Of a stretch of DNA of 39,386 bases, positions 1 through 39,386 are shown one piece after another. The stretch covers positions 1 to 39,386 of the forward strand of contig QHUC01000002.1 of NCBI GenBank assembly GCA_003221045.1, written 5' to 3'. The stretch is from Gemmatimonadota bacterium. Its GTDB lineage: Bacteria > Gemmatimonadota > Gemmatimonadetes > Gemmatimonadales > GWC2-71-9. The translations under genes were made by a program, and so were the position numbers. Every line of letters begins with the position of its first letter. Positions within the stretch are counted from its first letter, which is position 1. The notes below the pieces were generated by a model that was not told the origin of the DNA, searched no databases, and saw nothing but the letters and a program-made list of their open reading frames with translations.

Positions 1-466
1 CGGGACGCGCCAGCAACTGATGCTTGAGACGGATGACTTCGACGAACGCGTCGACGGTTTCCAAATCCGGGAACTCCATCCAACACCAGCGCACGCCGCC
101 GGACATGCGACCATCGCGAATCGCCTGCCGCGACGCGCGCGCCAGCCCGTCGGTGAGCGCGAGCTCCCGCTCTTCCTCTTCCGTGACAATGAACGTACCG
201 GAGAGGCCGGTCTCCATCGGATGGAGGTACCCGAGCTTCCGCCCCCCGACCTCGTACATCCAGACCCATTTCCACGCGGTGCCCATGAACACCACTTGCT
301 CCGTCACATGCCGGAGGGCCCGGATGCCCTCGCGAGCACGCTTGAAGCGCTGCGCGGCGCGCGGTGGCAGGTCCTTGATGGGCGCATCCGACTTCGGGCG
401 CTTGCGCGGGGTCGCGTAGAGATTCGTGGCCCAGTAGCCGGGCGGCTGGTGGTCGATGGGAATCAT
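1..466 (-). CDS. Partial CDS running off the window edge; DUF3788-like small protein (tentative)
   Basis: The minus strand is open from ATG at 466 to position 1 (MIPIDHQPPGYWATNLYATPRKRPKSDAPIKDLPPRAAQRFKRAREGIRALRHVTEQVVFMGTAWKWVWMYEVGGRKLGYLHPMETGLSGTFIVTEEEERELAL...). Not in the ORF track because it has no stop inside the window. The W-K-W-V-W ... LGYLHP ... GTFIV pattern reads as a real protein; family is tentative. Confidence 0.6.
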   Translation of the reverse strand, partial: MIPIDHQPPGYWATNLYATPRKRPKSDAPIKDLPPRAAQRFKRAREGIRALRHVTEQVVFMGTAWKWVWMYEVGGRKLGYLHPMETGLSGTFIVTEEEERELALTDGLARASRQAIRDGRMSGGVRWCWMEFPDLETVDAFVEVIRLKHQLLARP

Positions 467-472
467 GCTGGT

Positions 473-3400
473 CTATTGTAAGCCGCCCCTGAGCGAACGG
501 AAGCGCCCGACGAGCGCGTGCACCTGGTCCTCCAAGACCCCGAGCCGGCGCGCCAGCTCCGCTGCGTGCCGCTCGGCCTGCTGCGTGGGCGCCGCATCCG
601 CTCCTTCGACCACGCCATAGAGGTCCACCAGCTGCCCGTTGAGGCGGGTGAGCCCCGCGGCGGCGGGCTCGCCGGTCGGACGCCCGCCCGGCGACGGCCC
701 GCGCTCGAGCTCCGCGGCCCGCCGGTCGAGCGAATCGAGCGCGGCAGCAGGCACCCTCGTGCCGCCCCGCTCCCGCTCGCCTGCGATGTCCCGTCGCAAC
801 CCGCGGACAAGCTCCAGCGCCGCGGAGTCGCGCCGCAGCGCGTCCACGATGCCCGATGCCACCGCCAGCTGACGAGCCAGCGCCCCCGCCCCCGCCCCCG
901 CCCCCGCGGCGAGCGGGATGCGAGGGTCCATGCGCACCGTGAGGGGCCGCGTGTGCACCCGTCCATCCACCGTCAGCCGCACGACGTAAGGCCCGGGAAG
1001 CACCCACGGCCCGCGGGGCTCGCGTGGCGTGTCGTGCCAAATCGCCGCGATCGGATAGTCGTGACGCAGCGCCGGAGGTGGTGGTCCGTGCAGGTCCCAC
1101 ACGAAGCGATGCATCCCGGCGTCCGTCGCCAGACGCTGCGGGCGCCGGATCCACCACGAAGGGATATTGAGACCCGAGTCCGGTGCCTCCGGCGCGTCGT
1201 CGCTCGCGAACCGTCGTACCACGGCGCCCCCCCGATCGAGAATCTCCAGGAGAATCGGCCCTGCCGCCGGGCGCGTGAGATAGTAGTCGAGCACGGCGCC
1301 GTCGGGAGGATTGGGCGCGGCCGGCTCGTCGATCGAAAGGGGCGTGTCCGTATTTTCGTTCCAGCGCACCCGCACGGCTCCCGCCGGGCGATACAGATAC
1401 GCGCCCGTGGCCGCGCCGGCGGCCGCCTCGGGCAGCTCGCGGAGCGGGGCGATGTCGTCCAGGATCCAGAACGACCGGCCGTGCGTGGCCACCACGAGAT
1501 CGCTGTCGTGCACCACCAGGTCGCGCACGGAGGTGACGGGCAGGTTGAGCCGCAGCGATTGCCAACGATCGCCGTCGTCCGGCGAGACGTACACCCCGCG
1601 CTCGGTGCCGGCGTACAAGAGCCCGCGGCGCGCGGGATCCTCCCGCACGGCGTTCACCACCTCGTCGGAGGGGATGCCCGCGACGACTTCCGTCCACGTG
1701 ACTCCGCCGTCCTTCGTGCGATACACGTGCGGTCGGAGGTCATCGAGCCGGAAGCGATTTACGGCGGCGTACGCCACGCGCGTGTCGAAGTGCGAGGCTT
1801 CGAGCAACGAGACCTTGCTCCACGGCGTGAGGCTCGCGGGTGTGACGTTCCTCCACGTCTTCCCGCCGTCGTGGGTCACGTGAATCAGCCCGTCGTCGGT
1901 CCCGATCCAAATGAGACCGGCCTTCCGAGCGGACGGCGCGATCGTGTAGATCACGCCCCGATGCTTGCCCTGCTCGGGGTCGAGCGCGGCGAACGCGCCC
2001 AGAGTCGTGGGCACGTCATACGTCGCGCGTGTCAGGTCCGGACTGACGGTTTCCCAGCTCCGCCCGCCCGTGGTCGTCCGAAACAGCACGTTCGCGCCGA
2101 AGTACAGGATGCGCGGATCGACTGGAGAGAAGAGCAGCGGCATGGTCCGTACCCAGCGGTACTTGCCCACCCGCACCGGCTCGGGTGACACGTCCTGCAC
2201 TTCGCCGGTGTTCCAGTCGAAGCGGGTGACGCGACCACCGTACACCACGTTGGGGTGGAGCGGGTCGGGCGCGATGTACCCGTACTCCTCCACGCCGACC
2301 GGATGCCATTCCCGGACCGTGATTTGGCCGTCGTTGCCGCGGGTCACGATCCCCGCCGACCCACTCTCCTGCTGCCCCCCGTATACCCAATAGGGGTAGC
2401 GTCCATCGGTTACGACGTGATAGAACTGCGCCGTGGGCTGGTTAAACCACGAGCTCCAGGTCTCACCCCCGTTCACGGTCACGACGGCGCCCTGGTCGCC
2501 GGCGAGCAGGATGATCTTGGGGTCGCGTGGATCGATCCAGAATCGATGATAGTCGTCGCCCCCGGGAGCGCCGCGCAGCGCCGTGAACGTCGCTCCGCCG
2601 TCGGTGGACTTCCAGGCGACGATGTTCGCGACGTACACGACGTCGGGGTTCTGGGGATCGACCTTCACCTCATTGAAGTCGCCGTCCCGCCCCCACAGAC
2701 GCTCGTCCGCGTTCATGAGGCGCCAGCGCTCGCCGGAGTCGTCCGACCGGTACAGCCCCCCACCCTTCGTTGCGCCCACGACCGCATACATGCGCGCGGG
2801 AGCGCTGGTGGCCACGGCGAGGCCGATGCGACCGAGTCCATCGGCCGCTCCGGGGAGCCCCGCGGTGACCGGTCGCCACGTGGTGCCGCCATCGACCGAC
2901 TTGTAGAGCCCGTTGTTCGCCGGCAGGGTCCACGAGCTTCCGATCTCCCACGGCGCCTGCCGCGCCGCCCACAGCGCGGCGAACACCGTTTCGGGATTGG
3001 CCGGGTCGACCGCGACGTCCACCGCGCCGGTGTTCTCGTCCTTGTACAGGACCTTCTGCCACGTCTCGCCGCCGTTCGTCGAGCGAAACAGGCCCCGCTC
3101 TTCGTTCGGGCCATACGGGTGTCCGAGCACCGCGGCGAACACGCGGCGCGGATCGCGCGGGTCGACGAGGAGCGCGGGAATCTGCTGACTGTCCCGCAGG
3201 CCCCGATGGCTCCAGGTGGCGCCGCCGTCGGTGGACCTGTAGACCCCGTCCCCGACGGACAGATCGGGCCGCTGCAGCCCCTCGCCGGTCCCGACGTACA
3301 ACGTCTGTGGATCGGACGGCGCCACGGCGATCGCGCCGATCGAGCCCGTGGCCTGGCCGTCGAAGATCGGGCTCCAGGTACGACCGTAATCCCCGCTGCG

Positions 3401-3619
3401 CCACACGCCGCCGTTGTTCACGCCGATATACAGGACGTCCGGAGACCCCGGCCCTCCAACCGCCGCCACCGTGCGGCCACCGCGAAACGGGCCGATCATG
3501 CGCCAGCGTAACGCCGAGTAGAGGGCCGGGTCGTACTGCTGAGCGCGGGTCGAGACGGGCCCGAGGCCCGCGAGGATGACGACGAACAGGGACGCACGAG
3601 GCAGGTGAGGCACGCTCAA
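473..3619 (-). CDS. Secreted BNR/sortilin-like beta-propeller protein (glycosyl hydrolase BNR-repeat / PSII assembly factor-like)
   Basis: 1048 aa with an N-terminal signal-like sequence (SLFVVILAGLGPVSTRAQ) and repeated S-x-D-G-G-x-T-W Asp-box motifs (STDGGATWSH, SVDGGTTWRP, VNGGETWSSW, THDGGKTWRN, TKDGGVTWTE). Confidence 0.85.
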   Translation of the reverse strand: MSVPHLPRASLFVVILAGLGPVSTRAQQYDPALYSALRWRMIGPFRGGRTVAAVGGPGSPDVLYIGVNNGGVWRSGDYGRTWSPIFDGQATGSIGAIAVAPSDPQTLYVGTGEGLQRPDLSVGDGVYRSTDGGATWSHRGLRDSQQIPALLVDPRDPRRVFAAVLGHPYGPNEERGLFRSTNGGETWQKVLYKDENTGAVDVAVDPANPETVFAALWAARQAPWEIGSSWTLPANNGLYKSVDGGTTWRPVTAGLPGAADGLGRIGLAVATSAPARMYAVVGATKGGGLYRSDDSGERWRLMNADERLWGRDGDFNEVKVDPQNPDVVYVANIVAWKSTDGGATFTALRGAPGGDDYHRFWIDPRDPKIILLAGDQGAVVTVNGGETWSSWFNQPTAQFYHVVTDGRYPYWVYGGQQESGSAGIVTRGNDGQITVREWHPVGVEEYGYIAPDPLHPNVVYGGRVTRFDWNTGEVQDVSPEPVRVGKYRWVRTMPLLFSPVDPRILYFGANVLFRTTTGGRSWETVSPDLTRATYDVPTTLGAFAALDPEQGKHRGVIYTIAPSARKAGLIWIGTDDGLIHVTHDGGKTWRNVTPASLTPWSKVSLLEASHFDTRVAYAAVNRFRLDDLRPHVYRTKDGGVTWTEVVAGIPSDEVVNAVREDPARRGLLYAGTERGVYVSPDDGDRWQSLRLNLPVTSVRDLVVHDSDLVVATHGRSFWILDDIAPLRELPEAAAGAATGAYLYRPAGAVRVRWNENTDTPLSIDEPAAPNPPDGAVLDYYLTRPAAGPILLEILDRGGAVVRRFASDDAPEAPDSGLNIPSWWIRRPQRLATDAGMHRFVWDLHGPPPPALRHDYPIAAIWHDTPREPRGPWVLPGPYVVRLTVDGRVHTRPLTVRMDPRIPLAAGAGAGAGALARQLAVASGIVDALRRDSAALELVRGLRRDIAGERERGGTRVPAAALDSLDRRAAELERGPSPGGRPTGEPAAAGLTRLNGQLVDLYGVVEGADAAPTQQAERHAAELARRLGVLEDQVHALVGRFRSLRGGLQ
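881..910. repeat. CCCCCG hexanucleotide repeat coding AGAGAGAG
   Basis: cgcccccgcccccgcccccgcccccgcggc; the propeller protein reads PLAAGAGAGAGALARQ. Confidence 0.95.
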
Positions 3620-3628
3620 CCCTCCTTG

Positions 3629-4756
3629 TCAGAATGGATGGGCGGCGGCGCGGAAGCGCGCCCCGTCCAGCAATCGGGCGATCGACACGCCCGGGACCGG
3701 CATGCGACCGTCACGGCTCATCGTCAACTTGATGACGTCCACATCGCGTCCGAACCAGCGGGTACTCGGTTCCAGGTCCGGTGGAAACGCGCAGCCCGGC
3801 AGCGTGGCGATCGCGATGCCGGCCTGGGATCCGATTCCCGACTCGGGCATGGTGCCAGCCCACACGCGGGCGCCGCACTCCCCGGCGGTCCGATAGATCC
3901 GGCACGCCTCGGTGAGCCCTCCGACGCGATGCACTTTGATGTTCCACACCATCGGGCCGCCGAGCGCCACGATCTGGCGCGCCGTGCCGGCGTCGCGCAG
4001 CGTCTCATCGAGGCACAGCGGCGTCCGGAGCGTTTGCGCGAGGCGGGCGTGGCCCACGAGCTCCTCCGGCGCAAGCGGCTGCTCGATGTAGAGCAGGCCC
4101 GCGTCGTCCAAAGCCCGCAGCGCCCGCTCGTGCTCCGGCCACACGTAGGCGCCGTTGGCGTCCACGGTGAGGGGAAGGTCGCTCCCGGCCATGCCGAGGC
4201 GGGCGGCCCGCACGGCCACCTCGTCCCAGCCGGGGGCGACCTTGATCTTCACACGCCGGTAGCCGTGCTGCAGGGCCTCGTAGACGCGTCGCGTGAGCGT
4301 CTCGGTCTGGCGGTCCTCGGGAATCCCGACCGCCACTCCGCAGGGGAAGCTCGCGCCCGGCGCAACGCCGAGCCGCTCGGCCACGATCTGCGCGAGCCCC
4401 GTACCCCGCCGGTGTGCCTCCAGATCCCATGCCGCGGTCTCGACGCCCGCCCGCGCGAACGGATTCCCACGCACGTGCTCGCGGAGCGCGGCATCCACCG
4501 CCTCCGGGGCGTCGAACTCGCGACCGGCGACGCGGGGCACGAGGACGCGCGGGATGAGATCGCGCGCGCTTCCGAGTGTCTCCTCGGAGTAGAACGGCAG
4601 CTCGTCGGGCGCCGCCTCGCCGTACCCAACGTGCCCCTGATCGTCGCGCAGCACCACGATCACCGATCGCCGTGCATCGATGCGTCCGCCCGAGATGATG
4701 AAGGGCTCGGCGAAAGGAAGCTCGAGGCTGTAGAGCTCAACCCGCGCGATGCGCAT
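3629..4756 (-). CDS. Enolase-superfamily enzyme (o-succinylbenzoate synthase / N-acylamino acid racemase / dipeptide epimerase type)
   Basis: MRIARVELYSLELPFAEPFIISGG start; KIKVAPGWD (KxK), LTVDANGAYVW, LYIEQPLAPEEL, LCLDETL motifs of the muconate cycloisomerase/OSBS group. Confidence 0.8.
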   Translation of the reverse strand: MRIARVELYSLELPFAEPFIISGGRIDARRSVIVVLRDDQGHVGYGEAAPDELPFYSEETLGSARDLIPRVLVPRVAGREFDAPEAVDAALREHVRGNPFARAGVETAAWDLEAHRRGTGLAQIVAERLGVAPGASFPCGVAVGIPEDRQTETLTRRVYEALQHGYRRVKIKVAPGWDEVAVRAARLGMAGSDLPLTVDANGAYVWPEHERALRALDDAGLLYIEQPLAPEELVGHARLAQTLRTPLCLDETLRDAGTARQIVALGGPMVWNIKVHRVGGLTEACRIYRTAGECGARVWAGTMPESGIGSQAGIAIATLPGCAFPPDLEPSTRWFGRDVDVIKLTMSRDGRMPVPGVSIARLLDGARFRAAAHPF

Positions 4757-5945
4757 GGCGTGCCACGTCAAGGAAGTGAAGCTCGCCGTCCCGCCGCTCG
4801 ACCTCACCGCGCGACTCGAGCTCCAAGAGCCCTGCGATCAACCCGTCCTGCGGATGAAAGACCAGCGTGTGCAGCACGCGCGCCGTGCGGGAGCCGTGTG
4901 TCGCGGCGTACTCGGAAAGGGGGAGCTGAAAGAACGTGTGGAGCTGGACGCTTTCGCAGCCGCGCCGCGCGTATTCGAGAATCATCCGGCCGGACGAGAT
5001 GTTGCCCGTGCCGACGAGCGGGTGGTCGAGGGCGGTGAAGGATGGTGGAGGACGGTGCAGGTCCAGTACCCGCAGATTCCGGTTGCTCAAGTCCCAGCCT
5101 CCATAGGCCACGCCCAGCTCCGGGTCGAACAGGCGGTTGAAGCAAACCAGCGACTCGGCATCGCGCGTCGCGTGCATCATTTCCACCTGGAAGTCATCAT
5201 CGAACCGCGCGTTCAGGAGCTTGACGGCGATGCGCACGGGCACGGGTGATGCGCGGCGAATGTGGCGCGGCACCTCCTTGAGCCAGCGCAGGATCGGCGC
5301 CCGATCGTCCGCGAGCGGGTCGCCCGCGAGGGTAGGCGAAAAATCCTTCTCCACCAGCAGCGGCGGCTCGCCCCACGCCGCAGCGAGCGCCGCGGTGGTA
5401 TGGCGATACTCGGCCTCGCGGAAGGGTTCGCCGAGTCGTGGCAAATGAAACTTGACCGACGGCACGACGAGCAGCCGGCCTGCACGCGTCAGGTCCCGCC
5501 CGGCCCGCACCAGCGTCAGATAATCGGACAGGGAGCGATCCCAGCCGCGCCCCTTCCAGGTGACGGTCCAGCCGGGCCGGCCGTCACTCGCCGCGCGGCG
5601 CTCCACCGCCATCCTGGTCTCGTGGATCGCCCACGCCGCCATTGCCTGCGCGCCGGTCTCGTCCTCGGCGATGAGCGTCTTGAGCACGGCGAACGCGAGC
5701 CCTGCTCGGGCGTCCTCCTCGAGCTGCCCCTCGTTGAGGGAGAGCTGTCCGGAGCCTTTCCCGACGGGATGGGGGAGCACCGCTCCGAGGTAGCGGCCGG
5801 TGAGGTCGACTCGATACGTGGAGCGCACGAGGGCCGCGAAGTCGTGCGGCCATTCCCGCCGGAACCGCTCGAAATCCCGCTCGAGCGCGCCGGCTATCCT
5901 ACCGGGCAAAGCGCGAGAGCTGGAAGTCGGGGTCCGGCGCCCCAC
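4737..5945 (-). CDS. Dihydroorotate dehydrogenase-like FMN-binding TIM-barrel protein (tentative)
   Basis: 402 aa; GVAYGGWDLSNRNLRVLDLH and LVGTGNISSGRMILEYARRGCESVQLHTFF resemble the FMN phosphate-binding end of DHODH-type barrels. The start codon is uncertain because the N-terminus overlaps the upstream gene. Confidence 0.6.
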   Translation of the reverse strand: MGRRTPTSSSRALPGRIAGALERDFERFRREWPHDFAALVRSTYRVDLTGRYLGAVLPHPVGKGSGQLSLNEGQLEEDARAGLAFAVLKTLIAEDETGAQAMAAWAIHETRMAVERRAASDGRPGWTVTWKGRGWDRSLSDYLTLVRAGRDLTRAGRLLVVPSVKFHLPRLGEPFREAEYRHTTAALAAAWGEPPLLVEKDFSPTLAGDPLADDRAPILRWLKEVPRHIRRASPVPVRIAVKLLNARFDDDFQVEMMHATRDAESLVCFNRLFDPELGVAYGGWDLSNRNLRVLDLHRPPPSFTALDHPLVGTGNISSGRMILEYARRGCESVQLHTFFQLPLSEYAATHGSRTARVLHTLVFHPQDGLIAGLLELESRGEVERRDGELHFLDVARHAHRAG

Positions 5946-7125
5946 CCGTCAGCACGAGGTTGGCCACGAGCTCGCCGACTGCGGGCCCGTGCTTGAACCC
6001 GTGCCCCGAGCCTCCGCCGACGAGCCACGCGTTCCCGGCCGCCGGATGGCGGTCGATGATGAAGTGCTCGTCCGGCGAATTTTCGTACTGACACACGCGC
6101 GCCTCGAGGAGCGGGGCGTCCTTGAGCGCGGGGAAGCGGTACGCAAGGTATTCGCGCGCCAAGCGCAGGGCGTCGGGCGTGGGCAGGCGCTCGCCGCTCG
6201 TCGGATCGAACGGGGGACCGCGCGTGTCGTCCGCGACCTTGAAGCCGCGCCACTCGTTACCGGGAATCCCGTACACGAAGCGCGTACCGTGGTCCGCCCA
6301 CACGGGCAAGGCTTCCTCGGTGAAGCGCCGGTCACCGGGCGGGGTCCCGAAGAAGAACACTTCCTGTCGCGTGGCCCGCACGCGGTCACCGATCACGTCC
6401 GGAAACAGCCTGCCCAACCATGGACCGCAGGCGAAGACGAATCGGTCCGCCGCGAGCCTCGTCCCATCGGAGAGCATGACGCCGGGAAGCTCGCCACTCC
6501 GTAGCGGGAGGGGCTCCGCTGCCAGCTGGCGATAATCACCGCCCTCGGCGAGGAATCCCTCGAGCACACTCGCGCAGGCGCGACGCGCGGTGAGGTATCC
6601 GCCCTGGCGCTCGAAGATGGCCCAGCGCACGCGAGCGCAGTTGATCTGCGGGTAGCGCTTCGCGGTGTCCCGCTCGGAGAGCTCCTCGAACTGGATGCCG
6701 ACCTCCTTGAGAAGCGGGAGGGCCGCTCGCTCGTACTGGTCGTCCCCTTCGACCAGCCAGAGCACGCCGATGCCGTGGTACAGCTTGCGGGCCCACCGCC
6801 GCTCGTGCTCCTGCCACAGCGAGAGTGCGCGGGCGGCGAGTCGCGTGTACACGACGCGGGGACCGTAGGTCGCGCGGATGACGCGTGTTTCGCCGCCCGA
6901 GCTCGAGCGCGAATTGCCGGGCCCCCATGCATCGAGCAGCGTGACGCGGGCGCCACGACGCAGCAGCTGGAGCGCGGTCCACCCGCCGAAGGCGCCGGCC
7001 CCCACGACCACGACATGCGGTTGTTTGTTCATCGGCACCCAGACCTTCCGCAGGGAAGACGCCGCGAACGCCGCGCCCAGCGCCGTGCAGCGTTCGAGGA
7101 ACGACCGCCGCGGGATGCACGTCAC
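5899..7125 (-). CDS. FAD-dependent oxidoreductase, DAO family (sarcosine oxidase / N-methyl amino acid oxidase-like)
   Basis: GxGxxG dinucleotide motif VVVVGAGAFGGWTALQLLRRGARVTLLD; SSGGETRVIRATYG; C-terminal WLVGGGSGHGFKHGPAVGELVANLV. GTG start at 7125 overlaps the upstream stop by 4 bp. RRSFLERCTALGAAFAA could be a Tat-like signal. Confidence 0.85.
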   Translation of the reverse strand: MTCIPRRSFLERCTALGAAFAASSLRKVWVPMNKQPHVVVVGAGAFGGWTALQLLRRGARVTLLDAWGPGNSRSSSGGETRVIRATYGPRVVYTRLAARALSLWQEHERRWARKLYHGIGVLWLVEGDDQYERAALPLLKEVGIQFEELSERDTAKRYPQINCARVRWAIFERQGGYLTARRACASVLEGFLAEGGDYRQLAAEPLPLRSGELPGVMLSDGTRLAADRFVFACGPWLGRLFPDVIGDRVRATRQEVFFFGTPPGDRRFTEEALPVWADHGTRFVYGIPGNEWRGFKVADDTRGPPFDPTSGERLPTPDALRLAREYLAYRFPALKDAPLLEARVCQYENSPDEHFIIDRHPAAGNAWLVGGGSGHGFKHGPAVGELVANLVLTGGAPDPDFQLSRFAR

Positions 7126-8030
7126 GGGAGGGTGACACGGGTCCCGCGCGCGTCCCGCACCGCGCGGCGGACCGAGTCCCGCTCCTCCGCGGGCAGGCTC
7201 GGTCCCCAGGGATCGTCGCACGCGTCGTCCGGAATCACGCCCTCGGCCGCGAGCGCCCACAGCATGCGGCGCACGTAGCCCTCCATCGGCGGAACGAAGG
7301 TGGCGCCGGCGAACCGATCACACAAGCCGGCGAGCTTCACGAACTTGGCGAAGTCGCCCGTGCGGAACGACTCGATCAAGCCGAGCTGGATGTTCGTGAG
7401 GGCCGCGCCCAAGCCGATCAGCGCCGCGCGGGCGCCCATCGTGAAGGAATAGCCGAGGAAGCGGTCCTCGCCGGTGATCAGCAGCTTCTCGGGGTGATCG
7501 CGCATCAGGCCGGCGATCCGCTGGAACGTCAAGACGGAATCGAGCGTGGCGACCTTGATGCCGATCACGTTGGGAAGGGAGAGGAGGGCGTGCAGGGTCT
7601 GATTGTCGTACGCCACGCCACCCGCCCCGGCATAGAGATAGAAGGCGATCACCGGCAGCTCACGACTGAGGGCGTCATGGAATCCTACGGGATCGTCCGC
7701 GCGCGGGAAGGCGAGCAGCGCGTCGGCGCCGCCGGCCTTCGCCTCCTGCGCCATCTCGAGGCTCGAGGCGCCCGCCACGATGGTGCTCATCGGCAGCGCC
7801 GCGCGCCACGTGGAGAGCACGAGGTGCCGTTGCTCCGGGGAGAGGTGCGGCCCGCGCCCCGTGTGCGCCGATACGGCGACCCCCGCGACCTGGTGCTCCG
7901 CCATCCAGCTAGCGTAGGCACGCAGGGCATCCCGGGCCAGCTCGTGACCGCGAAAGGGGACGGGGACGGCGGGAATGAGACCCCATTCGAGACGATGTCC
8001 CAGCTGGGGGGGAGTGGGGGTCAGCGTCAC
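7122..8030 (-). CDS. DapA/N-acetylneuraminate lyase-family aldolase (dihydrodipicolinate synthase-like)
   Basis: LEWGLIPAVPVPFRG, IAFYLYAGAGGVAYDNQTLHALLSLPNVIGIKVATLDS (Schiff-base Lys region), LLITGEDRFLGYSFTMGARAALIGLGAAL. GTG start at 8030 overlaps the upstream stop. Confidence 0.8.
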   Translation of the reverse strand: MTLTPTPPQLGHRLEWGLIPAVPVPFRGHELARDALRAYASWMAEHQVAGVAVSAHTGRGPHLSPEQRHLVLSTWRAALPMSTIVAGASSLEMAQEAKAGGADALLAFPRADDPVGFHDALSRELPVIAFYLYAGAGGVAYDNQTLHALLSLPNVIGIKVATLDSVLTFQRIAGLMRDHPEKLLITGEDRFLGYSFTMGARAALIGLGAALTNIQLGLIESFRTGDFAKFVKLAGLCDRFAGATFVPPMEGYVRRMLWALAAEGVIPDDACDDPWGPSLPAEERDSVRRAVRDARGTRVTLP

Positions 8031-8800
8031 GCGGCGAGTCCTTGCGCGAGGTTGCCCGACTCGATGGCGGCACGCTGGTCGGGAGGAAGCTCGAGGAGAT
8101 CGAGTTTTGCGACGCTGCTCTCGGGAATCCGGAGCGGCTGGCCGGTCCCGAAGACGAAGCGATCGACGCCGATGGTGCCAAGCAGGGTCTCGAGCTGATC
8201 CTCGGGAGGGCCCCAGATCCAGCTCACGTCCCACCAGAGTCGCGCCGCTTCTTCCGGCGTGGACCCGAAGTGCACCTCCTCGACGAAGCCGCGGTCCGCG
8301 TGCGTAATCACGAGACGGACGTCCTCGTCGCTACGAATCAGCGCGCGGACGGCCGCCGCCGCCAACTCGGGGACGCGATCGTTGACGTGACGTTGCCGCC
8401 CGTCCTCGAGACGCACGGCCACGACCAGCGGGCGTCTCGCGGCACCGCATGCCGCCGCGAGCACCCGCATCTCCGGTCCCGCGGCGTCGATCCCGTAGTA
8501 GAGCGGATCGCAGCGCACCGCGGGGGCGCCGCGATCCGCCGCTTCCCCGAGCACGCGCTCCCAACCGGCCAGGCCCGGATGGACGGCGGGCACGGGCCTG
8601 AGCTGCGGACTGGACGCCGTCGCCTGGAACAGCCAGACGTTGCCCGCCATCGGATCGCGCCAGAACACGCTGGGGAGGTGGCTCACCCACGCCACATCGA
8701 TCCCCGTGCGCTCCATGGCGTGCAGCAGCCCCTCGACCGACGCGCCGGGCACCCGCCGGTAGGGGTACGCCCCGACGAACGCGTTGACGTCGACGCGCAT
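8027..8800 (-). CDS. Amidohydrolase-superfamily protein (amidohydrolase_2-like)
   Basis: MRVDVNAFVGAYPYRRVP start, WVSHLPSVFWRDP, VPAVHPGLAGWERVL, C-terminal DRFVFGTGQPLRIPESSVAKLDLLELPPDQRAAIESGNLAQGL. Confidence 0.7.
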   Translation of the reverse strand: MRVDVNAFVGAYPYRRVPGASVEGLLHAMERTGIDVAWVSHLPSVFWRDPMAGNVWLFQATASSPQLRPVPAVHPGLAGWERVLGEAADRGAPAVRCDPLYYGIDAAGPEMRVLAAACGAARRPLVVAVRLEDGRQRHVNDRVPELAAAAVRALIRSDEDVRLVITHADRGFVEEVHFGSTPEEAARLWWDVSWIWGPPEDQLETLLGTIGVDRFVFGTGQPLRIPESSVAKLDLLELPPDQRAAIESGNLAQGLAA

Positions 8801-9612
8801 CAGTCGGCAGGAAACGCGCCGCGCGGAAAGATGCTCGCCGCGTTCCGCCACATCACGAGCTCGAGCTCGCGCGGCGGAAGCAGGCGCTCGAGGTAGCGCA
8901 GCTTGGCCCAACCGGTGTCGATGGTGAGGTCCGTTCCGAACAGCAGGCGCTCCGGACCGGCCGCGTCGAGGCATGCCTCGAGCATCCCCCCATCGACGCC
9001 ACTCCCCGACAAATCGATGTACACGTTGGGCACCCCGCCCGGCCCCCCGCGGATGGCCGCGAGCGAGTGCTGCCAGTCACCACCGCCGCCGATGTGGGCC
9101 AGGATGAACCGGACCTTGGGGTGGCGCGCGGCGAGCGCGCACAGCTCCGCGCCGTCCGACGCCTCCTGACCGGGCCAATCGTGGCGCCGGTGCTGCCACA
9201 CGTGGTGAAGTACGGGGACCCCCCGCTTCGCCGCCACCTCACAGATGGGGTCGAGCAATGCCTCGGTGGCGCGGCGGCTCGCCGCGAGCTTGATACCCAC
9301 CATGCCCGCGCCCAAGCAGCGCGCGATCTCGGCGCAGGCGTGCGCGGTGTAATTCGGATTGACCGTCACGTAGCCGCGCACGGCGTCCGGGTGGTCGTGC
9401 GCGAGGGCCAGCAACGCGTCGTTGCCGTATTCCAAATCCGGGGGCGAGGGGAAGTAGGTCGGCGACGTGCGACCGAAGCTCCCCAGGATCGACGCCACGT
9501 GAATCGTAATGCCGATCTTTCGTCCCGCCTCGAGCCGGCTGGCGTTCCGCTCGCGCCAATCCGCGCGGGGGGTGCGGTCGTGATAGAAATGGGCGTGGAC
9601 GTCAATGAGCAT
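8800..9612 (-). CDS. Amidohydrolase-superfamily protein (amidohydrolase_2)
   Basis: MLIDVHAHFYHDRTPRADW (HxH), VPVLHHVWQHRRHDWPG, VRFILAHIGGGGDW, ERLLFGTDLTIDTGWAKLRYLERLLPPRELELVMWRNAASIF. Confidence 0.85.
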   Translation of the reverse strand: MLIDVHAHFYHDRTPRADWRERNASRLEAGRKIGITIHVASILGSFGRTSPTYFPSPPDLEYGNDALLALAHDHPDAVRGYVTVNPNYTAHACAEIARCLGAGMVGIKLAASRRATEALLDPICEVAAKRGVPVLHHVWQHRRHDWPGQEASDGAELCALAARHPKVRFILAHIGGGGDWQHSLAAIRGGPGGVPNVYIDLSGSGVDGGMLEACLDAAGPERLLFGTDLTIDTGWAKLRYLERLLPPRELELVMWRNAASIFPRGAFPAD

Positions 9613-9736
9613 GGCCAAATCTGGGTCGTAAGACGCCAAGACGCCAAGGCGCAAGCCGTCCCTAGTCGCAAGATGCAAGAGGCGTCCCGGCGTCTGTATT
9701 GGCGACGTGACGGCCATTTCCTATTTTGTGCGGACC

Positions 9737-10468
9737 ATGCGTACGCCTCCGCCACCCCCTCGTCCGCCCGGACCGCCGCCGCGGGGACCGACGCCGCCCC
9801 GTGGTCCCACTCCGCCCAAGGCAGGGCCCCCACCCCGCCCGACGGTGAAACCCACGGCTCCCCGCCCCCGCGTCTCGCGGAAGCTCCCGGGCTGGCTGGC
9901 GCGTGCGCAGCGACTGATGTTCCAGCCCACCCAAGAGTGGGTGACGATCGCCGGCGAGTTCACCAGCGCGGGGCCGATCTACACCCGCTATCTCCTCCCG
10001 ATGGCGGCGATCGGCCCGATCGCCGCGACGCTCGGGGCGCTCCTGTTCGATGGCGAGCGCGGCAGCCTGCTGACGTTCGGTGTCGTCCCGATCAAGCTCG
10101 GGGCGGCGGTACAAGCGGGTGTGCTCGAGTTCGTCCTGAATCTCGTCGGTGTGTACGGTTTGGCGGTCGCGATCGACGTGATCGGAGCGTCGGTGGGGGG
10201 ACAACGAAACCGGGTGCAGGCGTTGAAGGTCGCGGCATACGGCAGTACGCCGTACTGGCTCGCCGGCGTGTTCGCCGTGTTCCCGAGAATCGAGCCTCTC
10301 GGCATGTTGATCGGGCTGTACAGCGTGCGTCTGTTTGCGCTCGGACTGCCGCCCGTCATGAAGGCGCCACGCGACCGGACGGCGGCGTACACGCTGTTGA
10401 CGAGCATCGCGGCCGGGCTGATCGTGCTCGTGATCACCGCCATCATCACCCAACTCGTCGTGAGCTAG
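9737..10468 (+). CDS. Yip1-domain family membrane protein with a proline-rich N-terminal extension
   Basis: MRTPPPPPRPPGPPPRGPTPPRGPTPPKAGPPPRP followed by an amphipathic segment and several TM helices (GPIYTRYLLPMAAIGPIAATLGALL, LVGVYGLAVAIDVIGASVGG, SIAAGLIVLVITAIITQLVVS). Confidence 0.65.
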   Translation: MRTPPPPPRPPGPPPRGPTPPRGPTPPKAGPPPRPTVKPTAPRPRVSRKLPGWLARAQRLMFQPTQEWVTIAGEFTSAGPIYTRYLLPMAAIGPIAATLGALLFDGERGSLLTFGVVPIKLGAAVQAGVLEFVLNLVGVYGLAVAIDVIGASVGGQRNRVQALKVAAYGSTPYWLAGVFAVFPRIEPLGMLIGLYSVRLFALGLPPVMKAPRDRTAAYTLLTSIAAGLIVLVITAIITQLVVS

Positions 10469-11262
10469 CGCTGCTCCCGGAACGCCGCGCGCGCGACGCC
10501 ACCCTCGCGCGCCAACAGCGGCCCCGCCGCCGCGAGACCGGCGAGGGCGAACAGCGCGAGGGCGGCGCAATCGAGCGGGATCGGCAACTCGCCGCCGTAG
10601 CCCGAGTCGGCCCATCGGGCGAGCAGGGCGTGCTTCAGGAGGTCCACCCCGTAGGCGAGCGGATTCAGATGCGCGAGCACGTGCAGCACAGGTCCGAGGT
10701 GACGCACCGGGTATAGCGCGCCCGAGAGGAACAGCATCGGGAAGACCACGAAGTTCATCACCCCGGCGAAGTTCTCGATCGAACGCATCCCCGCCGCCAG
10801 CAGCACCCCCAGCGCTCCGAGCGCCAGGCCCGTGAGCACGATGGCCGCGAGGGCGAGCAGCGCTCCGCCGGGCGTCGGCGCGAGACCCACGACCGGCAAG
10901 AGGATCGCCGCGACGACGAGGGCCTGCGCCGTCCCGACGAGCGTGGCGCCCAGCGTCTTTCCGAGCGCGACGGTGCCCCGCCTGATTGGCGCGACCAGCA
11001 TCATTCGCAGCACGCCGGCATCGCGATCGATGACCGTGGACAGCGCCGCGAGGAGCGAGCCGAACATCACGACCATGCCGAGCAGCCCCGGAGCCATGTA
11101 CAGGCGGTAATCGATCTCGCTTCGCCCCGCGAAGACGGCGGCGAAGCCCGCTCCGGCAAAGATCAGCCACACGAAGGGGCGTGCGACGCTCGACAGGGCC
11201 CGGCCCCGCTGCCTCAGGAACCGCACGAATTCACGGACGACGATGCCGTACACCGCTCGCAT
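10465..11262 (-). CDS. ABC-2 type transporter permease, linked to the pqq operon
   Basis: 265 aa multi-TM protein; VVMFGSLLAALSTVIDRDAGVLRMMLVAPIRRGTVALGKTLGATLVG and FVVFPMLFLSGALYPVRHLGPVLHVLAHLNPLAYGVDLLKHAL are typical of ABC2_membrane. Confidence 0.9.
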   Translation of the reverse strand: MRAVYGIVVREFVRFLRQRGRALSSVARPFVWLIFAGAGFAAVFAGRSEIDYRLYMAPGLLGMVVMFGSLLAALSTVIDRDAGVLRMMLVAPIRRGTVALGKTLGATLVGTAQALVVAAILLPVVGLAPTPGGALLALAAIVLTGLALGALGVLLAAGMRSIENFAGVMNFVVFPMLFLSGALYPVRHLGPVLHVLAHLNPLAYGVDLLKHALLARWADSGYGGELPIPLDCAALALFALAGLAAAGPLLAREGGVARAAFREQR

Positions 11263-11264
11263 GC

Positions 11265-12017
11265 TCAGCTGGCGCCGGTCTGGGCCAGCTCGTGGCCGGT
11301 TCGCGCCAGAAACACCTCTTCGAGCGAGGCGACACCCGCCACCCGCTTGAGCTCGGCGGGCGTGTCGAGCGCGGCGAGCCGGCCCCGGTCCATCACCGCG
11401 ACGCGATCACACGGCTCCGCCTCCTCCACGTAATGCGTCGTCAGGAACACCGTGAGGCCGGAGGACGCGCGCAGGCTCCGGATCAGCTCCCACAGGGAGC
11501 GGCGGGCTCGCGGGTCCAGCCCCGCCGTCGGCTCGTCGAGAAACAGGATGCGGGGCTCATGAAGGATGCCCCGCGCAATGTCCGCCGCGCGACGCATGCC
11601 CCCCGAGAGGGACCGGACGGAATCGCGGCGCCGCTCGAAGAGCCCGAACCGTCGGAGCGCGGCTTCGATGCGGGCCGCGGCCTGGTGCTCGGGGAGATTC
11701 CAGAGGCGGGCCGCAAAGCGGAGGTTCTCTTCGACCGTGAGGTCACGATCGAGTGTGGTCTCCTGAAACACGAGCCCGATGTTGCGCCGGACCGCGAGGC
11801 CATCGACGCGGATGTCGTGACCGGCCACGCGCGCCGATCCGCGAGACGGGGCGAGCAGGGTGGCGAGGAGGTGGACGGTGGTGGTTTTGCCGGCGCCATT
11901 GGGGCCGAGAAAGCCGAAGAACTCGCCTTCCCGCACCTCCAGGTCGAGCCGATCGAGGGCGCAGACCGAGCCGAAATCCTTGCCAAGGCCGCGGGCGTCG
12001 ATCGCGGCGGCGGTCAT
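11265..12017 (-). CDS. ABC transporter ATP-binding protein, linked to the pqq operon
   Basis: Walker A GPNGAGKTTT, signature LSGGMRR, Walker B RILFLDEPTAGLDP, H-loop TTHYVEEAE. ATG at 12017 overlaps the pqqE stop. Confidence 0.95.
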   Translation of the reverse strand: MTAAAIDARGLGKDFGSVCALDRLDLEVREGEFFGFLGPNGAGKTTTVHLLATLLAPSRGSARVAGHDIRVDGLAVRRNIGLVFQETTLDRDLTVEENLRFAARLWNLPEHQAAARIEAALRRFGLFERRRDSVRSLSGGMRRAADIARGILHEPRILFLDEPTAGLDPRARRSLWELIRSLRASSGLTVFLTTHYVEEAEPCDRVAVMDRGRLAALDTPAELKRVAGVASLEEVFLARTGHELAQTGAS

Positions 12018-13138
12018 CCCTTCGCGGCGAGGGCGCGCGACGCGGGCGCCGCGCGGTAGGTCCACTGGCCGTCCGTCCGCCCCGCCGCCGAGTCGCGCTC
12101 TCCCTTCGCTACCACCGCGTCGATCAAGGGGCGATGCGGCGACAGCGAGCAAACCGGGTCAGTGACGGCGGCGTCGCCGGTCACGAGAAATGCCTGGCAG
12201 CGGCACCCACCGAAATCCTGCGCCTTGCGCGGGCACGACCGACACGGTTCGGGCATCCAGGCGTCACCGCGGAAGCGCGTGAACGCCTCCGAGTGCTCCC
12301 AGATCCACTCGAGCGGCCGGTCCCGCACGTTCTCGAATTTGAGCGTCGTGATCCGCCCCGCGGCGTGACACGGCCAGACCTCGCCGGCGGGGGTCACCGT
12401 CATGTATGCCCGCGCCCAGCCGCCCATACACGGCTTGGGATACTGCTCATGGTAGTCGGGCAGCACCCACACGATCTCGAGCCTGGTCCCGAGGCGTGCC
12501 CGCTCCCGCTGCACGACCTGCCACGCCTCATCGAGCTGGGCCTTGGTCGGCATGAGCGCGTCCCGGTTGTGCAGCGCCCAGCCGTAAAACTGCGTGTTCG
12601 CGAGCTCGATGCGCTCGGCGCCGAGCGACTCGGCCAGCCGAATGAGCGCTTCGACCTGATGGAGGTTCCGGCGGTGGAGGACGACGTTCACCGTGAGGGG
12701 AAATCCCAGGTCCCGCGTGTAATGGTACGCCGCGATCTTGTCCCGATAGGAGGCGGTGCCCGCCACCCGGTCGGACAGCTCTTCGTCCGCGCCCTGAATA
12801 CTGATTTGGACGTGATCGAGTCCCGCCGCCTTCAGGGCCGCGAGACGCTCCTTCGTGAGACGGTAGGCGGACGTGATGAGCGACGCGTATAAGCCGACGT
12901 CGTGCGCCGTGCGGATCAGATCCTCGAGATCGGGCCGTAGCGTAGGCTCGCCTCCCGAGAGACCCAACTGGAGGACGCCGAGCGCCTTCGCTTCGCGGAA
13001 CACCCGACACCACTCGGCCGTCGAGAGCTCCCCTTTGAAGCGCCCACCGGCGAAGTCCAGTGGATTCGAGCAATAGGGACACTGCAGCGGGCACTTGTAG
13101 GTGAGCTCCGCCAACAGCCAGAGCGGCTTAGGGTCCAT
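12014..13138 (-). CDS. pqqE: PqqA peptide cyclase (radical SAM) PqqE
   Basis: MDPKPLWLLAELTYKCPLQCPYCSNPLDF (CxxxCxxC), LGLSGGEPTLRPDL, QISIQGADEE; C-terminal SPASM-type cysteines (PEPCRSCPRKAQDFGGCRCQAFLVTGDAAVTDPVCSLSPHR). Sits in pqqABCDE order. Confidence 0.97.
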   Translation of the reverse strand: MDPKPLWLLAELTYKCPLQCPYCSNPLDFAGGRFKGELSTAEWCRVFREAKALGVLQLGLSGGEPTLRPDLEDLIRTAHDVGLYASLITSAYRLTKERLAALKAAGLDHVQISIQGADEELSDRVAGTASYRDKIAAYHYTRDLGFPLTVNVVLHRRNLHQVEALIRLAESLGAERIELANTQFYGWALHNRDALMPTKAQLDEAWQVVQRERARLGTRLEIVWVLPDYHEQYPKPCMGGWARAYMTVTPAGEVWPCHAAGRITTLKFENVRDRPLEWIWEHSEAFTRFRGDAWMPEPCRSCPRKAQDFGGCRCQAFLVTGDAAVTDPVCSLSPHRPLIDAVVAKGERDSAAGRTDGQWTYRAAPASRALAAKG

Positions 13139-13406
13139 ACGTCACGAGCCCCTTGGCGGCCAGGCCCTCGAGAAACGCGCCGACGTCCGGCGCGAGACCG
13201 GTCGTCGCGTAGCGGCGCTCCAATGTCGCGACGATGTCCGCCAACGAGCGGGTCCCGTCGCACAACTTGAGTATCTCGACTCCGGTGGTGTTCAGCGTCA
13301 CGAGCCCTTCCGGGTACAGCAGGACATCCCGCCCGCGCACATCGTCCCGCGAGAGCCGTGCCTTCGGGTGCAGTCGCGGCGCGCGTGCGTCGGCCACGGC
13401 GCTCAC
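13128..13406 (-). CDS. pqqD: PQQ biosynthesis peptide chaperone PqqD
   Basis: VSAVADARAPRLHPKARLSRDDVRGRDVLLYPEGLVTLNTTGVEILKLCDGTRSLADIVATLERRY; GTG start at 13406 overlaps the pqqC stop by 4 bp. Confidence 0.93.
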   Translation of the reverse strand: MSAVADARAPRLHPKARLSRDDVRGRDVLLYPEGLVTLNTTGVEILKLCDGTRSLADIVATLERRYATTGLAPDVGAFLEGLAAKGLVTYGP

Positions 13407-14143
13407 CGTGGGGTGCCGGGGAGCGGGCCGCGCTCCACCGCGTCGAGCAGGCACCACAGGACGTCGCACTTGAACTCGAGGGCCGCGACCGCACGCTCCT
13501 GCTCCGCGCGCCCCTGAAAGCGCTCAGTCACGAGCCCGAGGGCGTACTCCGCGTCCCGGGGGGCCTGGGTGAGCCGGTTCTTGAAGTATTGGAGGCCATC
13601 CGGATCGACCCACTTGTAGTGACTCAGCATGGCTGCGAGCCGCTCCTTCACGATGAGTGGAGCGAACATCTCCGTGAGCGAGGAGGCGACCGCCTCGAGC
13701 CAGGGCTTGAACCGGCAGAAATTCACGTACGCGTCGACGGCAAAGCGCACCCCGGGCAGGAGGTGCCGCTGGCTCAACAAGTCATCGCGTGGAACACCCA
13801 TTGCCTCGCCCAGCCGCAGCCACGCTTCGATCCCGCCCTCTTCTCCGGGACGCCCGTCGTGGTCGATGATGCGCTGAATCCACTGCTGGCGGACCTCGCG
13901 CTCCGGGCAGCTCGAGAGGATCAACGCATCCTTGACCGGAATACAGATCTGATAGTAGAACCGGTTCGCCACCCAGCGTTGCAGCTCTTCTCGAGACAGC
14001 TCGCCCGAGTGCATGCGCTGGTTGAAGGGATGGAGATGATGGTAGCGTCGCTCCAGCACGCCCCGCAGCCGGCGCACGAACTCATCGCGAGCCCACGGCT
14101 CCCCTCCCCCGACGGACGCCCGAGAAGCCGCGGGCGCGCTCAC
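13403..14143 (-). CDS. pqqC: Pyrroloquinoline-quinone synthase PqqC
   Basis: YHHLHPFNQRMHSGELSREELQRWVANRFYYQICIPVKDALILSSCPEREVRQQWIQRIIDHDG...; GTG start at 14143 overlaps the pqqB stop by 4 bp. The longer track ORF (431 aa) has an out-of-frame N-terminal extension. Confidence 0.95.
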   Translation of the reverse strand: MSAPAASRASVGGGEPWARDEFVRRLRGVLERRYHHLHPFNQRMHSGELSREELQRWVANRFYYQICIPVKDALILSSCPEREVRQQWIQRIIDHDGRPGEEGGIEAWLRLGEAMGVPRDDLLSQRHLLPGVRFAVDAYVNFCRFKPWLEAVASSLTEMFAPLIVKERLAAMLSHYKWVDPDGLQYFKNRLTQAPRDAEYALGLVTERFQGRAEQERAVAALEFKCDVLWCLLDAVERGPLPGTPR

Positions 14144-15051
14144 AGCTCGAACTCCATGCCGTCTTCGCCCACCTCGATCCCTGCCGCCCCTACCTGCGCA
14201 CGCTCTGCGGAGCCGTGGCTCAGGATCGGGTTCGTATTGTTGATGTGCACGTACACGATGCGCTTCGCGCCGACACGGGGGAGGAGCTCCAGGCTCCCCC
14301 CTCGCCCGCCTACCGGAAGGTGGCCCATCTCGCGCGCGGTAGGCGCATCGGCGGAGGCGCTCGCGTGACGCAGCTCGTCGTCCGACCAGAAGGTGCCGTC
14401 GAACATGAACAGATCCGCGCCGCCCGCGATCCGGCGCACGGCCTCGTCCACGCCACCCGCCGTGGGAACGTAAGCGAATGTGCCGCCGGTGCGCTCGTCC
14501 GTGATGCGCAGGCCGACGTCGAACGTCGCGGCTGGAGCTGAGCGGGCGTAGCGCGGTGGGCGTCGCGCCACGGCCGTCGCGGAGCAACACAGGCCGAGTG
14601 AGACGCCGGCGCCATCCGCGAGCGCGATCGGGCGACCTTCCTCGAGCGTCCGAGCGTCGACCCCAGAGTACGCCGACAGGACCCGATACAACGGCCACTC
14701 GGCGCCGAGGAGCGCGGTCACACCAGCAGGGGCGTACACGGGCAGCCGCGCAGCGCTCTCCCGCAGCAACAGAAGCCCGAGCGTATGGTCGATTTCACCA
14801 TCGGTGAGAACGACCGCGGCCACGGGCGAGCCTCGCTTGCGGCGGGGCCAGAGGTGCGGATGCATGGCGAGCTGGGTACGAAGATCGGGCGAGGCGTTGA
14901 GGAGAACCCACCGCTCGCCATCGGCACTGACAGCTACCGAGGATTGCGTGCGCCCAGTACCACTGGTTCGCGCCTCGGCGCAATTCGCGCAGCCACAGTT
15001 CCACTGCGGCACGCCACCGCCTGCCGCCGAACCGAGGATGATTATGTCCAT
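14140..15051 (-). CDS. pqqB: PQQ biosynthesis protein PqqB
   Basis: MDIIILGSAAGGGVPQWNCGCANCAEAR, SSVAVSADGERWVLLNASPDLRTQL, VLTDGEIDHTLGLLLLRES, VYVHINNTNPIL; metallo-beta-lactamase-like PqqB. Confidence 0.96.
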   Translation of the reverse strand: MDIIILGSAAGGGVPQWNCGCANCAEARTSGTGRTQSSVAVSADGERWVLLNASPDLRTQLAMHPHLWPRRKRGSPVAAVVLTDGEIDHTLGLLLLRESAARLPVYAPAGVTALLGAEWPLYRVLSAYSGVDARTLEEGRPIALADGAGVSLGLCCSATAVARRPPRYARSAPAATFDVGLRITDERTGGTFAYVPTAGGVDEAVRRIAGGADLFMFDGTFWSDDELRHASASADAPTAREMGHLPVGGRGGSLELLPRVGAKRIVYVHINNTNPILSHGSAERAQVGAAGIEVGEDGMEFEL

Positions 15052-15052
15052 T

Positions 15053-15083
15053 GAACAAAAGGGCCGGGTTCTTCACCCGGCCC
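15053..15083 (-). terminator. Intrinsic terminator-like/attenuator hairpin between pqqA and pqqB
   Basis: Plus strand GGGCCGGGT-tcttc-ACCCGGCCC (15061-15083), a 9-bp perfect stem with 5-nt loop; read on the minus strand it is followed by TTTTGTTC (15060-15053). Confidence 0.75.
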
Positions 15084-15107
15084 CTCCCTTAACCGTTGCG
15101 GCCTGGT

Positions 15108-15182
15108 TCAGGCGTTGCCGGCGTACGCGCCGACTTCCATCCCCAGCTCAACAACTGCGAATTCGGGTTTCGTCCAAGTCAT
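15108..15182 (-). CDS. pqqA: PQQ precursor peptide PqqA
   Basis: MTWTKPEFAVVELGMEVGAYAGNA (24 aa) with the E-x-x-x-Y crosslink motif (E16, Y20), a GGAGGAA Shine-Dalgarno upstream, and position directly before pqqB. The track shows it only as the tail of an 83-aa ORF. Confidence 0.95.
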   Translation of the reverse strand: MTWTKPEFAVVELGMEVGAYAGNA

Positions 15183-15242
15183 TTTAGCGTTCCTCCGAGG
15201 GCTACAATGGTCGACCACTACTAGCGCTCGCCCCCTCACCTC

Positions 15243-15258
15243 CGCAGGGGATGTGCCA
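15243..15258 (-). promoter_or_regulatory. Putative sigma-54 (-24/-12) promoter for pqqA
   Basis: Minus strand TGGCACATCCCCTGCG against consensus TGGCAC-N5-TTGCW: GG and GC invariant doublets at correct spacing, one mismatch in the TTGC block. Predicted +1 near 15232, about 50 nt before the pqqA ATG. Confidence 0.75.
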
Positions 15259-15347
15259 GCAGGCTTCCAGCGTGGTCGAAACGTGCAACGCCATCCGCGA
15301 CTGACACTTAGTCCGGTACGCCCGGACTCTCTGAGGGTCTCCGTGTT

Positions 15348-15380
15348 GGGTGATATCACCCAATTAGGGTGAAATCACCC
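15348..15380. promoter_or_regulatory. Putative upstream activating sequences (two inverted repeats) for an NtrC-family activator
   Basis: GGGTGATATCACCC (15348-15361, perfect palindrome), aatta spacer, GGGTGAAATCACCC (15367-15380); about 120-140 bp upstream of the predicted sigma-54 start site. Confidence 0.75.
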
Positions 15381-15392
15381 ACCGATCTGGGC

Positions 15393-16772
15393 TTACGGCT
15401 GAACCCCGAACTTTCTGAGTCGATAGCGCAACGTATCCCGGGAGATCCCGAGGCGTTGCGCCGCCTTCGTCTGGTTGCCACCCGCGTCGCGCATCGCCCG
15501 CTCGATCATCGCCTTTTCCCAATGCGCGAGGTCCACTCCCTGGGGCGGCAGCGAGGGTTGCCCGACGGCGTGCGGTTCGGCGGACGAGCCGTGATCGGGG
15601 CTCGTGAGCGAGAGATGCTCGACCTCGAGGGTCGGTCCGCGGCTCCAGAGCACCGCGCGCTCGATCACGTGGCTCAGCTCGCGTACGTTGCCGGGCCAGG
15701 GGTAGGAGAGGAGCAGCTCGCGAGCGGGGGCGCTGATGTCGCGCACGCTGCGCCCGTACTTGGCATTGAGCAGACGGAGGAAGTGCTCGGTGAGGAGCAC
15801 GACGTCTTCGCCCCGGTCGCGTAACGGTGGGACGTGGAGCACGATCACCGCGAGCCTGAAGTAAAGATCCGAGCGGAACCGCTCGCGCTGGACCTCTCGC
15901 TCGAGGTCGCGGTTGGTGGCCGCGATGATGCGCACATCGATCTTCCGCTCCCGGACGCTGCCCACGCGCCGGACGGCGCGGTCCTCGATCGCGCGCAACA
16001 GCTTCCCCTGCACCGACAGATCGACGTCGCCAATCTCGTCGAGAAACAGGAATCCCCCCTCCCCTGCCTCGAACAGTCCCGGCTTCGACTCCTTGGCATC
16101 GGTAAACGCGCCCCGCTCATAGCCGAACAGCTCGGCCTCCATGAGCGTCGCCGGAATGGCCGTGCAGTTGACCTCGATGAACGGTTTGGCGGCCCGCACA
16201 CCGGACGCGTGGATCGCGCGCGCGAGGAGACCTTTGCCGGTCCCCGTTTCCCCCGTGAGCAGCACCGGGGGCGTGTCCGCCAGCTCGGCGAGCTGGCGGG
16301 CCCGCTCGAGGACGGCCCGGGCGGCGGGCGACTGTCCCACCATGGTCGCGAATCCGACGTCCTCGGTGGCCCGGCGACGATAGTAGGAAAGCTCCTGCTT
16401 GAGCTGGCGGTTCTCGCGCGCGCGGTCGGCCAGGAGCTTCAGCTCCTCCAGATCCACGGGCTTCTTGACGTAGTCGAAGGCACCGAGCTTCACCGCCTCC
16501 ACCGCGCCTTCGATCGAGCCGTAGGCGGTCAGCATGATGACCGGGAGGACGGGATCGAACTCGCGGATCCGCTTCAGGAGATCGATCCCGCTCATCCCCG
16601 GCAACCGAACGTCCGCGAACACGACATCCGGTTGCAGGCGCTCGAGCAGCTCGAGGGCCTGCTCACCCGAGCCCGTGACTTCGGCCTCGTAGCCGTGGTC
16701 CAGCAGAAAGGCTTTGGCGGACCGGGCAAGGGTCTGTTCGTCGTCGACGATCAGGACGGTGGAGCCGTTCAT
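15393..16772 (-). CDS. NtrC-family sigma-54-dependent response regulator (REC-AAA+-Fis HTH)
   Basis: REC domain TVLIVDDEQTLARSAKAFLLDHGY...DVVFADVRLPGMSG; AAA+ LLTGETGTGKGLLARAIH, ELFGYERGAFTDAKESKPGLFEAGEGGFLFLDEIGD; C-terminal Fis HTH GGNQTKAAQRLGISRDTLRYRLRKFG. Confidence 0.96.
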   Translation of the reverse strand: MNGSTVLIVDDEQTLARSAKAFLLDHGYEAEVTGSGEQALELLERLQPDVVFADVRLPGMSGIDLLKRIREFDPVLPVIMLTAYGSIEGAVEAVKLGAFDYVKKPVDLEELKLLADRARENRQLKQELSYYRRRATEDVGFATMVGQSPAARAVLERARQLAELADTPPVLLTGETGTGKGLLARAIHASGVRAAKPFIEVNCTAIPATLMEAELFGYERGAFTDAKESKPGLFEAGEGGFLFLDEIGDVDLSVQGKLLRAIEDRAVRRVGSVRERKIDVRIIAATNRDLEREVQRERFRSDLYFRLAVIVLHVPPLRDRGEDVVLLTEHFLRLLNAKYGRSVRDISAPARELLLSYPWPGNVRELSHVIERAVLWSRGPTLEVEHLSLTSPDHGSSAEPHAVGQPSLPPQGVDLAHWEKAMIERAMRDAGGNQTKAAQRLGISRDTLRYRLRKFGVQP

Positions 16773-18134
16773 GCGGGCTGCCGCGCCGCCGCGGGCGCCG
16801 GTGTCAGAGCGGGTGTCGCATCGCCCGCGCTCGGCAGCCAGATGCGAACCGTGGTGCCGTGCGCCACGACACTGGTGATGCTGAGCCGGCCGCCGGTCTC
16901 CTCGACGTAGCGCTTGGCGATCGCCAGCCCGAGGCCCGTGCCCTCGGCCCGCGTCGTGAAGAACGGCTCACACACGTTGGCCAGGACCTCGGGGGCGATG
17001 CCACCGCCCGAGTCGGTGATCGTGAGGGCGACGCCGTCGGTGCCGCCATCGCTCGGCTCGCATCGCCCCTCGATGGAGAGTCGACCACCCTCGGGAGGCA
17101 TCGCGTCGAGCGCGTTGGAGACGATTTCAGTCAGTGTTTGCTCCAGGCGCATTGGGTCCACGCGCACGTCGGGAAGCGTGGGCGCGAGGCTCACGACGAG
17201 CTCGACGCGGCGCTCCCGCAGGAGCTCGGCGATGCCGCCGAGCGCCGCCTCGACCATCACCCGCACGCTTTCGCGCAGCGGATGAAACGGAGCGGGGCGC
17301 GAGAACGCGAGGAGGTGCGTGATCCGGAGATCGAGGCGGTCCACCTGCTCGATGATCGCGTTGAGCTGCTCGCGCGCCGCGGGCGCGTCCACGCGGTGCC
17401 GGGCCAGCTGGGCCGCGGCGCGCAGGCTCGCGAGCGGATTCCGCAGTCCGTGCGCCACCGCCGCCGCCATCTGACCGATCGAGGCCAGCTTCTCGGACTG
17501 GATGAGCTGGGCGTGGAATTGACGCAACCGCTCCGTCATTCGCGCGAAGGACCGCGCGAGCTCCCCGATCTCGTCGCGTGATCGACCAGAGGACGCGACG
17601 CTCCGTCTCCACGATGCCTTCGACCTCGACCAGGGCGCGCTGGACGCTGAACTCCCGAGCCTTGCGGTAGATGTCCCGATTCACCGACGCGAGGGCAGGT
17701 TGCAGGCGTTCCACCAGCTGCTGGCGCGCGGTGAGGTAGGCGGCCTCGCGCCGGCCGGAATCGTAGAGCTTGAACACCGAGTCGGCCACGGATCGGATCT
17801 CGAGCTCGATCTTGCGGACGCCGTCGGCGAGGGTGACTTCGTCGGCGGGGAGCCCCGCCGTCCAGCGGTCGAGCCAGAAGTCGACCACCTGCTCCGTGAG
17901 CGGGAACTCCTGCTTGGCCGCCGGATCACCGCTCAGGTAGCGCCAGACCACCTGGGTCTGATTGAACATCGCGTCTTCCACCTCGGCGTACGTACGCGAC
18001 TGCGCCAGGCGCCCCCCGAGGCCCTCCAGCGCCTCCTGCTCCCGAGCGTTGGTCCGGATCGCATGGAGGCCGACCAACAGGGCCGGAAGGACCATGAGGG
18101 AGAAACCGAGGAGCAGTTTGCGCTGGAGGGTCAC
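16769..18134 (-). pseudogene. Sensor histidine kinase, frame-disrupted; second TM helix and most of HAMP missing
   Basis: N-terminal frame (18134 down) has TM1 (LLLGFSLMVLPALLVGLHAI) and a helical sensor through VEVEGIVETERRVLWSI. The HisKA/HATPase frame (RDEIGELARSFARMTERLRQFHAQLIQSEKLASIGQMAAAVAHGLRNPLASLRAAAQL...EPFFTTRAEGTGLGLAIAKRYVEETGG) is in another frame ending at 16769. Junction near 17560-17590. Confidence 0.8.
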
Positions 18135-18295
18135 GAGGCAGACGCCAGGAGTCGCGACATGGTTGGAATTCTAGCGCACATACCCGCAAGCCGCCCTGGG
18201 GAGGGCACTGCTACGGCTTTATCCCATGACCCCACTCGCGGCGACGAAGGCCGGCGACAGAGTGATACCCTCCCGATACCCTCGACGGGGGCATA

Positions 18296-19468
18296 TCATC
18301 CGATAGATCCTAGGACTTCCTCCAGCACGTTCAAAGTCCGGTCAACAATGGCCTCGTCGTGCGCCAGCGACACGAAATTGTACGCCGTCCGCTTGAACAA
18401 GAGTCCTCGTCCGGCGCAGCCACGGGCCACGTCCGCCGACACCTGATCGCTCGCGAAGTGCAGGAAGCACATCTCCGCGATCCCGCCCACGCCGGTCACG
18501 AGATCGGCGTGCTTGCGGTGCAAGCGATGGAGCCCGTGCAGCAACCGCGTGCCCATGCGGTGGAGGTGGCCGCACACGTCGTCGCGGACCATGACCTCGA
18601 GCGTGGCTCGCGCCGCCGCAAGCGCTACGGCCTCGGTGGCCAGCGTGGATGAGATCCACGTCCGGGCCGATCCAGCCATTACGTCCGCTCGTCCACCGAC
18701 GACAGCCAGCGGGAAGCCGTTCGCGAGCGCCTTGCCGAGCACAGCGAGGTCGGGGCGCACGCCGTAGCGCTCAGCGGCGCCGCCGATCGCCAACCGGAAC
18801 GCGGTCTTGATCTCGTCGAAGACGAGCACCGCCCCGGCACGCGTCGTTTCCACCCTCACGGTTTCGAGCCACTCATGCGTGGGCTCGATGACGACCACGG
18901 GCTCGACGACCACTGCGGCCAGGCGGTCGCCCGCGTCCCGAATCAACCGCCGGCTGGCCTCCACATCGTTGAACGGAATCTCGGCGTACAATGCCCGGGT
19001 CCCGGCGGGCACTCCCTCGCCTGCCTGGCACCAGTCGAGCCATCCGTGATAGCCGCAACCCAATACGCGGTCCCGCCCGGTGGCGACCCGTGCCAGGCGC
19101 ACCGCGGCCGCTACCGCCTCGGCTCCCGTCTTCAAGAAGCGCACGCGCTCGAGCCAGGGGATGCGCATCGCGAGCACCTCGGCGAGCTCCTCTTCGATCA
19201 CCGGTGGCAATGGCCCGACCACCCCGGCCGCCATCGCTTGCTCGGCGGCGCGGTTCACCTCCGGATGGCCGTACCCGAGCGCCACGGCGCCGAGCGCCAT
19301 GACGTAGTCCGTGTACTCGCGGCCGTTCGCATCCCACACGCGGCAGCCCGACGCGCGCGTCAGCCGTGTCGGAAGTCCTTCGACCTCGTCCGGCGTCGCC
19401 GCGCCGAACAGGGCGTCGGGCCGCTTGCTACCGGTCGACGTGAAGCCCGGAACGCGCCAGTCGCTCAC
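18296..19468 (-). CDS. Class III PLP-dependent aminotransferase (glutamate-1-semialdehyde aminomutase-like)
   Basis: GREYTDYVMALGAVALGYGHPEV, VRFLKTGAEAVAAAVRLARVATGRDRVLGCGYHGW, LVFDEIKTAFRLAIGGAAERYGVRPDLAVLGKALANGFPLAVVGG. Confidence 0.88.
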   Translation of the reverse strand: MSDWRVPGFTSTGSKRPDALFGAATPDEVEGLPTRLTRASGCRVWDANGREYTDYVMALGAVALGYGHPEVNRAAEQAMAAGVVGPLPPVIEEELAEVLAMRIPWLERVRFLKTGAEAVAAAVRLARVATGRDRVLGCGYHGWLDWCQAGEGVPAGTRALYAEIPFNDVEASRRLIRDAGDRLAAVVVEPVVVIEPTHEWLETVRVETTRAGAVLVFDEIKTAFRLAIGGAAERYGVRPDLAVLGKALANGFPLAVVGGRADVMAGSARTWISSTLATEAVALAAARATLEVMVRDDVCGHLHRMGTRLLHGLHRLHRKHADLVTGVGGIAEMCFLHFASDQVSADVARGCAGRGLLFKRTAYNFVSLAHDEAIVDRTLNVLEEVLGSIG

Positions 19469-20174
19469 CGTACTTCACCACCTCGATTGCGATTGCCCGC
19501 AGCAGTTTCGCCTCCCGCTCATCGAGCGGCGCGCGATGCAGCACCTCGCGCAGCGTCCGCATCACGCCCTCGGCCTGGCGCGTCTTGAAGAAGTCGATCA
19601 CGCCGAGCGCCGCCTCGGCGTCCCCGAACAGCCGCTCCAGGTCCGCGACCGTCGCCGGCTGGCCCTCCCGCCGCGGCGCCTTGAACGGCCGGCCCTCGTC
19701 GCCTCGCGCCAACGCCAGCTCATACAGCATCAGCACGACGGCGTGCCCGAGGTTGAGAGACGGGTACGCCGAGCTCGTCGGAATCGTCACGACGCGGTGA
19801 CACCGGTCGAGGGCTTCGTTCGAGAGCCCTTTGTCCTCGCGCCCGAACAGCAGTGCCACCGGACCCGCCGCCGCGCGAGCGAGGATCTCCTGAGCCGCCT
19901 CCCGAGGGCGCTGGAGGTTGCGCTTGGCGGTACGGCCGCGCGCCGTGAAGCCGACCACGTGGACGCAGTCCGCCAGCGCTTCCTCGAGGCGTTCGAACCG
20001 TTGTACCCGTGCCAGCACGTCCTGGGTCTGGTGCGCGATGCCTTCGACGCGGTACGCGTCGTACTCGCGGGGCTGCACGAGCCGGAGGTCCTTGAACTCA
20101 AAATTCTTCATCGCCCGGACCACATGTGCGATGTTGACGAGATCCTGGGGCTCGTGGAGGACGACGGCGATCAT
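19428..20174 (-). CDS. SpoU/TrmH-family RNA methyltransferase (TrmJ-like)
   Basis: MIAVVLHEPQDLVNIAHVVRAMKNFEFKDLRLVQP, VALLFGREDKGLSNEALDRCHRVVTIPTSSAYPSLNLGHAVVLMLYEL; ATG at 20174 overlaps the upstream stop. Confidence 0.9.
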   Translation of the reverse strand: MIAVVLHEPQDLVNIAHVVRAMKNFEFKDLRLVQPREYDAYRVEGIAHQTQDVLARVQRFERLEEALADCVHVVGFTARGRTAKRNLQRPREAAQEILARAAAGPVALLFGREDKGLSNEALDRCHRVVTIPTSSAYPSLNLGHAVVLMLYELALARGDEGRPFKAPRREGQPATVADLERLFGDAEAALGVIDFFKTRQAEGVMRTLREVLHRAPLDEREAKLLRAIAIEVVKYGERLARSGLHVDR

Positions 20175-22794
20175 CCGACGAGCTCCAAAACCCCGAAGCG
20201 CTCCGGGTCCTGACGGTCCCCGCGCAAGTAGACCCAGCCATTCCCGCCGCTCCACACCAACTGGCCACTGCGGCGCTCGCGGCCGGCCTCCATTTCGTTG
20301 ACGAGCAGATCGAACCGCAGCCGACCTCCGACGTGCGCGCGCTGCCACTCGGGCCACGCGATCGCGACGGTCACGCGATAGCCGCGGGGCGTGCGGCGCC
20401 ACCTGCCCTGCACCGCCTCCGGCAGGCCTGGTGACGCACCCGCCCCTCGACTGCGGACCGAGCCGCCGTCCGGGCTCCCCGGCACAATGAGGTAGCCCAC
20501 GGCGTCCTCGGCCTCCGGGTTGCCCAGGTATACCTGTATGCCATCGGAATGGATGTCGTCGGGCTCGTTGTCGAGATGGAGCGGCGGCGCGTCCGGAGCC
20601 CGGAAGCAGACTTCGGGTTTCGTCACCTCGACCGCCAGGTACAGTGCGTTGTCGTCCCAGGCGGTGTAGGCGACGGCGCTCAGGTCCTCCGCGCCCGGAA
20701 ACGGCTCCTCGCTGCGGCGGTACTGATCCTCGAGGTCGAGCCGGAGCGGCTCGCTCGTGTCGAAGCCGTCGAGCGATCCATCGAGCGACGGCGGCCGATT
20801 GGCCCGCAGCGCGGCGCCCACCGCGGGCGTCGGCTTGTCGAGCTCGATCAAGGGCACGAGGGGCGGCTCGGGCGCGCGCGCGCCCGCCAGGCGGATGCGT
20901 CCGCTACCGGTCTCGATTTCCCAGCCGACGGCCGTTGCCGCGTGGCGATGAACGCCCTGATCGGTCTCGACCTCGATGACGCTTCCCTTCACGCGCACGC
21001 CGCGGACGGAAGGAACGGCAATCACGGGCTCGAGCACCGACACGAAGCGCGCGGCGCGACCGGTCGCGCGCGCGAGGTAGAACGTCCGCCGCGCCGCTCC
21101 CGGCCTGCCCGGCCCCTCCGCGCGCAACAGCTCCCCCTCGAATGACAGGAAGGCGTTGAGCGCGTGCCCGGCGTCCGAGACCGTGAAGGCAACGGGCCCG
21201 GCGCCATCCGGGACGAACCGTTCCACCCGTGTGACGAATTCGTCCGCGAGATCCGCCGACGTCTCTCGCCATACCGCCCCCGCACCCATGCCCATTCCCC
21301 GGCCGAATCGAACGCATCGCACGTCGCGTCACCCTCGGGCTGAGATGCTCGATCCAGGCGCGGTGCGTTGTGCGCCAAGGTCGAGCGATACCAGAACAGA
21401 TCGCGCGACGTGTAGGCGCCCGTTCCGGGGTCCGCAAGCCAGTGCGCGCCGCCGGCGTGCATGGTGAGGTGCAGTCGATCGGGGTGTCCGTGCCCGCCAC
21501 CGTAGCGGCCGCACTCGAGGCTCACGTAGCGGTCGCCCGCGCGCAGGACGGCGAGGCCGTGCGAGTCGAGCAACACGCTGCCGGGCGACCAGGCCGGCGC
21601 ATCGGCCGACAGCGCAGGGGACATGAACAAGAGCGCCCACCAGGAGAGCGCCGTGCGAGAGGGGGAGCGGGGAGCGGGGGGCGGCTCGAAGGGTGCGTCG
21701 GGGAGATACGATTCGAACAGCTCGGGTTTCATCACGGCACTACGATAGAGCGCCGCCAGCCAGCTCTCGAGCCGGGGGGCACCGCTCCCCGCTCTCCGCT
21801 CCCCGAGCCGCGCGAGCCCTACCTCCCACAGCTCGACGTACGCCGGCTGGGCGAGCGACACTCCGAAGCGCGCGTCCTTCCGCGCAGGAAACGTGAAATC
21901 CGGGAGGGCGGTGAGCGGGGGCGCGAGCAAGGCCGCCTGGAGCCGGGTTGAAAGCTGCCGCTCCGCGAAGACGTCGACGCCAGCGTGCCGCGCCCAGACC
22001 GCTCCCGTGAGCAGGGCGCGCAGGGCGAAGAGGTGATAGTTCTCCCCTTCGTACCACATGCCGTCCCGTCCGAAACCCCGAAGCAGATGCTCGAGCAGGC
22101 CGGTCGGGCCTTCGATGGCGCGCCTGGCGAGATCTTCGTCCTCGAACCAGGTCGCGATCGCCGCTAAGCCTGCATTGTTCCAGGTCTGGCGATTCGAGAA
22201 CCCCTCGTCGAAATCGCCGATCAGGTTCGCCGCTTCGTCGGCCACCTGCGTGACGCCCCGCGTGGTGTCGTCGTCCAGCATGCCGGCGGCACGCAGCAGG
22301 ACCGCCGCCGAGAGGTAGTGGCCGATCCAGATCGACTCGAGATACGTCGAGAAAAACAGCCGGCTCGGTCCCAGTACGTTATCCCGGTTGGGATACCGCC
22401 AGTAGCGCGCCGCGTACGCGCGCAGGATCTCCGAGGCGCGACGGGCGGCCGGCCCGTCGTCCCCGACGGCCGCGAGCGTCGCCAGGTGGGCGGCCCGCTC
22501 GGCCAGCCAGAGGTGTTGGAAGCGCGCCCAGTTGCGATCGTGACGCTCGCCGGTCACGACGTTGCCGCAGCGGGGGCAGCGGTGCTTCGCGGGACTCCAC
22601 GGATCGAACGCGAGCATTGCCCCGTCGTCGGGACAAGAGCCTCCGTCACTCGACAGAAGGGCCTTCACGTCCGGAAGGGGCGGCAGGCGCGCCAGCAGCG
22701 GTGCGGCTCGCTCGCGAAGGTGCGCGTGCAACGCGGAAAGATCGGGGGATCGGGTGATCTCCTCCCGGCGCGCGACGACCTCCTCCGCGGTCAC
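20171..22794 (-). pseudogene. Heparinase II/III-like polysaccharide lyase with CBM9-like C-terminal domain, frame-disrupted
   Basis: Frame 1 from GTG at 22794: ...NRQTWNNAGLAAIATWF, GMWYEGENYHLFALRALL, YVSLECGRYGGGHGHPDRLHLTMHAGGAHWLADPGTGAYTSRDLFWYRSTLAHNAPRLDRASQ, GEWAWVRGRYG. Frame 2 continues TSADLADEFVTRVERFVPDGAGPVAFTVSDAGHALNAFLSF... and a CBM9-like end (YTAWDDNALYLAVEV, DGIQVYLGNPEAEDAVGYLIVPGSPDG). Break near 21265-21280. Confidence 0.75.
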
Positions 22795-23804
22795 CACGCG
22801 CGCACACCTTGCGGCGCCCAGCGCACCGGCAGGACGGTCGCACCTGCCTCGCGGGCGGCCGCCGACGCTTGCCCCGAATCGTCCGTTGTGACGAAGAACA
22901 TCGAGCCGCCCGCGCCCGCGCCGGCGGCCTTGCCGCCGACCGTGCCGGCGGCCCGCACCACGTTCTCGAGGCGGGCCATCTCCGGTGTACACATCTCGCG
23001 ATCGAGCGCCTGCTGGTGCTTCCAGTTGTCGGAGAGGAGCGCCGCGACGCGACTCAGGTCGGCCCCCCGCAGCGCTTCGGCCATCGCGGCGGCCACGTCC
23101 TTGAGCGCGCGCAGAGCTCCGGTGATGCGCGGGTCTCCCCGCTCGTAGGCAGCCATCACGCGCGCGATGGTAGCCCCGGAGACGCGCGACGTGCCGGTGT
23201 AGCACAGCAACGTCCGCCGCTCGAGCTCGGCGGCGAACGCGGGGTCGAGCGTGATCGGCTCGACGCCGACGTCGGGGTCGCGGAACGTGAGCCGCTGAAA
23301 CCCGCCGAGCGCCGCCGCGAACTGGTCCTGCTTGCCGCCGGGGATCTTCGCCTCCACCGTCTCCAGGTACCACGCCTGTTCCGCGATCTCACGTTCCGCG
23401 AGCCGCTCCCCGCGGGCCCGCGAGAGCACCGCCACCAGCGCCACGTCCAACGCTCCGGAGCTGCCGAGACCGGACCCGGGCGGCGCGGCCGAGCGCGTGG
23501 TGAGCGTGCACGCGGCCTGAACGGGAAACATGCGTAGGGCCGCCTTGAGGAGATCGAGGCGGCCGTCGAGCACCAGCCCGCCGGCGCTCGCGCATTCGAG
23601 CTCCTGACCGAGGTCCTCGGCCACCAGCCGCATTCGTGGTCCGCCGAGCTCGACGTCGGCGCGCGCTGGCAAGGCGATCGCGGCATTCACCACAATGCCG
23701 CCCTCACGGGCGGAGAACGGCGGGACGTCCGTCCAACCGCCGGCGAAGTCGAGCCGTACCGGTGCCTCGGCGTGGAATGCGGTCGGGAGGTCGCGCCGCC
23801 TCAC
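22791..23804 (-). CDS. GHMP-family sugar kinase (heptose-7-phosphate / fucose kinase-like)
   Basis: EAPVRLDFAGGWTDVPPFSAREGGIVVNAAI, PPGSGLGSSGALDVALVAVL (GHMP ATP motif), VGGKAAGAGAGGSMFFVTTDD. GTG start at 23804 overlaps the upstream stop. Confidence 0.88.
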   Translation of the reverse strand: MRRRDLPTAFHAEAPVRLDFAGGWTDVPPFSAREGGIVVNAAIALPARADVELGGPRMRLVAEDLGQELECASAGGLVLDGRLDLLKAALRMFPVQAACTLTTRSAAPPGSGLGSSGALDVALVAVLSRARGERLAEREIAEQAWYLETVEAKIPGGKQDQFAAALGGFQRLTFRDPDVGVEPITLDPAFAAELERRTLLCYTGTSRVSGATIARVMAAYERGDPRITGALRALKDVAAAMAEALRGADLSRVAALLSDNWKHQQALDREMCTPEMARLENVVRAAGTVGGKAAGAGAGGSMFFVTTDDSGQASAAAREAGATVLPVRWAPQGVRAW

Positions 23805-25249
23805 GGGGAGGCCGTCTGCCAGCGCGCAATGGTCGGCAACTCGCCCCGCAGATCCATCCGCACGCCGTGGACGCGCCGGTTCATTCCCTGCACGCCCCGC
23901 GCGTGATAGAGAAAGGCGACAGGGAGCGAATCGCGGAACCAGCGCTGTGCGCGCTCCGGGTCGGCCGGTGCGCGGGACCCTGTCAGGTCGGCCAGGGTGG
24001 CGAGATAGCCGAGACCCAAGTCACCCGGCTTGCCCAGCACGGCCGCCACGAAGTCATGCCGGCCGGCGTTGACGCGGGCGAGGAACGCCGTCAGCTCGAG
24101 CTGGCGGATTGTGACGTCGAAGCCAACGGCGGCGAGCCGCGCCTGGATCATCTGCTCGAGCGCTGCTTCACCGCTACCGACGGCGAGGAGCTCGAAGGCG
24201 ATTCGGCGGCCACCGAGCAGCCGCCGCGCCGAGTCGGGATTCACCGGGAGAGGGCGCACCGGCACGTACCCCGGGACCCCGGGCGGCACCGGACCGTCCG
24301 CGACCGCCCCAAAGCCGTAGAGGTAGCCGTCGACGATCTCGCGACGGTCGAGCGCGAGCGCCGCCGCGAGGCGGACGCGGGCGTCGTCGAACGGGGGGAC
24401 GCGCGTATTGAACACGATCCCATACGGCAGCATCAGCGGATAATCGAGCACCGCGAGAGCGGGGTTCTTGCGGACGAACGCGGCGTGCGCGGGCTGAATA
24501 CCCGCGAAGTCGACCTCTCCGGCCGTGAGGGCGGTGAGCTTCGTGGTCGGTTCGTCCACCACGACCACCACGAATCGCTCGAGCGCGGGCGGGCCGCCGA
24601 GCGCCGCCAGGAAGTCCGGATTCGCGGCGAACACCCAGCGACGGCTCGCCTCGTGCGCCACGAAGCGGAACGGCCCGTTCCCCACGGGGTGCTCGTTCCA
24701 CGCCGCGCGCCGCATTTCGGCTCGGGGCACGGAGTCGAGGAGATGCGCCGGGAGGATGGCGAGATCGGTGAAGACATCCGGGACGGACGGCTGGCTGTGG
24801 GCGAAGCGTACCACGACGGTCGAGTCGTTGGGGTCGTTCACGAAGGCCACGTCCGAAAAATCGTTCAGTCGGGGATAGCCGGTGGCCGGGTCGCGGGCCG
24901 CGGAGAACGTCCAGGCGACATCCCGCGCCGTCGTCGCCACGCCGTCGTCCCACCGCACCCCCGGCTGCAGGCGAAACAGCAGCGTCTTGTGATCGTCGGA
25001 CCACGTCCACGTGCGTGCGAGATACGGCTGCACGCCGAGCGCGGAGTCATAGCGCACCAGCGTGGTGAGGAGAACGTAGCGCTCGACCTGCTTCGCGAAC
25101 GGATGCTCGGTGAGGAGGGGGTTCACGCTCTGGAGATCCGCCCCCGAGGCGTATACGACGGTGCGGGCGCGGCGCGCCGCGGCTCCTCCCGGCGCGCACG
25201 CCGCGATCAACGTTCCTCCCACGACGAGGCCCAGGGCTTGTGGTCGCAC
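23801..25249 (-). CDS. Oligopeptide/glycan-type ABC transporter substrate-binding lipoprotein (SBP_bac_5 family)
   Basis: Lipobox LIAAC; SVNPLLTEHPFAKQVERYVLLTTLVRYDSALGVQPYLARTWTWSDDHKTLLFRLQPGVRWDDGVATTARDVAWTFSAARDP; VGNGPFRFVAHE; YGIVFNTRVPPFDDARVRLAAALALDRREIVDGYLYGFG. Confidence 0.92.
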   Translation of the reverse strand: MRPQALGLVVGGTLIAACAPGGAAARRARTVVYASGADLQSVNPLLTEHPFAKQVERYVLLTTLVRYDSALGVQPYLARTWTWSDDHKTLLFRLQPGVRWDDGVATTARDVAWTFSAARDPATGYPRLNDFSDVAFVNDPNDSTVVVRFAHSQPSVPDVFTDLAILPAHLLDSVPRAEMRRAAWNEHPVGNGPFRFVAHEASRRWVFAANPDFLAALGGPPALERFVVVVVDEPTTKLTALTAGEVDFAGIQPAHAAFVRKNPALAVLDYPLMLPYGIVFNTRVPPFDDARVRLAAALALDRREIVDGYLYGFGAVADGPVPPGVPGYVPVRPLPVNPDSARRLLGGRRIAFELLAVGSGEAALEQMIQARLAAVGFDVTIRQLELTAFLARVNAGRHDFVAAVLGKPGDLGLGYLATLADLTGSRAPADPERAQRWFRDSLPVAFLYHARGVQGMNRRVHGVRMDLRGELPTIARWQTASP

Positions 25250-25294
25250 GTCCGGATTCTAGCGGGGCCGGGAAGCTCGCGCGAGATTCGGTCC

Positions 25295-26269
25295 ATGCTC
25301 GCGCAGATCGGACGGCGCGTGCTCGCGGGAGCAGCCGTGGTGGCGGGTGTCCTGACGCTCACGTTCTTCCTGGTCCAGCTCGCGCCGGGGGATCCCGTGG
25401 AGCGGCTCCTTGGGCCCACGGCGACGCCCGCGCAGCTCGCCGCGCAGCGACACGCGCTCGGCCTCGACCGGCCCCTCCCGGTGCAGTTCGCCGTCTGGAT
25501 CGGTCGTGTCGCCCGCGGCGAGTGGGGCCGGAGCATCGCCACCGGTCGCCCCGTGCGTGCCGTCCTCGGCGACGCGCTTCCCGCCACGCTGGTGCTCGTG
25601 GGCCTGTCGCTCATCGCGAGTTACGCCCTGGGCTTTGTGATCGGCGCATGGCAGGCTCGCGCGGATCGGCGCGTCGACACGGCGCTCTCGGTGGCGACCG
25701 TCACGCTGTTCGCGCTGCCGGGATACTGGCTCGGCCTGATGCTCATGATGGTGTTCACTTACTGGGCGCACTGGCTCCCCGCCTTCGGCGCCAGCGGACT
25801 GGACGTCGACATCATCACGGGCTGGGGTCGGCTGGCGGATCGCCTGCGTCATCTGGCGCTCCCGCTCGCGACGCTCACGCTCATCGGCATCGGCGGGGCG
25901 GCCCGGTTCGTGCGAGGCGCAATGCGCGACGTCGTGGGTCAGCCATTCGTGACGACCGCCGAGGCGAAGGGGCTTTCGCCCTTCCAAGTCACGCGACGGC
26001 ACATCGTACGGAACGCCCTGGTCCCGGTGATCACCCTCTTCGGAATGTCCCTCCCCGCGCTGTTTTCGGGCGCGGTGTTCGTGGAAGCCGTGTTCGCATG
26101 GCCCGGCGTCGGGCGTCGCCTGGTCGAAGCGGTACAGGCGCGGGACTACCCGGTGGTCATGGCAGCGACCGTGGTGACATGCGTCTTGGTCGTCACCGGG
26201 AACCTGCTCGCCGATCTTGCTGCCGCCTGGATCGACCCGCGTGTCCGATATCAGAGGCGCGAGACGTGA
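25295..26269 (+). CDS. ABC transporter permease, DppB/OppB family
   Basis: GVLTLTFFLVQLAPGDPVERLLGP..., LPATLVLVGLSLIASYALGF, FVTTAEAKGLSPFQVTRRHIVRNALVPVITLFGMSLPALFSGAVFVEAVFAWPGVGRRLVEAVQARDYPVVMA. Confidence 0.95.
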   Translation: MLAQIGRRVLAGAAVVAGVLTLTFFLVQLAPGDPVERLLGPTATPAQLAAQRHALGLDRPLPVQFAVWIGRVARGEWGRSIATGRPVRAVLGDALPATLVLVGLSLIASYALGFVIGAWQARADRRVDTALSVATVTLFALPGYWLGLMLMMVFTYWAHWLPAFGASGLDVDIITGWGRLADRLRHLALPLATLTLIGIGGAARFVRGAMRDVVGQPFVTTAEAKGLSPFQVTRRHIVRNALVPVITLFGMSLPALFSGAVFVEAVFAWPGVGRRLVEAVQARDYPVVMAATVVTCVLVVTGNLLADLAAAWIDPRVRYQRRET

Positions 26270-27120
26270 ACCGCCTCCGACGCGACCGGCGGGCGCTGTT
26301 CGGCGTCGTCGTACTCGTCCTCGTCTCCGGGGCCGGCGCGGCGGCGCCGCTGATCTCGACCGGCGCACCCGCCGCCCAGCACGATGTGGTCGCCACCCGG
26401 TTCCAGCCGCCGCTCTCCACCGACCACGCCGGCACGTTCCACCTACTCGGCACGGACCGTTTTGGACGCGACGTCTGGACGCGGCTGGTATACGGGGCTC
26501 GCGTCTCCCTCGTGGTCGGCGTTGTGGCGGTGATATTGTCGGTCGTGATCGGCCTGTTGGTCGGTGGCGTGGCGGGCTATTGGCCTGGCCGGCCGCGGGT
26601 CGCGCTCCTCGCCGCCACGGACTTCACCATCGCCATCCCGCGCGTCGTACTAGTACTGCTACTCGCGGCCCTCGCACGACCCAGCGCGGGGCTCGTCATC
26701 CTGGTGCTGGGACTCACCGGGTGGATGTCGGTGGCCCGCCTAGTTCAAGGAGAGGTACGCTCCCTCGCCGCCCGCCCGTTTGTTGAGGGCGCCGTGGCGC
26801 TGGGGCTCTCCCGGGCCCGCGTCCTGGCGCGTCATATCGTTCCCAACGCGCTCACGCCGGTCATCGTGTCCGCGGCTCTGGGACTAGGCAACGCGATCGG
26901 GCTCGAGGCGGGGCTCTCCTTCCTCGGCCTGGGTGTCCAGCCGCCGACGCCTTCGTGGGGCAACATGATCGCCTCGGGACGGGATACGCTCGTCAACGCG
27001 CCCTGGGTGGCGACCGCGCCGGGGATTGCCCTGGTGCTGGTCGTGGTCGCGTGCACCTTGTTGGGAGATGCGCTGCAAGACGCGCTGAATCCTACCGCGA
27101 GACACGACACCGTGAGATAG
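26266..27120 (+). CDS. ABC transporter permease, DppC/OppC family
   Basis: GTG start at 26266 overlaps the dppB-like stop; HLLGTDRFGRDVWTRLVYGARVSLVVGVVAV, RPFVEGAVALGLSRARVLARHIVPNALTPVIVSAALGLGNAIGLEAGLSFLGLGVQPPTPSWGNMIASGRDTL. Confidence 0.95.
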   Translation: MNRLRRDRRALFGVVVLVLVSGAGAAAPLISTGAPAAQHDVVATRFQPPLSTDHAGTFHLLGTDRFGRDVWTRLVYGARVSLVVGVVAVILSVVIGLLVGGVAGYWPGRPRVALLAATDFTIAIPRVVLVLLLAALARPSAGLVILVLGLTGWMSVARLVQGEVRSLAARPFVEGAVALGLSRARVLARHIVPNALTPVIVSAALGLGNAIGLEAGLSFLGLGVQPPTPSWGNMIASGRDTLVNAPWVATAPGIALVLVVVACTLLGDALQDALNPTARHDTVR

Positions 27121-27130
27121 TTGGCACCAG

Positions 27131-28234
27131 CTAGATCTTCACGAACCACTTTTTCTCATAGAGCACGGCCATCACGCCGAGGAACAGCGCGACGTATGCG
27201 ACCGCGAAGCCGAGCGATCCATTCATGGGGCCTGCCCAGCTCGCGAAGCCGTGCTCGTAGATCCATTCGTACAGGGAGACGGTCGACCCGTCCGGTTGTG
27301 CCACCTTCGACACCAACAGGATCCGCGCGAACAGTCCGGACGCGACAAACGCGAGAATGGAATTCGTCCCAAAGACGTACCACGGCCACGCCCAGCGATC
27401 GCGTCCTCGGATGTCGATCAGGTAATAGATCGTCGCCAGCAGGACCAGGGCGAAGCCGGCCGTGAAGAGCACGTACGTGCTCGACCACAGGTTCTTGTTG
27501 ATCGGGAACCAGATGCTCCAGACCACGCCCCCGAGCATCGCGAGAACCCCGCACACGTACATGCCGAGCGCCTTCTCGGTGACCGGCCGGTCGGCCCGCA
27601 GCCCGCGCCCCGTCATGACGCCGAGCAGGCACGTGGCCACGGCCGGAAACGTGCTCAGGATCCCCTCGGGGTCCCAATCCGCCTTCCAGCGGTGCGCCCC
27701 GAGGACCACCCGGTCCACGTATTGGGCGAGATTGCCCTGCCGCTCGAGGATGCCCGCGCCGAACCCGGGCACCGGAACGAGCGTCATCATCGCCCAGTAA
27801 CCCACGAGCAGGCCGACGACGATCCACCGCTGCGCTCGCTCCCGGGTGGTGAGATACAATATGCCCGTAGCGAGATACACCAGGGCGATCCGCTGCAACA
27901 CCCCCATGATTCGAATCGTCGACAGGTCGTAGTGGGGAAACCCGTTCAGGACCAACCCGAGGGCGAAGATGATGGCGGCACGGCTCCCGACCTTCCGGAG
28001 GAGATCCGGAGGCGTGGCGCCCTGCTCCATGCGGCGCGAGAACGAGAGGGTCAGCGAGATGCCGACGATGAACAGGAAGAACGGAAAGATGAGATCGGTT
28101 AGGGTCCAGCCGTTCCACTCGGCATGGTCGAGGGGCGGATAGACGTATGACCAGCTGCCGGGATCGTTGACGAGCAGCATGCCGGCGATGGTCAGCCCGC
28201 GAAACGCGTCGAGAGATCTGAGACGCGGCGTCAT
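27131..28234 (-). CDS. NagX/HGSNAT-like membrane acyltransferase (heparan-alpha-glucosaminide N-acetyltransferase family)
   Basis: RLRSLDAFRGLTIAGMLLVNDPGSWSYVYPPLDHAEWNGWTLTDLIFPFFLFIVGISLTLSF, GVLQRIALVYL, PVPGFGAGILERQGNLAQYVDR, DPEGILSTFPAVATCLLGVMTGRGL. Confidence 0.88.
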   Translation of the reverse strand: MTPRLRSLDAFRGLTIAGMLLVNDPGSWSYVYPPLDHAEWNGWTLTDLIFPFFLFIVGISLTLSFSRRMEQGATPPDLLRKVGSRAAIIFALGLVLNGFPHYDLSTIRIMGVLQRIALVYLATGILYLTTRERAQRWIVVGLLVGYWAMMTLVPVPGFGAGILERQGNLAQYVDRVVLGAHRWKADWDPEGILSTFPAVATCLLGVMTGRGLRADRPVTEKALGMYVCGVLAMLGGVVWSIWFPINKNLWSSTYVLFTAGFALVLLATIYYLIDIRGRDRWAWPWYVFGTNSILAFVASGLFARILLVSKVAQPDGSTVSLYEWIYEHGFASWAGPMNGSLGFAVAYVALFLGVMAVLYEKKWFVKI

Positions 28235-28893
28235 GAGGCCACCAGCTCCTCCAGCACTGCGGGGCTTATTTCGTGCCCCCCGTCGAACGGAATCTCGCGG
28301 TAGGGGATGCCATGCTCCCGCAGCCGCTGCTGCGTGGTCTCGACCACCTTCGGCGTGATGAACTCGTCGGAACGGCCATACACGAACGTGAGTCGACCAG
28401 CCCGCAACCGCCCGGCCGCTGGTCCCTTCGAAAGATCGAGATCGGGGGGCAGCTCACCACCCCAGAGCACGACGCGATCGACCCGGGCTGTCCCCAAGCC
28501 CGCCCACCGGCTGACCGTCGCCGCACCCTGCGAGTAGCCCAGGGCGTGTACCGTCACGCGCGTACGATCCAGATGGGTGAACACCGCGGCATAGACCGCG
28601 TCGAGATACTGAACGTAGTCGTCGATCTCGGCCAGCCGATCCTCGCGCGTCATCCAGCAGGCACCCACGCGCCGCTCGGCGGGGCTCTCGCTCAGGTAGA
28701 ACCGCGACAGCCCTTCGGGCGCGACCAGCAGGCGCCCTGTCCCGTCGTCCAGCACGCGCAGCTTCTCAAGGAATCGGCCGGCCAGCTGCCCGTAGCCGTG
28801 GCATACGAACCAGACTTCACGGGTGGACGACCCCGCCTGGCCGAGCGTGTAGTAACGCGCGCTTCTCCGCGTGGTGATGCGATGTTCGTCCAT
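28231..28893 (-). CDS. Alpha/beta hydrolase (phospholipase/carboxylesterase type)
   Basis: VWFVCHGYGQLAGRFLEKL, VTVHALGYSQGAATVSRWA (G-x-S-x-G), LTFVYGRSDEFITPKVV, FDGGHEISPAVLEEL. Start ATG at 28893; the track's N-terminal extension is out-of-frame mannosidase. Confidence 0.85.
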   Translation of the reverse strand: MDEHRITTRRSARYYTLGQAGSSTREVWFVCHGYGQLAGRFLEKLRVLDDGTGRLLVAPEGLSRFYLSESPAERRVGACWMTREDRLAEIDDYVQYLDAVYAAVFTHLDRTRVTVHALGYSQGAATVSRWAGLGTARVDRVVLWGGELPPDLDLSKGPAAGRLRAGRLTFVYGRSDEFITPKVVETTQQRLREHGIPYREIPFDGGHEISPAVLEELVAS

Positions 28894-28895
28894 TT

Positions 28896-31574
28896 TCAGG
28901 TCACCAGGATCGTAACGATCTCGTGCGGCTCGGCCGCAAACCGAACCGTCTTCCCCCGCCCCTCGAGCACCAGTGCCACGGACTCGCGCTCGTCCGCTCG
29001 GACGCGGTGGGCGCTCTTGACTCCTTCGCCGAAGCGCCATGCGCCCGCCGTCTTGCGGTCCGTCGCGTTGTAGCATCGCAGCACCAGCGGCGACCCCTGC
29101 TGCGCCGGCTTGATCGCCGAAAGCACGAGCCCCGATCCCTCGAGGGCAATGTCGATGGGTGCCACACTGAGCTCCACCGCATCGCGCAGCCAGAAGCCGC
29201 GGAGCGGGAGGAACGTGTCCTCCCACAGCGCGGGGAGCACGTCGCCACGGTCGACCTCGGTGCGGGACACCGGCGCGAGTGCGAGCTCGATGCGACTGAC
29301 ACCCGGGCTCTGCGCCAACGGCGTATGGGTCGGCCAGGCGGCGTGGCCGGGGCGCGTGGGGAGGTCGGCGCGTGAGAGCTCTCCCACCGCACGGAGCAGC
29401 GTCAGGACCAGGTCCCCGCGGCGGGTCCACTCGTACTCGAAGAAGCCCGGCGCGAGTACCGCCAGCCCGCGGGACCCGCTCGCGACGGCAACGAACCGCT
29501 GCGCGGGGGCAGTGCGCACGGGCGTCTCGAGCGGATACTCGCCCGGATCGGCGTCCACCGGGGCCCGGACGACCGCGCCGAACGCTGCTCCCGCGACCGC
29601 GGACGTGCCCGCGAGTCCGGTCGGGATGCGCGCGCGCAGCCGATGCCAGCCTGAGCGATTCTCGATCTCGAAGACGCAGCGCACGACCGGACTATCCGCG
29701 TGCATCATGACGACGAGGCGCACGCCGACCCGCCGACCGATCTCGAATCGGTCTTCGAGCGCCGCGACGAGCGGGCCCCCGGCGAGGCGACGGACCTTGA
29801 TCGGCCCGCCCCCCTTGACCAGCCGATCGCCCGCCGGCGGGCAATAGGTATAGGTGTCGCCGGCATCGCCGCCGTCCTCGATCCGGAGCAGATCGGCGAA
29901 TCGCTGGCCGCTGCGTCGGTCCCGCAGTGCGAGGGCTCCCGTCGATTCGACCGCGACCTCGATCCAATGATTCACCAGCGACCGCCCCCCGCCTCGAACG
30001 GCGGCGCCTTCGCCGGAAGGCTCAGTCCGGGCGTCCGCCGGTGCGAGTCCGAGCCGCGCCAACCCGAGGCCCGGCACCGTGGGCGCGCGGAACGCGATCC
30101 GCACGTGGTCCACCTCGTCCTGATCGGGGTAATGGCGCGGGGCGTCGAGCCGCTCGGCACCGATGCGACGGTCGAGCAGCTGCACCGGCACTGGACGGCC
30201 GTCGCCGGATACGAGCTCGAAGGGACGGAAGCCCTCGCCCTCCCGTGGCGCCCGGTCTCCGGCAGCGGGGAGACCGGGGAGACCGGGGGGACCGGGGGGA
30301 CCGGGGGGACCAACCGGCACATCGCGCCGGAACAGGGTGACGTCGGCGATCATCACGCCACGGCGTGGGCGCGCCGCCGCATTCCACACCACCAGCGTCG
30401 GTCCGGCGGCCGCGGCGCGCTCGCGTGCCACGTCGGGATCGTGTCGCACCAGATCGTGTACGCTGCCGCGAACCACCTCGGCGGCCAGCGCCTCGACGCT
30501 GGCGAGGCGTTCGTCGACGGCCCGCGCCACGGCGTCACTCGTGCAGCCGGCGATCGCATCGTGGAACTGGCAGCGCACGAGTGCCCGCCAGGCGAGCTCG
30601 ACCACGGGCCGCCGGTCGCGGCCGCCGGAGCGACGCGCGAGGCCGGCAAGCGGCTCCGCTACGCGCGTCAGTGTGAGCTCCGTCGCGCTATAGCGCCGCT
30701 TGAGCGGTGCGCGCGTGCCGTGCACGCCCTGGAGCGTCCAAGCGTAGCGATAGGACCAGCGTAGCTCCCCGACGAGGGGTGCGGGTTTCGCCCCTTCTGC
30801 GACGACCTGGAAGAACTCGTCGAGCCGCGACACGCGAAACGCGCTTTGCGGGTCGAGCTCCGCGAGCAGGTCGCGAAGCCGTGGGACGTCCGGGTGCGCC
30901 GTATGGTGGTCGGCGCCGATGAATACAGGGATGTGCTTTCCCACGGCTCGCTGGACGAGCGCCCGGCGCACCGGCACCCAGGCCGTGAAGAGGCGTTCGC
31001 CATCGGCCGGAAGTGCTGCTCCGATCTCGTACCCGGCCGGCGGGAGGTGCCACAGGACGATCTCCTTCCCGTCCGGGCCGGACCAGCGGTACAGGTCGCG
31101 CTCCTGCCCCGCCTCGCCTCCGAGCCCACGCCACACCACACCGTATCGCATGCCAAACTCGCGCGCCAAGGTCGGCGCCACGGCCGGATGACCGAAGGCG
31201 TCCGGAGAATAGAGCACGTCGAGGCGGCCGCCCAGACGCTCGGCGTCCGCCGCGCCGAGCAGCAGGTTTCGGATCAACCCCTCGCCGGAGGGGATCTGCT
31301 CGTCGGGCAGCACGTACCACGGTCCCACCTGCAACCGACCCGTCTTCACCAGTGCTCGCACATCCGCTTCCCGCTCGGGGCGCGCCCGTAGGTAGTCCTC
31401 GATGAGTACCGTCTGGCCATCGAGGAGGAAGCTGCGATACGCCGAGTCGCCCTGGAGCCGCTCGATCAACTCGTCCACCGCCGCCACGAGCCGCGCCTGA
31501 AATACGGCGCGCGGCAGATACCACTCGCGATCCCAATGGGTGTGTGGGATGAGATGAAAGATGAGACCGGTCAT
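28896..31574 (-). CDS. GH38 alpha-mannosidase
   Basis: FHLIPHTHWDREWYLPRAVFQARLVAAVDELIERL, VLYSPDAFGHPAVAPTLAREFGMRYGVVWRG (catalytic Asp region), FIGADHHTAHPD; long beta C-terminal region. Confidence 0.93.
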   Translation of the reverse strand: MTGLIFHLIPHTHWDREWYLPRAVFQARLVAAVDELIERLQGDSAYRSFLLDGQTVLIEDYLRARPEREADVRALVKTGRLQVGPWYVLPDEQIPSGEGLIRNLLLGAADAERLGGRLDVLYSPDAFGHPAVAPTLAREFGMRYGVVWRGLGGEAGQERDLYRWSGPDGKEIVLWHLPPAGYEIGAALPADGERLFTAWVPVRRALVQRAVGKHIPVFIGADHHTAHPDVPRLRDLLAELDPQSAFRVSRLDEFFQVVAEGAKPAPLVGELRWSYRYAWTLQGVHGTRAPLKRRYSATELTLTRVAEPLAGLARRSGGRDRRPVVELAWRALVRCQFHDAIAGCTSDAVARAVDERLASVEALAAEVVRGSVHDLVRHDPDVARERAAAAGPTLVVWNAAARPRRGVMIADVTLFRRDVPVGPPGPPGPPGLPGLPAAGDRAPREGEGFRPFELVSGDGRPVPVQLLDRRIGAERLDAPRHYPDQDEVDHVRIAFRAPTVPGLGLARLGLAPADARTEPSGEGAAVRGGGRSLVNHWIEVAVESTGALALRDRRSGQRFADLLRIEDGGDAGDTYTYCPPAGDRLVKGGGPIKVRRLAGGPLVAALEDRFEIGRRVGVRLVVMMHADSPVVRCVFEIENRSGWHRLRARIPTGLAGTSAVAGAAFGAVVRAPVDADPGEYPLETPVRTAPAQRFVAVASGSRGLAVLAPGFFEYEWTRRGDLVLTLLRAVGELSRADLPTRPGHAAWPTHTPLAQSPGVSRIELALAPVSRTEVDRGDVLPALWEDTFLPLRGFWLRDAVELSVAPIDIALEGSGLVLSAIKPAQQGSPLVLRCYNATDRKTAGAWRFGEGVKSAHRVRADERESVALVLEGRGKTVRFAAEPHEIVTILVT
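30267..30311. repeat. Five tandem 9-bp units (GGGGAGACC x2, GGGGGGACC x3) coding a collagen-like GPP/GLP stretch within GH38
   Basis: Direct reading: ggggagacc ggggagacc ggggggacc ggggggacc ggggggacc; minus-strand protein VGPPGPPGPPGLPGLPAAG. Confidence 0.95.
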
Positions 31575-31629
31575 GGCGCCTAAAGCCTAAGGGGATGACG
31601 CCGCTCCCGCGAGCCGGATATCTTGCGGC

Positions 31630-33853
31630 ATGCGCACTCGATCGCTCTTCGCCTTGCCTGCCCTTGCCGGTCTCGCGGCGCTCGCCACTCGCCTCGTGCC
31701 CGGTCCATTGCGCGACGGCACCACGCTGTTGCCCTCCGGATGGCGGATCCGACCGGCGGGAAAGTCCGTGCCCGTCGGGACGCTGCCGCTCGGTGTGGTT
31801 ACCCTGTCCGATGGATCCGCGATGGTGACCTACAACGGCCACGGTGAGAACGGCCTCGTGCGGATCGACGCCGTGCGGGCGCGAGTCGTGTGGCGCGCAC
31901 CCCTGCCCGCCGCGTGGCTCGGCCTGGCGCGGGCTGGTCGCGACTGGCGAGACACGGTCTGGGCGAGCGGTGGCTCGACCAACCGCTTGTACCGGTTCAC
32001 CTGGCAGGGCGGCGCCACCTGGACGGCCGACAGCGCCGTGCTGGCGGACTCCCGGGCGAAGGTGTTCCTCGGTGGCGTCGTGCCACTGCCCCGCCTGCGC
32101 TGGGTGGCGGTCGTCGGGAATCTGAGTGACTCGGTTTACTTCGTGGACGCGGCGTCACTCGAGCGTCGCGCTGCGCTTGCCGTCGGCCACCGCCCCTACA
32201 CTGCCGTCGCCGACTCGGCGCACCTGTACGTGAGCAACTGGGGCGACTCGACCGTTTCCGTGATCGACTTGTCCGACCGTCCGGCGGTTCGCCAGTCTCT
32301 GTTCGTCGGTCCGCATCCCTCCGCGCTCGCGCTCTCGGGCTCGGCGCTGTTCGCCGCGCTGGCGGGCGCGAACGGCGTGGCGCGCGTCGATCTCACGACC
32401 GGCGAGGTGCGTGAGCAGCTCACGGTCGCGCTGGCCCCGCACGCCCCGGTCGGCAGCGACCCCAACGCGCTCGCCCTCTCCCCCGACCGACGTACGCTAT
32501 ACGTGGCCATGGCAGGCAACAACGCCGTCGCCGTCGTCCGGATCGGCGCGCGCGAGATGCGCGTGGCGGGTCTCATCCCGGTGGGCTGGTACCCCACGGC
32601 CGTCGCGGCATCGCCGGACGGGCGAACCATCTTCGTGGCGAACGGCAAGGGCAACGGCTCGGGTGCCAACGCCGACGGGAGGTACATCGCGGACGTCATC
32701 ACCGGCTCCCTGTCCATCATACCGGTCCCGGACGCTGTCACCCTGGCGCGCTACACCCGCCAGGTGTACGCGCTGAGCCCCTTCTCGAACGCGCAGCTCC
32801 GGCCAACGGTCCGTCCCTCCGACCGTCCGTCGGGGCTGAAGCACGTCGTCTACATCATTCGGGAGAATCGCACGTACGATCAAGTGTTCGGCGACGAAAC
32901 ACGCGGAAACGGCGACCCGGGCCTCGCGATCTTCAACGACTCGGTTACCCCGAACGCGCACCTGATCGCTCGTCACTGGGTTCTCTTCGACAACTTCTAC
33001 GTGAACGGCGAGGTGTCCGCCGACGGCCACGAATGGACCGACCGCGCCTTCGCGGGCGATTACAACCAGAAGACCTGGCCGCAGATCTATTCGGATCGCC
33101 GCGAGTGGGACCTGACCAGCGGCGAGGACCTCGTGAACCCCCACGGGTCCTACATTTGGGACGCGGCCCTGCGAAAGGGGCTCTGGGTGGTGAATTTCGG
33201 TGAAAAAACGGAATCCGACGAGCACGACTCGACCGCCGCCGAGCCCGCCCGCACCAACATCGCGAGCCTCCGGGACATCACGGCGACGAACTATCCGGGG
33301 TTCGTCCTCACGATCTTCGACACGACGCGCGCGCGCCTCTTTGCCGACTCGGTGGGAACCTGGGACGCCCAGGGCCGCTTTCCGGACCTCGTGCTCTTGT
33401 GGCTGCCGCGCGATCACACGTACGGTCGTCGCGGCAGCAGCCCGACCCCACGGGCCATGGTCGCGGACAACGATCTCGCGCTGGGCCAGATCGTGGAGCG
33501 GCTCTCGCAGTCCCCCGCCTGGCCTGGACAGCACGTTCTACACGACCGCCTCCGTGGTGCTCTCGATCGAGCAGATCCTCGGGCTCGCCCCGCTGAGCCA
33601 GTACGACGCAGCGGCCACCCCTCTCTGGAATGCATTTTCGCGACGCCCAGACTCGACGTCGTTTGCGCACGTGCCGAACGTGTGGCCGTTGAGCGAGCTC
33701 AATCCTCGCGCCTTTCGATCGACGATTCCTGACGCCGATCTCGCCGAGGCAGACGTGGCCGATGAAGGGGAGCTGAACCGAGAGATCTGGGAGAGCGTGC
33801 GCCCACACCAGCGGCTGCCCGCTGCCCGGCGGGCGATTCTACACGGCCGCTAG
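31630..33853 (+). pseudogene. YVTN beta-propeller / phosphoesterase-family protein, frame-disrupted near its C-terminus
   Basis: Frame 1: propeller repeats (DPNALALSPDRRTLYVAMAGNNAVAVV, WYPTAVAASPDGRTIFVANGKGNGSGAN), KHVVYIIRENRTYDQVFGDE, HWVLFDNFYVNGEVSADGHEWTD, up to ALGQIVERLSQSPAWP. Frame 2 resumes DSTFYTTASVVLSIEQILGLAPLSQYDAAATPLWNAF. Break near 33520-33535. Confidence 0.8.
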
Positions 33854-35038
33854 GCCGCTCACGTCCTCGGCCCGGCGCAGATGCACGTGCGCCACCCGTC
33901 GGGCTCGGCCGAGCAACGCACGAATGTCGCCCCGGGCCTGTGCCGCCTCCAGCCGGCCGAACGTGGTTGCCATCTCGGGGATCTCGACATCCTCCGCCGG
34001 GTCAGCCGTCACGACGAGGAACAAGCCGGTGTTCGGTCCGCCCTTGTGGAGCTGGCCCGTGGAGTGGAGGTAGCGGGGGCCGAAGCCGAGGGTCGTTGCG
34101 CATCCGAGCGCGCCCGCCCAGGCGGTGCGGACGGCCTGGAGACGCGCGGCTATTTCCGGCGTCGGCGGCAAGTAGGCGAGGAGGGCGAAGTAGTCGCGCG
34201 GGCGGGCGGCCCGCCGCAGCTCCGCTGGCGTGAGCGTCGCGGGCGCCGACTGCTGGCCGGGCGCCCGCGCGAGCTCCTTCCGGGCCAGGGCCTTCGCCTC
34301 CTCGACGTCGGGTTGATCGAACGCGTTCACACCGAGCCGCGCGCAGAGCTCGGCCGTCGCGTACTCCCACGTGAGGAACTCAGCGCCGAGGTCGAGCGGG
34401 TCGTCGGCGAAGTCGCGCACGATCTCGCTGTCCGGCCCCGGCGTCGGGAGCGGGTCGTCCACCACCGGCACCACGCCGCGCCCGTCCTTGCCCGTGCTTT
34501 CGGCGACGAGCTGCTCGATCCAGTCCGCGAGGCGGGCAATGGTTGGGGGCGGCCGAAGCACGAGCTTGTCGCGTCCGGCGCGCGCCGCCGACGCCAGGTG
34601 CGCGCCGCGGGCGCGCGCCGCATCTGGATCCACGGCCAGGGCGCGCGCGAGGAGCTCCCGCCCGTTCACACCGATCAGCGCGGCGGGCAGCATACCCACC
34701 ACGGTGAGGGCGGCGTAGCGTCCACCCACGTCGACGGGATGCGGAAACACCGCGCGGAAGCCTCGCTGGCGCGCGAGCGTCTCGAGCGGCGTTCCAGGAT
34801 CGGTGATCGCCACGAATTGGTTGGGGTGGGCGCGGCCGGCGAGATAACGATAGAACGCGAGCGTCTCGACCGTCGTACCCGACTTGCTGCACACCACGAC
34901 CAGCGTCCCGTCGAACTCCGGGGCACGGGCCACGGCGAGTACGGCGCTCGGGTCGGTGGAGTCGAGCACGGACAGCGCGGAACTGCGCGGCGCGACCCTC
35001 CATCCCAGACGATCCATCGGGCGCGAAACATAACGCAC
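33839..35038 (-). CDS. Phosphoglucose isomerase-like protein lacking the normal N-terminal part (resembles the C-terminal half of a transaldolase/PGI fusion)
   Basis: SVLDSTDPSAVLAVARAPEFDGTLVVVCSKSGTTVETLAFYRYL, AITDPGTPLETLARQRGFRAVFPHPVDVGGRYAALTVVGMLPAALIG, ARLGVNAFDQPDVEEAK, YFALLAYL, RYLHSTGQLHKGGPNTGLFLVV. No upstream G-M-G-G-S-S-L segment. Confidence 0.75.
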   Translation of the reverse strand: MRYVSRPMDRLGWRVAPRSSALSVLDSTDPSAVLAVARAPEFDGTLVVVCSKSGTTVETLAFYRYLAGRAHPNQFVAITDPGTPLETLARQRGFRAVFPHPVDVGGRYAALTVVGMLPAALIGVNGRELLARALAVDPDAARARGAHLASAARAGRDKLVLRPPPTIARLADWIEQLVAESTGKDGRGVVPVVDDPLPTPGPDSEIVRDFADDPLDLGAEFLTWEYATAELCARLGVNAFDQPDVEEAKALARKELARAPGQQSAPATLTPAELRRAARPRDYFALLAYLPPTPEIAARLQAVRTAWAGALGCATTLGFGPRYLHSTGQLHKGGPNTGLFLVVTADPAEDVEIPEMATTFGRLEAAQARGDIRALLGRARRVAHVHLRRAEDVSGLAAV

Positions 35039-35085
35039 CCTCGCGACCTGCGGCGCGCGCCGTTAGGTTAGCGCGAAGGTCGCTC

Positions 35086-37626
35086 GTGCCACGCCTCGAC
35101 CGGCAGACGCGCGCGCTGGTGTCGATCGCCGCTGGCTCGTTCGTGGCGATGGTGCTGGCGTATCTCCTGTCCCCCGCCGACCGTGCGGTACGGGCAGCCG
35201 TGGCCGACGTCTCCTCGACCTGGGCGACGCTCTACGGCGCCCTGTGCTGCGCCGTCGCGGCGCGGCGCCATCCCGCGCCTGATCAACGCGTCGCCTGGCT
35301 TTGGATGGGCGCGGGTTGCGCGCTGTTTCTGGTGGGCCAACTGGCCCGGGATTACTACGAGCTCGTGGCCCGCGTGCGTCCGCCGTACCCGTCGTTCGCG
35401 GACGCCGGGTACCTCAGCGTCTACGTCTGCTTCCTCATCGCGGTGACGAAGCTGGTGGGAGCGGAGCCGCGGCGTCGTTTCGACGTGGGCGTGCTGATCG
35501 ACACCGTCCTCGTCACGCTCACCGCCGGCGCGCTCGCGTACGAATTCCTTCTCAAGCCGTTCTCCGAAACCGGGAGCGGCGTTGCGCCCCTGGTCACGAG
35601 CATCGCGTGGTCCATCGGCGGGATCGCCGTGTTGTGGGCGATTCTGGTCGAGATGTTGCGCCCCACCCGCGTTCACGCGGGGACCGTGGGTGTCGTGTTC
35701 GCCATCGCCGTGCTGTGCGTGACGAACGTGGTGTACGCCATGGCGTCGCTGCGAGGGACCTTCCACTCTGGAGGAGCGGTCGACCTGGGCTGGGACGCGG
35801 GGTTACTGCTGCTCGCCGCCGCCGCGGCGCTCGCACCGGCCCAGTCCTCCGCGGACGACGCCGGGGCCGTTTCGCCAACCGTCTCGGGCCACATGGCGCG
35901 GGTGGCCGCCGTCGTCATCGGGCTTGCGGGCATTGCCGCGGTCGCCGTGTCCCGGGCCCTGTCGCCCGAGGCCGACACCGGCTCCGCGATCCTGATCGCC
36001 CTCGCCGTGATCGTCATCGCGTGGCGGTTCACGCACTCGCTCCGCGCCGATTGGCGATACACGCAGCTGCTGGAGCAGGAAGTCGCCGCCCAGACCCGCT
36101 CGCTGATGGATTCGCTCGCCGCTACCGCCGCGGCGGAGCGCAACATGCGTCTCCTGATGGATTCCGTCCCCGACGCGATCGTCGTGGTGGATCGCGCGGG
36201 ACGTATCCTCGAATCCAACGGGCCGACTCGCACCATCGGGGCGCTGGTCGGGACCACCGAGAACCGCAGCCTGGTCGACTTCCTCGCGCCGGGCGCGGCA
36301 GCGACGGTCCGCGAGAAGCTCGCGGCCGCATTCCAGGGTGGGGTGCAACGCCTCGACATTCCCTTCGTGCGGTCCGACGGGAGCCAGGGGGTGGCGGCCG
36401 CACATTATGCGCCGATTCGCGAACGCAGCGGCATCACACGGGTGCTCGTCCTCCTGCGCGACATCACGGACCAGCGGCGCAGCGAGTCTCAATTCCAGCA
36501 GGCCGAAAAGCTCGCCGCGATGGGCCAGCTGGTGAGCGGTGTCGCGCACGAGATCAACAATCCGGCGGCGATCATTTCGGGCTTTGCCCAAACCCTCCTC
36601 CTGGAAGCGTTGAAACCGGAGCAGGGTGAGATGTTGCAGATGATCTACGACGAGGCGACGCGGATCGGACGCATCACGTCGAACCTCCTGGCGTTCGCCC
36701 GCGCCGGTGGAAAGCAGCGCGCGTTCGTCGACATGAACGACATCGTGCGCCGCACCTTCGCGCTACGCTCCTATCACCTCTCGACCCTGAACATCGCGGT
36801 TTCGCTCGACCTGGACCCCGGCGAGCCCAAGATCTGGGCCGACGCCTCGGAGCTCCAGCAGATGCTGCTGAACCTCCTCATCAACGCGGAGCAGGCGCTC
36901 GTCACCGTCGACGGGCCACGCACGGTCACGGTCCGTACCCGCGCGGACGAGCGGGAGGCCCGGCTCGAGATCGCCGATTCGGGTCCCGGGATTCCAGCCG
37001 AGATCCGCGATCGGATCTTCGATCCGTTCTTCACGACCAAGCCCGAAGGCGTCGGGACGGGGCTAGGGCTCTCCATTTGCTATGGGATCGCGCAGGAGCA
37101 CGGGGGGCGAATCGGGGTGGAGTCGGAACTCGGGCACGGAGCCCGATTCAGTATCGTGCTGCCGCGCGATCCGCGTCCCGACACCCGACCCGCGATGGAG
37201 CCGAAGCTCCCGACGTCCGCCCCCGCCGGCGCAGCCTCCGACCTCAGCGTCCTGATCGTGGACGATGAAGACTCGCTCCGGGATGCCCTGCTGCGGTTCC
37301 TGCGGCGCCGCGGGATCCGCGGCGAGGGCGTCGCGGACGGCGCGGCGGCGCTTCGCGCGCTCCGCGAGCGAACCTTCGACGTGATCATCTCCGATGTGCG
37401 GATGCCGGGCATGAGCGGGCGGGAATTCCTCGATCAGTTGCGCCGGGAGCGGCCGAACGCCCTGCCGCGCCTGGTCTTCTCGACCGGCGACACCTTTGCA
37501 CCCGACACCGCCGCGCTGCTCCGAGACTCGGGCGTGCCGACCGTGACCAAGCCGTTCGACTTCGCCGAACTCGAGCGGGTGATCCGTGAGGTCGCTGCGC
37601 GGACCGCGGCGGAGGGTACCACCTAG
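35086..37626 (+). CDS. Hybrid histidine kinase: N-terminal multi-TM domain, PAS, HisKA, HATPase, C-terminal receiver
   Basis: About 8 hydrophobic segments to about residue 310; PAS ([24 protein letters not shown]); H-box [29 protein letters not shown] boxes ([23 protein letters not shown]); [19 protein letters not shown]...[14 protein letters not shown]. No output domain. Confidence 0.92.
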
Positions 37627-37743
37627 GCCTGCCGTCTCCGCAGGTCCACCACGTGCCTCGTAGAGTTGTCCCGTAGCGGCATCGAGCAGGGTGATCCCGT
37701 AGGCACGCGCGTCCACTGGCGTTCCTGGAAAAAGTCGGCGGGG

Positions 37744-37992
37744 CTAAGTGCGCGACGCAACTCCCCTGGCGCGGCGGTCGGGGACGAGCCGACGCGGCAC
37801 GGGCGAGCGGCGCGGTCTCGCGCGCCGCTCGCGGCCGACCCGACGGAGCAGTCCCGTACGTCGCTCGTTCAAGACGGCGAGGGCGGCCCGCCGCCGATCG
37901 CCGGGAGACCGCCGGTCGACGCCCGAGCGACGGTCGTCGAGTTGGCGGCGGTCCGTGGGGGTGCGGCGGTCGGGCAGCGGTTGGTAGGCCAT
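37744..37992 (-). CDS. Small Arg-rich DRR-repeat protein (hypothetical)
   Basis: 82 aa: MAYQPLPDRRTPTDRRQLDDRRSGVDRRSPGDRRRAALAVLNERRTGLLRRVGRERRARPRRSPVPRRLVPDRRARGVASRT; DRR repeats every 6-8 residues. An overlapping plus-strand ORF exists, so strand is inferred. Confidence 0.5.
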   Translation of the reverse strand: MAYQPLPDRRTPTDRRQLDDRRSGVDRRSPGDRRRAALAVLNERRTGLLRRVGRERRARPRRSPVPRRLVPDRRARGVASRT

Positions 37993-38049
37993 GATGCTCT
38001 CGCGGGCCGCAGGGTGGGGCCCAAACCTACCGGCCGATCGCCGCCGCGG

Positions 38050-38439
38050 CTAGTGCGCGCGGAGCCGGACGTCGATATCGGTCATCACGTCGTCGGCGTG
38101 GCCGTTGCGAGCCCAGCCCTTGTGCTTCCCATGGTCTCGTCTTTCGGAGAGTCCCCGAACCGCCACCCGCTCGCGGTCCGGCGACACGAACACCCGAACG
38201 ATCTCGTCGTCGTCGTCGCGACGGTGCGCCCAGACGATGCGATTGGGGCCGTGCGTCTCGACCCGGTACACGACATAGCCTCGCTGCACGAGAACCTCAC
38301 GGGTCACGACCACGACGCGGTCCGCCGGCACAACGTATTCGTACCGCGCGGGCTCCGCATACACGACTTCGGCGCGAGTATAGCCCCCGGGCGCGCATGC
38401 GGCGACGACCATCGGGAGCAAGAGGTATGAACGATTCAT
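38050..38439 (-). CDS. Small predicted lipoprotein (hypothetical)
   Basis: MNRSYLLLPMVVAACAPGGYTRAEVVYAEPARYEYVVPADRVVVVTREVLVQRGYVVYRVE; lipobox-like VAAC. Confidence 0.7.
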   Translation of the reverse strand: MNRSYLLLPMVVAACAPGGYTRAEVVYAEPARYEYVVPADRVVVVTREVLVQRGYVVYRVETHGPNRIVWAHRRDDDDEIVRVFVSPDRERVAVRGLSERRDHGKHKGWARNGHADDVMTDIDVRLRAH

Positions 38440-38539
38440 TGCCAGGCTCCTCCTTTGGTCTCCTGAAGACTCCGCAGGCCCGCGAATGTTTCGCCCGTGT
38501 GACGGAGATCACACCCGCGGTGCTAACTTGGACGCTGTC

Positions 38540-39386
38540 ATGGACAACCTCGCACACACCTTGATCGGCGCCGCGCTGGGGCGCGTCGTGGCGGGGCGCG
38601 AGCTGCCAGCGGCGGGCTGGATCGGCGCGGTGGCGGGGAACGCGCCGGATGTCGCCGAGTTGCTCCTGCGCCCCAACTCTTGGTCGCCGGATGCCGGCGT
38701 GACTTACCTCGTCTTCCATCGCGGCATCACGCATTCGCTGGTGGGCGCCGCCCTCGAGATCGCCGTGCTCGCGGGCGTGATCGGTCTCATCGCTCGGCAG
38801 TGGGGAGGAGCGCGCGGTGCCGCGACGTCCGCTCCCCCGTGGCGCTGGATCGCCGCGTGTGTCGCCGTCACTGTTGCGAGTCACCTCTACCTCGACTGGC
38901 AGGGCTCCTACGGCCTGCGCCCGTTCCTTCCGTGGAGCGAACGCTGGTACTACGGGGACTGGGTGGCGATCGTCGATCCGTTCTTTTGGATCGTGCCGCT
39001 CGTGACACTCGCGTGGGGCGAGCGCCGCCACTGGCGGCCCGCGCTGGTCTATCTGCTGGCGCTCCTAGCCGTCACGGCCCTCGTAGGAGTACGAGGAAGC
39101 GGCGTGGTCGTCTGGTGGGTACGGCTCTTCACCGTCTCGGCTGCGGCAACGGGTGTCATCGGCTGGGAACGGCACTGGTTCGGGGTCGCGCGCCGTCGCC
39201 GTGCCGCGGCGTACGGGTTGCTCGTCCTCGTGGTCTACATCGGAGCGAGCGCGGCTGCGGGAACCCTGGCGAAGCGAGAGGCGCGCGCGGCCGCCACTAG
39301 GCGGTTCGGACCGGACGCTCGTTGGGCAGCGCTCACCGTGGTGGGACGGCCGTTTCACTGGGAGCCGCTCGCCGCGTCGGCCGACA
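38540..39386 (+). CDS. Partial CDS at right edge: membrane-bound metal-dependent hydrolase (YdjM / DUF457-type)
   Basis: MDNLAHTLIGAALGRVVAGRELPAAGWIGAVAGNAPDVAELL...YLVFHRGITHSLVG...ASHLYLDWQGSYGLRPFLPWSERWYYGDWVAIVDPFFW; open to the window end, so not listed as such in the ORF track. Confidence 0.82.
   Translation, partial: MDNLAHTLIGAALGRVVAGRELPAAGWIGAVAGNAPDVAELLLRPNSWSPDAGVTYLVFHRGITHSLVGAALEIAVLAGVIGLIARQWGGARGAATSAPPWRWIAACVAVTVASHLYLDWQGSYGLRPFLPWSERWYYGDWVAIVDPFFWIVPLVTLAWGERRHWRPALVYLLALLAVTALVGVRGSGVVVWWVRLFTVSAAATGVIGWERHWFGVARRRRAAAYGLLVLVVYIGASAAAGTLAKREARAAATRRFGPDARWAALTVVGRPFHWEPLAASAD

Follow-up and report, generated by a model that had tools for sequence, protein, structure and literature searches.

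In the synthesis of PQQ the precursor peptide is spent one molecule at a time, so that an operon for this cofactor needs far more PqqA than enzyme. Known hairpins offer some comparisons. In puf and malEF, a hairpin that separates a strongly expressed first gene from the rest of the operon acts on RNA decay and needs no U-tract, and in phage T4 gene 38 a hairpin with an SD-like sequence at its 5' foot is found just before the start codon. For pqqA, a short transcript of the pqqA type was reportedly seen alongside a longer one in M. extorquens by Ramamoorthi and Lidstrom in 1995. RNA-seq of P. brassicacearum gave log2 TPM values of 12.77 for pqqA and 6.86 for pqqB, about 60-fold apart within one operon (PMC6722718), and in Methylosinus OB3b, where pqqA is unlinked, the values of 11857-13927 for pqqA and of about 306-313 for pqqB differed about 40-fold (PMC3615186). 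More generally, work on bottromycin described imperfect terminators as a common feature behind RiPP precursor genes, where they reduce expression of the genes further on, and inferred one after btmD (PMC7113386). Nothing direct on a pqqA stem-loop or a pqqA terminator was found in the literature searched.

The locus analysed here lies in a stretch of 39,386 nt (contig QHUC01000002.1, hereafter the window) from a Gemmatimonadales MAG of 2.8 Mb and 85% completeness. Judged from its sequence, the element found between pqqA and pqqB fits the known RiPP precursor-attenuator kind: the precursor gene comes first, a GC hairpin with a U-tail follows directly, and no promoter room is left for the downstream modification genes. 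It differs from the described cases in its product, the cofactor PQQ, in belonging to Gemmatimonadota and in staying with the precursor gene before pqqE or pqqC, and in that the transcript drop is known from distant organisms only. A gammaproteobacterial class sample shares with this locus the hairpin after pqqA, in position and fold; the hairpin sequences are unrelated, and the transcript figures come from Proteobacteria, whereas the Gemmatimonadota are known here from sequence alone. What this analysis adds is the universality and covariation of the hairpin in Gemmatimonadota and its staying with a relocated pqqA.

The pqqA-pqqB junction in the window

The operon occupies the minus strand of the window in the order pqqA, pqqB, pqqC, pqqD and pqqE, all co-directional, with the precursor gene preceding its modification genes. 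PqqA, PqqB, PqqC and PqqE scored above the curated NCBIfam cut-offs and PqqD above the Pfam cut-off. The features of the junction are listed below in the direction of transcription, each with its basis.

15243..15258 (-): sigma-54-like -24/-12 element TGGCACATCCCCTGCG (GG-N10-GC), 76 nt 5' of pqqA (motif in relatives)
15191..15196 (-): Shine-Dalgarno (SD) GGAGGA of pqqA, 8 nt 5' of its ATG (sequence)
15108..15182 (-): pqqA, 24-aa PQQ precursor peptide MTWTKPEFAVVELGMEVGAYAGNA with an E-x3-Y core (TIGR02107, 27.2 bits, cut-off 20)
15110-15108 (-): pqqA stop codon TGA (sequence)
15083..15088 (-): GGGAGG, SD-like, at the hairpin's 5' foot and no more than partly free once the hairpin has folded (sequence)
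15075..15083 (-): hairpin 5' arm GGGCCGGGT (sequence, fold, covariation)
15070..15074 (-): hairpin loop GAAGA (sequence, fold)
15061..15069 (-): hairpin 3' arm ACCCGGCCC (sequence, fold, covariation)
15052..15060 (-): U-rich tail TTTTGTTCA, also written UUUUGUUC, from the stem to the pqqB ATG (sequence, conserved T enrichment)
14140..15051 (-): pqqB, first gene past the hairpin, ATG at 15051-15049 (TIGR02108, 352.8 bits)

The start codon of pqqB was fixed by the conserved N-terminus running into LGSAAGGG-PQWN. The stem, located 24 nt past the pqqA stop, is GC-rich and followed directly by the U-tract TTTTGTTC, as in the sequence of an intrinsic terminator. The core of the original prediction, a hairpin of terminator type separating pqqA from pqqB, proved to be real, with a perfect stem of 9 bp at 15083-15061 and the ATG at 15051; the interval assigned to it, 15053-15108, corresponds to the intergenic region, the hairpin proper being confined to 15061-15083. 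The SD-like GGGAGG at its foot had no place in that prediction. The strength of this stem was reached by just 6 of 5,000 dinucleotide shuffles of the intergenic sequence, its fold z-score was -2.6 and its sequence is unique across the whole assembly. A simple terminator scan did not pick up the site, probably because the stem was extended into the U-tract via G-U and A-U pairs. Directly 3' of the pqqA stop there is also a second stem-loop of 5 bp (15092-15104, minus strand; GGCCG-CAA-CGGTT and variants), which is present in the window's genus and in near genera with some compensatory changes.

Conservation of the stem and of the U-rich tail

PqqB was detected above the cut-off in 48 of the 288 genomes of the window's order. 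The junction set comprised every Gemmatimonadota locus with adjacent pqqA and pqqB (n = 42); locus L026 was left out, its PqqB giving no match to the start motif used. The classes of G288 and G289, which yielded one and the same set of genomes, were counted once. A hairpin of 9-16 bp was found between the two genes in all 42 loci and also, outside this set, in L233 and L234, which belong to other families of the class. Over the total of loci tabulated, the comparison across related pqq operons that had been proposed placed a hairpin 3' of pqqA in 48 out of 48, 42 of them before pqqB and 6 before pqqE or pqqC.

Covariation was counted on loop-anchored arms, since in the MAFFT alignment the two principal stem types were shifted against each other. 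In each of the 15 distinct 9-bp arm pairs all nine positions were paired, a pairing of 100% compared with a mean of 68%, and never more than 85%, when the arms were re-dealt between sequences. Double changes (C-G to G-C, G-C to A-T and others) were present at most stem positions and reached a maximum of six between the stems of L117 and the window. It should be considered that the hairpins were chosen by their best stem and that full pairing is therefore partly a matter of construction, a bias covered by the shuffle control, in which the weakest observed stem was matched by 10 of 4,200 shuffles. Members of the same genus are not independent; the covariation is based on the 15 distinct stems, drawn from several genera and families. 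On this comparative evidence, it is the helix, and not its letters, on which selection acts.

The tail was conserved as well. At positions +1 to +7 past the GC core, T occurred in 77, 75, 69, 54, 58, 71 and 48% of the 48 loci, against 15.5% in the genome. The distance from hairpin to start codon spanned 4 to 57 nt, and in 13 of the 14 loci whose spacers measured at least 20 nt the T-run adjoined the hairpin and not the start codon (p = 0.001), with a mean of 6.2 T per 10 nt beside the hairpin versus 2.5 beside the start codon. As the T-tail stays with the hairpin in these long spacers, it argues for an element of the pqqA 3' end. In a terminator score of the d'Aubenton Carafa type, which serves comparison only, the window hairpin obtained 37.9; values above 0 were given by 36 of the 48 pqqA hairpins, but by just one of the 287 gene ends scored in the window's genome, and the T-run was displaced or weak in the 12 relatives scoring below 0. 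A scan of 962 kb of this genome on both strands for perfect stems of at least 8 bp with a T-rich tail returned 4 sites, when 0-5 were expected by chance, and the pqqA site was the highest in T. Classical intrinsic terminators are thus sparingly used in the window's genome, which nevertheless keeps one inside the pqq operon. Other means of termination seem to operate at the gene ends of the MAG, and the scarcity of U-tailed terminators elsewhere in the genome weighs against taking efficient release at pqqA for granted.

We consider it likely, on these data, that the hairpin and its U-tract form the 3' end of pqqA and work as a leaky intrinsic terminator within the pqqABCDE operon. The 9 nt from the stem to the pqqB ATG leave no room for a promoter between the hairpin and the next gene; only readthrough can supply pqqB, and any termination must be leaky. 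Transcription would begin 5' of pqqA, the sigma-54-like element (15258-15243) being the probable promoter. Most polymerases would be released around 15052-15058, leaving a short pqqA mRNA that carries a strong SD and is protected by the hairpin, while a minority would read through into pqqBCDE. Leaky termination, together with the dependence of pqqBCDE on readthrough, would give a high pqqA:pqqB ratio, with many PqqA peptides, one of which is consumed per PQQ, and few of the enzymes, which are catalytic. An excess of pqqA mRNA through partial termination had been anticipated, and the comparison (universality, covariation, a T-tail tied to the hairpin, and the relocations treated below) supports it well; termination, its partial nature and the size of the excess are, all three, what we infer from it. 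We take the hairpin as a conserved and real regulatory RNA element whose function is most likely ordinary. What the comparison suggests is a cis element setting the surplus of precursor, in a phylum that has been little studied and is for the most part uncultured; the element offers a portable part for tuning the precursor-to-enzyme ratio in engineered PQQ or other RiPP operons.

The same 3' end could also arise without termination, if polymerases read through, the mRNA were cut 3' of the hairpin and the pqqBCDE RNA decayed while the hairpin shielded the pqqA mRNA from 3' exonucleases. An intercistronic stabiliser of this sort, which would resemble those of puf and malEF in being a hairpin after the first operon gene, is suggested by other lineages. 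In the Methylomirabilota (L172, L211-L232) a long hairpin lies between pqqA and pqqB, with z < -2 in 21 of 22 junctions, its arms being mostly AGCCCTTC/GAAGGGCT; it has no U-tract, and a G-rich pqqB SD is found downstream. In Paracoccus a hairpin follows pqqA in 8 of 11 loci, most of them without a real U-tract, and the stems are, as in Methylomirabilota, long and GC-rich. Given the hairpins without a T-tail in Methylomirabilota and most Paracoccus, termination is not the sole use of such a structure, and the existence of useful hairpins lacking a U-tract, most simply explained as stabilisers, keeps this alternative alive; the displacement of the T-run by 3-5 nt in several Gemmatimonadota hairpins is also compatible with it. 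A stabiliser needs no T-tail, however, and the Gemmatimonadota element differs from puf and malEF precisely in a conserved tail, enriched and attached to the hairpin even far from the start codon. For the Gemmatimonadota hairpins we hold stabilisation without termination, the main rival to leaky termination, to be unlikely.

Elsewhere, a hairpin was found after pqqA in 21 of 27 junctions from a class sample centred on a gammaproteobacterial MAG, and many of these hairpins are U-tailed. The other alphaproteobacterial junctions were mostly without one (z < -2 in only 4 of 35), and none was present in the 5 Acidobacteriota junctions, where the gaps measured 0-11 nt. It is conceivable, and we propose it tentatively, that the hairpin 3' of pqqA is a convergent solution with two mechanisms: a lineage nearly devoid of U-tailed terminators would keep one to set a stoichiometry, bound to just one gene of 24 codons, and hairpins would have arisen or been kept independently in Gemmatimonadota, Methylomirabilota, Gammaproteobacteria and Paracoccus. 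Of these hairpins, some would terminate transcription and others, without a U-tract, would stabilise RNA.

Relocated pqqA genes and translation signals

In eight genomes pqqB was not preceded by pqqA. The precursor gene was located in six of these; five (L243-L247) carry it ahead of pqqE and the sixth (L248) ahead of pqqC, and in all six a hairpin was found directly 3' of pqqA, as in L248 (GGGCCGGGT-GACCA-ACCCGGCCC-TTTTTTCTC). No such hairpin was found when the pqqB genes of the genomes with a relocated pqqA were checked; in several of L243-L248, pqqB lies directly 3' of another gene. From the relocated copies it is evident that pqqA retains the hairpin as a part of itself. Because it follows pqqA whatever enzyme gene comes next, the hairpin behaves as an element of the pqqA 3' end rather than as a translation switch specific for pqqB, and the relocations are, as far as genome comparison goes, the strongest single evidence against a translational role of the latter kind.

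A structure controlling pqqB translation had been offered as the other reading of the hairpin. In such a role it would either block 30S binding or bridge the GGGAGG at its foot to the ATG, as proposed for T4 gene 38. The translation signals themselves invite this idea. An SD 4-mer was present 5' of pqqA in 41 of the 42 loci, and the lack of an SD between stem and pqqB ATG, correctly noticed in the window, was common to 40 of the 42. In the window, the GGGAGG of the foot and the 9-nt tail would add up to a normal spacing if the hairpin were looped out, and an SD-like sequence at a hairpin foot near a start codon is what the window shares with T4 gene 38. Among the called genes of the window's genome, however, only about one third carry an SD 4-mer and about two thirds do not (figures obtained with a simple codon-usage caller that is good for 3' ends and rough for starts), so that the missing SD of pqqB, though real and conserved, is not exceptional in itself. 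Furthermore, and in contrast to T4 gene 38, neither the spacing of 4-57 nt nor a free SD is constant in Gemmatimonadota: GGGAGG showed no conservation as an unpaired element, its GAGG being usually buried within the stem, and the hairpin accompanies pqqA, not pqqB. With the variable spacing, the absence of a conserved free SD and the tracking of pqqA, a hairpin-bridged SD was discarded as a general explanation, and control of pqqB translation by the hairpin, in either form, appears improbable. The strong SD of pqqA and the missing one of pqqB point in the same direction as a high pqqA:pqqB ratio.

The succession of a short ORF, a terminator and biosynthetic genes resembles the attenuators of amino-acid operons, and pqqA might accordingly encode a leader peptide, or PQQ might be sensed by the RNA, with an alternative fold preventing the terminator. 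Across the 42 loci, however, the 5' arm had no competing partner that paired more strongly than the hairpin, and none that went beyond shuffled upstream sequence, a result from which we argue that the ratio is fixed and not regulated. The stem of the window, besides, lies farther past the pqqA stop than a ribosome at the stop codon is expected to reach, and no riboswitch was matched in Rfam, where the search at gathering and permissive thresholds gave no RNA family. Regulated attenuation is hence very improbable in our view. Two sub-threshold Rfam matches overlapping the hairpin, sX14 and ar35, were weak and judged to be chance. Finally, a functionless chance stem or a dispersed repeat can practically be dismissed, for many chance stems are expected in GC-rich genomes, but this one is conserved with covariation and at a constant position in 48 of 48 loci and has no second copy in the assembly.

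Probable upstream promoter and neighbouring genes

A sigma-54-like motif with 10 or more matches out of 12 was found upstream of pqqA in 22 of the 42 loci, versus 3 of 42 in shuffled sequence; the window itself has 9 of 12 matches, and most relatives of the same family carry a similar motif 64-80 or about 100-125 nt 5' of pqqA. The sigma-54-like element of the window is, on this distribution, the probable pqqA promoter. It is adjoined on the same strand by genes for an NtrC/AtoC-type response regulator (15393-16772) and a histidine kinase (16769-17539), an arrangement that suggests two-component, sigma-54 control of PQQ synthesis. At the other end of the operon, 3' of pqqE and also on the minus strand, an ABC transporter is encoded at 10465-12152 (ATPase, 11265-12152; ABC-2 permease, 10465-11262), which may be part of the pqq operon.
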